Assembly (NCBI RefSeq): GCF_009866655.1
Contig: NZ_CP047420.1
Coordinates: 1,798,001-1,862,000, forward strand
Length of the DNA: 64,000 bases
Direction of reading: 5' to 3'
Origin: Rathayibacter sp. VKM Ac-2804
GTDB lineage: Bacteria; Actinomycetota; Actinomycetes; Actinomycetales; Microbacteriaceae
Shown: piece after piece, positions 1-64,000 of the stretch
How positions within the stretch are numbered: position 1 is the first letter of the stretch
Layout of the letters: each line of letters starts with the position of its first letter
Position numbers and translations under genes: made by a program
Notes under the pieces: generated by a model
Databases searched by the model: none
The model's input: only the letters and a program-made list of their open reading frames with translations
What the model was told of the DNA's origin: nothing

Positions 1-550
1 CGACGATCGATCCCATGTCGACCTGGTCGTCGAGCAGCCACTGCACCTGCAGACCGTCGGAGAGCGCGGTGATCATCTTGGCCGCCAGCTCCGGGTCGAT
101 GTCGGCGGCGATGAGCCCCTCGCTCTGGTCCTCGCGGACGCGGGCGGCGAAGACCTCGTTGACGGTCCGGTAGCGCTCGATGAAGAACTCGTGCGCGGGG
201 TGCGACTCGTCGGTCGCGTCCGCGGAGAGCGTCGCGTAGAGGTGGACGAGACCGGGGACCTCGCTGTTGTGGCGGATCAGCCGGACGACCTCCTCGATCG
301 CCTGATCGCCCTTCTGCTCGAGGTCGTAGACGGCGCGGTCGGTGTCGTCGCGCTTGCGGAGGACCTCGGCGAAGAGCTCCTCCTTCGAGTCGAAGTAGTG
401 CAGCAGCCCCGCCTGCGTCAGACCGACCTCCTCCGAGATCTCGCGCAGCGAGGCCTTGCGGTACCCCTGGCGCGAGAACACCTCGAGAGCGGTCTGCAGG
501 ATCTCCTCGCGTTTCGCGACGCCCTTGGCGTAGCTCCCCTTGCTCGGCAT
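1..550 (-). CDS. TetR/AcrR family transcriptional regulator (3' end outside window)
   Basis: The reading frame starts at ATG 550-548 and runs leftward off the window, so the C-terminus is missing (about 183 residues visible). The N-terminus (MPSKGSYAKGVAKREEIL) leads into a typical TetR helix-turn-helix: ALEVFSRQGYRKASLREIS, then EEVGLTQAGLLHYFDSKEEL, a very good match to the TetR_N consensus. The rest is helical and should hold the ligand-binding and dimerisation domain; its effector cannot be read. It is divergent from cydABDC, with a 407-bp gap containing strong palindromes, so control of itself and/or the cytochrome bd operon is a reasonable inference. Confidence 0.9.
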   Translation of the reverse strand, partial: MPSKGSYAKGVAKREEILQTALEVFSRQGYRKASLREISEEVGLTQAGLLHYFDSKEELFAEVLRKRDDTDRAVYDLEQKGDQAIEEVVRLIRHNSEVPGLVHLYATLSADATDESHPAHEFFIERYRTVNEVFAARVREDQSEGLIAADIDPELAAKMITALSDGLQVQWLLDDQVDMGSIV

Positions 551-781
551 TCCTCGATCGTAGGGGGCGCGGCCGAGCGGGAGCCGCGAGCGTCGCGGGG
601 TGACCGCGCACGATCGTCCAGGACGGACCGGGGGGCGACACTCCAGCTGGGAAAAAGCTGGCAGTTGACCTACCCCGTTCTCAGGTGGCGCGCGACGTCC
701 GATCGCTCGCCGTCGAGAGGTCGATCGCCGGACCTTTGACGGCGGCGGGCGCTGCTCGACCGGACGCTCGCGGCGAGATCG

Positions 782-814
782 CTCGACGTCGAGACGCTCT
801 GTCTCGACGTCGAG
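782..814. promoter_or_regulatory. Double palindrome between tetR and cydA, candidate operator
   Basis: Two exact copies of the 12-bp palindrome CTCGACGTCGAG (782-793 and 803-814) lie 21 bp apart, two helical turns. Together they form a larger inverted repeat, with 14-bp arms (782-795, 801-814) around GCTCT. A one-mismatch copy, CTCGCCGTCGAG, is at 706-717. The rest of the 551-957 gap holds a small CCAGCT/AGCTGG hairpin at 643-661 and no ORF I would support. The divergent TetR-type regulator is the obvious candidate to bind here; this is inference. Confidence 0.55.
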
Positions 815-944
815 GAACCCCTGGCCCGGGAGTCGTCGCCGGGCTCCGAGGACGACCCCGGGAAGGGTGTCGTGGAGCCGCGCCGAGGGCCGCACATCCG
901 CTCCAGTACTGGGATCGGAGGCCGTCGCGCCCCCGCCGCCGACC

Positions 945-950
945 TAGGCT
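945..950 (+). promoter_or_regulatory. Candidate -10 hexamer for leaderless cydA
   Basis: TAGGCT ends 7 nt before the GTG start at 958, and no Shine-Dalgarno sequence lies between. This is the geometry of a leaderless actinobacterial transcript. No convincing -35 hexamer is visible. Confidence 0.45.
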
Positions 951-957
951 CGGACTC

Positions 958-2367
958 GTGAACGAACTCCTGGACCCGCTCCTCCTGTCGCGCTGGCAGT
1001 TCGGCCTGACGACGATCTACCACTTCCTCTTCGTGCCGCTCACCATCGGCATGGCGCTGACGGTGGCGATCTTCCAGACCTGCTGGGTGCGCACCTCCCG
1101 CGTGCACTACCTGCAGCTGACGAAGTTCTTCGGCAAGATCTTCCTGATCAACTTCGCGATGGGGGTCGTCACCGGCATCGTCCAGGAGTTCCAGTTCGGG
1201 ATGAACTGGAGCGACTACTCCCGCTTCGTGGGCGACGTCTTCGGCGCCCCGCTCGCGTTCGAGGGCCTCCTCGCGTTCTTCCTCGAGGCGACGTTCATCG
1301 GCCTGTGGATCTTCGGCTGGGACAAGCTCCCGGAGAAGCTGCACCTCGCGACGATCTGGCTCACCACGCTCGGCACCACGCTCTCGGCCTACTTCATCAT
1401 CGCGGCGAACGCCTTCATGCAGAACCCGGTCGGCTTCCGGATCAACGAGGCCAAGGGCCGCGCCGAGCTCACCGACATCTGGGCCCTGCTGACCAACAAG
1501 GTCGCCCTCGCCGCGTTCCCGCACACGATCTTCGCCTGCTTCATGGTCTCGGCCGCGGTGATCGTCAGCGTCGCCGCCTACCACCTCTCGCGGAACCAGC
1601 ACCTCGAGACGATGCGCCCGGCGCTGAAGTTCGGCGCCTGGATGATGCTGATCAGCGGTGGCCTCACCCTCTTCACCGGCGACTCGCTCGGCCTCGCCAT
1701 GGTCGACACCCAGCCGATGAAGATGGCGGCCGCGGAGGCGCTCTACCGCACGTCCACCGGCGTGGACGCCTCCTTCTCGGTCTTCACCTGGGGCACGCCC
1801 GACGGCTCGAGCGAGCTGTTCTCGATCCGCATCCCGTATCTGCTCTCCTTCCTCTCGACGCACACCTTCACCGGGACCGTCGAAGGCATCAACGACCTGC
1901 AGGCGCAGTACAGCGCGGTCTACGGCCCCGGCGACTACACGCCGATCATCTGGGTCACCTACTGGTCGTTCCGCTGGATGATGGCGCTCGGCGTCCTCGC
2001 CATCGGCGTCGCCGCCGCCGGCCTCTGGTTCACCCGCAAGGGCCGCGAGCCGAAGCAGTGGATGTGGAAGATCGCGATCTGGGCCGCCCCTCTCCCGCTG
2101 ATGGCCATGATCGTCGGCTGGGTCTTCACCGAGATGGGCCGCCAGCCCTGGCTGGTCTTCGGCCTGCTGAAGACCGCGGACGGCGTCTCGCCCGGCGTCA
2201 GCGGCATCGAGGTGCTGATCTCGCTGCTCGCCTTCACCGCCCTCTACGGCACCCTCGCGGTCGTCGAGTTCCGGCTGATCAAGCGGGCGGCCCAGGCCGG
2301 TCCCGACGACGCCCCCGAGATCGACGAGGAGAGCGGTCGCCCGCAGCTCGTCGGCACCGTCTACTAG
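958..2367 (+). CDS. cydA: Cytochrome bd ubiquinol/menaquinol oxidase subunit I
   Basis: This is the haem-bearing subunit of the high-affinity terminal oxidase: it oxidises quinol and reduces oxygen to water at the cytoplasmic membrane. The 469-residue protein starts MNELLDPLLLSRWQFGLTT, followed by the conserved YHFLFVPLTIG segment with a haem-ligand His. The family hallmark GWVFTEMGRQPW lies near residue 385. The quinol loop is of the short type usual in Actinobacteria. The frame is open upstream to 685, but CydA homology begins at the GTG at 958, which I chose; it has a -10-like TAGGCT just upstream. It is the first gene of cydABDC, 16 bp before cydB. Confidence 0.96.
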   Translation: MNELLDPLLLSRWQFGLTTIYHFLFVPLTIGMALTVAIFQTCWVRTSRVHYLQLTKFFGKIFLINFAMGVVTGIVQEFQFGMNWSDYSRFVGDVFGAPLAFEGLLAFFLEATFIGLWIFGWDKLPEKLHLATIWLTTLGTTLSAYFIIAANAFMQNPVGFRINEAKGRAELTDIWALLTNKVALAAFPHTIFACFMVSAAVIVSVAAYHLSRNQHLETMRPALKFGAWMMLISGGLTLFTGDSLGLAMVDTQPMKMAAAEALYRTSTGVDASFSVFTWGTPDGSSELFSIRIPYLLSFLSTHTFTGTVEGINDLQAQYSAVYGPGDYTPIIWVTYWSFRWMMALGVLAIGVAAAGLWFTRKGREPKQWMWKIAIWAAPLPLMAMIVGWVFTEMGRQPWLVFGLLKTADGVSPGVSGIEVLISLLAFTALYGTLAVVEFRLIKRAAQAGPDDAPEIDEESGRPQLVGTVY

Positions 2368-2383
2368 AGGAAGGCACGCGCAC

Positions 2384-3403
2384 ATGGACCTCGGATCGCT
2401 CGATCTGGCCACGCTCTGGTTCTGGATCGTCGCCGTCTTCTTCATCGGCTACTTCGTGCTCGACGGCTTCGACTTCGGCGTCGGGATGTCGCTGCCCTTC
2501 CTCGGCCGCGACGACACCGACCGCCGCGTCCTGATCAACACGATCGGGCCGGTCTGGGACCTCAACGAGACCTGGGTCATCGTCGCCGGAGCGGCGATGT
2601 TCGCCGCGTTCCCCGAGTGGTACGCGACGCTCTTCAGCGGGTTCTACCTGCCGCTGCTGCTGATCCTGCTGGCGCTGATCGCCCGCGGCGTCTCGTTCGA
2701 GTACCGCCACCAGCGCCCGGAGGCGGCGTGGAAGAAGCGGTTCGACACGATGATCGTGGTCGGCTCGGCGGTTCCCGCGTTCCTCTGGGGCGTCGCCTTC
2801 GCGAACATCGTGCAGGGTGTGCCGCTGGACGCGGACCACAACTACATCGGGACGGTCTTCGACCTGCTGAACCCGTACGCGCTGCTCGGCGGCGCGACCA
2901 CGCTCCTGCTCTTCTTCACCCACGGCATCGTCTTCGTCTCCCTGAAGACCGACGGCGAGATCCGCGAGCGGGCGCGCCGGCTCGCGATGCGGGCGGGACT
3001 GGTGACCATCGCGGTCGCCGCGGTGTTCCTCGGCTGGACGAACCTGGCGCAGGGGAGCGGTCCCTCCTGGCTGCTCTCGATCGCCGCCGCGGCCGCACTG
3101 GTGCTCGCCTGGGTCGCGAACCTGCGCGGGCGGGAGGGGCGCGCCTTCGCCCTTCTGGCCGGCACGATCGCCCTCGCGGTGCTCGCGCTGTTCACCACGC
3201 TCTTCCCGGCGGTGATGCCCGCCTCGAACGAGATCGCGAACAGCCTGACCATCGAGAACGCCTCGAGCACGCCCTATACCCTGACGGTGATGAGCTGGAC
3301 GGCGCTGGTCTTCGTGCCGCTCATCGTCGGCTACCAGGCCTGGACCTACTGGATCTTCCGCAAGCGCATCAGCCGGACCCACATCCCGGCGGACGCGCAC
3401 TGA
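2384..3403 (+). CDS. cydB: Cytochrome bd oxidase subunit II
   Basis: This is the second membrane subunit of the bd oxidase, which pairs with CydA. The 339-residue protein starts MDLGSLDLATLWFWIVAVFF and then shows the diagnostic YFVLDGFDFGVGM and GPVWDLNETWVI motifs. Several hydrophobic helices follow, and it ends in a charged tail (KRISRTHIPADAH). A GAGGAAGG ribosome-binding site lies just after the cydA stop. Length is normal for the short actinobacterial CydB. Confidence 0.96.
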   Translation: MDLGSLDLATLWFWIVAVFFIGYFVLDGFDFGVGMSLPFLGRDDTDRRVLINTIGPVWDLNETWVIVAGAAMFAAFPEWYATLFSGFYLPLLLILLALIARGVSFEYRHQRPEAAWKKRFDTMIVVGSAVPAFLWGVAFANIVQGVPLDADHNYIGTVFDLLNPYALLGGATTLLLFFTHGIVFVSLKTDGEIRERARRLAMRAGLVTIAVAAVFLGWTNLAQGSGPSWLLSIAAAAALVLAWVANLRGREGRAFALLAGTIALAVLALFTTLFPAVMPASNEIANSLTIENASSTPYTLTVMSWTALVFVPLIVGYQAWTYWIFRKRISRTHIPADAH

Positions 3404-3415
3404 CCGAACGCAGAC

Positions 3416-5038
3416 GTGAAACCCCTCGATCCCCGACTGCTCCGCTACGCCCGCGCCGCGCGGCTGTTCCTCGTGCTCGGCGGGGCGCTCGCGCTCGCCC
3501 GCACGGCGACCGCCGTCGCGTTCGCGTGGCTGGTGGCGCAGCTGGTGGCGGGGGCGGTCGACGGCCGATCGGCCACCGAGCTCGCGCCCTCGCTCGCGGC
3601 GCTGCTCGGCGTGGTCGTGCTGCGCTCCGTGCTGGCCTGGGCCGTCGAGGTGAACGCGACACGGGGCGGCGCCGGTGCGAAGGCGCAGCTGCGGTCGGCA
3701 GTCCTCGCCGCGCTCGTCGCACTCGGGCCGTCCGGTCGCACGGCTGGATCGGGCGGGGTCGTCGCTCTGCTCGGCGGTGGGCTCGACGCGCTCGACGGCT
3801 ACTTCGCCCGCTACCTGCCGCAGCTGATCGCGACCGCGATCACCACGCCGATCCTCGTGCTCGTCGTCTTCCTCGCCGATCCGCTCAGCGCGCTCTTCCT
3901 CGTCGTGACCCTCCCGCTGATCCCGGTGTTCATGGTCCTGATCGGCTGGGCGACCCAGGCGGTGCAGAAGAGGCAGTGGAGCCGCCTGCAGGCGCTCGCC
4001 TCCGGCTTCGTCGACACAGTCGGCGGGCTGGCCACGCTGAAGATCTTCGGGCGGGCGGAGAGGCAGGGCGCCCGCATCCGCGCGCTGACCGAGGACTACC
4101 GCGTGCACACGATGAAGGTGCTGCGGGTGACCTTCGTCAGCAGCTTCGTCCTCGAGCTGGCCGGATCGCTCTCGGTCGCGCTCGTCGCCGTCTCGATCGG
4201 ACTGCGCCTGGTCGACGGCTCGCTCGGCCTCGCGATCGGGCTGTTCGTGCTGGTGCTGGCGCCGGACGTGTTCCTCCCGGTGCGGCAGGTCGGCGCCGAG
4301 TTCCACGCCGCGGCGGACGGGGTCCAGGTGGCGGACGAGGCGTTCACGATCATCGAATCCGCGGCGGCCGTGCCGACGCGGACCGCAGCGCCCGGCCGCT
4401 CGGGGGCGCTCGAGCTCCACGGCGTCGCGGTCGACGACGGAGCGGGTCGCGTCCTCGCGCCCGTCGACGCGACCCTGCTCGCCGGCTCGATCACCGCGCT
4501 GACCGGACCCAGCGGCTCCGGCAAGTCGACGCTGCTGGCCGCTCTGGCCGGCTTCGCCCCCGCGACCGGCTCGATCGCCCTCGGCGGTGAGACCATCGAC
4601 GCGGCCACCGGTCGCGACTGGCTCGCCTGGTCCGGGCAGCGGCCCGACCTGCTCCCGGGGAGCGTCGGGTCCAACGTCGCGCTCGGCTCGCGCTCGCCCG
4701 ACCCGGAGCGGATCCTGCGGGCACTCGCGATCGCGGGCACCGACCTCGACCCGGATCGGCGCATCGACGCCGACGGCACGGGGCTGTCCGGCGGGCAGGC
4801 GGCGCGGGTCGCCGTCGCGCGCGCCGTGCACCGCGTCCTCGAGCGCGGCTGCGCGGTGCTCGCCCTGGACGAGCCGACCGCCGCTCTCGACGAGGAGTCG
4901 GAGCGCCGGCTACTCGCCGGGCTCCGCGGGCTCGCGGACCAGGGCGTCGTCGTGCTCGTCGCGACCCACCGCCCCGCGACGATCGCGGCCGCCGACGCCG
5001 TGCTCGCGCTCGCTCCGGCCGAGGCGGTGCTCCGGTGA
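3416..5038 (+). CDS. cydD: ABC exporter CydD (cytochrome bd assembly)
   Basis: This is one half of the heterodimeric CydDC exporter, needed to assemble cytochrome bd; in E. coli it exports glutathione/cysteine. The 540-residue protein has an N-terminal six-helix membrane domain (about 1-310) and a C-terminal ATPase. Walker A GPSGSGKST is near residue 363, the signature LSGGQAARVA near 457, and Walker B VLALDEPTAALD follows. The start is GTG at 3416, 12 bp after cydB. It overlaps cydC by 4 bp (GTGA), so the two halves are translationally coupled. Confidence 0.93.
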   Translation: MKPLDPRLLRYARAARLFLVLGGALALARTATAVAFAWLVAQLVAGAVDGRSATELAPSLAALLGVVVLRSVLAWAVEVNATRGGAGAKAQLRSAVLAALVALGPSGRTAGSGGVVALLGGGLDALDGYFARYLPQLIATAITTPILVLVVFLADPLSALFLVVTLPLIPVFMVLIGWATQAVQKRQWSRLQALASGFVDTVGGLATLKIFGRAERQGARIRALTEDYRVHTMKVLRVTFVSSFVLELAGSLSVALVAVSIGLRLVDGSLGLAIGLFVLVLAPDVFLPVRQVGAEFHAAADGVQVADEAFTIIESAAAVPTRTAAPGRSGALELHGVAVDDGAGRVLAPVDATLLAGSITALTGPSGSGKSTLLAALAGFAPATGSIALGGETIDAATGRDWLAWSGQRPDLLPGSVGSNVALGSRSPDPERILRALAIAGTDLDPDRRIDADGTGLSGGQAARVAVARAVHRVLERGCAVLALDEPTAALDEESERRLLAGLRGLADQGVVVLVATHRPATIAAADAVLALAPAEAVLR

Positions 5039-6684
5039 ACCGCGCCGACGTGCTGCGGGCGGCGATGCCGGCTCCGCGGCGCTTCCTGCCCGGACTGTCC
5101 TTCGGTCTGCTCTCCTCGGCGTCCGTCGTGGCTCTGCTCGCCTGCTCGGCGTGGCTGATCGTGCGAGCGGCCGAGCAGCCGCCGATCCTCTTCCTCTCGA
5201 TGGCCGTCGTCGGGGTGCGCGCGTTCGCGCTCTCGCGCGCCTTCTTCCGCTATCTCGAGCGCCTCTCCGGGCACGATGCCGCGTTCCGGGCGCTGGCGGA
5301 GCTGCGCGCCGGCGTCTACGAGCGGCTGGTGCCGGTCGCGCCCGACGGGCTCGGGCGGGTGCGCCGCGGCGATCTCGTCTCGCGGGTGGTCGCCGACGTC
5401 GATGCGCAGCAGGACGTGCCGCTGCGGATCGTGCAGCCGCTGCTCGTCTCGGCGGTCGTGTCCACCGTCGCGGTGGTGGGCGTCTGGCTGCTGCTGCCCG
5501 CGATGGGCGCCGTGCTGCTCGGCCTGCTCGTGCTCGCCTTCGCCGGGGGAGCCCTCGGCGCGGGACAGGTGTCGGCCCGCGCCGATCGCGAGCTCGCGCC
5601 GCTGCGCGGCGAGCTCGCGGAGCGATTGAATCTGCTGGTGACCCGGCTCGACGTGCTGATCGCCTTCGACGCGGCGGACGACGCGATCGCCGATGTCGCG
5701 GAGGCGGAGGCGGCGCTCACCCGAGCGGCCCGGCGGCGCGCGGCCTCGACCGGGCTCGCCGCCGCCGTCCTCGCGCTGTGCTCCGGCGGCGCGGTCTGGG
5801 GCGGTCTCGCCCTCGGGATCCCCGTGGTCGGCGAGCTCGGCGGCCCGGCTCTCGGGGTGCTCGCCCTGGTGCCGCTCGCCGTGTTCGAGGTCGCCGCCGC
5901 GGCCCCGCTGGCCGTGCAGAGCGCGCGCTCGGCGCTCTCGAGCGCGCAGCGGCTCGCGGACCTCGACGCGCAGGCCGCGTCGCCCGCGCTCGCGACCGAT
6001 GCCGACGTCGATCCCTCCGCCGCTGTCCCGCTCGGCCGCGACATCGTCCTCCGCGACCTCTCCGTGGGCTGGCCCGGCGCCGCGACTCCCGCGCTCACCG
6101 GCGTCTCGCTCGATCTGCGCGCCGGCGAGCGGGTCCTCGTCACCGGCGGCAGCGGCTCCGGCAAGACGACCCTCGCGCACGCCCTCGTCCGCTTCCTCGA
6201 CCACACCGGCTCGTACCGGATCGGCGGGGTCGAGGCGCGCACGCTCCCGCAGTCCGAGCTACGGCGCCTGGTCGGCCTCGTCGAGCAGCAGCCCTACCTC
6301 TTCGACGACACGATCCGGCAGAACCTGCTGTTCGCGCGACCCGAGGCCGACGACGCCGTGCTCCTGGGTGTCCTCGAGCGGGTGGGCCTCGCCTCGTGGA
6401 CGGCGGCCCGCGGTGGCCTCGACGCGCGCGTCGGCGAGCGAGGCTCGCTGGTCTCGGGCGGTCAGGCCCAGCGCCTGGCGCTCGCGCGGGCCCTGCTCGC
6501 CGACTTCGACGTGCTGGTGCTCGACGAGCCGACCGCCTCGGTGGACGCCCCCGTCGCCGACGCGCTGCTCGCCGACCTGCTGCGCGCCGCGTCCGGCCGC
6601 ACGGTCGTGCTGATCGCGCACCGCGTCCCCGGGTCCCTCGCCTTCGACCGGCGGATCACGGTCGCGGACGGCACCGCGGGCTGA
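5035..6684 (+). CDS. cydC: ABC exporter CydC (cytochrome bd assembly)
   Basis: This is the partner half-transporter of CydD. The 549-residue protein has an N-terminal membrane domain (SVVALLACSAWLIVRAAEQP, with the AFALSRAFFRYLERLSGHD element typical of CydC) and a C-terminal ATPase. Walker A GGSGSGKTT is near residue 370, the signature VSGGQAQRLALARALL near 473, and Walker B VLVLDEPTASVD follows. It is the last gene of cydABDC; a strong hairpin starts 13 bp after its stop. Confidence 0.93.
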   Translation: MNRADVLRAAMPAPRRFLPGLSFGLLSSASVVALLACSAWLIVRAAEQPPILFLSMAVVGVRAFALSRAFFRYLERLSGHDAAFRALAELRAGVYERLVPVAPDGLGRVRRGDLVSRVVADVDAQQDVPLRIVQPLLVSAVVSTVAVVGVWLLLPAMGAVLLGLLVLAFAGGALGAGQVSARADRELAPLRGELAERLNLLVTRLDVLIAFDAADDAIADVAEAEAALTRAARRRAASTGLAAAVLALCSGGAVWGGLALGIPVVGELGGPALGVLALVPLAVFEVAAAAPLAVQSARSALSSAQRLADLDAQAASPALATDADVDPSAAVPLGRDIVLRDLSVGWPGAATPALTGVSLDLRAGERVLVTGGSGSGKTTLAHALVRFLDHTGSYRIGGVEARTLPQSELRRLVGLVEQQPYLFDDTIRQNLLFARPEADDAVLLGVLERVGLASWTAARGGLDARVGERGSLVSGGQAQRLALARALLADFDVLVLDEPTASVDAPVADALLADLLRAASGRTVVLIAHRVPGSLAFDRRITVADGTAG

Positions 6685-6697
6685 CGCGTGACACAGC

Positions 6698-6731
6698 GGA
6701 TCCCCGGGCCGAGAAGACGGCCCGGGGATCC
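6698..6731. terminator. Bidirectional terminator-like hairpin between cydC and the lectin array
   Basis: A perfect 13-bp stem (GGATCCCCGGGCC / GGCCCGGGGATCC) with an 8-nt loop lies between the convergent stops of cydC (6684) and the first lectin gene (6755). There is no U-run, which is common in high-GC Actinobacteria. Confidence 0.75.
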
Positions 6732-6754
6732 GGTTCAGTGCGCGTGCACGGGGG

Positions 6755-7924
6755 TCAGCGGCTCGACCAGCTCGCCCGTCCGCGCCCGTCGTACTGCACG
6801 AGGTTGCCGTCGTCCTGCATCACCAGGCGGAACGGCGGGACGGCGGGGCCGACGTTGACGAAGTAGCGCGGAAGGACGCTCCAGCTCACTCGGCCCGGGG
6901 CCGCGACCGCCATGTACCCGTCCTCGTCGATCGAGAAGAAGTCGCCCGACGTCGACGTTCCGGTGGACCAGACCGGACCGGAGCGCCCGTAGACGACGAG
7001 GTTGCCGTCGGCCTGCATCACGGCATTGTAGGCGCCGTTCCCCGAGCGGAGCGACTCGCCGGCCTCGAGCCCGGCCGGCGCGAACAGTGTGCTGCTCGGG
7101 AACGCGATCCGGCTGCTCCAGAGCAGGCGGTCGTCGATGCTCACGATCACGAGTCGGCCGGCGTTGTCGAGGTTCATCCGCACCCCGGAGCCGCTGGTGC
7201 CGGTGAACCACTTCACCGCGCCGTCCGCGCCGTAGATCACGGCGTTGCCGTCCTCCTGCAGCACGAAGCGGTTCCCGGCGCCGGACGTGCCCGTGTTCCA
7301 GGTGACTCCCTGCGGTCCGTAGCCGACGAAATTGCCGTCGCTCTGCATCACGGCGGTGAAGCGGCCGTCGCCGGAGGTCAGCCGCTGACCGGCGCGCAGC
7401 GTCTCGGTGGGGTAGAGCGAGTCGGTCGGCGGCGCCGCGATCGTCGTGCCGATGCTGCTCGCCCACGCGGGGGTGCCGTTCGCCCGGCTGACGACGAGGT
7501 TGCCGTCGTTCTGGATCCGGACGCTCGCGCCGTTCTCGTCACCCGTTCCGGTGAACCAGACGGGCCGGCCGTCCGCGGCGTAGATCACGAGATTGCCGTC
7601 GGCCTGCATCACCAGGCGATCCCCGCGACCCTGGGTGCCGGTGCTGAAGGTGGCACGGCCGCTCGCGTCGTAGGTGACGGCGTTGCCGTCGGTCTGCAGG
7701 ACGAACCGGTAGCCGCCGCCGACCGAGACGATGCTCTCGCCGCGCGCGAGCTGCTCCCCGCTGACGAGGGCGTCGGTGAAGACGTTCGCGGCGGTCGCGA
7801 CCACGGTCGAGACGGGCCCCGAGCCGGCCGCGAGGGCCGGGGTCGCTCCGAGCAGCAGGGCGGCTGCGGTCACGAGCACCACCGCCCCGGAGAGGAGTGT
7901 GCGGGCGGGGTGGAGAGGCGTCAT
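6755..7924 (-). CDS. Secreted bulb-type (mannose-binding) lectin repeat protein, paralog 1
   Basis: The 389-residue protein begins with a Sec signal peptide (basic MTPLHPAR, hydrophobic core, cleavage after ATPALA near residue 32) and has no other membrane segment. It then carries three B-lectin domains (about 55-160, 178-272, 288-389). QxDxNxVxY-type sites are at residues 77, 107, 138 (final Y is S), 194, 223, 304 and 370; the sites near 252 (LDNAGRLVIV) and 332 (IDEDGYMAVA) are degenerate. The chosen ATG at 7924 has AAGGAC upstream and opens the signal peptide; the longer open frame to 7990 adds no homology. It ends in WSSR like its paralogs. It should bind mannose-type glycans outside the cell; adhesion or lectin-like bacteriocin activity are both possible. 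Confidence 0.88.
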   Translation of the reverse strand: MTPLHPARTLLSGAVVLVTAAALLLGATPALAAGSGPVSTVVATAANVFTDALVSGEQLARGESIVSVGGGYRFVLQTDGNAVTYDASGRATFSTGTQGRGDRLVMQADGNLVIYAADGRPVWFTGTGDENGASVRIQNDGNLVVSRANGTPAWASSIGTTIAAPPTDSLYPTETLRAGQRLTSGDGRFTAVMQSDGNFVGYGPQGVTWNTGTSGAGNRFVLQEDGNAVIYGADGAVKWFTGTSGSGVRMNLDNAGRLVIVSIDDRLLWSSRIAFPSSTLFAPAGLEAGESLRSGNGAYNAVMQADGNLVVYGRSGPVWSTGTSTSGDFFSIDEDGYMAVAAPGRVSWSVLPRYFVNVGPAVPPFRLVMQDDGNLVQYDGRGRASWSSR

Positions 7925-8032
7925 CGCTGGTCCTTCGAGCGGATAGGTGGGCAGTTCTCCCGCTTGCTCCCATGCCGCTCGCCGCGCCACGCCGCCGGAA
8001 CGCGGTCGTGATCGAGTGGTGACCCGGCCTTC

Positions 8033-8515
8033 TCAGTCCGCTGGCCGAACCCGTCTCTCGGCCTCGGCGAGCGACCCGCCCTCGGAGGCCCACCGGTCGA
8101 GCACACCGTCGACGCGGGCCCGCGCGGATCCGCTGCTGCTCGCGCGCAGAGGGAGGATCACGTCGCGGGCGAGCGATGCCGTCAGCTCCTCGACCCGCGC
8201 ATCACGGACGAAGCCCTCGAGCCGCGTCAGGTCGGAGGCACGCAGCATCGCTGCTCGCGACTGCAGCAGGACGATCGCCGCGAGCCGCGTCTCGAAGACA
8301 GGCGGCTCCCACAGCTCCGAGGACAGCGCCGTGACGTCGTCGTGCTCGAGCCCGCGGAACTTCTTCAGCGCGTCCCGCACGGTGCCGCGGACCGCTCCGA
8401 CCGAGGCCCCGGTGGAGTCGAGCCCCGCGCCGAGCCGCTCGCGCACGTCCTGCGCCCGCCAGACGTCGCCCTCGTACTCCAGCGCCGCGCGGATGAAGTC
8501 GCCGGCGTCGCTCAC
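8033..8515 (-). CDS. Truncated, degenerate AlkD-like (DNA alkylation repair, HEAT-repeat) protein
   Basis: The 160-residue protein reads like the middle of AlkD-family DNA glycosylases. VGAVRGTVRDALKKFRGLEH and LWEPPVFETRLAAIVLLQSR match the family's VPDIRKLAK...ESPIHEERLLALLLL pattern. The segment ARVEELTASLARDVILPL aligns with the catalytic NWDLVDSSA region, but the key Trp and Asp appear as Glu and Ala. The protein stops after about 160 residues, where family members (about 220-240) continue with WLRRAA. After the stop, the same frame reads GVARRAAWE, possibly a relic. Start GTG 8515. It sits alone between two lectin paralogs. Probably a decaying or non-catalytic relative; the AlkD alignment is by eye. 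Confidence 0.6.
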   Translation of the reverse strand: MSDAGDFIRAALEYEGDVWRAQDVRERLGAGLDSTGASVGAVRGTVRDALKKFRGLEHDDVTALSSELWEPPVFETRLAAIVLLQSRAAMLRASDLTRLEGFVRDARVEELTASLARDVILPLRASSSGSARARVDGVLDRWASEGGSLAEAERRVRPAD

Positions 8516-8600
8516 CCCTCCATCATGCGACGAGAGGGGGAGTGGCGGCGAACCGGGCGCCTCGGCGCGCCCCCTACGGGTCGCGCAGTCCGGAGACGCC

Positions 8601-8641
8601 GACGGCCCGGTGCGTGCGGGACATGCACGAACCGGGCCGTC
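8601..8641 (-). terminator. Terminator-like hairpin downstream of lectin paralog 2
   Basis: GACGGCCCGG...CCGGGCCGTC arms with the inner GTGC/GCAC pairing found in the other hairpins of this array. It lies about 60 bp past the stop of the lectin gene at 8699 (minus strand). Confidence 0.6.
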
Positions 8642-8698
8642 GGCGCGGGCCCACCGGAGGGCGGGGACCCGATCAGGGCCGCGTCGAGGCGACCGCGC

Positions 8699-9949
8699 TC
8701 AGCGGCTCGACCACACCGCCTGGTTCCGTCCGTCGTACTCGACGAGGTTGCCGTCGTCCTGCATCACGAGGCGGAACGGGGCGACCGCGCTGGAGCGGGG
8801 GGTCACCGTCCAGGTGCCGATCCCGTCGCCGCGGACGACCGCCATGAAGCCGTCCTCGTAGAGGTTGAACGAGCTGCCGGCGCCCGAGGTGCCCGTCGAC
8901 CAGATCGGGCCGGAGCGGCCGTAGACGACGAAGTTGCCGTCGCTCTGCATCACGGCCCGGTAGACGCCGTTGGCCGAGCGGAGGAGGCTGCCGGCGGCGA
9001 GCCCGTTCTCGGCGTAGAGGCTCGAGCCGGGCAGCTGCGCCTGGCTGGTCCAGAGCACGGCGTCGGCCTGGTCGACGATGATCAGCGATCCGCCGTTGTC
9101 GATGCCGAGGCGCAGATCGCTGCCGCGGGTACCGGAGGACCACTGGACCGAATCGTCCGGGCCGTAGATGACGGCGTTGCCGTCGGTCTGCAGCACGAGC
9201 CGGTTGCCGGCGCCGCGGGTGCCGGTGTTCCAGACGACGCCCTGGGGGCCGTAGCCGACGAAGTTGCCGTCGGTCTGCATCACCGCACGGAAGCGGCCGT
9301 CCGCCGAGGTGAGCTGGCGCCCGCCGCGGAGGGTCTCGCCGGTGAAGAGCGTGTCGGTCGCCGGAGCGGCGATCCTCCCGTTGACGCTGCTCGCCCACGC
9401 GGGGGAGCCGTTCTCGCGGGAGACGACGAGATTGCCGTCCTCCTGGATGATCAGGGAGGCGCCGGGCTCGTCGTTCGTGCCCGTGCTCCAGACGGGGCGG
9501 TCGTCTGCGGAGTAGATCACGACGTTGCCGTCGGTCTGCATCGCGAGGTGGTCGCCGCGGCCGGCGGTGCCGGTCGCGAAGACGACCCGGCCGTCGGGCG
9601 CGTAGGTGACGGCGTTGCCGTCGGTCTGCATCACGAACTCGTAGGCGGGGCCCGGGTCGTTCGAGTAGATGCTCTCCCCGCCGGCGAGCTCCTCGCCGCC
9701 GATCAGCGCGTTGTAGTAGATGCCGGCGGCGCGGGCCTGCGCATCGGCGTTCGGCTGGAGTGCGGGGGTCGACTCGGCGGCGGAGGCGGAGGAGAGCGTC
9801 TGCTGCACCGCCTCCTCGGCGAAAGCAGGCGTCGCGGTGAGGAGGAGTGCCCCGGTCGCGACGAGCGCGACGAGGCCGGAGCCGACGAATCGGGCGGGCC
9901 CGGTGGAGCGGGAGAACCCGTTCGAGCGGGAGGAAGAGGGAGGCGTCAT
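8699..9949 (-). CDS. Secreted bulb-type lectin repeat protein, paralog 2
   Basis: The 416-residue protein has a long basic N-region (MTPPSSSRSNGFSRSTGPAR), a hydrophobic core and a cleavage site after ATPAFA. Three B-lectin domains follow. The nine site positions read MQTDGNAVTY, MQTDGNVVIY, IQEDGNLVVS, MQTDGNFVGY, LQTDGNAVIY, IDNGGSLIIV (degenerate), MQSDGNFVVY, LYEDGFMAVV (degenerate) and MQDDGNLVEY, the same pattern as paralog 1. The start at 9949 is set by the signal peptide and the AGAAAG ribosome-binding site; the 64 extra codons upstream are leader. It shares the leader box and 3' hairpin with its neighbours. Ligand and role are inferred only from the family. Confidence 0.88.
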   Translation of the reverse strand: MTPPSSSRSNGFSRSTGPARFVGSGLVALVATGALLLTATPAFAEEAVQQTLSSASAAESTPALQPNADAQARAAGIYYNALIGGEELAGGESIYSNDPGPAYEFVMQTDGNAVTYAPDGRVVFATGTAGRGDHLAMQTDGNVVIYSADDRPVWSTGTNDEPGASLIIQEDGNLVVSRENGSPAWASSVNGRIAAPATDTLFTGETLRGGRQLTSADGRFRAVMQTDGNFVGYGPQGVVWNTGTRGAGNRLVLQTDGNAVIYGPDDSVQWSSGTRGSDLRLGIDNGGSLIIVDQADAVLWTSQAQLPGSSLYAENGLAAGSLLRSANGVYRAVMQSDGNFVVYGRSGPIWSTGTSGAGSSFNLYEDGFMAVVRGDGIGTWTVTPRSSAVAPFRLVMQDDGNLVEYDGRNQAVWSSR

Positions 9950-9970
9950 CGCAGATCTTTCTCGAGAGGT

Positions 9971-9986
9971 CGGCATCGCCGAGCGG
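9971..9986 (-). promoter_or_regulatory. Conserved 5' leader box of lectin paralog 2
   Basis: On the minus strand it reads CCGCTCGGCGATGCCG, 21 bp upstream of the ATG and followed by the CTCGAGAAAG ribosome-binding region. The same box precedes paralogs 3, 4 and 5. Confidence 0.5.
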
Positions 9987-10113
9987 ATCCTCGAATGCTC
10001 GCACGCGCCGGCGGCATCGGGCGTGCGCTCGGGACGCCGTGTCCCGGTGGCGCGTGCGTCGGCGCCGCCGAAGCGCTCGCTCGCCCGTGGCCCGGACCTC
10101 GGGCCTTCATGAC

Positions 10114-10153
10114 GGCGGCCCGGTCCGTGCGGGAAGCGCACGACCGGGCCGTC
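10114..10153 (-). terminator. Terminator-like hairpin downstream of lectin paralog 3
   Basis: GGCCCGGTC...GACCGGGCC arms around CGTGCGGGAAGCGCAC, about 45 bp past the stop at 10198 (minus strand). Same design as the other hairpins of the array. Confidence 0.65.
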
Positions 10154-10197
10154 AATGCAGAGCGGACCGCCTCGGCGGAGCCCGCTGGTGGATGCCG

Positions 10198-11055
10198 TCA
10201 GCGGCTGGACCAGACGACGTGGCCCTGTCCGTCGTACTCGACGAGCTTCCCGTCGTTCTGCAGCACGAAGCGGAACGGCCCGGTCGCGCCGGAGGCGGAG
10301 CGGTTCGCCCAGACCACGGTGTCACTCCAGTCGTAGATCGACGCGACGCCGTTCTCGGCGACGTACAGCCCGTTGGCGATGCCGTGAGTCCCGGTCTGCC
10401 AGATCAGACCCGTCGGGCCGTGGACGACGAGGTTCCCGTCGGACTGCATCACCGCCAGGTACAGACCGTCGTCCGAGCGCAGCACGTCACCGGTCGAGAG
10501 GTGGTTCGGGGCGTACAGGACCGACCCCGGCAGCTGGGACTGGCTGTCCCAGCCCAGGTCGCCCTCGTCGTCGACGATCGTGAGCACTCCGCTGTCGTCG
10601 AGTACGACGGCGAGGTTCTCGACGTTGGAGTCGGTCGACCACGCGGCGGTGCCGGACGACCACTCGACGGAGCCGTCGGTGCCGAGGACGACGGCGTCGC
10701 CGTCGTCCTGCAGGACGAGGCGGTTGCCGGTGCCGCGGGTGCCGGTGCTCCAGATCTTTCCGGCGGGTCCGTCGCCGACGAGATCGCCGTCGGTCTGCAT
10801 GACCGCGTGGAAGAGCCCGTTCTCCGACGTGAGCTGGTCACCCGGTGCGAGGGTGCCGCCGGTGGGGAGGGTGTCGTGCGGCGGTGCGGCCGTCGTCCCG
10901 GCACCGTCCGACCGGGCGGGAGTGCCGTTCTGCGAAGCCGCTGCTCCGACGGCGCTCTGGGCGAGGGCGGGTGTCGTGCCGAGGAGCAGGGCTCCCGCCG
11001 CGACGAGCGCGACGAGGACGGAAGCGAGGGAGCGTGGTTGTGATGGGGACGTCAT
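10198..11055 (-). CDS. Short, degenerate secreted bulb-type lectin protein, paralog 3
   Basis: This paralog has 285 residues against 389-416 for the others. The signal peptide is intact (MTSPSQPRSLASVLVALVAA..., cleavage after TTPALA), but the first lectin domain is absent; the mature protein starts at what is domain 2 in its siblings. Its six sites are mostly changed: MQTDGDLVGD, LQDDGDAVVL, VLDDSGVLTIV, MQSDGNLVVH, VAENGVASIY, LQNDGKLVEY. None keeps the full QxDxNxVxY set. The fold residues and the terminal WSSR are kept and the frame is open, so it is a real but diverged gene rather than an obvious pseudogene. Start ATG 11055 with GAAGGA upstream. Confidence 0.82.
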   Translation of the reverse strand: MTSPSQPRSLASVLVALVAAGALLLGTTPALAQSAVGAAASQNGTPARSDGAGTTAAPPHDTLPTGGTLAPGDQLTSENGLFHAVMQTDGDLVGDGPAGKIWSTGTRGTGNRLVLQDDGDAVVLGTDGSVEWSSGTAAWSTDSNVENLAVVLDDSGVLTIVDDEGDLGWDSQSQLPGSVLYAPNHLSTGDVLRSDDGLYLAVMQSDGNLVVHGPTGLIWQTGTHGIANGLYVAENGVASIYDWSDTVVWANRSASGATGPFRFVLQNDGKLVEYDGQGHVVWSSR

Positions 11056-11097
11056 GGCAGTTCCTTCTCGTGGAGATGGGCACCGCCGTCGACGAGG

Positions 11098-11113
11098 CGG
11101 CATCGCCGAACGG
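11098..11113 (-). promoter_or_regulatory. Conserved 5' leader box of lectin paralog 3
   Basis: On the minus strand it reads CCGTTCGGCGATGCCG, preceded by GGAAGA as in paralog 4. It lies about 42 bp upstream of the ATG at 11055. Confidence 0.5.
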
Positions 11114-11244
11114 TCTTCCTCCCACGAAAGCACTACCGCAGGATTTCCACATCTTGTGGCGCGGGGCGTGGGGTCACCGTCGCGCCGTCGCGCTTCTCCG
11201 CTCTGCAGGAGAGCAGGCGCAGGGTCGGACCCTTCGCGAGAACG

Positions 11245-11289
11245 CCGATGGCCCGGCTCGTGCAGGGCGTGCACGTGCCGGGCCATCGG
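11245..11289 (-). terminator. Terminator-like hairpin downstream of lectin paralog 4
   Basis: 19-bp arms (CCGATGGCCCGGCTCGTGC and its complement) with one mismatch and a 7-nt loop, ending 43 bp past the stop at 11333 (minus strand). Confidence 0.7.
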
Positions 11290-11332
11290 ACGGGATGTCA
11301 GCGCATCCGCGAGCGCATCGACCTCAGGGCGG

Positions 11333-12541
11333 TCAGCGGGTGGACCAGACGGCCCGGCCCTGCCCGTCGTACTCGACGAGGTTCCCGTCGGTCTGCATGA
11401 CGAGACGGAACGGCCCGACCGCAGCGGAGGCGGGGCCGGACGACCAGGTGACCTTGCCGACCTCGGTCTCGATCGTCGCGACGCCGTCGGCTGCGAGGAC
11501 GAGAGCGCTCTCGATGCCCGAGGTCCTCGTCTGCCAGATCGCGCCGGACGGGCCGTAGACGACGAAGTTCCCGTCGGCCTGCATCACCGCTCGGTAGGCG
11601 CTGTCGTCCGAGCGCAGCAGCCCCCCGATCTCGAGGACGCCGGGTGCGTACGCGACCGACCCCGGCAGAGCGGTCTGACTGTCCCATTCGAGAGCACCGT
11701 CGGGATCGACGATCTTCAGCACTCCGCTGTCGTCGAGGGCGACGGTGAGGTCCTCGCCACCGGTGCCGGACGCCCACCTGACCGAGTCGTCGGCGCCGTA
11801 GACGACGGCGTTCCCGTCGTCCTGGATGACGAAGCGGTTGCCGATGCCGCGGGTGCCGGTGCTCCAGATCGCTCCGGCGGGGCCGTAGCCGACGAGGTTG
11901 CCGTCGCGCTGCATGACCGCGCGGAACAGCCCGTTCTCGGAGGTGAGCTGGTGACCGTGGAGGAGCGTGCTGCCGGTGTCGAGCGAGTGGTGCGGCGGTT
12001 CGGCGATCCTCCCGGCGGCGGCGGACCAGGCGGGCGTGCCGTTCTGGCGGTAGAGGACGAGGTCGCCGTCCTCTCCGAGCACGAGGTGGGCGCCGGGCTC
12101 ACCGTCCGTGCCGGAGCTCCAGAGGGGACGCCGATCCGCATCGACGACGACGATGTTCCCGTCTTCCTGCACGATCAAGGAGTTGCGATCTCCCGAGGTG
12201 CCGGTGCTGAAGAGGACCCTCCCGTCGTCCGAGCGGAGGACAGCGTCGCCGTCCGTCTGCATGGTGAGGACGAACGTGTCCTCCGGATCGGAGAACACAC
12301 TGAAGTTCGGGCCGAGGGTCTCGCCGCTGAGGACGGCGTTGTAGTACTCGTACTGCCCTCTGCTGCCGCCGCTGGGCCACGGCTTGAGGGCGGGTGTGGT
12401 CGGGCTCCACTCGGTCGACGAGGACCACCCGGGTGCCCCGCTCGCCGCGAGGGCGGGCGTCCCGCCGAGGAGCAGGCCTCCGGTTGCGACGAGCGCGACG
12501 ATCCCGGCGGCGAGGGGGCGTGGAGATGTTCTGAGTGACAT
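11333..12541 (-). CDS. Secreted bulb-type lectin repeat protein, paralog 4
   Basis: The 402-residue protein has signal peptide MSLRTSPRPLAAGIVALVAT, cleaved after GTPALA, and three B-lectin domains. Sites in order: MQTDGDAVLR, VQEDGNIVVV, LGEDGDLVLY, MQRDGNLVGY, IQDDGNAVVY, VALDDSGVLKIV (degenerate), MQADGNFVVY, LAADGVATIE (degenerate), MQTDGNLVEY. Domain 1 is therefore weakened while domain 2 and the last site stay intact. Start ATG 12541 follows AGAAAGAACTGCC, nearly identical to the other copies. It ends in WSTR. Extracellular, glycan-binding by family inference. Confidence 0.87.
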   Translation of the reverse strand: MSLRTSPRPLAAGIVALVATGGLLLGGTPALAASGAPGWSSSTEWSPTTPALKPWPSGGSRGQYEYYNAVLSGETLGPNFSVFSDPEDTFVLTMQTDGDAVLRSDDGRVLFSTGTSGDRNSLIVQEDGNIVVVDADRRPLWSSGTDGEPGAHLVLGEDGDLVLYRQNGTPAWSAAAGRIAEPPHHSLDTGSTLLHGHQLTSENGLFRAVMQRDGNLVGYGPAGAIWSTGTRGIGNRFVIQDDGNAVVYGADDSVRWASGTGGEDLTVALDDSGVLKIVDPDGALEWDSQTALPGSVAYAPGVLEIGGLLRSDDSAYRAVMQADGNFVVYGPSGAIWQTRTSGIESALVLAADGVATIETEVGKVTWSSGPASAAVGPFRLVMQTDGNLVEYDGQGRAVWSTR

Positions 12542-12582
12542 GGCAGTTCTTTCTCGAGAGGACGGCACCGCCGCGATCGAGG

Positions 12583-12598
12583 CGGCGTCGCCGAGCGG
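12583..12598 (-). promoter_or_regulatory. Conserved 5' leader box of lectin paralog 4
   Basis: On the minus strand it reads CCGCTCGGCGACGCCG, again preceded by GGAAGA. It lies 41 bp upstream of the ATG at 12541. Confidence 0.5.
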
Positions 12599-12693
12599 TC
12601 TTCCACCCACACAAGCACTCACCCCCGGGTCCGATCGCGTTCCGGCGCGCAGTGCGGGGTCGTTGTCACGTCACCCGCGAGAACGCCGTCGAG

Positions 12694-12728
12694 CGCCCGG
12701 TTCGAGCGAGGCGAGCGCGAACCGGGCG
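12694..12728. terminator. Extra hairpin between lectin paralogs 4 and 5
   Basis: A perfect 11-bp stem (CGCCCGGTTCG / CGAACCGGGCG) with a 13-nt loop. It is a second hairpin in the same spacer, upstream of paralog 4, and has no gene of its own. Confidence 0.5.
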
Positions 12729-12789
12729 GTCGCCGTGGAGCTCGGCCCGGTCGTGACCGAGGCGCGGACGTCTTCGCGCGCACGGCGAC

Positions 12790-12824
12790 GGCCCGGCTCG
12801 TGCGGACTGCGCACGAGCCGGGCC
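12790..12824 (-). terminator. Terminator-like hairpin downstream of lectin paralog 5
   Basis: A perfect 15-bp stem (GGCCCGGCTCGTGCG and its complement) with a 5-nt loop, 49 bp past the stop at 12874 (minus strand). Confidence 0.7.
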
Positions 12825-12873
12825 ATCGGAGGGAGACGTCACCGGATCGGCGCGCCCGACGACCTCGGAACGG

Positions 12874-14064
12874 TCAGCGGAGGGACCAGACCGGCCGATC
12901 CTCGCTGTCGTACTCGACGAGGTTGCCGTCGCTCTGCAGGACGAAGCGGTAGGGCGCGGTGCCGCCGGCGGCGGGCGTCGCCGTCCAGACGACGCTGCCG
13001 TCGCCCGCGACGATCCGGGCGGTGCCGTCCTCGGAGAACTCGAACGAGCTGTCGACACCCGACGTGCCCGTCCACCAGTCGGCGCCCGTCGGGCCGTAGA
13101 CGACGAAGTTCCCGTCGGCCTGCATCACCGCGCGGTACCGGCCGTCGTCGGAGCGGAGGTGGTCGTCCACCGCGAGGGTGTTCGGCGCGTACATGCTCGA
13201 CCCGGGCAGCCCGGACTGGCTGGTCCACAGCACGTCGTAGTCCTCGTCGCTGATGCTGAGCACGCCGTTGTCGTCGAGGAGGATGCTGCTCGCCGCGCCC
13301 TCGGTGTCGGCGGCCCACTTGATGCCGCCGTCCGCACCGACGATCACGGCGTAGCCGTCCTCCGACACGAGGAGCTCGTTCGCCTCGCCGCGCGTGCCGG
13401 TGTTCCAGACGACCCCGTCGGGCCCGTAGCCGACGAGGTTGCCGTCGCGCTGCATCACCGCGCGGAACAGTCCGTTCTCCGAGGTGAGCTGGTGGCCCCG
13501 CAGCAGCGGCTCGTCGACGTTCAGGGTGTCGAACGGCGGCTCGGGGAGCGTGCGGCCGACGCTGCTCGCCCACGCGGGCGTGTCGTCCTCGCGGTAGAGG
13601 ACGAGGTTGGAGTCCCTCTGGACGACCAGGTGAGACCCCGGCTCGTTGTCGGTTCCGGTGCTCCACAGGGGGCGGTCGGCGGACGAGTAGATCACCACGT
13701 TGCCGTCCTCCTGCAGGACGAGGCGGTTGCCGCGGCCCGAGGTTCCGGTGCTGAAGAGCGGGTGACCGACCTCGTCGTAGACCACGGCGTTGCCGTCGTC
13801 CTGCATCCGGAAGGTGGATCCTCCTCCGGACCCGTCGGAGGCGATGTACTGGCCGGCGAGGAGCTGCTCGCCGGCGACCAGCTCGTCGGAGACCTCGCCG
13901 CGCACTGTCGCGGCGGCGGCGACGGAGGTCGTCGCGGAGGTGCTCGAGGAGACGGTGCTGTGAGCGCTCTGCGCGAGCGCCGGCGTGGCGGTGCAGAGCA
14001 GGGCGCCGGCGGCGGCGAGGGCGACGAGCCCTGAGGCGAGTGGTCGTGAGGTGTGGGATGTCAT
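12874..14064 (-). CDS. Secreted bulb-type lectin repeat protein, paralog 5
   Basis: The 396-residue protein has signal peptide MTSHTSRPLASGLVALAAAG, cleaved after ATPALA; it holds a Cys (ALLCT) but no proper lipobox. Three B-lectin domains follow. Sites: MQDDGNAVVY, LQEDGNVVIY, VQRDSNLVLY, MQRDGNLVGY, VSEDGYAVIV (degenerate), LDDNGVLSIS (degenerate), MQADGNFVVY, FSEDGTARIV (degenerate), LQSDGNLVEY. Domain 1 is the best preserved of the array. It ends in WSLR. Start ATG 14064 follows the shared AGAAAGAACTGCG leader. It is the most upstream gene of the five in transcription direction, but each gene has its own leader and hairpin, so separate transcription is likely. Confidence 0.88.
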   Translation of the reverse strand: MTSHTSRPLASGLVALAAAGALLCTATPALAQSAHSTVSSSTSATTSVAAAATVRGEVSDELVAGEQLLAGQYIASDGSGGGSTFRMQDDGNAVVYDEVGHPLFSTGTSGRGNRLVLQEDGNVVIYSSADRPLWSTGTDNEPGSHLVVQRDSNLVLYREDDTPAWASSVGRTLPEPPFDTLNVDEPLLRGHQLTSENGLFRAVMQRDGNLVGYGPDGVVWNTGTRGEANELLVSEDGYAVIVGADGGIKWAADTEGAASSILLDDNGVLSISDEDYDVLWTSQSGLPGSSMYAPNTLAVDDHLRSDDGRYRAVMQADGNFVVYGPTGADWWTGTSGVDSSFEFSEDGTARIVAGDGSVVWTATPAAGGTAPYRFVLQSDGNLVEYDSEDRPVWSLR

Positions 14065-14105
14065 CGCAGTTCTTTCTCGAGAGGGGGGCACCGTCGGAGA
14101 GAGGG

Positions 14106-14121
14106 CGGCATCGCCGAGCGG
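14106..14121 (-). promoter_or_regulatory. Conserved 5' leader box of lectin paralog 5
   Basis: On the minus strand it reads CCGCTCGGCGATGCCG, identical to the box of paralog 2 and 41 bp upstream of the ATG at 14064. Confidence 0.5.
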
Positions 14122-14221
14122 ACTGCCTCGATCCTGGCGCGCAGGAGTGCCGTGCTCCGCGGTCCGGCGCGTGATGCGGGGTCCCTGTCACGCGGTCCCT
14201 CCTCCCCGCCGAGAAACGGCC

Positions 14222-14248
14222 CGGCTCGTGCGAGGAGTGCACGAGCCG
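14222..14248 (-). terminator. Hairpin near pabC, possible relic of a lost lectin copy
   Basis: A perfect 10-bp stem (CGGCTCGTGC / GCACGAGCCG) with a 7-nt loop. The stem and the following TCGGAGGGAGA match the hairpin region after paralog 5. It could serve pabC (stop at 14358), but its likeness to the array hairpins is closer than chance would suggest. Confidence 0.5.
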
Positions 14249-14357
14249 TCGGAGGGAGATCGGCGTCCCCGAGCAGGTGCCTCGAGGGCCGCGAGACGAC
14301 GCCTCGGCCGTCCGTGGCACGCGACCGGCGTCAGCACGGCTCGGTGCCGCAGACGAG

Positions 14358-15119
14358 TCAGGGGAGGGGACGGCGGAGGGCGTCCAGGCGGCGGCGCCAG
14401 GCGTCCAGCCGGCCCGGCACCGCGGCGAGCGCCGGCCCGTCGACCCAGCTCGTCGCCAGACGCAGCCCGTGCAGCGCGTTCGCCGTCCACACCTCGCGGC
14501 CGTCGAGGTCGGCCGGCTCGGCCGGGGCCTCGATGACGTCGACGCTGAGCGCTCCCGCGAGCACGGAGACCGTTCGGGCGGTCACGCTCCGGACGCGGCG
14601 GCTGCTCGCGGGCGGAACGACCAGCGCGTCGCCGAGCCACCAGAGCACGGCGCTCGACGCGCCGTCGACGACCGTGCCGTCGGGACCGAGGATCACGGCC
14701 TCGTCCGCACCGGCCGCGAGAGCCCGCGAGCGCAGGAGCGCGAGACGCGCGATGTCCGGTCCCTTGCGCGCCGGAACGCGCCGAGGATCGACGGGGCTCG
14801 TCCAGAGCACGACGGTGCGGCCCTTCGGTGGCGCGGGGCGAAGACGCAGGCGCAGTCCCTCCGCGGTCAGCTCGACCCGGGGGAAGGAGTCGCCGGTGCG
14901 GGGGAGCGCCGCGACGGCGGCGTCGAAGAACGCCCCGGTGTCCTCCGGTCCAGCGGCGTCGGCGACCGCGGCGAGGAACCGCTCCCGGTGCAGCTCGAGA
15001 CCGCGCACGCGGCCCGCCGACACCAGCCAGGAGTCGGCCGCGAGGAGGGCGCCGGCCGGAGCGTCGGCCGCGGGACCGAGCTCGCGCCCGTCCCACACCC
15101 GCACCAGCTCGCCGTCCAC
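14358..15119 (-). CDS. pabC: Aminodeoxychorismate lyase-like class IV aminotransferase
   Basis: PLP-dependent fold-type IV enzyme, probably the 4-amino-4-deoxychorismate lyase that makes p-aminobenzoate for folate. The 253-residue protein shows the class IV pattern: RKGPDIARLALLRSRA with the likely PLP lysine, then ADEAVILGPDGTVVDGASSA, the family's dEallld..G.v.E.s.s element. The start is GTG 15119. It is divergent from a pabB-type gene with only 19 bp between starts, which supports PabC over branched-chain or D-amino-acid aminotransferase. Family certain, substrate inferred. Confidence 0.8.
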   Translation of the reverse strand: MDGELVRVWDGRELGPAADAPAGALLAADSWLVSAGRVRGLELHRERFLAAVADAAGPEDTGAFFDAAVAALPRTGDSFPRVELTAEGLRLRLRPAPPKGRTVVLWTSPVDPRRVPARKGPDIARLALLRSRALAAGADEAVILGPDGTVVDGASSAVLWWLGDALVVPPASSRRVRSVTARTVSVLAGALSVDVIEAPAEPADLDGREVWTANALHGLRLATSWVDGPALAAVPGRLDAWRRRLDALRRPLP

Positions 15120-15126
15120 GACGGCC

Positions 15127-15132
15127 TACGCT
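15127..15132 (+). promoter_or_regulatory. Candidate -10 hexamer for leaderless pabB
   Basis: TACGCT ends 6 nt before the GTG start of pabB at 15139, inside the 19-bp gap to pabC. No ribosome-binding site is present. Confidence 0.5.
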
Positions 15133-15138
15133 AGCCCA

Positions 15139-16497
15139 GTGGCCGCTCTCCTCGAGGACCCCGCACTCCGCCGGGAGCTGCCGTGGGTCGATCCCGAGCG
15201 CGCTCACCTCGCTCTGTTCTCCCGCGCGCACGCCTCCTTCTGGCTCGACTCCGGCCGCGACGCCGTCGAGGGACTCTCCTTCCTCGGTGCCTCCGACGAC
15301 GTGCTGATGATCGAGGCCGGAGCCGACGTCTCGACGGCGCTCGCCGCGGTCGGCACCGAGCGGACCGGTGACCGGGCACTCGGCCGGTACGGCTGGATCG
15401 CGTACGAGGCCGGCGCGCCCTTCGTCTCCCTCCCCGCCGCGTCCTCGGACGCGGAGGCGCCGCCCGCACTCGCGCTGATCCGCGGCGATCCGGTGCTCGA
15501 GTTCGATCACGCCCGGAGGACCCTCCACCTCGTGTCCTCCCCGCGGCAGGAGCGGGAGGCGCGGCGACTCGAGCAGGCGCTGACGGTGCTCGCCGCGACT
15601 CCCGCCCACAGCCGGGGCCCCGGCGACGCCGAGCCCGCCGGCCCCGCCGTCTGGCGGCACGGCCCCGAGGAGTACCGCGCCCTGATCGCGCGCTGCCAGG
15701 CCGCGATCCGCGCGGGTGACGCCTATCAGCTCTGCCTCACCAACGAGGTCCTGGTCGAGGGCGCCTTCGACCCCGTCGAGGCGTACCGCCGCCTCCGCCG
15801 CTCGAGCCCCAGCCATCACGGCGGACTGATCCGGATCGGCGGGCTCGCCCTCGTCAGCGCCTCGCCCGAGCAGTTCCTCGCCGTCACAGCGGAGGGCCGC
15901 GTCGCCACGCACCCGATCAAGGGGACCCGGCCGCGCAGCGCCGACCCCGCGGCCGATGCGGAGCTGCGGGCCGAGCTGCTCGCGAGCGTCAAGGAGCGCG
16001 CCGAGAACGTGATGATCGTCGACCTCGTGCGAAACGACCTCGCGCGGATCGCCGCTCCCTCCTCCGTGCGGGTGGATCGCCTCCTCGAGGTCGAGAGCTA
16101 CCCCCACGTGCACCAGCTGGTCAGCGAGGTGTCGGCGCAGCGCGCGCCGGGCGTCGGCCTGGCCGACCTGCTCGCGGCGACCTTCCCCGCCGGATCGATG
16201 ACGGGAGCCCCGAAGCGGCGCGCGATCGAGCTCCTGCGCGAATGGGAGGAGGGGCCCCGGGGGATCTACGCCGGCGCGTTCGGGCGGCTCGGCGGCGACG
16301 GCTCGCTGGATCTCGCGATGACCATCCGCACGCTCGTGCTCGACGGTGTCCGCGCCAGGATCGGCACCGGCGGAGGCATCACCACCCTGTCGATCCCGGA
16401 CGAGGAGGTGGAGGAGACGCGCCTCAAGGCCCGCGCGCTGCTCGCCGTGCTCGGAGTCGACCTGCGCGTCGCGGACGAGTCCTCGCCCGGTCACTAG
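15139..16497 (+). CDS. pabB: Aminodeoxychorismate synthase component I (chorismate-binding)
   Basis: Converts chorismate plus ammonia to aminodeoxychorismate in folate synthesis. The 452-residue protein carries the chorismate-utilising domain: THPIKGTRPRS near residue 257 (the Lys is the nucleophile that marks PabB rather than TrpE), ENVMIVDLVRNDLARI, and GSMTGAPKRRAIELL followed by GIYAGAFGRLG and RIGTGGGIT. The frame is open further upstream, but homology and the -10-like TACGCT favour GTG 15139. No glutamine amidotransferase (pabA) gene is in the window. The neighbouring pabC supplies the next step. Confidence 0.9.
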   Translation: MAALLEDPALRRELPWVDPERAHLALFSRAHASFWLDSGRDAVEGLSFLGASDDVLMIEAGADVSTALAAVGTERTGDRALGRYGWIAYEAGAPFVSLPAASSDAEAPPALALIRGDPVLEFDHARRTLHLVSSPRQEREARRLEQALTVLAATPAHSRGPGDAEPAGPAVWRHGPEEYRALIARCQAAIRAGDAYQLCLTNEVLVEGAFDPVEAYRRLRRSSPSHHGGLIRIGGLALVSASPEQFLAVTAEGRVATHPIKGTRPRSADPAADAELRAELLASVKERAENVMIVDLVRNDLARIAAPSSVRVDRLLEVESYPHVHQLVSEVSAQRAPGVGLADLLAATFPAGSMTGAPKRRAIELLREWEEGPRGIYAGAFGRLGGDGSLDLAMTIRTLVLDGVRARIGTGGGITTLSIPDEEVEETRLKARALLAVLGVDLRVADESSPGH

Positions 16498-16576
16498 AGG
16501 CCAGTAGGGTGGTTGGTCGAACGCAGGCGCCTCGATCGCGCGCGTTTCCCCCTCCCTTCAGAAGTGAGACACACCT

Positions 16577-19159
16577 GTGGCAGAAGAGACCTCCCAGCAG
16601 ACCGGCGCGACCGACGAGGAGCGCTACGACTTCCGCGCGCTCCAGGAGAAGTGGCTCCCGATCTGGGAGGAGACCCGGCCGTTCGCGACCGGCGACTCCA
16701 CCGACAAGCGCCCGCGCAAGTACGTGCTCGACATGTTCCCCTACCCCTCCGGCGACCTGCACATGGGTCACGCGGAGGCGTACGCGCTGGGTGACGTCAT
16801 CGCCCGCTACTGGCGCCAGCAGGGCTTCAACGTGCTGCACCCGATCGGCTGGGACAGCTTCGGCCTGCCCGCCGAGAACGCGGCGATCAAGCGCGGCCTG
16901 AACCCGGTCTCCTGGACCTACGACAACATCGAGCAGCAGAAGCGCTCGATGAAGCGCTACGCCGCGTCCTTCGACTGGGACCGCGTGCTGCACACCTCCG
17001 ACCCCGAGTACTACAAGTGGAACCAGTGGCTGTTCCTCAAGATGTACGAGAAGGGCCTCGCCTACCGCAAGGACAGCTGGGTCAACTGGGACCCGGTGGA
17101 CCAGACCGTCCTCGCGAACGAGCAGGTCCTCGCCGACGGCACCTCGGAGCGCTCCGGCGCCGTCGTGGTGAAGAAGAAGCTCACGCAGTGGTACTTCAAG
17201 ATCACCGACTACGCCGACCGCCTGCTCGACGACCTGAACCAGCTCGAGGGCTCCTGGCCCTCGAAGGTCATCGCGATGCAGCGCAACTGGATCGGCCGCT
17301 CGATCGGCGCCGACGTCGAGTTCGAGATCGAGGGCCGCGACGAGCGGATCACGGTCTTCACGACGCGCCCCGACACCCTCTTCGGCGCGACCTTCATGGT
17401 CGTCGCGCCCGACAGCGACCTGGCCGCCGAGCTGGTCGAGGGTGCCGACCCGGAGCTGCAGACCGCCTTCCGCAGCTACCTCGAGAAGGTGCAGAAGTCG
17501 AGCGAGATCGAGCGCCTCACGGTCGATCGCCCCAAGACCGGCGTCTTCCTCGGCCGCTATGCGATCAACCCCGTCAACGGCGAGCGCCTGCCGATCTGGT
17601 CGGCCGACTACGTGCTGTCCGACTACGGGCACGGCGCGGTGATGGCCGTCCCCGCGCACGACCAGCGCGACCTGGACTTCGCCCGCGCCTTCGACCTGCC
17701 CGTGCGGGTCGTCGTCGACACGACCGCCTCGGTCACCGGCGCGATCCCGGTCATCCCGAAGGACCCGGAGGAGCTCGCCGCGCTCGAGAAGGAGTACTCG
17801 CTCGACCCGGCCACCACCGGCGAGGCGCTGACCGGCGACGGCCGCCTGATCAACTCCGGCCCGCTCGACGGCCTCTCCAAGCGCACCGCCATCGAGCGCG
17901 TGATCAAGCTGCTCGAGGAGCGCGGCCGCGGCCGCTCGGCGAAGAACTACCGCCTGCGCGACTGGCTGATCTCGCGCCAGCGCTACTGGGGCACGCCGAT
18001 CCCGATCATCCACGGCGAGAACGGCGAGCTGATCCCCGTCCCCGAGGACCAGCTGCCCGTGCGCCTGCCCTCGACCGACGGCCTCGACCTGCAGCCGAAG
18101 GGCTCGTCGCCGCTCGGTGCTGCGGAGGACTGGGTGAACGTCGCGAACCCGAACGACGGCAGCCCCGCGCGCCGCGACCCGGACACGATGGACACCTTCG
18201 TCGACTCCTCCTGGTACTTCCTGCGCTTCCTCTCGCCGAAGGACGACACCCAGGCGTTCGACCCGAAGCTCGCCGAGAAGTGGGCGCCCGTCGACCAGTA
18301 CGTGGGCGGTGTGACGCACGCGATCCTGCACCTGCTCTACGCGCGCTTCATCACCAAGGTCCTCTTCGACCTCGGCTACGTCTCCTTCACCGAGCCGTTC
18401 ACTGCGCTGCTGAACCAGGGCATGGTGCAGATGGACGGCGCCGCGATGTCGAAGTCGAAGGGCAACATCGTCCGCCTGTCCGATCAGCTGGACGAGTTCG
18501 GCGTCGACGCCGTGCGCCTGACGATGGCGTTCGCCGGGCCGCCCGAGGACGACATCGACTGGGCCGACGTCTCGCCGTCGGGCAGCGCGAAGTTCCTCGC
18601 CCGCGCCTGGCGCCTGGCGAAGGACGTCACGACGAAGCCCGACGTGGAGTGGAAGAACGGCGACGCGGCGCTGCGCCGGCAGACGCACCGCTTCCTCGCC
18701 GAGTCGCCCTCGCTGATCGAGGCGTTCAAGTTCAACGTCGTCGTCGCGCGCCTGATGGAGCTGGTCAACGCCACCCGCAAGGTCATCGACTCCGGTGCCG
18801 GCGCGGGCGACCCCGCCGTTCGTGAGGCGACCGAGGTCGTCGCGATGGCGCTCAACCTGTTCGCGCCGTACACGGCCGAGGACATGTGGAACCGGCTCGG
18901 CTACGAGGGCTCGGTCGCGCACGCGCTCTGGCGCAAGGCCGACCCGACGCTCCTGGTCGAGGAGAAGGTCACCGCGATCCTCCAGGTCGACGGCAAGGTC
19001 CGCGACCGGATCGAGGTCTCGCCGAAGATCTCCTCGGACGAGCTCGAGCAGAAGGCGCGCGCGGCCACCGGTGTCGCGCGGGCGCTGCAGGGCCGCGAGG
19101 TCGTCACGGCCGTCGTCCGGGCGCCGCGCCTGGTGAACCTGGTGACGAAGCCGGCGTAG
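16577..19159 (+). CDS. leuS: Leucyl-tRNA synthetase
   Basis: Charges tRNA-Leu with leucine. The 860-residue class I synthetase has the HIGH-type motif in [20 protein letters not shown] near residue 55, an editing (CP1) domain with [19 protein letters not shown], and the KMSKS-type motif [11 protein letters not shown] near residue 622. It ends in an anticodon-binding helical domain and a C-terminal RNA-binding tail. Start GTG 16577 ([10 protein letters not shown]). Length is normal. A perfect hairpin follows at 19185. Confidence 0.97.
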
Positions 19160-19184
19160 GTCGTCCCGAGCACCGGCCCACCTC

Positions 19185-19217
19185 GAAGGGGCCCCTCCAC
19201 TGCGGAGGGGCCCCTTC
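19185..19217. terminator. Bidirectional terminator between leuS and the Lrp gene
   Basis: A perfect 14-bp stem (GAAGGGGCCCCTCC and its complement) with a 5-nt loop, between the convergent stops at 19159 and 19240. Confidence 0.85.
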
Positions 19218-19239
19218 GGCGTTCCCGCCCGACGCGCTG

Positions 19240-19725
19240 TCAGGCGGGCGGCACCGAGCCGTTGCGGATGTGCTGGTAGACGACCGAGGTGCGGACGTCC
19301 GCGACCTCGCGGCGCTCGGTGAGGCGGTCGATGACGAAGGCGTAGAGGTCGTCGTTGTCGCGGACGGCGACGTGGATGATGAAGTCCTCGTTGCCGGCGG
19401 TGACGAAGACGCCGAGGGTCTGCTCGAGGCCGCTGACCCAGTCGCGGAACGACTCGATGACCTCGCGGGACGGCGGCCGGATCCGGACGGCGATCAGCGC
19501 CTGGACGCCGCGTCCGATCGCGGCGAGGTCGACGTCGAGGGTGGCGCCTCGGATGACGCCGCGGGTGCGCAGCCGCCGCATGCGGTCGAGGGAGGTGGTG
19601 GGGGAGACGCCGACCGCGGTCGCGACGTCGCGATTGGACATCCGCGCATCCGACTGCAGGAGGCGGAGGATGGCGATGTCGAGCGCGTCGAGGACCACCG
19701 GATCTCGGTTCTGCTGGTCGTTCAT
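19240..19725 (-). CDS. Lrp/AsnC family transcriptional regulator
   Basis: The 161-residue protein begins with an AsnC-type winged helix (LDALDIAILRLLQSDARMSN, then VSPTTSLDRMRRLRTRGVIR), followed by the RAM/AsnC ligand-binding and oligomerisation domain with the glycine-rich FVTAGNEDFIIHVAVRDNDD. Start ATG 19725 gives normal family length; the longer frame to 19812 would cross the divergent promoter. It is divergent from a DUF2000 gene, with an imperfect palindrome between them. Family members usually control a divergent neighbour in response to an amino acid; the ligand is unknown. Confidence 0.92.
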   Translation of the reverse strand: MNDQQNRDPVVLDALDIAILRLLQSDARMSNRDVATAVGVSPTTSLDRMRRLRTRGVIRGATLDVDLAAIGRGVQALIAVRIRPPSREVIESFRDWVSGLEQTLGVFVTAGNEDFIIHVAVRDNDDLYAFVIDRLTERREVADVRTSVVYQHIRNGSVPPA

Positions 19726-19742
19726 ACGGACATTATGCGGGA

Positions 19743-19768
19743 CGCTCGCGCATTGCCTATCGTGAGCG
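19743..19768. promoter_or_regulatory. Candidate Lrp operator/promoter region
   Basis: CGCTCGCG and CGTGAGCG form an inverted repeat (7 of 8 bases) around CATTGCCTAT, between the two divergent starts. A -10-like TATCGT overlaps the right arm. Binding by the adjacent Lrp protein is inference. Confidence 0.4.
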
Positions 19769-19804
19769 CGGTCGGTCGGGAGGATCGACCAGGGAGGGAC
19801 GACG

Positions 19805-20272
19805 ATGAGCACTGCACCGGTCGGCTACGCCGAGGACGAGATCGACACCGCGGCGCCGACGCGATCGGCACGGCTGAAGTGGGTAGTCGTGGTCGACGAG
19901 ACACTGCCGATCGGTCGCGCGGTGAACGCCGCCGTCTGTGTCGAGGCCGCTACCGGCGCGCAGGTGCCCGGACTGCTCGGTCCCGCTGCGCAGGACGCCT
20001 CGGGCTCCGAGCACCCGGGGCTGCCGTGGGCGGGCTGCACCGTGCTCGCGTCCGACGCGGCGACGCTGCGGACGATCCGGGCGAAGGCGGAGGCGCACGA
20101 GGGGACGTTCGTCGCCGACATGCCCGCCGCCGCGCAGGACACCCGGGTGTACGACGAGTACCGGGAGGTGCTCGGGGCGACCGGGCCCGAGCTCGTCGAG
20201 TACCTGGCGGTCGGTCTGATCGGGCCGAGGAACCGCGTGGACAAGATCGTCGGGCGGCTGCGACTGCTCTGA
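19805..20272 (+). CDS. DUF2000 family protein
   Basis: The 155-residue cytosolic protein looks like the DUF2000 family, which has a peptidyl-tRNA hydrolase-like fold and no established biochemical role. Visible features: RLKWVVVVDETLPIGRAVNA at the N-terminus, the LPWAGCTVLASDAATLRTIR core, and the C-terminal LVEYLAVGLIGPRNRVDKIV. Start ATG 19805 follows the purine-rich GGGAGGGACGACG. Its divergent position to an Lrp regulator suggests control by, or a link to, amino-acid status. Confidence 0.78.
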   Translation: MSTAPVGYAEDEIDTAAPTRSARLKWVVVVDETLPIGRAVNAAVCVEAATGAQVPGLLGPAAQDASGSEHPGLPWAGCTVLASDAATLRTIRAKAEAHEGTFVADMPAAAQDTRVYDEYREVLGATGPELVEYLAVGLIGPRNRVDKIVGRLRLL

Positions 20273-20362
20273 GCGGTCGGGGCGGGCGTCCTCCACAGGA
20301 CGGGATCTCGAGCTTCGTCCTCTGATCCGCAGGAGTCGCTGATCGCCCGAACCGGGCCGCCC

Positions 20363-20368
20363 TAGCGT
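20363..20368 (+). promoter_or_regulatory. Candidate -10 hexamer for leaderless comEA
   Basis: TAGCGT ends 6 nt before the ATG at 20375 with no ribosome-binding site between. Confidence 0.45.
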
Positions 20369-20374
20369 CGTCGG

Positions 20375-21073
20375 ATGCAGCAGACGAGCCCGGCCGACGA
20401 CCCCGCGGGGCTGCTGCGGCGTCCGCGCCGAGCGCGATCGCGCTGGCGGATCGGGGCCGGCGCGGCGATGGTGCTGGTGATCGCGGCAGCGGTCGTGGCA
20501 GTGCTCCTCGCGGGAACGCGGGCGAGCGGCCGGACGGAGGTGCTCGCGCCGGCCGGTGGTGCCGGTGCTGCGGCGGGTCCGTCGGGAGCGCCGGCGTCTG
20601 CGGGCGCGACCGGTTCGCCTGCGCCGAGCAGCAGTCCGGGCGAGGTCCTCTACGTGCACGTCGCCGGAGCGGTCGCGGCTCCCGGGCTCTACCTGCTCGA
20701 TCCTGGTGCGCGGGTCGCGGATGCGCTTGCGGCGGCTGGTGGCTTCACGGAAGCAGCCGAGCGGGCAGCCGTGAACCTCGCACGGCGGCTCGTGGACGGT
20801 GAGCAGATCCTCGTCCCCGAGCGGGGTGTGGCGGCCCTGCCGGGAGGCACGGGTCCGGCCGCAGCTGCGGGCACCACCGGCGGAATCGTCAGCCTCAGCA
20901 CGGCCACGGCCGCGCAGCTCGAGGAGCTGCCCGAGATCGGTCCCGCTACGGCGGCGAAGATCGTCGCCTATCGCGAGGAGCACGGGCCGTTCACCTCGGT
21001 GGACCAGCTGCTGGAGGTGCCGGGCGTCGGCGAGAAGACGCTCGAGGCGTTCCGCGAGCAGGTGGCGCCGTGA
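20375..21073 (+). CDS. comEA: ComEA family DNA-binding protein
   Basis: Membrane-anchored DNA receptor for DNA uptake. The 232-residue protein has a basic N-terminus, one transmembrane helix (about 27-48: IGAGAAMVLVIAAAVVAVLL) and a Gly/Ala/Pro-rich linker. An SLBB-type domain follows (VLYVHVAGAVAAPGLYLLDP), then a C-terminal double helix-hairpin-helix (LEELPEIGPATAAKIVAYRE and VDQLLEVPGVGEKTLEAF). It overlaps comEC by 4 bp (GTGA), forming the usual pair. Other competence genes (pili, comFA) are not in the window, so natural competence is not shown. Confidence 0.93.
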   Translation: MQQTSPADDPAGLLRRPRRARSRWRIGAGAAMVLVIAAAVVAVLLAGTRASGRTEVLAPAGGAGAAAGPSGAPASAGATGSPAPSSSPGEVLYVHVAGAVAAPGLYLLDPGARVADALAAAGGFTEAAERAAVNLARRLVDGEQILVPERGVAALPGGTGPAAAAGTTGGIVSLSTATAAQLEELPEIGPATAAKIVAYREEHGPFTSVDQLLEVPGVGEKTLEAFREQVAP

Positions 21074-23532
21074 TCCGCGCGCAGGACCTGCGGCTGCTCC
21101 CGCTCGCGCTCGCGGCGTGGGCGGCGGCCGCGGCGACCGGGCTGCTGCCGGTCACGGCCGTTCTCGGGGGCGGGGCGCTGCTCTGCACGGTGGCGTGGTC
21201 GGTGACCCTCGTCGTCGTCACGACGGTGCTCGCGTTCCGTCGTCGCCGCGCGGCCGTCGTCCTGGCCGGGATCGCGGTGGCACTCGGGGGAGCGGCGCTG
21301 GCCGTCACCTCCGTCGTGGTCGCAGCGCCCGAGCGGCATCCTCCGGAGCTGCGGGCGGCGGCGGAATCCCGAGCGGTGCAGGCGGTGCTCGTCCGCATCG
21401 AGACCTCCGCGCGGCCGCTCACCGCCGACGGAGTGTGGTTCGACGGCACCGCGCTGCAGCTGGAGGATCAGCCGATGTCCGCGCCGGTGCGGGTGTTCCT
21501 GGCCGAGCCCGGCGGCCGACTGCCGGTCGGCTCCGAGGTCGTGCTCCGAGTCCGGGCCGAGGAGCCGGGCTCAGTCGGCGAGAGCACGCTCCTGACCGCG
21601 AGCGCCGTGCTCGAGCGGCGCCCGCCCGTGGGAGTGGCGGCGGTCGCGGAGGTGCTGCGCGCGGGCTTCCTCGCCCGGACCGCGGTGCTCGGGGGAGACG
21701 TGGCCGGCCTGCTGCCCGGGCTCGCGACCGGGGACACCTCCGCCCTCCGGTCCGATCTGGAGGACGACATGCGGACCGCCTCGCTCACCCACCTCACTGC
21801 GGTCTCCGGAGCGAACTGCGCGGTCGTGGTCGCGGCCGGCTGGCTCGTCGCCGCGCTGCTCGGCGCCGGCCGTCGCCTCCGCACCCTCTCGGCGCTGGCG
21901 GTCCTCGCCGCGTTCGTCGTGCTGGTCACTCCGGAGCCGAGCGTCGTGCGGGCGGCGGTGATGGCGACCGTCGTGCTGCTCGCACGGCTGGGGCGGCGGT
22001 CCGGTGCGGCGGTCCCGGCGCTGCTGGCGAGCGTCGTCCTGCTGATGCTCGTCGATCCATCGATCGCGGGGCGGCTCGGCTTCGTGCTGTCCGTGCTGGC
22101 GACGGGCGGGCTGCTGCTCGCGGCGGAGCCGATCGCGGACCGGCTGGGCGACGTGCTGCCGCGTCCGCTCGCGCTGGTGGTCGCGGTCCCGCTGGCGGCG
22201 CAGCTGGCCTGCCAGCCCGCGGTCCTGCTGATCGACCCGTCGATCCCGGTCTACGGGGTGCTGGCGAATCTGCTCGCCGAGCCGGCGGCCCCGGTGGCCA
22301 CCGGACTCGGGCTGATCGGCTGCCTCCTGGCGCCGTGGTGGCCGGGCGGTGCCGACGTCGCGATCCGTCTCGCGGCCGTGCCTGCCTGGTGGATCGCCTC
22401 GATCGCGCGCGCCGTCGCCACCTGGCCGTCGCCGCGGATCGCCTGGCTGCCCGGGCTCGGCGGGATGCTGGCGCTCACTCTCCTGACCGTGCTCGCCCTG
22501 CTGCTCGTCACCCGTTCGCGTCGCCTCGCGCGGGCGCGACAGGTCGCGGCGACCGTGCTCGCCGGGGCGCTTGTCGTCGGGGGAGCGTCGAGCGTGGCGA
22601 CACCGCTGCTGCGCTCCGGAGCCGTCCCGTTCGACTGGCGGGTGGCGATGTGCGACATCGGGCAGGGCGACGCGGTGCTGATCCGCGGCGACGCGGGGGT
22701 GGTCCTCGTCGACACCGGGCCGCTGCCGGAGCGGCTCGACGCGTGCCTCGACCTGCTCGGCATCGACCGCCTCGCGCTGCTCCTGCTCACCCACTACGAC
22801 CTCGACCACGTCGGCGGCCTGGCGGCCGTGGTCGGTCGCGTCGACGAGGCGCTCGTCGGCCCAGTGGCGGACGAGGGCGACACCCGGGATCGCGCGGCCC
22901 TCCTGTCCGGTGGCGCAGCGGTGCGGGAGGCGGCGCGCGGAGACACCGGCTCGGTCGGCTCGCTGCGCTGGCGGGTCGTCTGGCCGGAGCGGGGGACCAC
23001 CCTGCGCGGCAACGAGGCGAGCGTGACCCTGCGGATCGACATCGCCGCGGACGCGACGGGCGGCCCGCTCTCGCTGGCCATGCTCGGCGACCTCGGTGCC
23101 GAGGAGCAGGGCCGACTCGCGCGCCTGGACCCGGGCCGCGTCGACGTCGTGAAGGTGGCGCACCACGGCTCCGCCGACCAGTCGCCGGCCCTCTACGACG
23201 CGCTCGGCGCCCGCATCGGCCTCGTCTCGGTCGGCGCAGACAACACGTACGGCCATCCGACGCCCTCGCTGCTCGCCCTGCTGGCCGAGCGCGGCACTCG
23301 CGCGCTGCGGACGGACCTGGAGGGGACGGTGCTGCTCTCATCCCGACCGGAGGGCGTCGTGGTCTGGTCAAGTGGAGCGGCCGCCCCTGTGGCTGCTCCG
23401 GACGAGCGCGGAGGTGGACTCGCGCCTGTGCTCAGCCGAGGGTCGCCCGTCGCCGGGGAGGGCGGTGCTGCCGGAACCCGATCTGCGGGCGTCTCACGAC
23501 GGCGTCGACATCCTGTCGCCGCAAGTCGGTAG
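21070..23532 (+). CDS. comEC: ComEC/Rec2 family DNA-uptake channel protein
   Basis: Predicted channel that carries single-stranded DNA across the membrane, perhaps degrading the other strand. The 820-residue protein has N-terminal helices and an OB-like region, then the Competence domain (HLTAVSGANCAVVVAAGWLV near residue 245) with many helices. A C-terminal metallo-beta-lactamase domain begins with CDIGQGDAVLIRGDAGVVLV, then LTHYDLDHVGG (metal ligands) and VVKVAHHGSADQSP with YGHPTPS. The last 60 residues are a low-complexity basic tail. GTG start overlaps comEA. Confidence 0.93.
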   Translation: MIRAQDLRLLPLALAAWAAAAATGLLPVTAVLGGGALLCTVAWSVTLVVVTTVLAFRRRRAAVVLAGIAVALGGAALAVTSVVVAAPERHPPELRAAAESRAVQAVLVRIETSARPLTADGVWFDGTALQLEDQPMSAPVRVFLAEPGGRLPVGSEVVLRVRAEEPGSVGESTLLTASAVLERRPPVGVAAVAEVLRAGFLARTAVLGGDVAGLLPGLATGDTSALRSDLEDDMRTASLTHLTAVSGANCAVVVAAGWLVAALLGAGRRLRTLSALAVLAAFVVLVTPEPSVVRAAVMATVVLLARLGRRSGAAVPALLASVVLLMLVDPSIAGRLGFVLSVLATGGLLLAAEPIADRLGDVLPRPLALVVAVPLAAQLACQPAVLLIDPSIPVYGVLANLLAEPAAPVATGLGLIGCLLAPWWPGGADVAIRLAAVPAWWIASIARAVATWPSPRIAWLPGLGGMLALTLLTVLALLLVTRSRRLARARQVAATVLAGALVVGGASSVATPLLRSGAVPFDWRVAMCDIGQGDAVLIRGDAGVVLVDTGPLPERLDACLDLLGIDRLALLLLTHYDLDHVGGLAAVVGRVDEALVGPVADEGDTRDRAALLSGGAAVREAARGDTGSVGSLRWRVVWPERGTTLRGNEASVTLRIDIAADATGGPLSLAMLGDLGAEEQGRLARLDPGRVDVVKVAHHGSADQSPALYDALGARIGLVSVGADNTYGHPTPSLLALLAERGTRALRTDLEGTVLLSSRPEGVVVWSSGAAAPVAAPDERGGGLAPVLSRGSPVAGEGGAAGTRSAGVSRRRRHPVAASR

Positions 23533-23593
23533 CGGATGTCTCCGACTGCTTGGATTCGGGATCGACGTGTCAGGACGAGGAGAAGGAGCCGGC

Positions 23594-23830
23594 GTGACTC
23601 GGAAGGAACGACCCGAACTCCGGAAGGACCAACCGGGTGTCTCGATCCCACTGGTCATGTTCGCCCACATGGCAGTCCTCCTGTTCCTGGCCGCGGTGCC
23701 GCACCAGCCACCGTGGTGGATCGTCGTCTCCGCGGTCGCGCTGCTCGGAACGGGGATCGGCGCCTTCTCCGATTCCCGCAGGTATCGACGGAAGTACCTG
23801 GAGAGGCAGCGACGGCGTGGTCCGTCCTGA
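23594..23830 (+). CDS. Small two-helix membrane protein, unknown function
   Basis: A 78-residue protein with a charged N-terminus (MTRKERPELRKDQPG), two hydrophobic segments (VSIPLVMFAHMAVLLFLAAV and WWIVVSAVALLGTGIGA) and a strongly basic tail (SRRYRRKYLERQRRRG). The GTG start at 23594 is chosen because GGAGAAGGAG lies at good spacing; the frame is open further upstream but overlaps comEC. I do not recognise the family. It sits between comEC and holA without an obvious link to either. Confidence 0.65.
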   Translation: MTRKERPELRKDQPGVSIPLVMFAHMAVLLFLAAVPHQPPWWIVVSAVALLGTGIGAFSDSRRYRRKYLERQRRRGPS

Positions 23831-23875
23831 CGGCGCGACCTCTCCTCGCTTCTCCAGCGCGGGTCTCCGGACTCG

Positions 23876-23881
23876 TAGAAT
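23876..23881 (+). promoter_or_regulatory. Candidate -10 hexamer for holA
   Basis: TAGAAT lies 24 nt before the holA ATG, with a GGAAGGA ribosome-binding site between them, so this transcript would have a short leader. Confidence 0.45.
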
Positions 23882-23905
23882 CGAGGGTCACGGAAGGACG
23901 ACGGC

Positions 23906-24934
23906 ATGGCAGGCAGAGCCCCGGCGCGCGGCAAGGCGGCCCCCTCGAAGGCGGCGATCCCGCAGCTCGCGTGGAACCAGACGCGACCCGCTCCGATCGT
24001 GCTGATCACCGGTCCCGAGCAGTTCCTCGCCGACCGGGCGCTGCGGTTCCTCCGCGAGTTCCTGCGCGCGGAGGACCCGAGTCTCGAGGTCAACGACATC
24101 GACGCCGGCGGCTACGCGCCGGGGGAGCTGCTCACGCTGGCGAGTCCCTCACTGTTCGACGAGCCTCGGCTGCTGCGGGTCTCCAACGTCGAGAAGTGCT
24201 CCGACGCGTTCCTCGTCGAGATGATCGAGTACCTCGCCCAGCCCGCGGACGGCGCGACCGTCGTGCTCCGGCACGGCGGCGGCAACCGCGGCAAGAAGCT
24301 GCTCGACGCGATCCGCTCGGGTACCGGCGGCGGCATCGAGATCGTCTGCGCGGAGCTCAAGCGGGAGAGCGACAAGGTCGACTTCGCGATCGCGGAGTTC
24401 CGCACCGCGGGGCGCACGGCGACCACCGGTGCGGTGCGGGCGCTGGTGTCGGCGTTCTCGGACGACCTGGACGAGCTCGCGTCGGCCTGCCAGCAGCTCG
24501 TCTCCGACGTCACGGGGGACATCACCGAGGCGACGGTCGCGAAGTATTACGGCGGGCGCGTCGAGACCACCGCGTTCACCGTCGCCGATGCCGCGATCGC
24601 CGGCCGGCACGGGGAGGCGCTTCTGGGCCTCCGGCACGCGCTCGCGTCGGGCGCGGATCCGGTGCCGATCGTCGCGGCGTTCGCGAGCAAGCTGCGCACG
24701 ATGGCGAAGGTCGCCGGGTCCCGCGAGGGCTCGGGCCAGATCGCCTCACGGCTGGGACTCGCGCCGTGGCAGGTGGACCGCGCGCGCCGCGACCTGGCTG
24801 GCTGGACCGGCGACGGCCTGGGGACGGCGATCCTGACCGTCGCGGAGGCCGACGCGAACGTCAAGGGCGCGACCCGGGACCCGGTCTTCGCGCTGGAGCG
24901 CATGGTGTCGGTCATCTCGGCGCGCGGAGTCTGA
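23906..24934 (+). CDS. holA: DNA polymerase III subunit delta
   Basis: Clamp-loader subunit that opens the sliding clamp. The 342-residue protein has a basic N-terminal extension (MAGRAPARGKAAPSKAA), then the HolA core: PIVLITGPEQFLADRALRFL, SLFDEPRLLRVSNVEKCSD, and VVLRHGGGNRGKKLLDAIR. The C-terminal domain shows GRHGEALLGLRHALASGADP and LGLAPWQVDRARRDL. Start ATG 23906 with GGAAGGA upstream. In Actinobacteria holA often lies after comEC and before rpsT, as here. Confidence 0.94.
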   Translation: MAGRAPARGKAAPSKAAIPQLAWNQTRPAPIVLITGPEQFLADRALRFLREFLRAEDPSLEVNDIDAGGYAPGELLTLASPSLFDEPRLLRVSNVEKCSDAFLVEMIEYLAQPADGATVVLRHGGGNRGKKLLDAIRSGTGGGIEIVCAELKRESDKVDFAIAEFRTAGRTATTGAVRALVSAFSDDLDELASACQQLVSDVTGDITEATVAKYYGGRVETTAFTVADAAIAGRHGEALLGLRHALASGADPVPIVAAFASKLRTMAKVAGSREGSGQIASRLGLAPWQVDRARRDLAGWTGDGLGTAILTVAEADANVKGATRDPVFALERMVSVISARGV

Positions 24935-24961
24935 CGCTCGGTGCTACTCCCGCCGGGGGCG

Positions 24962-25113
24962 GTGGGTCTCGATATGCCCCAGCGGGGCTACTCGATCAGC
25001 ATGTGTGTGCCCGGCCCGCCATGCGGGGCTCCTTTGACCAGCACGCATGTACTAGGTCCGCCGCGCAGAACCATGGTGATCGAGTAGCCCGCGGAGCGGG
25101 CGTATCGAGATCC
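24962..25113. repeat. Intergenic palindromic repeat cluster (copy 1)
   Basis: Direct unit at 24962-25003 (GTGGGTCTCGATATGCCCC, ending in CTACTCGATCAGCATG), a decayed partial unit around 25021-25050, and an inverted unit at 25072-25113 (GTGATCGAGTAGCCCGCGG to CGTATCGAGATCC). It fills the gap between holA and the convergent membrane genes. The same element recurs at 25967, 32467, 45039 and 55114. Confidence 0.8.
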
Positions 25114-25133
25114 GACCCGTCAGCACCTCGGTC

Positions 25134-25553
25134 TCAGGGGACGTAGGTCTGCCTGTTCTCCGGGTCGAAGTGGAAGACGGCTCCGCCGAAGAGCAGCTGC
25201 GCGCCGCCGAGCCCGATCACCGACGCGACGATCACCGCAGTCCCGGCGAAGACGAGCGCCGATCCCGGGTAGGCCCTGTGCGCGAGGACGAGGAGCACGA
25301 TCAGCCCGACGACGTGCGCGACGGCGACCGGTATTCCTCCGACGGCCTCCCCGAAGCCCGCCATCGTCGTCCCCGCGGCGAGGGCTTTGCCCTGCTCCGA
25401 CTGCGCCTCGGCCATCGCGAAGCCTAACCAGCACCAGGAGAAGAGCGCGGCGGGGACGCCGAGGCAGGCCATGGCCCAGAAGCCGATCCGCGCCCGGTGT
25501 CCGGAGGTCCGCGGTCGGGAGGGGGAGGCCGTGGCGTCGAGCGGTGCGGCCAC
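25134..25553 (-). CDS. Small membrane protein, unknown function
   Basis: A 139-residue protein. After a polar start (MAAPLDATASPSRPRTSGHR) come four hydrophobic segments: IGFWAMACLGVPAALFSWCW, the VAVAHVVGLIVLLVLA region, SALVFAGTAVIVASVIGLGG, and a short last one before FHFDPENRQTYVP. The start GTG 25553 lies just after the stop of the upstream gene (2 bp apart), indicating a two-gene operon; the open frame further upstream overlaps that gene and reads as Arg-rich shadow. I recognise no family. Confidence 0.7.
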   Translation of the reverse strand: MAAPLDATASPSRPRTSGHRARIGFWAMACLGVPAALFSWCWLGFAMAEAQSEQGKALAAGTTMAGFGEAVGGIPVAVAHVVGLIVLLVLAHRAYPGSALVFAGTAVIVASVIGLGGAQLLFGGAVFHFDPENRQTYVP

Positions 25554-25555
25554 CG

Positions 25556-25888
25556 TCAGCCCGCCTCGATCAGCCGGGTGAGTCGATCCGCGGCGCAGGA
25601 GATCGTCGAGACGGCGACGATCGTGAAGACGCAGGCGACGCCCCAGAACCAGGTGCGGCCGGCAGCGTGCGCGCGACGGCGGTCGAAGGCGAGCCACCAG
25701 GCTGCGACGACGGAGACGAGCGCGGCGATCACCGAGCCGAGGGCCATCCTGACCCAGTCCGCGGCTTGGGGCTCCGTCCAGGAGTTCGTGCCGACCACGA
25801 TCGCGGTCGGCACGACGATCATGCCGAGCAGTCCGAGGAGGATCGCCCTGTCCTGGCTCAGCGGCTTCGCCGTCTCCGTGCTGGTCAT
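25556..25888 (-). CDS. Small three-helix membrane protein, unknown function
   Basis: A 110-residue protein starting MTSTETAKPLSQDR with three predicted helices (AILLGLLGMIVVPTAIVVG, MALGSVIAALVSVVAAWWLA, TWFWGVACVFTIVAVSTISC). First gene of a two-gene unit with the membrane gene at 25134-25553. Start ATG 25888. I do not recognise the family and neighbours give no functional hint. Confidence 0.68.
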   Translation of the reverse strand: MTSTETAKPLSQDRAILLGLLGMIVVPTAIVVGTNSWTEPQAADWVRMALGSVIAALVSVVAAWWLAFDRRRAHAAGRTWFWGVACVFTIVAVSTISCAADRLTRLIEAG

Positions 25889-25966
25889 GATCCCCCGATC
25901 GCGCGCCGGGCAGCTCTTCGCGGGAGCCGTCCGTCACGGTGACGCTACCGGACGTCCTTGCGGTGG

Positions 25967-26110
25967 TGGGTCTCGATACGCCCCTGCGGGGCTACTCGAC
26001 CAGCGTGGGGTGTGCGGGCTCGCGTTGCGCGGCATCCGCGCGAGCTGGCGCCGGTCCTGCTGATGACGGTGGGTCTCGATACGCCCCTCCGGGGCTACTC
26101 GACCAGCATG
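25967..26110. repeat. Intergenic palindromic repeat, two direct copies (copy 2)
   Basis: Two direct units at 25967-26007 and 26069-26110, each GGTCTCGATACGCCC(C)...GGGGCTACTCGACCAGC, about 102 bp apart. Each unit is itself an imperfect palindrome (CGCCCC/GGGGC core). They occupy the 465-bp gap between a membrane gene and rpsT; the remaining 26111-26296 shows no gene I can support. Confidence 0.8.
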
Positions 26111-26296
26111 TGGTCGCGCGGGCCCGCGCTGCGCGCCGGTGGTGCCGGAGCCGCGGCCTCGCAGGCTCACCGGCGATTCGCGTGCCAGCGAATCGTCGTA
26201 GCCGGAACGCGAGACGCTCCACTCGGCGCGACCATGTGCGGAAGCCGACCGCGCGACGGACGACGAGGAACGAGAAGTCCGTCGACGGCGAGCGGG

Positions 26297-26337
26297 AACG
26301 ACGAAGGGCCCGGCCAGAGGCCGGACCCTTCGTCGTT
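26297..26337 (-). terminator. Terminator of rpsT
   Basis: 19-bp arms (AACGACGAAGGGCCCGGCC and its complement, one mismatch) with a 3-nt loop, ending 17 bp past the rpsT stop. The AACGACGAAGG arm gives the minus-strand transcript a weak U content after the stem. Confidence 0.85.
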
Positions 26338-26353
26338 GCGGCGAGACGCAGCC

Positions 26354-26614
26354 TTACAGCGCGGCGACCTGCTTCGCGATGGCCGACTTGCGGTTCGCGG
26401 CCTGGTTCTTGTGGATGACGCCCTTGCTCGAGGCCTTGTCGAGCTTCTTGGCGGCGAAGGCGAGCGCGGTGGCGGCCTTCTCGGTGTCGCCGGCGGCGAT
26501 GGCGGAGTGCACCGCGCGGACGGCGGTCTTCAGCTCGCTCTTGACCGCCTTGTTGCGGTCGTTCGCCTTCTTGTTGGTGAGGTTGCGCTTGATCTGCGAC
26601 TTGATGTTTGCCAC
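26354..26614 (-). CDS. rpsT: 30S ribosomal protein S20
   Basis: An 86-residue basic helical protein that binds 16S rRNA during small-subunit assembly. The N-terminus [20 protein letters not shown] and the conserved [19 protein letters not shown] end are diagnostic. Start GTG 26614 follows GAAGAAGGTAATAGAC. It is a single-gene unit with its own promoter about 150 bp upstream and a strong terminator. Confidence 0.97.
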
Positions 26615-26766
26615 GTCTATTACCTTCTTCTCGGATGTGTGTGCAGCCGGCTACTCGACGGAGTGCCCCTTCCGGTGGCGTGGAAACGCCATCCCGGTGC
26701 GACTGGAGGTCGCCGGCTTCTGAATCACTCCACACACGCCAATGGTGGAGCGCAAGCCAACAAGGA

Positions 26767-26795
26767 ACTTTAGCGCACCCGCCGCCACCCTTCAA
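26767..26795 (-). promoter_or_regulatory. Promoter of rpsT with long structured leader
   Basis: On the minus strand TTGAAG is followed, after exactly 17 bp, by TAAAGT, a good vegetative-sigma match. Transcription from about 26760 gives a leader of about 145 nt. In the leader, GTGTGTGGAGTG (near 26725) can pair with CACTCC and CACACA further down (26640-26670), and GGCGTTTCCACGCC forms a small hairpin. S20 is autoregulated in E. coli; whether this leader does so is unknown. Confidence 0.65.
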
Positions 26796-26820
26796 CCGCG
26801 ACGCGCCTCCGTCCGTGCCC

Positions 26821-26891
26821 CCTCCCGCGAGATGCCACTTGCGCACGCGACACGCCGCGCGAGGCGTGCGCAAGTGGCATCTCGCGGGAGG
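26821..26891. repeat. 28-bp perfect inverted repeat
   Basis: The arms 26821-26848 and 26864-26891 are perfect complements around a 15-nt spacer (GACACGCCGCGCGAG). The sequence GCGAGATGCCACTTGCGCAC is in the left arm. It lies between the rpsT promoter and the divergent aminotransferase, ending 11 bp before the latter's -10. Confidence 0.85.
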
Positions 26892-26901
26892 AACCCGCCA
26901 G

Positions 26902-26907
26902 TAGCCT
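26902..26907 (+). promoter_or_regulatory. Candidate -10 hexamer for the aminotransferase gene
   Basis: TAGCCT lies 8 nt before the ATG at 26916, and no ribosome-binding site is visible; leaderless start likely. The right arm of the 28-bp inverted repeat covers the -35 zone. Confidence 0.4.
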
Positions 26908-26915
26908 GACCAGCG

Positions 26916-28088
26916 ATGCCCCGACTCGCCGATCACATCCCCGCCGTTCCGCCCTCGGGCATCCGCCGGCTGTTCGAGATCGCCCTCCGTCTGGACGGCG
27001 TGACGCTGCTCGCGGTGGGGGAGCCCGACGTCGCCGTCGCGCCGCACATCATCGAGGCGGCCCGCGCCGCCTGGGCCGCGGACGACACCGGCTACGGCCC
27101 GAACGGCGGCCTGATGGAGCTGCGGCGTGCGATCGTCGCCAAGCTCGCCCGCGACAACGGGTTCCGCGCCGACGTCGAGCAGGTCTGGGTCACGGTCGGC
27201 GCCACGCAGGCGCTGTACCAGGCGATGACGCTGACGCTCGGCCCGGGCGACGAGGTGCTCCTACCCGACCCCGGCTACACCACCTTCACGATGAACGCGC
27301 GGATGATCGGTGCCGTCCCGGTGCCCTACACGCTGCGCGCCGAGAACGGCTTCTTCCCGGATCTCGACGAGCTCGAGCGGATCGTCACCGACCGCACCCG
27401 GGCGATCATCGTGAACAGCCCCTCGAACCCGCTCGGCATCGTGCTGCCGCGGCCGATGCTCGAGCGGCTGCTCGAGTTCGCTCGTCGCCACGACCTCTGG
27501 ATCATCAGCGACGAGGTCTACGAGTGCTTCACCTACGGCCGCCCGCACGTGAGCCTCGCCGCGCTCGCACAGGAGGCCGGTCACGACGACGACCGCGTCT
27601 TCAGTGTCTTCTCGCTGTCGAAGACCTACGCGATGACCGGCGTCCGCGTCGGCTACCTCATCACTCCTCCCGGCCTGACCTCGACGATGGTCACCGTTCA
27701 GGAGGCGTCGATCAGCTGCGTCGCGACGCCCGACCAGCGCGCGGCCCTCGCGGCGCTGACCGGCCCGCAAGACGCGGTGGCCGCCGCCTCCGCGCACTAC
27801 CTCGCCAATCTTCGACTCGCGACGGCGCTGCTCGACGAGCGCGGTATCCGCTTCCGCGAGCCGGAGGGCGCCTTCTACCTCTGGATCGACGTCTCGCACG
27901 CGAGCGACGGCGACGTCGCCTCCTGGGCCGAGTCCTTCCTCCTCGAGACGCTCGTCGCGGTCGCGCCGGGCAGCGCCTTCGGCCGCACCGGCGAGGGCTG
28001 GATCCGCGTCTGCCTCGCGGCCGACCCCGCCGACCTCGAGCACGGGCTCCGCGCACTGCCGGCTCCGATCGCGGCGGCGAGCGCATGA
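26916..28088 (+). CDS. Class I/II pyridoxal-phosphate aminotransferase
   Basis: The 390-residue fold-type I aminotransferase transfers an amino group between an amino acid and a 2-oxo acid. Visible: LLAVGEPDVAVAPHIIEAAR, GYGPNGGLMELRRAI, VGATQALYQAMTLTLGPGDE, IIVNSPSNPLGIVLP (substrate/PLP Asn), ISDEVYECFTYG (PLP Asp/Tyr) and SLSKTYAMTGVRVGYLI with the Schiff-base Lys. It resembles aspartate aminotransferase-like enzymes; the amino acid used cannot be read. It overlaps the GNAT gene by 4 bp, so the two are coupled. Confidence 0.9.
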   Translation: MPRLADHIPAVPPSGIRRLFEIALRLDGVTLLAVGEPDVAVAPHIIEAARAAWAADDTGYGPNGGLMELRRAIVAKLARDNGFRADVEQVWVTVGATQALYQAMTLTLGPGDEVLLPDPGYTTFTMNARMIGAVPVPYTLRAENGFFPDLDELERIVTDRTRAIIVNSPSNPLGIVLPRPMLERLLEFARRHDLWIISDEVYECFTYGRPHVSLAALAQEAGHDDDRVFSVFSLSKTYAMTGVRVGYLITPPGLTSTMVTVQEASISCVATPDQRAALAALTGPQDAVAAASAHYLANLRLATALLDERGIRFREPEGAFYLWIDVSHASDGDVASWAESFLLETLVAVAPGSAFGRTGEGWIRVCLAADPADLEHGLRALPAPIAAASA

Positions 28089-28573
28089 GCGCCGACGACG
28101 TCCTGGTCCGCCGGGTGCGCCCCGACGAGTACGCCGAGGTCTCCCGCCTGCGCGTCGCCGCCTACGCGCACGACTACGAGCTGGGGGAGGAGTACGCGGC
28201 GGACGTCGCCGACGTCGCCCGGCACGACCGCGAGGGCGAGGTCTGGGTCGCCGAGGAGGCCGGCGCGATCCTCGCGACCGTCACCACCGCGGCTCCCGGC
28301 GCCAACCTCTACTCCCTCGGCCGCCCGGGTGAGCTCGACTGGCGACTGCTCGCCGTCGCCCCGGAGGCGCGCGGCCGCGGTCTGGGCCGCCTGCTCACCG
28401 AGTTCGTGGTGATGCTCGCGGTCGAGCGCGGCGTCGACCGCATCGTGATGAACAGCGGCACGGACATGCTCGCCGCGCACGCCCTCTACGAGAGCATGGG
28501 GTTCGTCCGGCTCCCCGAGCGCGAGAACCCGCCCGGGATCGAGCCCACGCGCACCTACGGACTCGACCTCTAG
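28085..28573 (+). CDS. GNAT family N-acetyltransferase
   Basis: The 162-residue protein has a single GNAT domain. The acetyl-CoA pyrophosphate loop is WRLLAVAPEARGRGLGRLLT (R/Q-x-x-G-x-G/A pattern) near residue 85, followed by VERGVDRIVMNSGTDM and ALYESMGFVRLPER, the typical end. Start ATG 28085 overlaps the aminotransferase stop (ATGA). Substrate unknown; the coupling suggests an amino acid or derivative. Confidence 0.88.
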   Translation: MSADDVLVRRVRPDEYAEVSRLRVAAYAHDYELGEEYAADVADVARHDREGEVWVAEEAGAILATVTTAAPGANLYSLGRPGELDWRLLAVAPEARGRGLGRLLTEFVVMLAVERGVDRIVMNSGTDMLAAHALYESMGFVRLPERENPPGIEPTRTYGLDL

Positions 28574-28722
28574 GCACGATCGCCCGCAGAACATCAGCGG
28601 AGAGGCGCTTCTATCGCTGATCGGCGATGAGACCCCTCCACAGCTGATGCTCTGCACCGCATCCGGCCGGTCCCGGCCCCTCGCCCGCCGTCGCACCCCG
28701 GCCGTGGGACACTGGACGCACG

Positions 28723-30573
28723 ATGTCTCCACGTGCACACCTCGGGCTCGAGCCCGCCGCGACCGATCCGGCGTCCATCCGCAACTTCTGCATCATCGCC
28801 CACATCGATCACGGCAAGTCCACCCTCGCCGATCGCATGCTCGGCATCACGGGCGTGGTCGAGGACCGCGCGATGCGCGCGCAGTACCTCGATCGGATGG
28901 ACATCGAGCGCGAGCGCGGCATCACGATCAAGTCCCAGGCCGTCCGGATGCCGTGGGAGCGCGACGGGCAGACGTTCGCGCTCAACATGATCGACACCCC
29001 CGGCCACGTCGACTTCTCCTACGAGGTCAGCCGCTCGCTCGCCGCCTGCGAGGGCGCGATCCTCCTTGTCGACGCCGCGCAGGGCATCGAGGCGCAGACA
29101 CTCGCCAACCTCTACCTCGCGCTCGAGAACGACCTGGCGATCATCCCGGTCCTCAACAAGATCGACCTGCCCGCGGCCGATCCGGAGAAGTACGCGGCCG
29201 AGCTCGCGAGCCTCATCGGCGGCGACCCGGCCGACGTCCTCCGCGTCTCCGGCAAGACCGGCGTCGGCGTCGAGGCGCTGCTCGACCGCGTCACCGAGCT
29301 GGTGCCCGCGCCGGTCGGCGACAAGAACGCCCCGGCCCGCGCGATGATCTTCGACTCGGTCTACGACTCCTACCGCGGCGTCGTCACCTACGTCCGGATG
29401 ATCGACGGCCAGCTCTCGCCGCGCGAGAAGATCCAGATGATGTCGACGCGCGCGACGCACGAGATCCTCGAGATCGGCGTCTCCAGCCCCGAGCCCGTCT
29501 CCACCAAGGGCCTCGGCGTCGGCGAGGTCGGCTACCTGATCACCGGCGTGAAGGACGTGCGCCAGTCGAAGGTCGGCGACACCGTCACCACGGCGTCCAA
29601 GCCCGCCACCGAGGCGCTGCCCGGCTACACCGAGCCGCTGCCGATGGTGTTCTCCGGCCTCTACCCGATCGACGGCAGCGACTACCCGGATCTCCGCGAG
29701 GCGCTGGACAAGCTCAAGCTCTCCGACGCGGCGCTCGTCTACGAGCCCGAGACCTCGGTCGCGCTCGGCTTCGGCTTCCGCTGCGGCTTCCTGGGCCTCC
29801 TGCACCTCGAGATCGTCACCGAGCGGCTGGACCGAGAGTTCGGCCTCGACCTGATCACCACGGCGCCGTCCGTCATCTACGAGGTGACCACCGACGACAA
29901 GAGCACCGTCACGGTCACCAACCCGAGCGAGTTCCCGGTCGGCAAGATCGCCAGCGTGACCGAGCCGATTGTGCGCGCCGCGATCCTCGCGCCGAAGGAC
30001 TACGTCGGCACGATCATGGAGCTCTGCCAGAGCCGCCGCGGCACGCTGATCGGCATGGAGTACCTCGGCGAGGACCGCGTCGAGATCCGCTACCACATGC
30101 CCCTCGGCGAGATCGTCTTCGACTTCTTCGACAACCTGAAGTCGAAGACGGCCGGCTACGCCTCGCTCGACTACGAGCCCGCCGGCGACCAGGAGGCCGA
30201 CCTGGTGAAGGTCGACATCCTGCTGCAGGGCGAGCAGGTCGACGCGTTCAGCGCCATCGTCCACCGCGATAAGGCCTACGCCTACGGCGTGCTGATGACG
30301 GGGCGGCTGCGCAAGCTGATCCCGCGCCAGCAGTTCGAGGTGCCCATCCAGGCCGCGATCGGCGCCCGCATCATCGCGCGCGAGTCGATCAGCGCGATGC
30401 GGAAGGACGTCCTCGCCAAGTGCTATGGCGGTGACATCACCCGCAAGCGCAAACTGCTCGAGAAGCAGAAGGAGGGCAAGAAGCGCATGAAGATGGTCGG
30501 CCGCGTCGAGGTCCCGCAGGAGGCGTTCATCGCCGCCCTGAGTGGTGACGTCGAGACGAAGGACAAGAAGTGA
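28723..30573 (+). CDS. lepA: Elongation factor 4 (LepA)
   Basis: Ribosome-associated GTPase. The 616-residue protein has the GTPase motifs [19 protein letters not shown] (G1), [14 protein letters not shown] (switch I), [16 protein letters not shown] (G3) and [13 protein letters not shown] (G4). EF-G-like domains follow, with the LepA-specific end [24 protein letters not shown] segment ([19 protein letters not shown] here). Start ATG 28723. A weak hairpin (ATCAGCG/CGCTGAT, 28593-28621) lies upstream and may end the preceding transcript. It overlaps the next gene by 4 bp. Confidence 0.97.
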
Positions 30574-31223
30574 GCGTCCGGCGCTCGAGCTTCGAGGGGC
30601 AGCCGCAGGTCACCTACGCGGCGGTCGGCGGCACGCTCGCGCCGGACCTGCTCGAGTACCCGCCGGACGGCTTCACCGCCGAGCGGTTCGAGGCGCGCCT
30701 GGGCTCGGGCGCCGAGCGCTTCGCGATCACGACCGCGTCGCTGATGACGTGGGGCGTGCAGCGCGGCAGCGGCATCGCCGTCACCGACATCACCGCCGGC
30801 AGCGGGGTGCAGTACACGGGTGTCAACTTCGACTCCGCCGGCACGCCGATCGACCTCGCCAGCCGCCCGACCGAGGAGCAGTTCTCGGCCGACGGCACGC
30901 CCTACATCACCGCCGGCGTCACCGCCGTGCTCAAGATCACCCTGCTCGGCCGGACGGTCGACGCTCCCGTGCGCGTCGTCTACGTCGTGGACGAGCCCGA
31001 CCAGGTCGGCTTCGCCTACGGCACCCTCGAGGGCCACCCGGAGAGCGGCGAGGAGTCCTTCGTGGTCGAGAAGCGCGCCGACGACTCGGTCTGGCTCGTC
31101 ATCCGCGTCTTCTCACGGCCCTCCACCGCCCTCTACCGCCTCGGCACCCCCGTCCTCCGCGCCGTGCAGAAGCGGCAGGTCAAGAAGTACCTGCGCGCGC
31201 TGCTGCCGGCGCGCGTCAGCTGA
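30570..31223 (+). CDS. DUF1990 family protein
   Basis: The 217-residue protein matches the DUF1990 family of unknown function. Visible: [20 protein letters not shown] near the start, the [17 protein letters not shown] core, [20 protein letters not shown], and the closing [20 protein letters not shown] and [20 protein letters not shown]. There is no signal peptide or clear membrane helix. GTG start overlaps lepA (GTGA), and hemW begins 2 bp after its stop, so lepA-DUF1990-hemW is one operon. Confidence 0.85.
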
Positions 31224-31224
31224 C

Positions 31225-32451
31225 GTGGGCAGCGCCCTCCCGCTCGCCGACCCGGCTCCGCTCGACGGACTCCTGCCGGCCTCCGTCGCCGACGGAGTGC
31301 TGAACCGCGACCTCGGGCTGTACGTGCACGTCCCGTTCTGCCGGGTGCGCTGCGGCTACTGCGACTTCAACACCTACACGGCGACGGAGCTGCGCGGCGC
31401 GAAGCAGCAGGACTACGCGGACGAGGCGATCGTCGAGATGGCCCTCGGCGAGGGCGTGCTCGCGGCGGCGGGTCTGCCGCGGCGTCCGGCGGCGACGGTG
31501 TTCTTCGGCGGCGGCACTCCGACGCTGCTGCCGGCCCGCGACCTCGTGCGGATGCTCGACGGGCTCCGCCGGCACTTCGGCATCGCCGACGGTGCCGAGA
31601 TCACCACGGAGGCGAATCCCGACTCGGTCGACGCCGCCTATCTCCGCGAGCTGGCCGAGGCCGGCTTCACCCGGGTCAGCTTCGGGATGCAGTCGGCCGT
31701 GCCGCACGTTCTCGCGACGCTCGAGCGCACCCACGACCCGGAGCGCGTGCCGCTCGTGGTCGAGTGGGCGCGCGAGGCGGGACTGCAGGTCAGCCTCGAC
31801 CTGATCTACGGGACGCCGGGGGAGTCGCTGGCCGACTGGGAGCGCTCGCTCGACTCGGCGCTGGCGAACCGGCCCGACCACCTCTCGGCGTACGCGCTGA
31901 TCGTGGAGGACGGGACGAAGCTCGCGCGGCAGATCCGCCGGGGCGAGGTGGCGACTCCGGACGACGACCTGACCGCGGACATGTACGAGCTGGCGGATGC
32001 TCGGCTCGCCGCGGCCGGCTACTCCTGGTACGAGGTCAGCAACTGGGCCCGCGACGACGCGCACCGGTCGCGGCACAACCTGTCCTACTGGCTCGGGCAC
32101 GACTGGTGGGGCGTGGGGCCCGGCGCCCACAGCCACGTCGGCGGGGTGCGCTGGTGGAACGTGAAGCACCCGGCGGCCTACGCCGAGCGACTGCACTCCG
32201 GATCGTCGCCGGCTGCGGGGCGGGAGACCCTCGACGACGCGACCCGCCGGGTGGAGGACGTGCTGCTGCGCTCCCGGCTGGCCGACGGGCTGCCGATCGA
32301 CGCGATCGACCCGGAGCGGCGCCGCGAGGTGGCGGGGCTCATTGCAGACGGACTCGTCGACGGACGGGCGGCCCTCGGCGGCCGCATCGTGCTGACCCTG
32401 CACGGCCGGCTGCTGGCCGACGCGGTCGTCCGCCGGCTGACGGACGGCTGA
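31225..32451 (+). CDS. hemW: Haem chaperone HemW, HemN-like radical SAM protein
   Basis: The 408-residue radical SAM protein shows YVHVPFCRVRCGYCDFNTY with the CxxxCxxC 4Fe-4S site near residue 40, TVFFGGGTPTLLPARDLVRM, and FGMQSAVPHVLATLERTHDP, then the HemN C-terminal domain. It is named a coproporphyrinogen III oxidase in older annotation, but this subgroup (HemW) delivers haem rather than oxidising the porphyrin. The GTG start at 31225 comes just after the DUF1990 stop. lepA-hemW adjacency is common in Gram-positives. Confidence 0.93.
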   Translation: MGSALPLADPAPLDGLLPASVADGVLNRDLGLYVHVPFCRVRCGYCDFNTYTATELRGAKQQDYADEAIVEMALGEGVLAAAGLPRRPAATVFFGGGTPTLLPARDLVRMLDGLRRHFGIADGAEITTEANPDSVDAAYLRELAEAGFTRVSFGMQSAVPHVLATLERTHDPERVPLVVEWAREAGLQVSLDLIYGTPGESLADWERSLDSALANRPDHLSAYALIVEDGTKLARQIRRGEVATPDDDLTADMYELADARLAAAGYSWYEVSNWARDDAHRSRHNLSYWLGHDWWGVGPGAHSHVGGVRWWNVKHPAAYAERLHSGSSPAAGRETLDDATRRVEDVLLRSRLADGLPIDAIDPERRREVAGLIADGLVDGRAALGGRIVLTLHGRLLADAVVRRLTDG

Positions 32452-32466
32452 GCCGCCCCGCCCCGT

Positions 32467-32563
32467 GCTGATCGAGTAGCCCTCGGAGCGGGCGCATCGA
32501 GATCCACCGTCCGACGTGCGTGGGTCTCGATACGTCGCCTGCGGCGGCTCCTCGACCAGCATG
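32467..32563. repeat. Intergenic palindromic repeat, inverted pair (copy 3)
   Basis: An inverted unit at 32467-32505 (GCTGATCGAGTAGCCCTCGG to GCATCGAGATCC) and a direct unit at 32520-32563 (GTGGGTCTCGATACGTCG to CTCGACCAGCATGGG), together a long imperfect palindrome between the convergent hemW and DUF4870 genes. It may act as a bidirectional terminator. Confidence 0.8.
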
Positions 32564-32584
32564 GGCGCGGCCGCCGGCGGCGTC

Positions 32585-32959
32585 CTACTTGAAGAAGGGG
32601 ATGCTCAGCGGGTACGTGTAGTACTCGCCGGTGCTGGCCCGCACGGACGCGATGATCGCGAAGACGATGACGAGGATCGGCACGACGAGGAAGACGATGA
32701 AGCCGACGAGCACGAAGCTCAGGATCGTCCCGGCCACGTAGGCGATCAGCGTGGTCAGGTGGAAGTTCAGCGCCGTCTTCGCGTGCGCCTCGAGGAAGGG
32801 CCCGCGGCCCTTGAAGACGAGGTAGACGATCAGCGACGGGATGAAGCTGAAGAAGATGCCCGTGACGTGGGTGACGATGGCCCAGGTCTTCTCGTCGGCC
32901 GGATTCAGCGGCGGCGCGGGCGTCGAGTAGGCGGGCGGCGGGGGCGGGGTGGCCGACAT
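32585..32959 (-). CDS. DUF4870 (Tic20-like) membrane protein
   Basis: The 124-residue protein starts MSATPPPPPAYSTPAPPLNP, a proline-rich cytosolic tail, then the DUF4870 core: WAIVTHVTGIFFSFIPSLIV, the YLVFKGRGPFLEAHAKTALN loop, FHLTTLIAYVAGTILSFVLV and a last hydrophobic stretch. Start ATG 32959 is chosen over ATG 32980 because GGAG precedes it at good spacing. Function unknown. It is divergent from hrcA. Confidence 0.85.
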   Translation of the reverse strand: MSATPPPPPAYSTPAPPLNPADEKTWAIVTHVTGIFFSFIPSLIVYLVFKGRGPFLEAHAKTALNFHLTTLIAYVAGTILSFVLVGFIVFLVVPILVIVFAIIASVRASTGEYYTYPLSIPFFK

Positions 32960-33089
32960 GGTGATCTCCGTCTCAGGCATCGGCGCGTCGGGCGACCCCG
33001 GGCGCTCGGCGTCCATCGTGGCAGAGAGGCGGCCGCTCCGGTGCGGATCCTGGGCGAGACCCGCCCTCCTCCGTTCTGCGCGGTTATGA

Positions 33090-33116
33090 TTGGCACTCAA
33101 TCTCGCGGAGTGCCAA
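33090..33116 (+). promoter_or_regulatory. CIRCE operator of hrcA-dnaJ
   Basis: TTGGCACTC-N9-GAGTGCCAA, a perfect inverted repeat matching the CIRCE consensus TTAGCACTC-N9-GAGTGCTAA with one symmetric change per arm. A -10-like TATGAT (33085-33090) abuts it. HrcA, encoded 72 bp downstream, is the known CIRCE repressor, so autoregulation is expected. Confidence 0.93.
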
Positions 33117-33188
33117 GCTCCGCGCGGCGCCACGGCGCCGAGGTGGTCGTGCCGCGAGGCACCCGGAGTCCGGCGGGAGGTCGGTCGT

Positions 33189-34211
33189 ATGGTGACGGAG
33201 CGCGGTCTCCAGGTCCTGCGCGTGATCGTGCAGGACTACGTCGCGAACCGCGAGCCGGTGGGCTCCAAGTCGATCGTCGAGCGCCATGCGTTCGGCGTCT
33301 CCGCGGCGACCATCCGCAACGAGATGGCGCAGCTGGAGGAGGAGGAGCTGATCGCGGCCCCGCACACCTCCTCCGGCCGCGTCCCCACCGACAAGGGCTA
33401 CCGCCTCTTCGTCGACCAGCTGACCGATCTGCGCCCGCTGACCGCGGCCCAGCGGCAGGCGATCGAGACCTTCCTCGGCCAGAGCCCGGACCTCGACGAG
33501 GTGCTCGTACGGACGGTGCGGCTGCTCTCGCAGCTCACCAACAGCGTCGCGCTCGTGCAGTACCCCTCCTTCGGCGCGGCGCGCATCCGGCACGTCGAGC
33601 TGGTCGCCCTCGCCCCGCGCCGGCTGCTCTCGGTGCTGATCACCGACACCGGCCGCGTCGACCAGCGCGTGCTCGAGACGCCCGAGGACGTGGACGAGCT
33701 GCTGCTCGGCGAGATCCGGGCGAAGCTCAACACCGCCGTCCTCGGTCTGGGCCTCGCCGCCGCGGCGGAGACGCTGCAGAGCGCGACCGAGCAGTTCAGC
33801 CCCGAGCGCCGCGCCGTCGTCGACCCGGTCGTGCAGACCCTGCTCGAGCAGGTCGGCGCGAACCGGCAGGACCGCCTGGTGATGGCGGGTGCCGCGAACC
33901 TGGTGCGCACCGAGGAGGACTTCTCCGGCAGCATCTACCCGGTGCTCGAGGCGATCGAGGAGCAGGTGGAGCTGCTGCGCCTCTTCGCCGAGATGACGCC
34001 GGACCCGCGCGGCATCTCGGTCCGCATCGGCCGCGAGAACGCGCCGTTCGGCCTCCAGGAGACCTCCGTCCTCACCAGCGGCTACAACACGGCCGGCGGC
34101 CAGGTCTCGCGCCTGGGGGTCCTCGGACCGATCAGGATGGACTACTCCGGCAACATCGCGGCGGTCCGCGCCGTCGCCCGCTACCTCTCCCGCCTCCTCG
34201 GCGAGGAATGA
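33189..34211 (+). CDS. hrcA: Heat-inducible transcription repressor HrcA
   Basis: Represses heat-shock genes by binding CIRCE; its activity depends on GroEL in studied bacteria. The 340-residue protein has an N-terminal winged helix ([20 protein letters not shown], then GSKSIVERH and [19 protein letters not shown]), a dimerisation domain, and the C-terminal end [20 protein letters not shown] with [20 protein letters not shown]. Start ATG 33189 follows GGGAGG; the open frame back to 33090 crosses the CIRCE element and is not coding. dnaJ follows 88 bp later. Confidence 0.96.
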
Positions 34212-34299
34212 CCCTCTTCCAGACCCTCGCCGGAACCCCGGCTCCCGACAGGTCCGCCGCGCCCGGCGCACCGACCACGAACGAAGGACGAAGCCCCCT

Positions 34300-35412
34300 G
34301 TGGCCGATCACTACGAAGTCCTCGGCGTCGACCGCGACGCCTCCGCCGACGAGATCAAGAAGGCGTACCGCCGGCTCGCACGCGAGCTGCACCCCGACGT
34401 CAACCCGAGCGCGGACGCGTCCGAGCGCTTCAAGCTCGTCACGCACGCCTACGACGTCCTGAGCGACGCCCAGCAGCGCCAGCAGTACGACCGCGGCCCG
34501 CAGGACGGCTTCCCCGGCGGCGGCGGGCAGGGCTTCGGCGGCTTCGGCGACATCTTCGAGACCTTCTTCGGCCAGGGCGCGCAGGGCTCCTCGCGCGGCC
34601 CGCGGTCGCGCCGGGAGCGCGGCCAGGACGCGCTGCTGCGCGTCGAGGTCTCGCTCGACGAGGTCATCTTCGGCACGCACCGCGACCTCGAGGTCGACAC
34701 GGCCGTGCTCTGCGAGACCTGCCAGGGCTCCTGCTGCCAGCCCGGCACCTCGCCGGTCACCTGCGACATCTGCCACGGCTCCGGCCAGATCCAGCGCACC
34801 GTCCGCTCGCTTCTCGGCAACGTGATGACGGCCAGCCCCTGCGGCACCTGCCGCGGCTACGGCACCGTCATCGCCACCCCGTGCTCCACCTGCCAGGGCC
34901 AGGGCCGCGTGCGCGCGCGCCGGACCATCCCCGTCGACGTCCCCGCGGGCGTGGACACGGGCCTCCGCCTGCAGATGCCCGGCAGCGGCGAGGTCGGCCC
35001 GGCCGGCGGCCCGAGCGGCGACCTCTACCTCGAGATCAAGGTCAAGCACCACGACATCTTCAGCCGCAACGGCGACGACCTGCTCTGCACCCTCGAGGTG
35101 CAGATGACGGACGCGATCCTCGGCTCGACGACGACCCTCGCGGCGCTCGACGGCGACATCGAGATCGAGGTCAAGCCGGGCACCCAGAGCACCGAGATCG
35201 TCACGATCAAGGGCCGCGGCGTCACCAAGCTGCGCGGCAACGGCCGCGGAGACCTCCGCGTCGGCATCCAGGTGGTCACGCCCACGAAGCTCGGGCACCG
35301 CGAGCGCGAGCTGGTGCAGGAGTTCGCCAAGCACTACAAGCCGCAGAAGCCGGCGCTGACGCACTTCCAGCAGGGGCTGTTCTCCAAGCTCCGCGACCGC
35401 TTCCTCGGCTGA
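34300..35412 (+). CDS. dnaJ: Molecular chaperone DnaJ (type I, HrcA-linked)
   Basis: Co-chaperone that stimulates DnaK. The 370-residue protein has the J domain ([20 protein letters not shown], then the HPD motif in [11 protein letters not shown]), a Gly/Phe-rich linker ([20 protein letters not shown]), four zinc motifs and a C-terminal substrate-binding domain. The first zinc motif reads CETCQGSC instead of CxxCxGxG: the last Gly is Cys, next to another Cys. The other three ([24 protein letters not shown]) are regular. GTG start at 34300 follows GAAGGACG. This is the DnaJ2 type found next to hrcA in Actinobacteria. Confidence 0.95.
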
Positions 35413-35423
35413 CCGGAGCCGGC

Positions 35424-36158
35424 GTGGCGCACCACTACATCGACGAGTCCCTCGACTCCGGGGACTTCGTCGCCGGGGAGCGGCTGGAGCTCTCGGGCGC
35501 GGAGGCGCGCCACCTCGCGACCGTCAGCCGGATCCGCGCCGGCGAGAGCGTCCGCATCGGGGACGGCCGCGGCCGGGTCGCGGTCGCCGTCGTCGAGAGC
35601 GCGGAGGCGTCGCGCGTCGTCCTCGGCGTCGTCTCGGTCGAGGAGGTGCCCGCGCCGAGCCCGCGGCTCGTGCTCGTGCAGGCGCTCGCGAAGGGCGACC
35701 GCGACGAGCTGGCGATCCAGGCCGCGACCGAGCTGGGCGTGGACGAGGTGGTGCCGTGGCAGGCTGCGCGCTCCGTCTCGCGCTGGTCGGGCGTCAAGGA
35801 GGAGAAGGGCCGCGAGCGCTGGCGCAGCATCGTCCGCGAGGCGAGCAAGCAGTCGCTCCGCGCCCGGGTGCCGGAGGTGTCGGCGGTCGTCGGCCTCCGC
35901 GCGCTCGTGGACCGTGCGGCGACGGCGCGCGTGCTCGTGCTCGAGCCGTCGGCGGGCGAGCGCCTCACCGCGATCGAGCCGGACGGGCGCGACCTCGTGC
36001 TGGTCGTCGGCCCCGAGGGCGGCATCGCCGCGGAGGAGCTCCGCGCGCTGGCCGATGCCGGGGCCGAGGCCGTCGCGCTCGGCGACTCCGTCCTGCGCAC
36101 CTCGACCGCCGGCCCGGCCGCGATCGCCGTGCTGTCGGCCCGGCTCGGCCGCTGGTGA
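35424..36158 (+). CDS. rsmE: 16S rRNA (uracil(1498)-N(3))-methyltransferase
   Basis: SPOUT-fold enzyme that methylates U1498 of 16S rRNA. The 244-residue protein has a PUA-like N-domain (GAEARHLATVSRIRAGESVR) and the SPOUT domain with LVQALAKGDRDELAIQAATE, ELGVDEVVPWQAARSV, WRSIVREASKQSLR, and the SAM knot LVVGPEGGIAAEELRAL followed by LGDSVLRTSTAGPAAI. Start GTG 35424 lies 11 bp after dnaJ in the same operon. Confidence 0.95.
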   Translation: MAHHYIDESLDSGDFVAGERLELSGAEARHLATVSRIRAGESVRIGDGRGRVAVAVVESAEASRVVLGVVSVEEVPAPSPRLVLVQALAKGDRDELAIQAATELGVDEVVPWQAARSVSRWSGVKEEKGRERWRSIVREASKQSLRARVPEVSAVVGLRALVDRAATARVLVLEPSAGERLTAIEPDGRDLVLVVGPEGGIAAEELRALADAGAEAVALGDSVLRTSTAGPAAIAVLSARLGRW

Positions 36159-36216
36159 CCCCCGCCGATCCGCGCGCCCTGGGCGAACGCGCCCCCGCCC
36201 GGGTCGCCCCGCCGTT

Positions 36217-36222
36217 TAAGAT
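36217..36222 (+). promoter_or_regulatory. Candidate -10 hexamer for the HIT gene
   Basis: TAAGAT ends 6 nt before the ATG at 36229 with no ribosome-binding site, so a leaderless internal transcript (HIT-phoH-ybeY onward) is likely. Confidence 0.55.
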
Positions 36223-36228
36223 GGACGC

Positions 36229-36579
36229 ATGACCGAGCCCACTGTCTTCACGCGCATCGTCCGCGGAGAGATCCCCGCCGACGTGGTGTTCGAGAACGAG
36301 CGGATCCTCGCGATCCAGGACATCGCGCCCAAGGCCCCCGTGCACCTGCTGATCTTCCCGAAGACCCAGGAGTACGCGAACGTCGCCGAGCTCGCCGCGG
36401 GCGACCCGGCACTGCTCGCCGAGATCGCCCGGGTCGCGCAGACGCTCGCCGACGCGCACAGCAACGGCCAGTTCCGGCTGGTCTTCAACTCCGGCGAAGA
36501 GGCCGGTCAGACCGTGTTCCACGTCCACGCCCACGTCCTGGGCGGCCACCTGACGGAAGGCTCCCTTGCCACCGGTTGA
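36229..36579 (+). CDS. HIT family (HinT-like) protein
   Basis: The 116-residue protein hydrolyses nucleoside phosphoramidates in characterised relatives. It starts MTEPTVFTRIVRGEIPADVV, continues with FENERILAIQDIAPKAPVHL, and carries the catalytic His triad in VFHVHAHVLGG near residue 100. The length is normal for HinT. It overlaps the next gene (phoH) by 14 bp and is conserved in this position in Actinobacteria. Confidence 0.94.
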   Translation: MTEPTVFTRIVRGEIPADVVFENERILAIQDIAPKAPVHLLIFPKTQEYANVAELAAGDPALLAEIARVAQTLADAHSNGQFRLVFNSGEEAGQTVFHVHAHVLGGHLTEGSLATG

Positions 36580-37732
36580 TCACGCGGACGACGGCTCCGC
36601 GGGCCCGAACCCCACTCGACCCGGCTCCGCGGAGCCGATGCCCCTTCAAGACCCTGCGGACGGCACCACCGGCGGGACGCACCGCGTCATCGCCGTCGAC
36701 GGAGTCGCCATGGTGCGTCTCCTCGGACCTCAGGACCGCCTCATCCGGGCGGTCGAATCGCGATTCCCCGATGTCCAGGTGCACGTGCGCGGCAACGAGG
36801 TGACCCTCGACGGCGAGGGCGTCCCCGTCGCCGCGGCGGCGCGCCTGGTGGAAGAACTGGTGCTCATGACGGCAGGCGGCCACGACCTCGACCCGGAGGG
36901 CGTGCGCGAGTCCGCGCGCATCCTCGAGAACGGCGGGCCGGTGCGTCCCGCGGACGCGTTCGGCCAGGCCATCCTCACGGCGCGCGGGAAGAGCATCCGC
37001 CCCAAGACCCTCGGGCAGCGCGAGTACGTCGACGCCGTCGATCAGAACACGATCGTCTTCGGCATCGGCCCCGCCGGCACCGGCAAGACCTACCTCGCGA
37101 TGGCCAAGGCGGTGCAGGCCCTGCAGCGCAAGGAGGTCGAGCGGATCATCCTGACCCGCCCCGCGGTCGAGGCAGGGGAACGGCTCGGCTACCTGCCGGG
37201 CTCGCTCACCGACAAGATCGACCCGTACCTGCGCCCGCTCTACGACGCGCTGAACGAGATGATGGACCCGGAGATCGTCCCGAAGCTCCTCGCGGCGGGA
37301 ACGATCGAGGTCGCCCCGCTGGCGTACATGCGCGGCCGCACGCTGAACACGTCGTTCGTCGTGCTGGACGAGGCGCAGAACACCACGCCGGAGCAGATGA
37401 AGATGTTCCTCACCCGCCTCGGCTTCGGCTCGAAGATGGTGATCACGGGCGACATCACCCAGGTCGACCTCCCCGCCGGCTCCAGCGGTCTCCGCCTGGT
37501 GACCCGGGTGCTCGACGACATCGACGACATCCACTTCGCGCGGCTGACCAGCGAGGACGTGGTCCGCCACAGCCTCGTCGGCCGGATCGTGGACGCCTAC
37601 ACCGAGTACGACCAGCAGAAGCAGGCGCAGAGCTTCGAGCGCGAGCAGGCCCGCGAGTTCGCGGCCCGCGCCGAGCGCCGGGCGGCCACCCGGTCGACCG
37701 GCGACGCGCAGCCCAAGCGGCCGCGCGCCTGA
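36566..37732 (+). CDS. phoH: PhoH-like ATPase
   Basis: Predicted ATP-binding protein linked to RNA metabolism (neighbour of ybeY in most bacteria). The 388-residue protein has an N-terminal low-complexity part, a KH-like region (VQVHVRGNEVTLDGEGVPVA) and the P-loop domain: VFGIGPAGTGKTYLAMAKAV (Walker A near 168) and SFVVLDEAQNTTPEQMKMFL (Walker B). The tail is basic and coiled-coil-like. The TTG at 36566 with GGAAGG upstream is my start; the ATG at 36638 is an alternative that would remove the overlap. Confidence 0.92.
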   Translation: MPPVDHADDGSAGPNPTRPGSAEPMPLQDPADGTTGGTHRVIAVDGVAMVRLLGPQDRLIRAVESRFPDVQVHVRGNEVTLDGEGVPVAAAARLVEELVLMTAGGHDLDPEGVRESARILENGGPVRPADAFGQAILTARGKSIRPKTLGQREYVDAVDQNTIVFGIGPAGTGKTYLAMAKAVQALQRKEVERIILTRPAVEAGERLGYLPGSLTDKIDPYLRPLYDALNEMMDPEIVPKLLAAGTIEVAPLAYMRGRTLNTSFVVLDEAQNTTPEQMKMFLTRLGFGSKMVITGDITQVDLPAGSSGLRLVTRVLDDIDDIHFARLTSEDVVRHSLVGRIVDAYTEYDQQKQAQSFEREQAREFAARAERRAATRSTGDAQPKRPRA

Positions 37733-37802
37733 GCACGGCACTCCCCGTCTCCGCACCGCCCTCCCGCCGAGCACCCTCCCGACCGAAGGAACCCCGCACC
37801 CC

Positions 37803-38264
37803 GTGAGCATCGAGATCAACAACGAGTCGAGCATCCCCGTGGACGAGGCGACCCTGCTGCGCCTCGCGGGCTACGCGCTCGACTCGCTGCACGTGCACCC
37901 CGACGCCGAGCTCGCGATCGTGCTGGTCGACGAGGGCGCGATGGAGCAGCTGCACGTGCAGTGGATGGACGAGCCCGGCCCCACCGACGTGCTGAGCTTC
38001 CCGATGGACGAGCTGCGCCCCGGCACCGAGGACGAGCAGACCCCGGCCGGCCTGCTCGGCGACATCGTGCTGTGCCCGCAGGTGGCGCAGAACCAGGCCG
38101 AGGCGGCCGGCCACTCCGTGCTCGACGAGCTGCTGCTGCTGACCGCGCACGGGCTGCTGCACCTGCTCGGCTTCGACCACGCGGAGCCGGAGGAGGAGCG
38201 CGAGATGTTCGGCATCCAGCGCGACATCCTCGTCGGGTTCCACATCAGCGAGCGACGCCGCTAG
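37803..38264 (+). CDS. ybeY: rRNA maturation endoribonuclease YbeY
   Basis: Metal-dependent single-strand RNase for 16S rRNA 3' maturation and ribosome quality control. The 153-residue protein has LHVQWMDEPGPTDVLSFPMD and the zinc motif H-x3-H-x5-H in TAHGLLHLLGFDHAEPEEE. Start GTG 37803. It lies between phoH and the CNNM gene, the standard order. Confidence 0.96.
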   Translation: MSIEINNESSIPVDEATLLRLAGYALDSLHVHPDAELAIVLVDEGAMEQLHVQWMDEPGPTDVLSFPMDELRPGTEDEQTPAGLLGDIVLCPQVAQNQAEAAGHSVLDELLLLTAHGLLHLLGFDHAEPEEEREMFGIQRDILVGFHISERRR

Positions 38265-38271
38265 GCCCGGC

Positions 38272-39600
38272 GTGCTCACCGTCCAGCTCCTCATCGCCGC
38301 CCTCGGCCTCGTCGCCCTCGGCGGCTGGCTCGCCGCCACCGACGCGGCGCTCGGCGTGCTCTCGCGCAGCGACGTCCTCGAGATGGCGCACCACTCGCGC
38401 AGCTCCCGCGCCCTGCGGGCCATCGCCGGCGACATGAGCGCGCACGTCAACGTCGTCAACTTCACCCGGATCGCGGCCGAGACCACGGCCGCCGTCTTCG
38501 TCACCACCGTGCTCGTCGTCGTGGTCGACGCGCTCTGGCTGGCGCTCCTGCTCGCGATCCTGATCATGGCGGCCGTCTCGTTCGTGCTGGTCGGCTCGAG
38601 CCCGCGCAGCGTCGGCCGCGCGCACGCCCGCGCCGTGCTCGGCTCCAGCGCCTCGCTCGTGCACGTGCTGCGGGTCGCGCTCGGTCCGGTCGCCCACGGC
38701 CTCGTCGCGCTGGGCAACCGGGTCACCCCGGGCACCGGCCGCTCGGCAGGCTTCTCCTCCGAGGAGCAGCTGCTGAGCATGGTCGACGAGGCGACCGAGC
38801 AGTCGGTCCTCGAGCAGGACGACCGCGAGCTCATCCACTCGATCTTCGAGTTCAACGACACGCTGGTGCGCGAGGTGATGGTGCCCCGGACCGACATGGT
38901 CACGATCGAGGCGGGTGCCTCGGTCGGCGCCGGCATGGGCCTGCTGCTCAGCCGCGGCATCTCCCGCCTGCCCGTCATCGGCGACGGCGTCGACGACGTG
39001 CTCGGCGTGCTCTACCTCCGCGACGTCGCCCGGCACACCTACGAGCGCCCGGACGACGACGACTCCGCGGCCGACCTCGCCCGCCCGGCGCTGTTCGTGC
39101 CGGAGTCGAAGAAGGCCGACGAGCTGCTGCGCCAGATGCAGCTCGAGTCCAACCATCTCGCCATGGTGGTCGACGAGTACGGCGGCATCGCCGGGCTGGT
39201 AACGCTCGAGGACCTGATCGAGGAGCTGGTCGGCGACATCTCGGACGAGTACGACCGCGAGGTCGACCTCTTCGAGGAGACCGAGCCGGGCGTCTACCGG
39301 GTCTCGGCCCGGCTGCCCGTCGACGAGCTGGGCGAGCTGTTCGAGCTCGACCTCGAGGACGACGACGTCGACTCGGTCGGCGGACTGCTCACCAAGGCCT
39401 ACGGCCGCCTGCCCGAGCGCGGCGCGACCGCCCGGATCGACGGGGTGATCCTCGAGGCCGAGCAGGCGGATCCCCGCCGCGGCACCATCTCGACCGTCAT
39501 CGTGCGGCGCGATCCCGACTACGATCCCTCAGGCGAGACCAGCACCGGACCGGTTCCGGTCGTCGCGGAGACAGACCACCAGGACGAGGACGCACGATGA
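38272..39600 (+). CDS. CNNM/CorC-type transporter-associated protein (DUF21-CBS-CorC_HlyC)
   Basis: Membrane protein of the family proposed to move or sense magnesium; older names call it a haemolysin. The 442-residue protein has an N-terminal DUF21 membrane domain (about 1-130, with LLIAALGLVALGGWLAATDA), then the pattern FSSEEQLLSMVDEATEQSVL and REVMVPRTDMVTIEA that opens the CBS pair. MVVDEYGGIAGLVTLEDLIE closes the pair, and a C-terminal CorC_HlyC domain (YRVSARLPVDELGELF) follows. GTG start 8 bp after ybeY; it overlaps era by 4 bp. Confidence 0.93.
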   Translation: MLTVQLLIAALGLVALGGWLAATDAALGVLSRSDVLEMAHHSRSSRALRAIAGDMSAHVNVVNFTRIAAETTAAVFVTTVLVVVVDALWLALLLAILIMAAVSFVLVGSSPRSVGRAHARAVLGSSASLVHVLRVALGPVAHGLVALGNRVTPGTGRSAGFSSEEQLLSMVDEATEQSVLEQDDRELIHSIFEFNDTLVREVMVPRTDMVTIEAGASVGAGMGLLLSRGISRLPVIGDGVDDVLGVLYLRDVARHTYERPDDDDSAADLARPALFVPESKKADELLRQMQLESNHLAMVVDEYGGIAGLVTLEDLIEELVGDISDEYDREVDLFEETEPGVYRVSARLPVDELGELFELDLEDDDVDSVGGLLTKAYGRLPERGATARIDGVILEAEQADPRRGTISTVIVRRDPDYDPSGETSTGPVPVVAETDHQDEDAR

Positions 39601-40508
39601 CCGACCAGAGCACCCCCAGCACTCCCTACCGGGCGGGCTTCGTGTCGTTCGTCGGCCGCCCGAACGTGGGCAAGTCGACCCTGACGAACGCGCTGGTCGG
39701 CGAGAAGATCGCCATCACCAGCTCGAAGCCGCAGACCACCCGCCGCGCCATCCGCGGCATCGTGCACCGCCCCGACGGCCAGCTGATCGTGGTGGACACC
39801 CCGGGCATCCACCGCCCGCGCACCCTGCTCGGCGAGCGGCTCAACTCCCTCGTCACCTCGACGCTCGGCGACGTCGACGTGATCGGGATGCTCTTCCCGG
39901 CCGACGAGCCGATCGGCCCCGGCGACCGCTTCATCAACGAGCAGCTTGAGTCGTTCCCGCGCGCCCGCAAGGTCGCGATCGTCTCCAAGGTCGACCTCTC
40001 CTCGAAGAAGTCCGTCGCGAAGCAGCTGCTCGCCGTCTCCGAGCTGCGCGAGTGGGACACGATCGTGCCGATCTCGGCGGTCACCGAGGAGCAGCTCGAC
40101 GTCCTCGCCGCGGAGCTGCTGCGCCTCATGCCGGTCTCGCCGGCGCTGTACCCCGAGGAGGCCGTGACCGATGAGGACACGGGCTCGCGCATCGCGGAGT
40201 TCATCCGCGAGGCGGCGCTCGAGGGCGTCTCCGACGAGCTGCCGCACTCGCTCGCCGTGACGCTCGACGACATGGTCGAGCGTGAGGACGGCTCCTTCAT
40301 CGACATCTACGCGAACGTCTTCGTCGAGCGCGACAGCCAGAAGGGCATCATCATCGGCAAGGGCGGCCAGCGCCTGCGCGAGGTGGGCGCGGTGTCGCGC
40401 GAGCAGATCGAGCGGCTGCTCGGCCGGCGCGTCTTCCTCTCCATCCGGGTGAAGGTCGCCAAGGAGTGGCAGCGCGACCCCAAGCTGCTCGGCCGCCTCG
40501 GCTTCTGA
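39597..40508 (+). CDS. era: GTPase Era
   Basis: Ras-like GTPase that assists 30S assembly. The 303-residue protein has GFVSFVGRPNVGKSTLTNAL (G1), SKPQTTRRAIRGIVH (G2), VVDTPGIHRPRTLLG (G3) and VSKVDLSSKKSV (G4), then the C-terminal KH domain with IIIGKGGQRLREVGAVSREQ. Start ATG 39597 overlaps the CNNM stop. It is the last gene of the hrcA-to-era gene block. Confidence 0.97.
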   Translation: MTDQSTPSTPYRAGFVSFVGRPNVGKSTLTNALVGEKIAITSSKPQTTRRAIRGIVHRPDGQLIVVDTPGIHRPRTLLGERLNSLVTSTLGDVDVIGMLFPADEPIGPGDRFINEQLESFPRARKVAIVSKVDLSSKKSVAKQLLAVSELREWDTIVPISAVTEEQLDVLAAELLRLMPVSPALYPEEAVTDEDTGSRIAEFIREAALEGVSDELPHSLAVTLDDMVEREDGSFIDIYANVFVERDSQKGIIIGKGGQRLREVGAVSREQIERLLGRRVFLSIRVKVAKEWQRDPKLLGRLGF

Positions 40509-40590
40509 GCCCTTCGTGACCGGGGACGCCGCATCGGCAGGGGGATCGCCGTCACCCTCCGGGACGACGCCGCGCCGTGCTGCCGACGCG

Positions 40591-40596
40591 TAGCGT
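40591..40596 (+). promoter_or_regulatory. Candidate -10 hexamer for the histidine kinase gene
   Basis: TAGCGT ends 7 nt before the ATG at 40604, with no ribosome-binding site; probable leaderless start. Confidence 0.45.
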
Positions 40597-40603
40597 GGGG
40601 CGC

Positions 40604-42337
40604 ATGCGCGCGCTGCTCGATCGTCCCGCGACGCTCCCGATCGCGGGAGCGCTGCTCGCGCTCCTCCACCTCGGGCTGAGCGCCGCGGGCCTCGTCGATC
40701 CGGGCCTGCTCAGCGGTGGTCTGCTCATCGCGCTCGGGCTGGCCGTCGCCGCGCTCCTGCCCGCCCTCGCGCCGTCCCTCGTCGCCGTCGGAGCGATCAC
40801 CGGCGGCGGCGTCACGCTGCTCGGCGTGCCCGTCGACGCCGTCCTGGTGGGCCTCGTCGTCCTCTGGTCGTCGGCGCGCCGGCTCGGTCCGTGGACCCGA
40901 ACGCTGACGCTGGTCGGCGCCCTCCTGCTCGCCGGCATCGGCGGCCTCGTCGCCGCGCTGAACGGTACCGCGCAGATCCTCGCGGACGAGGCGAGCGCCG
41001 ACGAGGTCCTCCTCTTCCGTGCGCTCACCGCGCTCGTCGTCGCCGGCCTGCTCGCCGGCGCCGATGTGCTCGCCTGGCGCGGAGGGCTGCGCCGGCCGGT
41101 CGGCGGGGACGACAGGATCGACGCGCTCATGGTGCGCATCGCCGGTCCGCAGGACGACTTCGCCGTGGGCGCCGCCGGCTGGCAGGCGCTCCTGCTCCTG
41201 CTGATCTCGACCGTTCCCTTCGCCGCGCCCGATGGCTCGCTCCAGCCGGTCGTCGGCGGAGTCCTGGCCGTGGCGCTCGTCCTGCACCGCCGAGCGCCGG
41301 CGCTCGCCCTTGCGATCGCCTGGGCCGGCGCGATCCTCCAGATGGGGCTGCAGCTGGCCCCGGGCCCAGGCGACCTCGCGATCCTCGCCGTGCTCTTCGG
41401 CACCGGCGCCTCGGACCGGCGGCGGACCCGGGCCGCAGGAGCCGTGTCCGCGGTGCTCGGCGCGGTCGTCGCCGTCGTCTACCTGATCATCGTCTTCCGA
41501 CTCGTGCAGTCCATCCCCTCGCCGATCCTGACCGGGGGAGCGGTGTTCGGCGGGATCCTCGCCACGCTCGGGCTCTCCTGGACGGTCGGCCTGCTCTCCC
41601 GCTCCGTCCGGCGGGCACGGGAGGGCCAGACCCTCCGCGCCGAGGCGGAGCGCGAGCGCGCGGCGGCGCAGCGCGAGCTCGACACGGTCGAGGAGCGCAA
41701 CCGGATCGCGCGGGACATGCACGACGTCGTGGCGCACTCGCTCGCCGTCGTCATCGCGCAGGCGGACGGCGCCCGCTACCTCGGTGCGTCCAGCCCCGCG
41801 CAGACCGACGCCGCCCTGCTCACCATCTCCTCGGTCGCCCGCGACGCGCTCGGCGACGTGCGCGTCCTCCTCGCGCAGCTGCGGCACAGCCAGAGCGACG
41901 GACCGCAGCCCGAGGCGCGCGACCTGCCGGCGCTGCTCGAGAGCGTCGCCGGAGCCGGGACGCAGCTGCGCTCGGAGCTCGAGGTCGACCTCGAGACGGT
42001 GCCGCGCGGCATCGGCCTGGCGCTCTACCGCATCGTGCAGGAGGCGACGACGAACGCGCTCCGGCACGGCCGGCCCGGCTCCCCGCTCGACGTCGCCCTC
42101 CGCCGCGAGTCAGGCGACATCGTCCTGACGGTGCGCAACGCGCGCTGCGCCGATGCCGAGGCCGCCGCGCGCGTGCCGGGGGAGGGCCACGGCCTGGTCG
42201 GCATGCGCGAGCGCGCCGCACTCGTCGGCGGCGTGCTCCGCGCCGGCCCCGAGGGCGACGACTTCGTGGTCGACGCACGCCTGCCCGCCTCCTCGTCCCC
42301 CGCCCTGACCGTCGCCTCTGGAGGCCACCCCGCATGA
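40604..42337 (+). CDS. NarL-type sensor histidine kinase (HisKA_3)
   Basis: The 577-residue protein has a large N-terminal part with many hydrophobic helices (about residues 1-340, arranged in two blocks) and no recognisable extracytoplasmic sensor domain. A coiled segment (LRAEAERERAAAQRELDTVE) follows, then the HisKA_3 box NRIARDMHDVVAHSLAVVIA with the phospho-His near residue 373. The ATPase has IVQEATTNALRHGRPG (N box) and GEGHGLVGMRERAALVGG (G box). The ATG at 40604 is preferred over the frame opening at 40577. It overlaps its response regulator by 4 bp. The signal is unknown. Confidence 0.92.
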   Translation: MRALLDRPATLPIAGALLALLHLGLSAAGLVDPGLLSGGLLIALGLAVAALLPALAPSLVAVGAITGGGVTLLGVPVDAVLVGLVVLWSSARRLGPWTRTLTLVGALLLAGIGGLVAALNGTAQILADEASADEVLLFRALTALVVAGLLAGADVLAWRGGLRRPVGGDDRIDALMVRIAGPQDDFAVGAAGWQALLLLLISTVPFAAPDGSLQPVVGGVLAVALVLHRRAPALALAIAWAGAILQMGLQLAPGPGDLAILAVLFGTGASDRRRTRAAGAVSAVLGAVVAVVYLIIVFRLVQSIPSPILTGGAVFGGILATLGLSWTVGLLSRSVRRAREGQTLRAEAERERAAAQRELDTVEERNRIARDMHDVVAHSLAVVIAQADGARYLGASSPAQTDAALLTISSVARDALGDVRVLLAQLRHSQSDGPQPEARDLPALLESVAGAGTQLRSELEVDLETVPRGIGLALYRIVQEATTNALRHGRPGSPLDVALRRESGDIVLTVRNARCADAEAAARVPGEGHGLVGMRERAALVGGVLRAGPEGDDFVVDARLPASSSPALTVASGGHPA

Positions 42338-43002
42338 CCGACACCATCCGCCTCGTCCTCGTCGACGACCAGGCGCTCTTCCGCGCCGGCATCCGCATGC
42401 TGCTGAGCTCGCAGCCGGACCTCGAGGTGGTCGGCGAGGCGTCCGACGGCGCGGAGGGCGCGGAGATCGTCGGCCGGCTGGCTCCGGACGTGGTGCTGAT
42501 GGACATCCGGATGCCGGGCGTCGACGGCATCGAGTCGACGCGGCGGATCCTCGCCGACGCCGCGGAGAAGGGCGTGGAGCCGCCGCGCATCCTGGTGCTC
42601 ACCACGTTCGACCTGGACGAGGCCGCCGCCCGCGCGATCCGCGCCGGGGCGAGCGGGTTCCTGCTCAAGGACACCGAGCCGGGCTTCCTGCTCGCCTCGG
42701 TCCGCACCGTGCACGCCGGCACCGCGGTAGTCGCCGCCTCGGCGACCCGCGAGCTCTTCGAGCACTTCGGCGCACCGGGCAGCGGCCGGGAGACTCCGGC
42801 CGCGTTCGGCACGCTGACCGACCGCGAGCGCGAGATCTTCCACCTCGCCGCCCGTGGCCTCAGCAACACCGAGATCGCGCGAGCCGAGTTCCTCAGCGAG
42901 GCGACAGTGAAGACGCACATCAGCCGGACCCTCGGCAAGCTCGGGCTGCGCGACCGGGTGCAGCTGGTCGTCTACGCCTACGAGAACGGGCTCGTGGCCT
43001 GA
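42334..43002 (+). CDS. LuxR/NarL family response regulator
   Basis: The 222-residue protein has a receiver domain (IRLVLVDDQALFRAGIRMLL, phospho-Asp in DVVLMDIRMPGVDG near residue 54, conserved Thr and Lys in VLTTFDLDE and FLLKDTEPG) and a C-terminal LuxR helix-turn-helix (LTDREREIFHLAARGLSNTE, then EATVKTHISRTLGKLGL). Coupled to the kinase gene by ATGA. Targets unknown; the nearest promoter is that of leuA, but there is no evidence that it is controlled. Confidence 0.94.
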   Translation: MTDTIRLVLVDDQALFRAGIRMLLSSQPDLEVVGEASDGAEGAEIVGRLAPDVVLMDIRMPGVDGIESTRRILADAAEKGVEPPRILVLTTFDLDEAAARAIRAGASGFLLKDTEPGFLLASVRTVHAGTAVVAASATRELFEHFGAPGSGRETPAAFGTLTDREREIFHLAARGLSNTEIARAEFLSEATVKTHISRTLGKLGLRDRVQLVVYAYENGLVA

Positions 43003-43057
43003 GGGCGACGTCCGCGCCGCGGTGGTGCCGGTGGGTGCCGCGCCGCGGGGGCAGTGC

Positions 43058-43063
43058 TACCGT
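43058..43063 (+). promoter_or_regulatory. Candidate -10 of the leuA transcript
   Basis: TACCGT ends 6 nt before the GTG of the leader ORF at 43070, so the leader peptide would itself be translated from a leaderless mRNA. Confidence 0.5.
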
Positions 43064-43069
43064 GGTCGC

Positions 43070-43114
43070 GTGCGCATCGGTCTGCTCCTTCTTAGCCGCC
43101 GCGACGAGATCTGA
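43070..43114 (+). CDS. leuA leader peptide (Leu attenuator)
   Basis: A 14-codon ORF encodes MRIGLLLLSRRDEI, with four consecutive Leu codons (CTG CTC CTT CTT) at positions 5-8. It lies 143 bp before leuA, the first enzyme of leucine synthesis. Ribosome stalling at these codons when Leu-tRNA is scarce would uncover or hide the hairpin at 43099-43137, whose left arm overlaps the last codons. This is the classical layout of amino-acid attenuation; the exact mechanism here is inferred. Confidence 0.78.
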   Translation: MRIGLLLLSRRDEI

Positions 43115-43137
43115 TCCTCAGGCCCTCCTCGTCGCGG
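43099..43137 (+). promoter_or_regulatory. Attenuator-type hairpin in the leuA leader
   Basis: A perfect 10-bp stem: CCGCGACGAG (43099-43108, inside the leader ORF) with CTCGTCGCGG (43128-43137). A stalled ribosome on the Leu codons would cover or approach the left arm. Further down are GATCCG/CGGATC (43193-43208) and GGCGCG-TTCG-CGCGCC (43227-43242); the latter ends directly before the leuA ribosome-binding site GGGAGAG. Confidence 0.65.
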
Positions 43138-43154
43138 AGTCCGTCGTCGGCTGA

Positions 43155-45029
<1,875 letters not shown>

Positions 45030-45038
45030 GCCTCATCG

Positions 45039-45232
45039 GCTGATCGAGTAGCCCGCAGAGCGGGCGTATCGAGACCGACGTCCATGCGGCGGTCGGTCTC
45101 GATACGCCTTGTGCCGCGGCTACTCGACCAGCATGAGGACGCCGCGTGCCGCGGCTGCTCGACCAGCATGAGGACGCCGCGTGCCGCGGCTGCTCGACCA
45201 GCATGAGGACGCCGCGTTCCGCGGCTGCTCGT
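45039..45232. repeat. Intergenic palindromic repeat with expanded 35-bp tandem units (copy 4)
   Basis: Inverted unit from 45039 (CTGATCGAGTAGCCCGCAG to CGTATCGAGACC), direct unit from about 45093 (GGTCTCGATACGCC to CTACTCGACCA), then a tandem of period 35 bp: 45131-45165, 45166-45200 and the partial 45201-45231. Each unit is GCATGAGGACGCCGCGTGCC plus GCGGCTGCTCGACCA, so only the right half of the element was amplified. It lies between convergent leuA and the SQR gene. Confidence 0.85.
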
Positions 45233-45252
45233 GAGGCCGTGGCGCAGTGCCG

Positions 45253-46518
45253 TCAAGCGCGGCCCTGCAGGATGAGGTTCCAGTAGACCCAGGGGAGCAG
45301 GTAGCGGTCGGCGAGGAAGGTGAGCCGGCGCTCCTTCGCGAGACCCTTCCAGAACGGGATGGTCGGCTTCGGGCGGTACCGGTCGTCGAACTCCGCGAAG
45401 ACGACCGTCGAGCGCGAGACGACGAACGGGCAGACCGAGTAGCCGTTGTAGACCTGGGGGAGCGGCTTCCCCTTGCGCGCCGCGACGAGGTTCTTCGCCA
45501 GGGTCTTCGTCTGCTGCCGGAGCGCGCCGCCCGACTTGGAGTTCGTGGTCGCCGCGGCGTCGCCGAGCGCCCAGACCTCGGGGTGGCGCGGGTGGCGCAG
45601 CGTCAGAGGATCGACCTCGACGAAGCCGCCGACCTCCGCCTCCGCGGTCAGCCCGGTGTCCGCGAGCCAATCGGGTGCCGACTGCGGGGGCACCGCGTGC
45701 AGCACGTCGTAGGAGAGCGTCTCCCGCTGCTCGGTGCCGACCTGCCCCGCGTCGTGGTCGACGCCCAGCTGCGCGCCGCGGTGATCGTCCCCGGCGATGA
45801 CCACGGTCCGCTGCTCGGCGTCGACGGAGACCAGCTCGCGGCTGTAGCGCACGTCGATGCCGTACTCCGCCACCTTGCGCTCGAGCTCCGCGTCGATGAG
45901 CGGCATGCCGAACATCGTGGGCGTCGGCACGACGAGCACGACGTGGATGTCGTCGAGCACGCCGATCTCGCGCCAGTAGTCGCACGCGAGGTACATCGGC
46001 TTCTGCGAGGCGCCCGAGCAGGTGCCGGGGCCGCTGGGCTGGGTGAAGACGACCGTGCCGGAGCGGACTCCGCGGAGCACGCTCGACGCCTTCCGCGCGT
46101 AGTCGAACTCGTAGTTCGAGACGCCGACCGGCGACGCCATCGCCTCTGCCAGCCCGGGCACCGCGTCCCAGTCCTTCTGGATGCCGGGGCAGACGACCAG
46201 ATCGCCGTAGCCGACCTGCCGACCGGAGGCGAGGGTGACCGACTTCGCGGCGGGATCGATCGCCTCGACGCGATCGCGGATCCAGGTCACTCCCTTCGGC
46301 GTCACCGAGCCCTGCGGCCGGGTCGCCTTCGAGGCGGGAGCGGTGCCGCCCGCGACGTGGGAGAACATCGGCTGGTAGAGGTGCGTCTCGCGCGGCTCGA
46401 TCACCGCGACGTCGTCGACCCCGTAGCGGCGCAGTCGCCCCGCGACCGAGAGCCCCGCGTTCCCCCCGCCGATGATCAGCACGTCGTGTCGGTCGGTCGT
46501 GGTGCCTGCGGCAGTCAT
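45253..46518 (-). CDS. Sulfide:quinone oxidoreductase (type II, SQOR-like)
   Basis: FAD enzyme predicted to oxidise sulfide and pass electrons to quinone at the membrane. The 421-residue protein opens with the Rossmann motif VLIIGGGNAGLSVAGRLRRY and HLYQPMFSHVAGG. Both redox cysteines of the mitochondrial/type II group appear conserved: Cys167 in GTCSGASQKPMYLACDYW and Cys363 in YNGYSVCPFVVSRSTVVFAE. FDDRYRPKPTIPF also fits that group. Start ATG 46518 has a -10-like TAGGGT 7 nt upstream; the frame beyond belongs to noncoding or shadow. A segment near 243-268 is an unusual polar insert. An NDH-2-like role is less likely given the Cys pair. Confidence 0.82.
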   Translation of the reverse strand: MTAAGTTTDRHDVLIIGGGNAGLSVAGRLRRYGVDDVAVIEPRETHLYQPMFSHVAGGTAPASKATRPQGSVTPKGVTWIRDRVEAIDPAAKSVTLASGRQVGYGDLVVCPGIQKDWDAVPGLAEAMASPVGVSNYEFDYARKASSVLRGVRSGTVVFTQPSGPGTCSGASQKPMYLACDYWREIGVLDDIHVVLVVPTPTMFGMPLIDAELERKVAEYGIDVRYSRELVSVDAEQRTVVIAGDDHRGAQLGVDHDAGQVGTEQRETLSYDVLHAVPPQSAPDWLADTGLTAEAEVGGFVEVDPLTLRHPRHPEVWALGDAAATTNSKSGGALRQQTKTLAKNLVAARKGKPLPQVYNGYSVCPFVVSRSTVVFAEFDDRYRPKPTIPFWKGLAKERRLTFLADRYLLPWVYWNLILQGRA

Positions 46519-46525
46519 GCTGCCC

Positions 46526-46531
46526 ACCCTA
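46526..46531 (-). promoter_or_regulatory. Candidate -10 hexamer for leaderless SQR gene
   Basis: On the minus strand TAGGGT ends 7 nt before the ATG at 46518. Confidence 0.45.
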
Positions 46532-46589
46532 GGTCGGACCCCCGACACGGGCCCGGGCTTCCGCGGACCGCTCCGACGTGCATCCGCTC

Positions 46590-47258
46590 TCAGCCGCGCT
46601 TGCGCCAGCCGAGGCGCGGCACCCGGCTCAGCGCCCGCTGCTCGGGCAGGCTCCAGCCGTAGCGCACCGCCAGCAGCCGGATGACCGCCGTGACGAGCAC
46701 CGCGATCGGCGCCGCGTAGTCGATCACCATCCCGAACCGCAGCGCGACCACCAGCACCACCGTGCCGCCCGTCGCGGCGATCGCGTAGAGCGAGCCCACG
46801 TGCATCAGGGCGATCGGCCGGTTCAGCAGGATGTCGCGGATCACCGACCCGCCGACGGCCGAGACGGTCCCGACGAACACCGCGGGCACCTCCGGAACGC
46901 CGAGCGAGAGCGCCTTCGTCGTGCCGATCGCGCCGAAGAGGCCGATCGTCAGAGCGTCGAGCGCCGTGATCGTGCCGTCGACGCGGTTGAGCACGTGCTG
47001 CAGCAGCATCCCGAAGAGCGAGGCCGTCACCGCGACGATCAGGTAGGCGTTGGTGTGCAGCGCCACGAGCGGTGTCTGCAGCAGCAGGTCGCGCAGCACG
47101 CCGCCGCCGAGTCCCGTCGCCGTGCCGATGATCGTGACCCCGAGCAGGTCGATCCGCCGGTCGCGGAACTCGCCCGCGAACATCGCGCCCTGCAGGCAGC
47201 CGATCGCGATGGCGAGGAGGTCGGCCCAGGCGGGGATCTCGAAGAGGGAGGCTGCCAC
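46590..47258 (-). CDS. TRIC-type cation channel / UPF0126 membrane protein
   Basis: The 222-residue protein has two homologous three-helix halves plus one, as in the UPF0126/TRIC family. The half-signature [20 protein letters not shown] near residue 48 repeats as [20 protein letters not shown] near residue 132; GGG-hR-D kinks line the pore in characterised members. The C-terminus is basic ([12 protein letters not shown]). GTG start 47258. Ion preference is not known here. It is convergent to nothing and divergent from recO, 81 bp apart. Confidence 0.9.
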
Positions 47259-47326
47259 CGGGACATCGTTCCACGGCGCAGGCCGGGCGGGGGCGGCGGC
47301 ACCGCCGGCTTGTCAGGGGTGGGGAG

Positions 47327-47332
47327 GATAAT
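47327..47332 (+). promoter_or_regulatory. Candidate -10 hexamer for leaderless recO
   Basis: GATAAT ends 7 nt before the ATG at 47340 with no ribosome-binding site. Confidence 0.5.
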
Positions 47333-47339
47333 CGAGTCC

Positions 47340-48062
47340 ATGCCCACCTACCGTGACGAAGCCGTCGTGCTGCGCACCCACAAGCTGGGCGAGGCCGACC
47401 GCATCGTGACGCTGCTCTCGCGAAGCCACGGCAAGATCCGCGCGGTCGCGAAGGGCGTGCGCAAGACGGGCTCCAAGTTCGGCTCGCGGCTCGAGCCGTT
47501 CATGGTGGCCGACCTCCAGCTCTACGAGGGCCGGAGCCTCGACATCGTCACCCAGGCCGAGTCGCTCGGCGCCTACGGCGCGATCATCGCCGCCGACTAC
47601 GACAGCTACACCGCGGCGAGCGCGATGGTCGAGACGGCCGACCGGCTCACCGACGCGGACGCCTCGCTGCAGCAGTACCTGCTGCTCGTCGGCGCCCTGC
47701 GCTCGCTCTCGAAGCACGAGCACGAGCCGGTGCTCACCCTCGACTCCTACCTGCTGCGCGCCCTCTCGATCGCCGGCTGGGCGCCGAGCTTCGAGGACTG
47801 CGCCCGCTGCGGTGCGCCCGGCCCGCACGGCGCGGTCGTCGTCCAGCTCGGCGGGGTCGTCTGCGAGGACTGCACACCGCCCGGCGCCCCGCGGGTCGCC
47901 CCCGAGGTGGTCGTCCTCCTCGGCGCCCTGCTCACGGGAGACTGGGGGCACGCCGAGACGACGGAGCCCTCGACCCGCTCCCGAGCGAGCGGCGTGGTCG
48001 CCGCCTACACCCAGTGGCACCTCGAGCGCGGACTGAGATCTCTGGAGCACGTCACCCGATGA
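47340..48062 (+). CDS. recO: DNA repair protein RecO
   Basis: Mediator that loads RecA on SSB-coated DNA. The 240-residue protein has the OB-fold N-domain ([40 protein letters not shown]) and a C-terminal helical domain with a zinc site in [12 protein letters not shown] and [12 protein letters not shown]. Start ATG 47340. It overlaps uppS by 4 bp, the usual actinobacterial pair. Confidence 0.96.
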
Positions 48063-48862
48063 AGCCCTTCACCCACAAGGACGCCGTGGCGTTCCGCCCC
48101 CTCGACTGGACCGGCGTGCACCCGCCGGAGCTGCCGCGCAAGGCCGTCCCCGAGCACGTCGCGATCGTGATGGACGGCAACGGCCGCTGGGCCAACTCCC
48201 GTGGGCTGACGCGGGTGGAGGGCCACAAGCGCGGCGAGGCGTCGCTGCTCGACGTGGTCGCGGGAGCGATCCAGATCGGCGTGAAGCACCTCAGCGTCTA
48301 CGCCTTCTCTACCGAGAACTGGAAGCGCTCGCCCGACGAGGTGCGCTTCCTGATGGGCTTCAACCGCGACGTGCTGCACCGCCGCCGCGACCAGCTCAAC
48401 GAGTGGGGCGTCCGCGTGCGCTGGGCCGGCCGGAAGCCCCGGCTCTGGGCGTCGGTCGTCAACGAGCTGCAGTACGCCGAGAAGCTGACCGCGGGCAACG
48501 ACGTCCTCACGCTGACGATGTGCGTCAACTACGGCGGCCGCACCGAGATCGCCGACGCGGTGCAGCGGATCGCGGCCGAGGTCGCGGCCGGCCGGCTGAA
48601 GCCGTCCGGCATCACCGAGAAGACGATCGGCAAGGCGCTCTATCTGCCGGACATGCCGGACGTCGACCTCTTCGTGCGCTCCTCCGGCGAGCAGCGCACC
48701 AGCAACTTCCTGCTCTGGCAGAGCGCCTACGCCGAGATGGTCTTCCTCGACCGGCTCTGGCCCGACTTCACCCGCGAGGACCTCTGGGGCGCGATCGAGC
48801 ACTACGCCGGCCGCACCCGCCGCTTCGGCGGCGCGGTCGACGTGCCGGGGGCGTCGGCATGA
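48059..48862 (+). CDS. uppS: Isoprenyl transferase (undecaprenyl diphosphate synthase type)
   Basis: Cis-prenyltransferase that makes the polyprenyl carrier for cell-wall synthesis. The 267-residue protein has [20 protein letters not shown] with the catalytic Asp, [20 protein letters not shown], and the C-terminal [20 protein letters not shown] and [18 protein letters not shown]. Start ATG 48059 overlaps recO, and its stop overlaps the oxidoreductase gene. Chain length cannot be read from the sequence alone. Confidence 0.95.
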
Positions 48863-49896
48863 CCGGGGGTGGGACCGTCCGCGTCGGACTCGTCGGCTAC
48901 GGGCTCGCGGGCCGCGTCTTCCACGCTCCGTTCCTGGAGGCGGAACCGGACGTCGCGCTGGTCGCGATCTCGACGAGCGACCCCGAGCGAGCGGCGGCGG
49001 CGGCGGACGCGCATCCCGGCGCGCGGATCGTCGCCGGGCTCGACGAGGTGCTCGCTGAGCGGCCCGACCTGGTCGTCCTCGCGACACCGCCCTCCGTGCA
49101 CCGCGAGCAGGCCGAGCAGGTGCTCGCCGCCGGAGTCGCGGTGGTGATCGACAAGCCGTTCGCGCCGAGCACGGCGGACGTCGACGCGATCCTCGCCGCG
49201 TCCGAGGCGGGCGGGGCGCCCGTCTTCGTCTTCCAGAACCGCCGGTGGGACGCCGACTTCCTCACCCTGCGCAGGCTCCTGGCGGAGGGCGCGCTCGGCG
49301 ACGTGATCCGCTTCGAGTCGACCTTCGAGCGCTGGAGCGCCCCGAAGACCGGCCGCTGGCAGACGGCGATCGGGCCGGAGCAGGGCGGCGGCATCCTCTT
49401 CGATCTCGGCAGCCACCTCGTCGACCAGGCTCTGGTGCTCTTCGGCCCGGCCGTCGTCACCGCCGCGGAGACCCGCGTCGTGCACGAGGGCGGTGCGAGC
49501 GAGGACGACGCCTTCGTCTCGCTGCTCCACGAGTCCGGCGTGCGCTCGCACCTGACGATGAGCCGGGTCGCCCGCGCCTGCGCACCTCGCTTCCGGGTGC
49601 TCGGGACGCGCGCCGCCTTCTCGGTCGACGGCCTCGACCCGCAGGAGGGCGCGCTGCGCAGCGGCGGTGCGACTCCGCTGGACGAGGACTTCGGCGTCGT
49701 CCCCGCCGGCGCGGAGGGAGCGCTCGTCGACGAGCACGGGAGCGCGGCCGTCCCGAGCGAGCGCGGGCACTACGCCGCCTTCCTCGCCGGAGTCGCCCGC
49801 ACGCTGCTCGACGGGGCCCCGTCGCCGGTCGACGTCCGCGAGGCGAGAGCCGTGGTCGCGCTGATCGAGCAGGCGCACGCCCTCGCGGCACGGTGA
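48859..49896 (+). CDS. Gfo/Idh/MocA family oxidoreductase
   Basis: The 345-residue NAD(P)-dependent dehydrogenase has a Rossmann N-domain ([60 protein letters not shown] with the EKP-type lysine as DKP) and a C-terminal alpha/beta domain ([20 protein letters not shown]). It resembles YdgJ-like enzymes acting on sugars or inositols; the substrate is unknown. ATGA overlap with uppS places it in the recO operon. Confidence 0.9.
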
Positions 49897-49960
49897 CGCA
49901 CGACGCGCCCGGAGCCGCCGCGAGGTTGGCGATCCGGGCGCCGAGGGGGATCCTCGGAGG

Positions 49961-51019
49961 GTGAGCACCGCACCTCCGGCCCCCGCCGATCTCCGAGCGC
50001 TGTTCCCCGGCGCCCGCGGCTATCACAACGCCTGCACGCTGGGGCTGCCGCCGCGCGCGACCGCCGACGCGCTGCGCGCCGATCTCGACGAGTGGTCCGC
50101 CGGCGAGAACACCGCCGCGGGCTACGGCGCCGTCGCCGAGCGCGCGCGCGCCGCCTTCGCCGACATCGCCGGAGTGCCGGTCGACCGGGTCGCGATCGGC
50201 TCGCAGACCTCGGCGATGGCGGCCGTCCTCGCGGCCTCGCTCCCGGACGGCGCGCACGTCCTCTGCATCGACGGAGACTTCTCCTCGATCGTCTTCCCCT
50301 TCCTCGCCCAGGCTCACCGCGGCGTCGTGGTGCGCTCCGTGCCGCTGGAGGCGCTGGCGGACTCGATCGAGGACGCCGACGACCTCGTCGTCTTCTCGGC
50401 CGTGCAGTCGAGCAGCGGGGCGCTCGCCGATCTGGATGCGGTCGTCGAGGCCGCCGCCCGACACGGTGTGCGCACGGCCTGCGACCTGACCCAGGCGGCG
50501 GGCGTGCTGCCGGTCGACGCCTCCCGCTTCGACGCGACCCTCACCCACGCCTACAAGTGGCTCTGCTCGCCGCGCGGTGTCGCCTTCCTCACCGTCTCGC
50601 CGGAGTACGCGGCCGAGCTGCTGCCGGTGCAGGCCGGCTGGTACTCGGGGGAGGACGTCTGGTCCTCCTGCTACGGACCGGCGATGCACCTGGCCGAGAA
50701 CGCCCGCCGCTTCGACGTCTCGCCCGCCTGGCAGGCGTTCGTCGGGGCGGAGGCGTCGCTCGAGCTGTTCCGCTCCCTCGATCTCTCCGCCGTCTGGGCG
50801 CGCGCCTCCGGGCTGGGGGATCAGCTCTGCGAGCGCCTCGACCGGCCGCCGCAGCACCGGGCGATCGTCTCCTGGCCGGACCAGGACGGCGCCGACCTGG
50901 CGCGCCTGCAGGCCGCAGGGCTGCGCGTCTCGGGCCGCGGCGGGCGCCTGCGGGTCGCCTTCCACCTCTGGAACGACGAGTCCGACGTCGACGAGCTCGT
51001 CCGGGTCCTCCGGGAATAG
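49961..51019 (+). CDS. Class V aminotransferase-like PLP enzyme
   Basis: The 352-residue fold-type I PLP enzyme has GARGYHNACTLGLPPRATAD, IGSQTSAMAAVLAASLPDGA, ACDLTQAAGVLPVDASRFDA (PLP Asp/Gln region) and the Schiff-base Lys in LTHAYKWLCSPRGVAFLTVS. It resembles kynureninase/cysteine desulfurase relatives; no Cys-loop of IscS/SufS type is evident, so a desulfurase role is not supported. GTG start with GGAGG directly upstream. Substrate unknown. Confidence 0.85.
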   Translation: MSTAPPAPADLRALFPGARGYHNACTLGLPPRATADALRADLDEWSAGENTAAGYGAVAERARAAFADIAGVPVDRVAIGSQTSAMAAVLAASLPDGAHVLCIDGDFSSIVFPFLAQAHRGVVVRSVPLEALADSIEDADDLVVFSAVQSSSGALADLDAVVEAAARHGVRTACDLTQAAGVLPVDASRFDATLTHAYKWLCSPRGVAFLTVSPEYAAELLPVQAGWYSGEDVWSSCYGPAMHLAENARRFDVSPAWQAFVGAEASLELFRSLDLSAVWARASGLGDQLCERLDRPPQHRAIVSWPDQDGADLARLQAAGLRVSGRGGRLRVAFHLWNDESDVDELVRVLRE

Positions 51020-51046
51020 CTCCCGGCGGCGGCGGTTGTCCTCGGA

Positions 51047-51727
51047 GTGAGCGAAGCGCAGACCCCCATCACCGTCGACATCTGGTCCGACATCGCGTGC
51101 CCCTGGTGCTATATCGGCAAGCGGAAGTTCGAGCGGGGGCTGGCGGCGTTCCGCGCCGCGAACCCCGACGCGCCCGAGGTCGCGGTCGAGTACCGCAGCT
51201 TCGAGCTGTCGCCGGAGACGCCGGAGGACTACCGCGGCGGCACTGCCGAGTTCCTCGCGCAGCACAAGGGCGTCCCGCTCGAGCAGGCGCAGCAGATGCT
51301 CGACTCGGTGACCGCGATCGCGGCGGGCGTCGACCTCGACTACCACTTCGAGTCGGTCGTGCACGTGAAGACCGTCCGGGCGCACCAGGCGCTGCACCAC
51401 GCGAAGGCGAACGGGCTGCAGCTCGAGCTCAAGGAGCGGCTGCTCCGGGCCTACTTCGTCGAGGGGCGCGACCTCGCGGACTCCGACGTCCTGGCCGCCC
51501 TCTCAGCGGAGGTCGGCCTCGACGCCGACGAGGTGCGGCGCGCGCTCGACGAGCAGCGGCACCTCGCCGACGTGCGGTCCGACATCGCGCAGGCCCGCGA
51601 GTACGGGATCAACGGCGTGCCGTTCTTCGTGCTCGACGGCCGCTTCGGGGTCTCGGGCGCGCAGGAGCCGACCGCGTTCACCGAGGTGCTCGAGCACGTG
51701 CTGTCGCAGCGGGCGGTCGTCTCGTGA
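51047..51727 (+). CDS. DsbA family (FrnE-like) oxidoreductase
   Basis: The 226-residue cytosolic thioredoxin-fold protein has VDIWSDIACPWCYIGKRKFE with the CPWC active site near residue 18, a helical insertion, and the cis-Pro region EYGINGVPFFVLDGRFGVSG. This is the FrnE/2-hydroxychromene isomerase-like DsbA subgroup, with no signal peptide. GTG start at 51047. It overlaps a 43-codon ORF by 4 bp (GTGA). Confidence 0.92.
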   Translation: MSEAQTPITVDIWSDIACPWCYIGKRKFERGLAAFRAANPDAPEVAVEYRSFELSPETPEDYRGGTAEFLAQHKGVPLEQAQQMLDSVTAIAAGVDLDYHFESVVHVKTVRAHQALHHAKANGLQLELKERLLRAYFVEGRDLADSDVLAALSAEVGLDADEVRRALDEQRHLADVRSDIAQAREYGINGVPFFVLDGRFGVSGAQEPTAFTEVLEHVLSQRAVVS

Positions 51728-51855
51728 CCGATCGAGCGCCGGTCGCGCCGTTCGAGATGCTCGGCGCGGCGGACGTGCCGATCTGCGAGGACGGGGTCTG
51801 CGCGGTGCCGGCGCCTGCCGCTCCCGCGATCAGCGAGCGGGCTCCTCGACCGTGA
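51724..51855 (+). CDS. Small Cys-containing ORF after the DsbA-family gene
   Basis: A 43-residue ORF reading MTDRAPVAPFEMLGAADVPI then CEDGVCAVPAPAAPAISER. GTG start overlaps the DsbA-family stop (GTGA), like true coupled genes in this window. The two cysteines (CEDGVC) could be a redox or metal pair. It overlaps the convergent ybaK gene by 26 bp. Too short to recognise; coding status rests on the overlap and the Cys pair. Confidence 0.45.
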   Translation: MTDRAPVAPFEMLGAADVPICEDGVCAVPAPAAPAISERAPRP

Positions 51856-52357
51856 TGTCGGCGACGGTCGCTCCGTAGGCGGCGATCAGCGCGTCCGCCT
51901 CGACGAAGGCGCTCCGGCCGCTGGTGCCTGCGCCCATCGCGATCCGGCGGCCGACGATCCGCTCGTCTGCGACGACGGGCCAGGCGGTGGTGGAGCCGAT
52001 CGGCGTGATGGTGCCGCGGCGGTAGCCCGTCGCCTCCAGGGCCACCGACTCGTCCGGCAGCCGCAGCTTGTTCACGCCGACCACCGCGCGCAGCAGCGGC
52101 CAGGAGATCTGCCGCCCGCCGGGCACCAGCGCGAAGACGAAGCCGCCGTCGTGGCGCTTCACCACCAGCGACTTCACGATCGAGCCGGGCTCGATGCCCA
52201 GCAGCGCGGCCGCCTCGGCCAGGCTCCCGGCCTCCGGGCGGTCGACGATCTCGACGTCGAGTCCACGCTCACGCGCGTCCGCCTCGAAACGCGTCGGTCC
52301 GTCCTGCACGGTGCCGTTCTCCACGGTGCCGTCCTCCACGGTGCCGTTCCCGTCCAT
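51830..52357 (-). CDS. YbaK/EbsC-type aminoacyl-tRNA deacylase
   Basis: The 175-residue protein hydrolyses mischarged tRNA (Cys-tRNA-Pro in characterised members). The YbaK core shows SLAEAAALLGIEPGSIVKSL with VVKRHDGGFVFALVPGGRQI, then VNKLRLPDESVALEATGYRR, and GTITPIGSTTAWPVVADERI. The first 20 residues are a repeat, NGTVEDG-TVENG-TVQDG, encoded by three 15-bp units (ACGGTGCCGTYCTCC on the plus strand, about 52311-52352). The ATG at 52357 follows GGAGAGGTGGGG. Each unit also holds a GTG, so shorter products are possible. Confidence 0.88.
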   Translation of the reverse strand: MDGNGTVEDGTVENGTVQDGPTRFEADARERGLDVEIVDRPEAGSLAEAAALLGIEPGSIVKSLVVKRHDGGFVFALVPGGRQISWPLLRAVVGVNKLRLPDESVALEATGYRRGTITPIGSTTAWPVVADERIVGRRIAMGAGTSGRSAFVEADALIAAYGATVADITVEEPAR

Positions 52358-52418
52358 CCGTCCCCACCTCTCCGCTCGTTCGCCTTCCCCAACACAGGAT
52401 CTGGGAGAATCGATACCG

Positions 52419-53591
52419 ATGTCCTCCACTCTCATGGCCGCCCCGCCCGCGCGCACCGCGCCGGCGCTCCGGATCGGCCCCCTCGAACTCGACGCCCCCG
52501 TCGTCCTCGCGCCCATGGCCGGGATCACCAACACGGCGTTCCGCCGACTCTGCCGCGAGTTCGGGAACGGCCTGTACGTGAGCGAGATGATCACGTCCCG
52601 CGCGCTCGTCGAGCGCACCCCGGAGTCGATGCGCCTCATCCGTCACCACCCGAGCGAGAAGGTCCGCTCGATCCAGCTCTACGGGGTCGACCCGAAGACG
52701 GTCGCCGAGGCGGTCACCATGCTCGTCGCGGAGGACCGCGCCGACCACATCGACCTCAACTTCGGCTGCCCCGTCGCCAAGGTCACCCGCAAGGGCGGGG
52801 GAGCGGCACTGCCGTGGAAGCTCCCGCTGTTCCGGCAGATCGTCGAGGGCGCGGTGAGGGCCGCGGGCGACGTCCCGCTGACCGTCAAGATGCGCAAGGG
52901 CATCGACTCCGACCACCTCACCTACCTCGAGGCCGGCCGGGCGGCGGAGGGCGCGGGAGTCGCCTCCATCGCGCTGCACGCGCGCACCGCCTCCGAGTTC
53001 TACAGCGGCCAGGCCGACTGGTCGGCGATCGCGATCCTCAAGCAGGCGATCTCGAGCGTGCCGGTGCTGGGCAACGGCGACATCTGGTCGGCCGAGGACG
53101 CGCTGCGGATGATGAGCGAGACGGGCTGCGACGGCGTCGTCGTCGGGCGCGGCTGCCTCGGCCGCCCGTGGCTCTTCGGCGACCTCGCCGCCGCGTTCGC
53201 CGGCTCGGACGAGCGCTTCACGCCCACCCTCGGCCAGGTCGCCACGGCCTTCCGCCGGCACGCCCAGCTGATTTGCGAGTTCTTCGAGAGCGAGGAGCGC
53301 GGCTGCCGCGACATCCGCAAGCACGTCGCCTGGTACTTCAAGGGCTACCCGGTCGGCGGCGACCTGCGCGCGCGGATGGCCTCCGTGGTCACCCTCGCCG
53401 AGCTCGACGAGCTGCTCGCCACCCTCGATCCCGACGTGCCGTACCCCGGCGAGGCGGCCGAGGGCCAGCGCGGCCGCGCCGGCTCGCCGAAGACGCCGTC
53501 GCTGCCCGACCGCTGGCTCGAGTCCCGCGAGCTGAACGCCGACCAGCGCGACGCCGTCTCGGCCGCCGAGATCCACCACAGCGGTGGATGA
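52419..53591 (+). CDS. dusB: tRNA dihydrouridine synthase (DusB family)
   Basis: FMN enzyme that reduces uridines in tRNA. The 390-residue protein has APVVLAPMAGITNTAFRRLC, LYVSEMITSRALVERTPESM, HIDLNFGCPVAKVTRKGGGA (catalytic Cys in GCP), IALHARTASEFYSGQADWSA and PVLGNGDIWSAEDALRMMSE. The C-terminal helical domain is shorter than in E. coli DusC. Start ATG 52419; a -10-like GAGAAT lies at 52405-52410. It overlaps dgt by 8 bp. Confidence 0.94.
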   Translation: MSSTLMAAPPARTAPALRIGPLELDAPVVLAPMAGITNTAFRRLCREFGNGLYVSEMITSRALVERTPESMRLIRHHPSEKVRSIQLYGVDPKTVAEAVTMLVAEDRADHIDLNFGCPVAKVTRKGGGAALPWKLPLFRQIVEGAVRAAGDVPLTVKMRKGIDSDHLTYLEAGRAAEGAGVASIALHARTASEFYSGQADWSAIAILKQAISSVPVLGNGDIWSAEDALRMMSETGCDGVVVGRGCLGRPWLFGDLAAAFAGSDERFTPTLGQVATAFRRHAQLICEFFESEERGCRDIRKHVAWYFKGYPVGGDLRARMASVVTLAELDELLATLDPDVPYPGEAAEGQRGRAGSPKTPSLPDRWLESRELNADQRDAVSAAEIHHSGG

Positions 53592-54837
53592 TCGCGCGCT
53601 CTGGGGGTACTCGCTCGTCGACGTCGAGCGGTTCCTGCCGGAGGACCACAGCACCCGCCGCTCCGACTTCGCCCGCGATCGCGCCCGGCTCTTCCACTCC
53701 AGCTCGCTCCGCCGCCTCGCTGCGAAGACGCAGGTGCTCAGCCCGACCGCCGGTGTCGACTTCGCCCGCAACCGGCTGACCCACTCGCTCGAGGTCGCCC
53801 AGATCGGCCGCGAGCTCGCCACGAGCCTCGACCTCGACCCCGACGTCGTCGACACCGCCTGCCTCGCGCACGACATCGGCCACCCGCCCTTCGGCCACAA
53901 CGGCGAGCGGGCCCTCAACACCTGGGCCGAGTCGATCGGCGGCTTCGAGGGCAACGCGCAGACCTTCCGGCTGCTCACCCGCCTCGAGCCGAAGGTCTTC
54001 GGCGGCGACGACCGCCCCTACGGCCTGAACCTCACGCGCTCGAGCCTCGACGCCAGCTGCAAGTACCCGTGGCCCGACACCCGCTCGGTCGCCGACCCGT
54101 CCGGCCGCGCCAAGTACGGCTTCTACGCCGACGACGAGCCCGCCTTCACCTGGATGCGCGAGGGCGCCCCCGAGGGAGTCCGCTGCATCGAGGCCGAGGT
54201 GATGGACCTCTCCGACGACATCGCCTACTCGGTCCACGACTTCGAGGACGCCGTGTTCTCCGGCTACATCGACGTCGCCGCGCTCGGCTCCCGCGTGGAT
54301 CACGACGACCTCGTCGAGTCGATGCACTCCTGGGTCGGCGGCGAGATCGGCCACGACGAGCTCGTCGCCGCGTTCGACCGCCTCGACTCGCTCGACGTCT
54401 GGGTCGACTCCTGGGACGGCTCCCGCCGCGACCAGGCCCGGCTGAAGAACCTCACCAGCCAGCTCATCGGCCGCTTCGCCGCCTCCGCCACCGAGGCCAC
54501 CCGGGACGCCTACTCCCACCCCGACCTCGTCCGCTTCGGCGGCCACGTCGTCGTCCCCCGCGAGCAGCAGGCCGAGATCGCCGTCCTTAAGGGCATCGTC
54601 GCCACCTTCGTGATGTCGCGGAACACCCGCCAGCCGATCTACGCCCAGCAGCGCGAGGTCCTCACCCGCCTCGCCGACACCCTCCTCGAGCGCGGCGCCG
54701 GCGCCCTCGACGCCGGCTTCGCCGAGGACTGGAACGCCGCCGGCACCGACGACGCCCGCCGCAGGGTCGTCGTCGACCAGGTCGCCAACCTCACCGACCA
54801 GAGCGCCCTGAGCTGGTTCGAGCGGCTGTGCCACTGA
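53584..54837 (+). CDS. dgt: Deoxyguanosinetriphosphate triphosphohydrolase-like protein
   Basis: HD-domain enzyme that removes triphosphate from dNTPs. The 417-residue protein has RLFHSSSLRRLAAKTQVLSP, FARNRLTHSLEVAQIGRELA (first His), the HD pair in DTACLAHDIGHPPFGHNGER, and the later metal Asp in AEVMDLSDDIAYSVHDFEDA. GTG start at 53584 within the dusB end. The Dus-Dgt-DnaG order is standard in Actinobacteria. A hairpin starts at its stop codon. Confidence 0.95.
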   Translation: MDDRALWGYSLVDVERFLPEDHSTRRSDFARDRARLFHSSSLRRLAAKTQVLSPTAGVDFARNRLTHSLEVAQIGRELATSLDLDPDVVDTACLAHDIGHPPFGHNGERALNTWAESIGGFEGNAQTFRLLTRLEPKVFGGDDRPYGLNLTRSSLDASCKYPWPDTRSVADPSGRAKYGFYADDEPAFTWMREGAPEGVRCIEAEVMDLSDDIAYSVHDFEDAVFSGYIDVAALGSRVDHDDLVESMHSWVGGEIGHDELVAAFDRLDSLDVWVDSWDGSRRDQARLKNLTSQLIGRFAASATEATRDAYSHPDLVRFGGHVVVPREQQAEIAVLKGIVATFVMSRNTRQPIYAQQREVLTRLADTLLERGAGALDAGFAEDWNAAGTDDARRRVVVDQVANLTDQSALSWFERLCH

Positions 54838-54865
54838 CGTGAGCGGGTCGCGGCCCCGCTCACGT
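54837..54865 (+). terminator. Terminator-like hairpin after dgt
   Basis: A perfect 11-bp stem (ACGTGAGCGGG and its complement) with a 7-nt loop; the last base of the dgt stop codon is in the stem. Confidence 0.75.
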
Positions 54866-55113
54866 CGGACGCCGGTCCCTGCCCGGCGTCCGCGCGGTCG
54901 GCTCCTCGGGGTGGTGCGTTCCGCGGAGCGGGGCGCGAACGCCTAGCGCGATCCGCTGGCACGCGGATCACCCGTTCGGCTCCGCCGTGCCCGCGCGAAG
55001 GGCGGTCCTTGCTGGTCGCGTGCTTCGCACGACGAGGCCGCGAGTCTTCCTGCTTGCGGGTCGCGTGCTGCGCACGACGACATGAGCGGTCCCCTGGCCG
55101 TAGGCCGCCCTCG
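54866..55113. other. Non-coding stretch before the dnaG repeat element
   Basis: No gene I can support. Two similar segments, GTCGCGTGCTTCGCACGACGA (about 55016-55036) and GTCGCGTGCTGCGCACGACGA (about 55061-55081), each contain a small hairpin (CGTGC/GCACG); they look like a local duplication. Confidence 0.5.
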
Positions 55114-55241
55114 CATGCTGGTCGAGTAGGGCGCGGAGCGACCGTATCGAGACCGACGTGTGCGGAGGGGGGTCTCGACACGCCGCGGTCCGCGGCTACT
55201 CGACCGGCATGCACGGCGCCGCGGTCCGCGGCAGCTCGATC
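55114..55241. repeat. Intergenic palindromic repeat (copy 5)
   Basis: Inverted unit (CATGCTGGTCGAGTAGGGCG to CGTATCGAGACC), direct unit (GGTCTCGACACGCCGCGG to CTACTCGACCGGCATG), then a decayed extra half unit (CGCGGTCCGCGGCAGCTCGA). It ends about 50 bp before the dnaG promoter, so unlike the other copies it sits upstream of a gene. Confidence 0.8.
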
Positions 55242-55292
55242 GGCGGGCGGGGCGGAAACGGCGCACTCGGCCGGGGGGCGGGTGGCGGCGGA

Positions 55293-55298
55293 TACGAT
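55293..55298 (+). promoter_or_regulatory. Candidate -10 hexamer for leaderless dnaG
   Basis: TACGAT ends 7 nt before the ATG at 55306. The intervening GGGGGGC is G-rich but too close to serve as a normal ribosome-binding site. Confidence 0.5.
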
Positions 55299-55305
55299 GG
55301 GGGGC

Positions 55306-57159
55306 ATGCCTCGGATTCGACAGACGGATGTCGAGGAGGTCAAGGCCAGGGTCAACATCGCGGACGTCGTCGGCGAGTACGTCACCCTGAAGTCGGCGGG
55401 CGTCGGTTCGCTGAAGGGGCTCTGCCCGTTCCACGACGAGCGCAGCCCGAGCTTCCACGTGCGCCCCCAGGCCGGCTTCTACCACTGCTTCGGCTGCCAG
55501 GAATCGGGCGACGTCTACAGCTTCGTCATGAAGATGGACCACACCTCCTTCAGCGAGACCGTCGAGCGGCTCGCCGGCCGCATCGGCTTCCCGCTGCAGT
55601 ACGAGGAGGGCGGCGGCCAGGCCCCCGAGACCGGCGGACGCGCCCGCCTCATCGCCGCGAACAACGCCGCCGAGGAGTTCTTCCGCGAGCAGCTCGCCAC
55701 CCCCGGCGCCGACGTCGGGCGCCGCTTCCTCGGCGAGCGCGGCTTCGACCGCGCGGCCGCCGACCGCTTCGGCGTCGGCTTCGCCCCCGACGGCTGGGAC
55801 GGTCTGACCACCGCCCTCAAGCGACGCGGCTTCTCCGAGGAGGAGCTCACCACGGCGGGCCTCGTCAGCAGCAGCAACCGCGGCGGGGTCTACGACCGCT
55901 TCCGCGGCCGGCTCGTCTGGCCGATCCGCGACGTGACGGGTCAGACCGTCGGCTTCGGCGCGCGCCGCCTCCTCGAGGAGGACAAGGGCCCGAAGTACCT
56001 GAACACCCCCGAGTCGCCCGTCTACCACAAGTCGCAGGTGCTCTACGGGCTGGACCTGGCCAAGCGCGACATCTCCCGCGGTCACCGGGTCGTCGTCGTC
56101 GAGGGCTACACCGACGTGATGGCCTGCCACCTCGCGGGCGTCACCACGGCGGTCGCGACCTGCGGCACCTCCTTCGGCGTCGACCACATCAAGGTCCTGC
56201 GCCGGGTGCTCGGCGACGACAGCGGGGTCGGCGAGGTCGTCTTCACCTTCGACCCGGACGCCGCCGGCCAGAAGGCGGCCATGCGCGCGTTCCAGGAGGA
56301 GCACCGCTTCGCCGCGCAGACCTTCGTCGCCGTCGCGCCCGAGGGCCTGGACCCCTGCGACCTGCGGCTCAACCGCGGCGACGACGCCGTCCGCCGCCTC
56401 ATCGACGACAAGAAGCCGATGTTCGAGTTCGTCATCCGGCAGCTGCTGGCCCGCTACGACCTCGACACGGTCGAGGGCCGGATCGCCGCCCTGCGCGCCG
56501 CCGCCCCGGTCGTCGCCGAGATCCGCGACCCGGCGCTGCGCCCCGGCTACTCGCGCGAGCTGGCCCGGATGCTCGGCCTGGACATGTCCGAGGTCAACTC
56601 GGCCGTCCGCTCCGCCGGCTCGCGCGCGCGCAACGCGCCGGGCGGGCGCGAGGAGCGCCCGCAGGAGGACGCCCCGGAGGCGCCGGCCGGCGCCAGGATC
56701 GCCGACCTCCCGGTCGACGTCGTCACGCGGATCGAGCGCGAGGCGCTGATGGCCATGCTGCAGCTGCCCCAGGTGATGGGGGAGGCGCTGCTCGCCCGGG
56801 CCGCGCACGCCGCGGTCACCAACGAGACCCTCCGCGTCGTCCGCGACGCCGTCGTCGCCAACCTCGAGCGCGCGCAGGACCGCGACTGGGTCGAGCACGT
56901 GGCGGCCGACGTTCCGGGGCCGTTCGCCTCGCTCGTGCACCAGCTCGCCGTGGCGCCCATCCCGGCGGCCGACGAGGCGGGCCTCGCCCGCTACTCGAAG
57001 GACGTCGCGATCTCGCTGATCGAGCGCGACCTGCTGCGCGAGATCGCGGAGCTGCGCGGCGCCCTGCAGCGCGCCTCGACCGATCCGGTGCTGTCCCGCG
57101 CCGTGCAGGTCCGCCTGGTCGAGCTGGAGCGCGAGAAGCGGGCCCTGCGCACCGAGTGA
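55306..57159 (+). CDS. dnaG: DNA primase
   Basis: Makes RNA primers for replication. The 617-residue protein has the CHC2 zinc domain (LKGLCPFHDERSPSFHVRPQ, then FYHCFGCQESGDVYSFVM), the catalytic core beginning GFAPDGWDGLTTALKRRGFS, the TOPRIM motif HRVVVVEGYTDVMACHLAGV near residue 263 with FTFDPDAAGQKAAMRAF, and a C-terminal helicase-interacting domain after a linker near residue 445. Start ATG 55306; the open frame further upstream covers repeat DNA. Confidence 0.97.
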   Translation: MPRIRQTDVEEVKARVNIADVVGEYVTLKSAGVGSLKGLCPFHDERSPSFHVRPQAGFYHCFGCQESGDVYSFVMKMDHTSFSETVERLAGRIGFPLQYEEGGGQAPETGGRARLIAANNAAEEFFREQLATPGADVGRRFLGERGFDRAAADRFGVGFAPDGWDGLTTALKRRGFSEEELTTAGLVSSSNRGGVYDRFRGRLVWPIRDVTGQTVGFGARRLLEEDKGPKYLNTPESPVYHKSQVLYGLDLAKRDISRGHRVVVVEGYTDVMACHLAGVTTAVATCGTSFGVDHIKVLRRVLGDDSGVGEVVFTFDPDAAGQKAAMRAFQEEHRFAAQTFVAVAPEGLDPCDLRLNRGDDAVRRLIDDKKPMFEFVIRQLLARYDLDTVEGRIAALRAAAPVVAEIRDPALRPGYSRELARMLGLDMSEVNSAVRSAGSRARNAPGGREERPQEDAPEAPAGARIADLPVDVVTRIEREALMAMLQLPQVMGEALLARAAHAAVTNETLRVVRDAVVANLERAQDRDWVEHVAADVPGPFASLVHQLAVAPIPAADEAGLARYSKDVAISLIERDLLREIAELRGALQRASTDPVLSRAVQVRLVELEREKRALRTE

Positions 57160-57457
57160 CGGCGCCGCGAGCCTCGCGTGCCCTCGATGAGGGACGTGTT
57201 GCAGTCGTGTGAAGAAACGGCCGGACGGCTCCCGCCGGTTCGGAGAGCGCTTCCGCATGTGTTACCACTGAGGAACAGCAATGCGGGCGCTCAGCGTCGT
57301 GGCCCCCGTGCGCCCAGAGAACACCGTGCGCCTGAAGGACAGTGCGCCGGATCGACACCGCTCCGCACGGACCCCGTGCGAGACGGACTCTGCGCCGCGG
57401 GACCGCGTTCCACGCCGAGGTCCGCATCCGATTTCTGACAGGAAGAGGCAGACGGAG
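57160..57457. other. Intergenic leader before the ABC transporter operon
   Basis: 298 bp between dnaG and the binding-protein gene with no gene I can support; the in-frame extension upstream of 57458 is Arg/Pro-rich and lacks a signal. It presumably holds the operon promoter, for example near GCATGTGTTACCACTGAGG (about 57256-57274), but no hexamer pair is convincing. Confidence 0.4.
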
Positions 57458-59095
57458 ATGACATCCGGATTCACTCGCGGTTCGCGAGCACTCGGCACGG
57501 CAGCAGGCTTCGCCGCGGTCGCGCTCGTGCTGGCGGGCTGCTCCGCCGGCGGCGGGGACTCGACCGGCGGCGCCGCCGGCGGCACGCTCACCATCGGCAC
57601 CACCGACAAGATCACCACGCTCGACCCCGCCGGTTCGTACGACAACGGCTCCTTCGCCGTGATGAACCAGGTATTCCCGTTCCTGATGAACACCCCCTAC
57701 GGCAGCCCGGACGTCGAGCCCGACATCGCCGAGTCGGCCGAGTTCACGGCGCCGACCGAGTACACGGTCACGCTCAAGGACGGCCTGAAGTGGGCCAACG
57801 GCCACGACCTGACCTCCTCGGACGTCAAGTTCTCCTTCGACCGCCAGGTCGCCATCGCGGCCGAGAACGGCCCGTCGTCGCTCCTCGCGAACCTCGACAG
57901 CGTCGCGGCGCCGGACGACACCACCGTCGTCTTCACGCTGAAGTCGGAGAACGACCAGACCTTCCCGCAGATCCTCTCGAGCCCCGCGGGCCCGATCGTG
58001 GACGAGGAGGTCTTCTCGGCCGACGAGCTGACCGCCGACGAGGACATCGTCTCGGGCGACGCCTTCGCCGGGCAGTACACGATCGCCAACTACGACGTGA
58101 ACAACCTCATCCAGTACAAGGCCTACGACGACTACCAGGGCGTCCTCGGCGAGGCGAAGACCGGCACCGTCAACGTCAAGTACTACGCGGACAGCTCGAA
58201 CCTCAAGCTGGACATCCAGGAGGGCAACATCGACGTCGCGTACCGGAGCCTCTCCGCGACCGACGTCGAGGACCTCCGCGGGAACGACGCCGTCAAGGTC
58301 GTCGACGGCCCCGGCGGCGAGATCCGCTACATCGTCTTCAACTTCGACACGCAGCCGTTCGGCGCGACGACCGCCGAGGCCGACGCGGCCAAGGCGCTCG
58401 CCGTCCGCCAGGCCGCGGCCGATCTGATCGACCGCCAGGAGATCGCCGACCAGGTCTACAAGGGCACCTACACCCCGCTGTACTCCTACGTCCCCCAGGG
58501 CCTCACCGGCGCGACCGAGTCCCTCAAGGGCCTCTACGGCGACGGCCAGGGCGGTGTCGACGCCGACAAGGCGGCCGCCACGCTCCAGGCCGCGGGCGTC
58601 ACCACCCCGGTCACCCTCAACCTGCAGTACTCGAACGACCACTACGGTCCGTCCTCGGGCGACGAGTACGCGCTGATCAAGGACCAGCTCGAGTCGACCG
58701 GCCTGTTCACCGTCAACCTGCAGACGACCGAGTGGGTCCAGTACTCCAAGGACCGCTCGAGCGACGTCTACCCGGCGTACCAGCTCGGCTGGTTCCCGGA
58801 CTACTCCGACGCCGACAACTACCTGTCGCCGTTCTTCATCAAGGAGAACTTCCTCGCGAACCACTTCGACGACGCCGACGTGCAGAGCCTGATCGCCGAG
58901 CAGGTCTCCACCACCGACGCCGATGCGCGCACCGCGCTGATCGAGGAGATCCAGGACAAGGTCGCGGCGCAGCTGTCGACCCTGCCCTACCTCCAGGGCT
59001 CGCAGGTCGCGATCGTCGGCAGCACCGTGAGCGGAGCCGAGGACACCCTCGACGCCTCGTTCAAGTTCCGCTACGCGGCGCTCAGCAAGGGCTGA
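57458..59095 (+). CDS. ABC transporter substrate-binding lipoprotein (peptide/nickel family)
   Basis: The 545-residue SBP family 5 protein has a lipoprotein signal (basic MTSGFTRGSR, hydrophobic core, lipobox VLAGC) and so should be anchored outside the membrane. The mature part shows the family opening TIGTTDKITTLDPAGSYDNG, then YTVTLKDGLKWANGHDLTSS and DVKFSFDRQV. Start ATG 57458 follows AGGAAGAGG. Ligand not readable; family members bind oligopeptides, opines, nickel or sugars. It heads an operon with two permeases and two ATPase genes. Confidence 0.93.
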   Translation: MTSGFTRGSRALGTAAGFAAVALVLAGCSAGGGDSTGGAAGGTLTIGTTDKITTLDPAGSYDNGSFAVMNQVFPFLMNTPYGSPDVEPDIAESAEFTAPTEYTVTLKDGLKWANGHDLTSSDVKFSFDRQVAIAAENGPSSLLANLDSVAAPDDTTVVFTLKSENDQTFPQILSSPAGPIVDEEVFSADELTADEDIVSGDAFAGQYTIANYDVNNLIQYKAYDDYQGVLGEAKTGTVNVKYYADSSNLKLDIQEGNIDVAYRSLSATDVEDLRGNDAVKVVDGPGGEIRYIVFNFDTQPFGATTAEADAAKALAVRQAAADLIDRQEIADQVYKGTYTPLYSYVPQGLTGATESLKGLYGDGQGGVDADKAAATLQAAGVTTPVTLNLQYSNDHYGPSSGDEYALIKDQLESTGLFTVNLQTTEWVQYSKDRSSDVYPAYQLGWFPDYSDADNYLSPFFIKENFLANHFDDADVQSLIAEQVSTTDADARTALIEEIQDKVAAQLSTLPYLQGSQVAIVGSTVSGAEDTLDASFKFRYAALSKG

Positions 59096-59105
59096 TCCAC
59101 CCCTC

Positions 59106-59140
59106 CGGCCGGCGCCTCCCCACCCGGGAGGCGCCGGCCG
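59106..59140 (+). terminator. Strong intra-operon hairpin after the binding-protein gene
   Basis: A perfect 15-bp stem (CGGCCGGCGCCTCCC and its complement) with loop CACCC, followed by TTCT, between the binding-protein stop (59095) and the permease start (59161). Such hairpins often give partial termination, so the binding protein is made in excess over the membrane parts. Confidence 0.8.
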
Positions 59141-59160
59141 TTCTCCACGAAAGGCATCAC

Positions 59161-60240
59161 GTGACGACAGCCACGACGGCTGCGGCGACGGCGCCCACCC
59201 GGCGACCACGCGGCTCCGGAGGAGGACTCGGGCGCTATCTGCTCGTCCGCTTCCTGCTCATCATCCCGACCGTCTTCATCCTCGTGACGATGGTGTTCCT
59301 GCTCATGCGCTCGACGGGCGACCCGATCACCGCGGCGCTGGGCGGTCGGCTCACCGCCGACCAGCTGGCCGAGCGCGTGGCCGCCGCCGGCTACGACCGC
59401 CCGCTGATCGTGCAGTACCTCGAGTACCTCGGCAACCTGCTGCGCGGCGACTTCGGCACCACCCTGAGCGACAACCGCCCGGTCACCGAGGTGCTGGTCA
59501 CCTACGGCGCCGCGACCGTCGAGCTCGCCTTCTACGCCCTGATCGTGGCGTTCCTCGTCGGCATCCCGCTGGGGATGCTCGCCGCCTACCACCGCGACCG
59601 CACGCCCGACGCGGTCCTGCGCATCTTCGCGATCCTCTGCTACGCGACCCCCGTCTTCTTCGCGGGGCTGCTGCTCAAGCTCGTCTTCTCGGTCTGGCTG
59701 AAGTGGTTCCCGGTCGCCGGTCGCGCGACGACGAACACCGAGCTCTCACTGCAGTTCCTCGAGAACAAGACCGGCATCTACCTGATCGACGCGATCCAGA
59801 CCGGCGACCCCGCCGCCGTCGCCGACGTGCTCTCGCACGCCGTGCTGCCGGCCGTCGCGCTCGGCCTGCTGACCGCCGGCATCTTCCTCCGCCTCGTGCG
59901 CACCAACGTGATCGGCACCCTCGGCACCGACTACGTTGATGCCGCCCGCTCGCGCGGAGTGAGCGAGTTCCGCCTGGTCCGCACGCACGCGTACCGCCCG
60001 GCGCTCATCCCGATCATCACCGTCATCGGCCTGCAGATCGCCCTGCTGCTGGGCGGCGCGGTGCTCACCGAGACGACCTTCGAGTGGAAGGGCCTCGGCT
60101 TCCAGCTGGCCGAGTACCTCCAGGCGCGCGACTTCGTCGCCGTGCAGGGCATCGTCGCCCTGCTGGCCGTGATCGTGGCGCTGACCAACTTCATCGTCGA
60201 CGTCATCGCGGCGCTCATCGACCCGCGAGTGAGGTACTGA
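59161..60240 (+). CDS. ABC transporter permease (DppB-like)
   Basis: The 359-residue inner-membrane protein has a Thr/Ala-rich start, then the family opening LGRYLLVRFLLIIPTVFILV, about six helices, a large external loop (about 95-160 in the family) and the BPD_transp_1 loop (VDAARSRGVSEFRLVRTHAY) that docks the ATPase. The end IDPRVRY is typical. GTG start 59161 after CGAAAGGC. Confidence 0.93.
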   Translation: MTTATTAAATAPTRRPRGSGGGLGRYLLVRFLLIIPTVFILVTMVFLLMRSTGDPITAALGGRLTADQLAERVAAAGYDRPLIVQYLEYLGNLLRGDFGTTLSDNRPVTEVLVTYGAATVELAFYALIVAFLVGIPLGMLAAYHRDRTPDAVLRIFAILCYATPVFFAGLLLKLVFSVWLKWFPVAGRATTNTELSLQFLENKTGIYLIDAIQTGDPAAVADVLSHAVLPAVALGLLTAGIFLRLVRTNVIGTLGTDYVDAARSRGVSEFRLVRTHAYRPALIPIITVIGLQIALLLGGAVLTETTFEWKGLGFQLAEYLQARDFVAVQGIVALLAVIVALTNFIVDVIAALIDPRVRY

Positions 60241-60243
60241 CCC

Positions 60244-61299
60244 ATGAGCACCACCCCTCCGGCGCGCCCGCGCCGCCGCCTCATCGACCGGCTGCCGGTC
60301 GTCCACCAGCTCCGGCAGAGCGTGGGCCTGCAGCGCGGGATGCTCGTCACCGGTCTCGTGATCACCGGCGCGTTCCTCCTCGTCGCAGCCCTCGCCCCGC
60401 TGATCGCCCCCTACGGCTACTCGCAGCTGCGCACCGGCACCGAGTCGTTCGGCGCGCAGCAGCCGCCGAGTGCCGAGCACCTGCTCGGCACCACCGTCGG
60501 CGGCTACGACGTGCTCTCGCGCGTGATCTGGGGCGCGCAGACGGCGTTCCTCGTCATCGTGGTCGCCGTCGTGCTGTCGATCTTCCTCGGCGTCTTCCTC
60601 GGTCTCGTCTCCGGCTACCTCGGCGGCTGGCTCGACCGCGTACTCGTCGTGATCTGCGACGCGATCTACGCCTTCCCGACCCTGCTGCTCGCGATCGTGA
60701 TGTCGATCGTGATCTCCGGCGGGCAGTCCAACCTCTGGTCGGGCATCTTCGCCGCCGCGGTCTCGATCACGGTCGTCTACATCCCGCAGTACTTCCGGGT
60801 GATCCGCGCCGAGACGGTGCGGATCAAGGGCGACGCCTTCGTCGAGTCGGCGAAGGTCATCGGAGCGTCGACCCCGCGGATCATGTTCAAGCACGTGCTG
60901 CGCAACGCCACCCGCACGCTGCCGCTGATCTTCACGCTCAACTCGTCCGAGGCGATCCTCACCCTCGCGGGACTGGGCTTCCTCGGCTTCGGCATCGAGC
61001 CGACCTCGGCCGCCGAGTGGGGCTACGACCTCAACAAGGCGCTGTCCGACGTGACCAGCGGCATCTGGTGGACCTCGGTCTTCCCGGGCCTGGCCATCGT
61101 CCTCGTCGTGCTCGGCATCACGCTGGTCGGCGAGAGCCTGAACGACCTCGCCGACCCGCGCCTGCGCGGTCGGCGCGCGGTGGCCGCCGGTTCCGGCGAC
61201 GTCGCCGCGACGTCCGTCGTCCCGGGTGGCACCCTCCCCGCGGACGGCCTGGAGACGCCGGGACACGATCCCGTCGCCGGAGTGGAGAAGACCCGATGA
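60244..61299 (+). CDS. ABC transporter permease (DppC-like)
   Basis: The 351-residue partner permease has the OppC_N type opening (GMLVTGLVITGAFLLVAALA, then LIAPYGYSQL), HLLGTTVGGYDVLSRVIWGA, and the ATPase-docking loop RIKGDAFVESAKVIGASTPR. A Gly/Ala-rich hydrophilic tail of about 40 residues follows the usual end (DPRLRGRR). Start ATG 60244, 3 bp after the first permease; it overlaps the ATPase gene by 4 bp. Confidence 0.93.
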   Translation: MSTTPPARPRRRLIDRLPVVHQLRQSVGLQRGMLVTGLVITGAFLLVAALAPLIAPYGYSQLRTGTESFGAQQPPSAEHLLGTTVGGYDVLSRVIWGAQTAFLVIVVAVVLSIFLGVFLGLVSGYLGGWLDRVLVVICDAIYAFPTLLLAIVMSIVISGGQSNLWSGIFAAAVSITVVYIPQYFRVIRAETVRIKGDAFVESAKVIGASTPRIMFKHVLRNATRTLPLIFTLNSSEAILTLAGLGFLGFGIEPTSAAEWGYDLNKALSDVTSGIWWTSVFPGLAIVLVVLGITLVGESLNDLADPRLRGRRAVAAGSGDVAATSVVPGGTLPADGLETPGHDPVAGVEKTR

Positions 61300-63032
61300 G
61301 CGTCCAGCGACCCGCCGACGGCACCCGTTCCGCCGACTCGAGGCCGATCGTCGACATCCAGGACCTCGAGGTCGCCTTCGCGAGCGACCGCGGTGCGGTC
61401 CGCGCGGTCGCCGGCGTCAGCCTCCGGGTCGAGCGCGGCGAGGTGCTCGCCATCGTCGGCGAGTCCGGCAGCGGCAAGACCGTCACCGCCAAGTCGATCC
61501 TCGGGCTGCTGCCCGAGACGGCGACGGCCTCGGGCGTCATCCTGCTCTCGAAGAAGGACGGCAGCTCGTCGACCGACGTGGTCTCGGTGCCGAAGTCGCG
61601 CCTGCGCGAGCTCCGCGGCACCGACGTCGCCATGGTCTTCCAGGAGCCGGGCACCGCCCTGAACCCGGTCTTCACCGTCGGCTGGCAGATCGCGGAGGGC
61701 CTGCGCGCGCACGCCTCCGTCTCGCGCAAGGAGGCGCGTCAGCGCGCCATCGACGTGCTCCGCACCGTCGGCATCCCCGAGCCGGAGAAGCGGGTCGACT
61801 ACTACCCGCACCAGTTCTCCGGCGGGCAGAAGCAGCGCGTCGTCATCGCGATGGCGCTCGTGCTCGACCCGGGGCTGATCGTCGCCGACGAGCCGACCAC
61901 GGCCCTCGACGTGACCGTGCAGGCCGAGATCCTCGACCTGCTCCGCCGCTGCCGCGACGACTTCGGCACCTCGATCGTCCTGATCACCCACAACATGGGC
62001 GTCGTCGCCGACCTCGCCGATCGCGTCGCCGTGATGTACCAGGGCGAGCTGGTCGAGGAGGCGCCGGTCGCCGAGCTGTTCGCCGCGCCGAAGGCCGAGT
62101 ACACCCGCACGCTGCTCGCCGCCGTGCCGCACGTGGGCCAGGGAGTCGCCCGGGCGAAGGAGCGCGCCATCGAGCGCGCCGGCGCCCCGGAGGCGGAGAC
62201 GCTCGTCCTCGCCGAGGATCTGCGGATCCAGTACCCGGGCCGGCTCGGCCGCCCCGGCTTCGTCGCGGTCGACGGCGTCTCCTTCCGCATCCGTGCCGGG
62301 GAGGTGCTCGGCCTGGTCGGCGAGAGCGGCTCGGGGAAGACGACCATCGGCCGCGCGATCGCCGGGCTCACCCCCGTCACCGGCGGCTCATTGCGGGTGC
62401 TCGGCAAGGAGATGCGCGGCATCCGCGAGCGCGCCTTCCGCCCCGTCCGCGGCGACATCGGCTTCGTCTTCCAGGACCCGGCCTCGAGCTTCAACCCGCT
62501 GCTGACGATCGCCGAGTGCGTCGCCGAGCCGCTGATCGTGCACGGCCGAGCCCGCGACGCCGGCGCCGCCCGGAAGCGGGTCGACGAGCTGCTCGAGGCG
62601 GTGCAGCTGCCGCGCTCCTACGGCGACCGCTACCCGCACGAGCTCTCCGGCGGTCAGCGCCAGCGCGCCAGCCTGGCCCGCTCGCTCGCGCTCGAGCCGA
62701 AGCTGCTGATCGCCGACGAGCCGACCTCGGCGCTCGACGTCTCGGTGCAGGCGCGCGTGCTCGAGCTGTTCGCGGAGCTGCAGCGCGAGTTCGGCTTCGC
62801 CTCGCTCTTCATCAGCCACGACCTCGCCGTCGTCGACCTCCTCGCGGACCGGATCGCCGTGCTCTACCGCGGCGAGCTGGTCGAGGAGGGCACCGGCGAG
62901 GAGGTGCTGTCCGCGCCGAAGCACCGGTACACGCAGCGGCTGCTGGCCTCGCTGCCGGTGCCGGACCCGGGGGAGCAGGCCGAGCGCCGCGAGCTCCTGC
63001 GCAGCATCGTCGAGGCGGAGCGGACGGCGTGA
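61296..63032 (+). CDS. Fused double ABC ATPase (DppD-DppF-like)
   Basis: The 578-residue protein holds two complete nucleotide-binding domains. NBD1: Walker [13 protein letters not shown] near residue 54, signature [19 protein letters not shown], Walker [18 protein letters not shown]2 (from about 305): Walker [13 protein letters not shown], signature [19 protein letters not shown], Walker [15 protein letters not shown]. Each has the oligopeptide-type C-terminal extension ([24 protein letters not shown]). On its own it could power the two permeases. Confidence 0.94.
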
Positions 63033-63910
63033 GCCGAGCCGCCGCCTCGGCGCCCATCGTCGTCGACGACCTGAGCGTCGAGTACCCGCCGCGGGGGATC
63101 AGCGGGCGCTGGACCGCCCTGCGCGGGGTCAGCCTCCGCGTCGAGCCCGGCGAGGTGCTCGGGATCCTCGGCGGCAGCGGCTCCGGCAAGTCGACGCTGG
63201 CGCGCGTCCTCGGCGGCGAGGGTCTCGACGGCCCGGCCGGCGCCGGCGCGCGGACGCGGCCGGTGATCATCGGCGGCGAGGCCACCGTCTCCGGCCACCG
63301 CCTCCGCGGCATGCCCGCCCGCGAGGTCAAGCGGTTCACCTTCGACGTCGCGCACCTCGCTCAGGACGCCGGAGCGGTGCTGCGCCCGGAGCTGACCGTC
63401 TCCGAGCTCATCGCCGAGCCGATCTTCCTCCGCGACCGGCACTACGACCCGAAGAGCGCGGCGGTGCGCGTGGCGACGCTGCTCGACTCCGTGCACCTGC
63501 CGCTGTTCCTGCTCGACCGCTTCCCCTACGAGCTCTCCAGCGGTCAGCGGCAGCGCGTCGCGATCGCCCGCGCGCTCGTGCTCGGACCGAAGGTGCTGAT
63601 CGCCGACGAGCCGACCTCGGGCATCGACGCGACCGTCCGCGAGTCGATCGTCGACCTGCTGACGGATCTCCGCCGGCAGGAGGGCTTCGCGGCGGTCGTC
63701 GTGAGCCACGACATCGACGTGCTCAGCCGGGCGACCGACCGGATCGCCGTGCTGGTCGAGGGCGAGGTGGTCGCCTACGGCCCGCTGCTCGAGGTTCTGA
63801 CCGAGTCGCGGCACCCCTACGTCCGCGAGCTCGGCGCCGCGTTCGCGGAGTTCGAGCGCTTCGACGCCACCCGTGCCGCGCGCACGGCGCCCGCGGAGGA
63901 CGCCGGATGA
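63029..63910 (+). CDS. Additional single-domain ABC ATPase
   Basis: The 293-residue protein has a third nucleotide-binding domain: Walker A GGSGSGKSTLARVLGGEGLD, signature LSSGQRQRVAIARALVLGP, Walker [16 protein letters not shown] and switch VVVSHDIDVLS. The signature has Ser for the usual first Gly (LSSGQ). It also carries the YVRELGAAF end like oligopeptide ATPases. GTG start overlaps the fused ATPase by 4 bp. A third NBD for one permease pair is unusual; it may serve another transporter or replace a half of the fused protein. Confidence 0.9.
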   Translation: MSRAAASAPIVVDDLSVEYPPRGISGRWTALRGVSLRVEPGEVLGILGGSGSGKSTLARVLGGEGLDGPAGAGARTRPVIIGGEATVSGHRLRGMPAREVKRFTFDVAHLAQDAGAVLRPELTVSELIAEPIFLRDRHYDPKSAAVRVATLLDSVHLPLFLLDRFPYELSSGQRQRVAIARALVLGPKVLIADEPTSGIDATVRESIVDLLTDLRRQEGFAAVVVSHDIDVLSRATDRIAVLVEGEVVAYGPLLEVLTESRHPYVRELGAAFAEFERFDATRAARTAPAEDAG

Positions 63911-64000
63911 GCGCGCCGCGCGTCGCCGTCCTGCCCCGGCCGAAGCCGGTCTTCGCCGACGCGATCGAGGCGGGCGGCGGCACCGTCGTCGGCGTCGAGG
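63907..64000 (+). CDS. N-terminal fragment, probable D-isomer-specific 2-hydroxyacid dehydrogenase
   Basis: Only the first 31 codons are in the window: MSAPRVAVLPRPKPVFADAI then EAGGGTVVGVE. The start overlaps the ATPase stop (ATGA), so it belongs to the transporter operon. The opening strand and the position of the Gly-rich turn resemble the catalytic domain of 2-hydroxyacid dehydrogenases, but the fragment is too short to be sure. Confidence 0.4.
   Translation, partial: MSAPRVAVLPRPKPVFADAIEAGGGTVVGVE

Follow-up and report, generated by a model that had tools for sequence, protein, structure and literature searches.

The genome of a Rathayibacter strain contains five B-lectin genes, all on the minus strand, flanked by cydC and a pabC-like gene. 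They lie in a window of 64,000 nucleotides, the whole stretch of DNA that was analysed. The protein type is known, but an array of five genes encoding mostly three-domain proteins is a new arrangement. With a probability of roughly one half, we read the products as lectins that bind, at several sites each, the mannose-type residues found in wall glycopolymers of bacteria, and that serve to coat walls, to adhere or to recognise kin. In actinobacteria these polymers vary, and few of the corresponding lectins have been characterised. The array, with its fixed sugar contacts, varied surroundings, graded relatives and a siteless member, offers a test bed for the ligands of bacterial B-lectins, and it also suits asking whether surface lectins alone drive kin recognition or antagonism in Gram-positive bacteria.

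Organisation of the locus

The features of the array and its flanks are the following (positions in the window).

5035–6684, plus strand: cydC flank (TIGR02868, 509 bits; cut-off 329)
6697–6732, minus strand: hairpin 3′ of L1, outside repeat family D12
6755–7924, minus strand: L1, 389 aa, three domains (alignment), six exact QxDxNxVxY sites, probably secreted; adjoined by the AlkD-like gene and cydC
8033–8515, minus strand: AlkD-like gene (DNA_alkylation PF08713, 31.7 bits; cut-off 21)
8602–8634, minus strand: hairpin 3′ of L2, family D12
8699–9949, minus strand: L2, 416 aa, three domains (AlphaFold2), six exact sites, probably secreted
9944–9981, minus strand: L2 leader through its ATG, repeat family D14
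10115–10147, minus strand: hairpin 3′ of L3, family D12
10198–11055, minus strand: L3, 285 aa, two domains, without domain 1, no exact site, probably secreted
11050–11087, minus strand: L3 leader through its ATG, family D14
11248–11280, minus strand: hairpin 3′ of L4, family D12
11333–12541, minus strand: L4, 402 aa, three domains (alignment), four exact sites, none of them in domain 1, probably secreted
12536–12573, minus strand: L4 leader through its ATG, family D14
12788–12820, minus strand: hairpin 3′ of L5, family D12
12874–14064, minus strand: L5, 396 aa, three domains (alignment), six exact sites, site 2b lost, probably secreted
14059–14096, minus strand: L5 leader through its ATG, family D14
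14216–14248, minus strand: hairpin between the pabC-like gene and L5, family D12
14358–15119, minus strand: pabC-like flank, class-IV aminotransferase (PF01063, 75.8 bits; cut-off 28.5)

A preliminary description of this DNA had proposed a tandem array of five genes between the housekeeping genes cydC and pabC, with a common leader and individual 3′ hairpins. The five genes on one strand are confirmed, but the AlkD-like gene, which is not a lectin gene, splits L1 from L2; across the array, a codon filter picked this gene and no other extra one. In 11 of 15 genomes of the genus it occupies the interval from the pabC-like gene to cydC. The cydC flank is secure, whereas the identity of pabC is plausible and not established, since the class-IV aminotransferase match is accompanied by no NCBIfam profile at its cut-off. 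At least four further B-lectin genes are located elsewhere in the same genome, outside the array.

A hairpin is found 3′ of each array gene (MFE z −3.7 to −7.4); those of L2–L5 form one family and that of L1 is different, while the leader is shared by L2–L5 and not by L1. The strict D12 pattern, which misses the deviating copies at 10115 and 14216, occurs at three places genome-wide, all within the array (control 0). The D14 leader with 0–1 mismatch occurs at four, again all within the array; five further matches appeared at 3 mismatches, and the reversed control gave one. An interpretation of D12 and D14 as general-purpose repeats was dropped, because their close copies in the genome are confined to the array. 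A single operon was also rejected: a hairpin for every gene and a leader before each of L2–L5 make five transcription units likelier, and the genes are probably transcribed separately. A sigma-70 promoter scan of the array found none (0.1 expected) and a T-run terminator scan found one (1.2 expected, no excess over chance), so that no position can be given for the promoters and a terminator function of the hairpins is putative. The hairpin–leader–gene unit would have been duplicated and would then have undergone long divergence.

Domains and sugar sites

All five proteins score above the Pfam gathering threshold for B_lectin PF01453 (36.9–55.4 bits versus 32.4) and end in WS[S/T/L]R. The N-termini, judged by eye, are hydrophobic and close with an AxA-type motif in every case, which suggests that L1–L5 are probably secreted through Sec; no wall anchor or membrane anchor was seen, also by eye. 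The AlphaFold2 model of L2 consists of three β-prism domains (about residues 79–194, 195–305 and 306–416), and three are assigned to L1, L4 and L5 by alignment. The alignments behind the models comprised 35 of 120 (A2) and 29 of 120 (A3) listed relatives, plus the window proteins. In the structures predicted for L2 and L3, the fold is the β-prism II of monocot mannose lectins, and the set is related to these lectins and to LlpA and pyocin L1 in both sequence and predicted fold; Foldseek matches beyond lectins, largely β-propellers and other proteins with rmsd near 20 Å, were disregarded. B-lectin domains, signal peptides and a common C-terminus had been proposed for all five proteins; the domains and the C-terminus are borne out and the signal peptides are probable, whereas the three-domain composition applies to four and fails for L3, where domain 1 is absent.

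Exact QxDxNxVxY sites number 6, 6, 0, 4 and 6 from L1 to L5, so L3 has no exact copy of the site type attributed at first to the whole set. Sites with at least four of the five motif letters amount to 2–7 per protein, compared with 0.003–0.014 expected from 2000 shuffles. The sugar-contact columns are invariant at 20 of 20 positions in L4-type proteins, against 134 of 272 other domain columns, and at 30 of 30 in L5 proteins, against 110 of 278. This test covered the L1, L2, L4-type and L5 clades, leaving out the short P0112, and its L4-type set takes in G011_b, which the tree places outside L3 plus L4. The predicted sugar-contact residues are thus held while the remaining sequence diverges, in agreement with the initial view that this actinobacterium has a diversified set of B-lectins, which are probably secreted.

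The siteless condition of L3 extends to all three further proteins of its clade that were examined, and the reading frame is open in the four clade proteins seen. Between L3 and its relative in G010, the sole pair with DNA, there are 18 nonsynonymous and 10 synonymous differences, indistinguishable from neutral (p 0.28). L3 may be a decaying gene, judging from the neutral-like divergence of that one pair.

Distribution in Rathayibacter

A comparison of copy number had been suggested earlier and was run within the genus. At the cydC-side site, six of 15 genomes contain 5, 4, 1, 1, 1 and 1 lectin genes, eight contain none and one is not scorable, a variation from 0 to 5 among scorable genomes. 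With the site empty in eight genomes, and three of the 15 giving no match whatever in the lectin search, the lectin function is dispensable in the genus. In a tree of 33 listed relatives, from which nine duplicates of locus proteins were dropped, every paralog groups in its own clade with relatives from other Rathayibacter. One pair looks like a recent exchange of a lectin copy between lineages. The partners of L4 and L5 in G011 (60–61% identity, dS 0.56 versus 0.29–0.43 for neighbouring genes) may not be strict orthologs. Among the relatives, the ATG of G007_a was not located and its reading begins upstream of it, and the start of G002_a is possibly too early. Gain, loss or exchange at the cydC-side site would give each strain its own lectin mix.

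Known lectin systems and proposed role

Proteins with the same domain and motif are found in other actinobacteria: the M. smegmatis lectin (4oit), whose solved structure matches the array proteins, the tandem MMBL of Arthrobacter FB24 and mono-domain Streptomyces proteins. Many mono-domain actinobacterial B-lectin proteins have a predicted Sec signal, and those compared have one or two domains, in contrast to three domains and five genes here. The monocot mannose lectins (snowdrop, Gastrodia and SCAfet, the last a two-domain precedent) are alike in fold and motif but are plant proteins. No chain with three B-lectin domains was noticed among the structure and sequence matches listed. A literature search found no paper describing such an array, in keeping with the original impression of an undescribed system; in PMC6465234, a figure of lectin-like proteins includes “Rathayibacter sp.” among its abbreviations, and the entry presumably stands for a single B-lectin protein. 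Albusin B of Ruminococcus albus is a B-lectin bacteriocin from a Gram-positive (PMC6240691, in excerpt), but carries an M15 peptidase domain for which none of the array lectins has a Pfam match. Part of UmbA4 (9oee) was among the top structural matches, although in UmbA4 of Streptomyces the glycan is recognised by its β-propeller (PMC13274773, in excerpt). An umbrella toxin component was rejected, as the trypsin-like N-terminal domain of UmbA has no Pfam match in any of the five (E up to 1) and the best genome-wide match to UmbC ALF repeats, searched with the single profile PF03752, reaches 13.6 bits versus 25.4; similarly weak matches occur in 5 of 14 control genomes.

In the mechanism that we favour, L1–L5 would be exported via Sec as lectins of two or three β-prism II domains, four of which would bind mannose-configuration sugars (mannose, possibly D-rhamnose) multivalently through their QxDxNxVxY pockets. 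Relatives of the array lectins carry fused bacterial wall-enzyme domains, which the array proteins themselves lack. We infer a ligand class and a bacterial rather than host target: the likeliest ligands would be surface glycopolymers of the producer or its relatives. The lectins could then coat or cross-link walls, leading to aggregation, adhesion or kin recognition. D-rhamnose/mannose polymers have been reported in Rathayibacter walls. This background carries no weight here, since no such report was found in the literature searched (the part of PMC11294650 available covers sugar use only). A gmd pair is present in 15 of 15 genus genomes, with or without lectins, and is therefore not discriminating. 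None of the 15 gmd matches reaches the family cut-off, and the neighbouring gene is closer to GMD (246 bits) than to GDP-6-deoxy-hexulose reductase (101 bits), so D-rhamnose is not established.

The paralogs could instead be lectin-like bacteriocins of monoderms, which would bind the wall glycopolymer of relatives and kill or stop them at the surface, with self-protection through a differing receptor type and not an immunity gene. Like LlpA and the L-type pyocins, they have tandem β-prism II domains and QxDxNxVxY motifs, with no toxin domain and no immunity gene seen nearby, as the codon-filter result agrees; according to the excerpt of PMC6240691, LlpA works without either, and a Xanthomonas LlpA also has a predicted Sec signal. 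Every one of the five lectins matches the putidacin L1 family profile NF033557 (E 7e-20 to 9e-56), and antagonism would fit the patchy copy number and the one likely inter-strain exchange. Nevertheless, we consider this unlikely, as the features defining LlpA bacteriocins are mostly absent. All five fall below the NF033557 cut-off (71.5–189.2 versus 275 bits), and four have three B-lectin domains where LlpA has exactly two, L3 alone having that number. The C-terminal β-hairpin extension is absent, the L2 and L3 models stopping 2 residues past the last β-prism strand, although the available excerpts give the same for Xanthomonas and Arthrobacter homologues. The N-domains of LlpA have largely lost their sites (PMC3585409, in excerpt), whereas L1, L2 and L5 keep sites in domain 1. 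The probable signal peptides are a further difference, although one shared with the Xanthomonas LlpA. Finally, the array belongs to a Gram-positive host, and BamA, the known LlpA receptor, is described in the excerpts as an outer-membrane protein.

It is similarly improbable that the lectins target mannose glycans of eukaryotes, acting as adhesins or effectors that bind plant, fungal or nematode surfaces and aid colonisation. Plants and plant-gall nematodes are known sources of Rathayibacter, and plant and fungal mannose lectins are among the closest solved folds. However, with no anchor seen, a free lectin could tether the cell to a host only by binding the bacterium as well, and several members of the genus are without lectin genes. 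Adhesion as such is plausible, but by the enzyme fusions in relatives, polysaccharide of bacterial walls is indicated no less than host mannose.

More doubtful than either is a putative coating of the producer’s own wall polymer that blocks phage adsorption or foreign lectin toxins. Contact residues that stay fixed amid divergence, together with a copy number that varies at a single locus, would fit an arms race, and umbrella toxins show lectins targeting variable actinobacterial wall glycopolymers (PMC13274773, in excerpt). However, no linked defence gene was found, and the only match from the defence library, shared by four of the lectins, was a weak one to an orphan methyltransferase (best E 2e-6). 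We hold equally little expectation for a strain-specific set of graded valency, in which one type of monosaccharide pocket would vary in number and surroundings, the siteless L3 would act as a partner that binds protein or regulates, and the lectins together would kill or exclude related monoderms via their wall glycopolymer; if true, antagonism of the LlpA kind would exist in a Gram-positive with no enzyme domain involved.

In a phage library, phrog_19296 (unknown function) matches all five lectins (E 2e-13 to 3e-44), which shows that phages also encode proteins of this kind.

The lectin array and its repeated units

The genome forms one contig of 4.09 Mb, and its array holds five B-lectin genes (L1–L5), each over the Pfam B_lectin score, and a DNA repair gene:

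6755-7924, minus strand, L1 B-lectin gene
8033-8515, minus strand, AlkD-like gene for DNA alkylation repair, interrupting the array between L1 and L2
8699-9949, minus strand, L2 B-lectin gene
10198-11055, minus strand, L3 B-lectin gene
11333-12541, minus strand, L4 B-lectin gene
12874-14064, minus strand, L5 B-lectin gene

The array is flanked on one side by CydC and on the other by a class-IV aminotransferase, possibly PabC (the pabC-like gene). Read by eye, all five proteins have a basic, hydrophobic N-terminus closing with an AxA motif, and end in WS[S/T/L]R. All five (6755-14064) also match phrog_19296, a phage protein family of unknown function, with E values from 2e-13 to 3e-44. The lectin repeat at residues 63-107 of L3 weakly matches the C-terminal part of an orphan-methyltransferase model (E 2e-6) and of the CcrM model (E 3e-3, far under the latter model's cut-off).

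One leader repeat (D14), located immediately 5' of the ATG, is common to L2–L5, and another (D15), farther upstream, to L3–L5. Hairpins of a single family are found 3' of L2, L3, L4 and L5 (n=4), with a fifth member between the pabC-like gene and L5; every folded hairpin region of the array equalled or exceeded 199 of 200 shuffles in stability. In a search of this genome, neither the leader, allowing 0-1 mismatch, nor the strict form of the hairpin pattern turned up outside the array. The leader and hairpin of L1 differ from those of L2–L5, and the L1 leader is also present at its relative in another Rathayibacter genome, G011. We infer that hairpin, leader and gene were duplicated as a unit.

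Constraint on the sugar-contact residues

Compared with G011, dN/dS (Nei-Gojobori, rough at this G+C content) was 0.24 for L1, 0.32 for L2, 0.56 for L4 and 0.62 for L5, and 0.08, 0.16 and 0.22 for the neighbouring CydC, AlkD and pabC-like genes. The dS of L4 and L5 (0.56) lies above that of the neighbours (0.29-0.43), so their G011 partners may not be strict orthologs.

Invariant positions: contact columns of exact sites; remaining domain columns; Q/D/N/V/Y residues outside sites
L5: 30/30; 110/278; 17/67
L4-type: 20/20; 134/272; 26/63
L1: 29/30; 193/275; 33/59
L2: 29/30; 252/302; 57/72

The contrast between contact and remaining columns, large in L4-type and L5 and modest in L2, is evidence at the sequence level that predicted sugar binding has been kept while its surroundings change. 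Tryptophans outside the sites are almost all invariant (8/9 to 8/8), which indicates that the constraint is partly structural.

History of the locus in Rathayibacter

The pabC-like gene and cydC are present in 14 of 15 Rathayibacter genomes; the fragmented G014 assembly, with no match to either or to AlkD, could not be scored for lectins at this site. Between these flanks there are five lectin genes in G000, four in G011, one each in G010, G007, G004 and G002, and none in G001, G003, G005, G006, G008, G009, G012 and G013. Such patchy counts at conserved flanks indicate that lectins were gained at a conserved site or repeatedly lost. The AlkD-like gene, found in 13 of 15 genomes, lies between the flanks in 11 of the 14 having both, away from them in G009 and G012, and was not found in G003.

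Some 18 kb separate AlkD from cydC in G002 (C8, ~73.7-91.5 kb; L152, L153), possibly an insertion; hardly any genes were called there by the codon filter, and AlkD-like fragments occur at one edge. The G007 cydC match falls into two overlapping pieces (L150:3381-5022), suggesting a frame interruption or assembly error. A lectin match in G003 (C1:2505548-2506087), not at the cydC site, contains an in-frame stop.

In a tree of 42 proteins, L1, L2, L3 and L5 each share a clade with proteins of other Rathayibacter (support 100/99 or 100/100), which implies that the paralogs predate the species compared. L4 groups with the relative P0043 and, less certainly, with P0020; deeper forks are weak, including that uniting the L4 and L5 groups. 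Since the G011 lectin G011_b falls outside L3 plus L4, L3 seems to derive from an L4-type gene. The sole lectin of G010 at this site is an L3 relative, 94% identical, whose dS of 0.05 is low against that of its neighbours (0.26 CydC, 0.27 pabC-like, 0.42 AlkD); this one pair suggests recent exchange of an L3-type gene between lineages.

Candidate ligand and related lectins

Fold and sites support predicted binding of mannose-type sugars, an activity established for the B-lectin family (PMC3585409, PMC6240691). The latter source reports D-rhamnose bound by the LlpA C-domain in pseudomonads, and a third describes surface glycopolymers of actinobacteria as receptors for other lectins (PMC13274773). 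A gmd-like gene and its gmd-like neighbour occur in 15/15 Rathayibacter genomes (partial in G014), no gmd-like match among them being over the family cut-off. Here the pair adjoins a Wzm/Wzt-like exporter pair, and manA, rmlD and an rmlC-like gene are present in the two stretches covered. This set is compatible with a 6-deoxy-mannose polymer, D-rhamnose not being specifically indicated; the gmd-like pair does not tell lectin-bearing from lectin-free species. The polysaccharide region spans L188:107-3122 and L187 (genome 1.456-1.495 Mb).

We therefore favour the reading that the array proteins are wall-glycopolymer lectins, with a probability of about 0.5. Killing by these lectins is a doubtful alternative, and host adhesion through them an unlikely one. 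Shielding is improbable. Published work already covers the B-lectin domain and, for actinobacteria, both its predicted secretion and its occurrence in tandem. Searches on Rathayibacter/Microbacteriaceae lectins and actinobacterial B-lectins listed no account of the array itself, which, as they covered open-access work only, is weak evidence of absence.

L2 is 90% identical to a protein of Rathayibacter sp. PhB151, and the named best-scoring relatives, among the matches listed, are mostly Rathayibacter, which places the genome in that genus. At E 1e-10 the array profile matched 22 of 299 family genomes (8 of 85 genera); among the matches listed, those near full length were all from Rathayibacter. 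A wall-acting domain occurs in 21 of the 120 relatives listed. This genome has at least four further B-lectin genes. One is at 349 kb; the other three form a second group at 2.776-2.784 Mb (L011:7026-14982), in which two of the three proteins have a C-terminal Excalibur calcium-binding domain.
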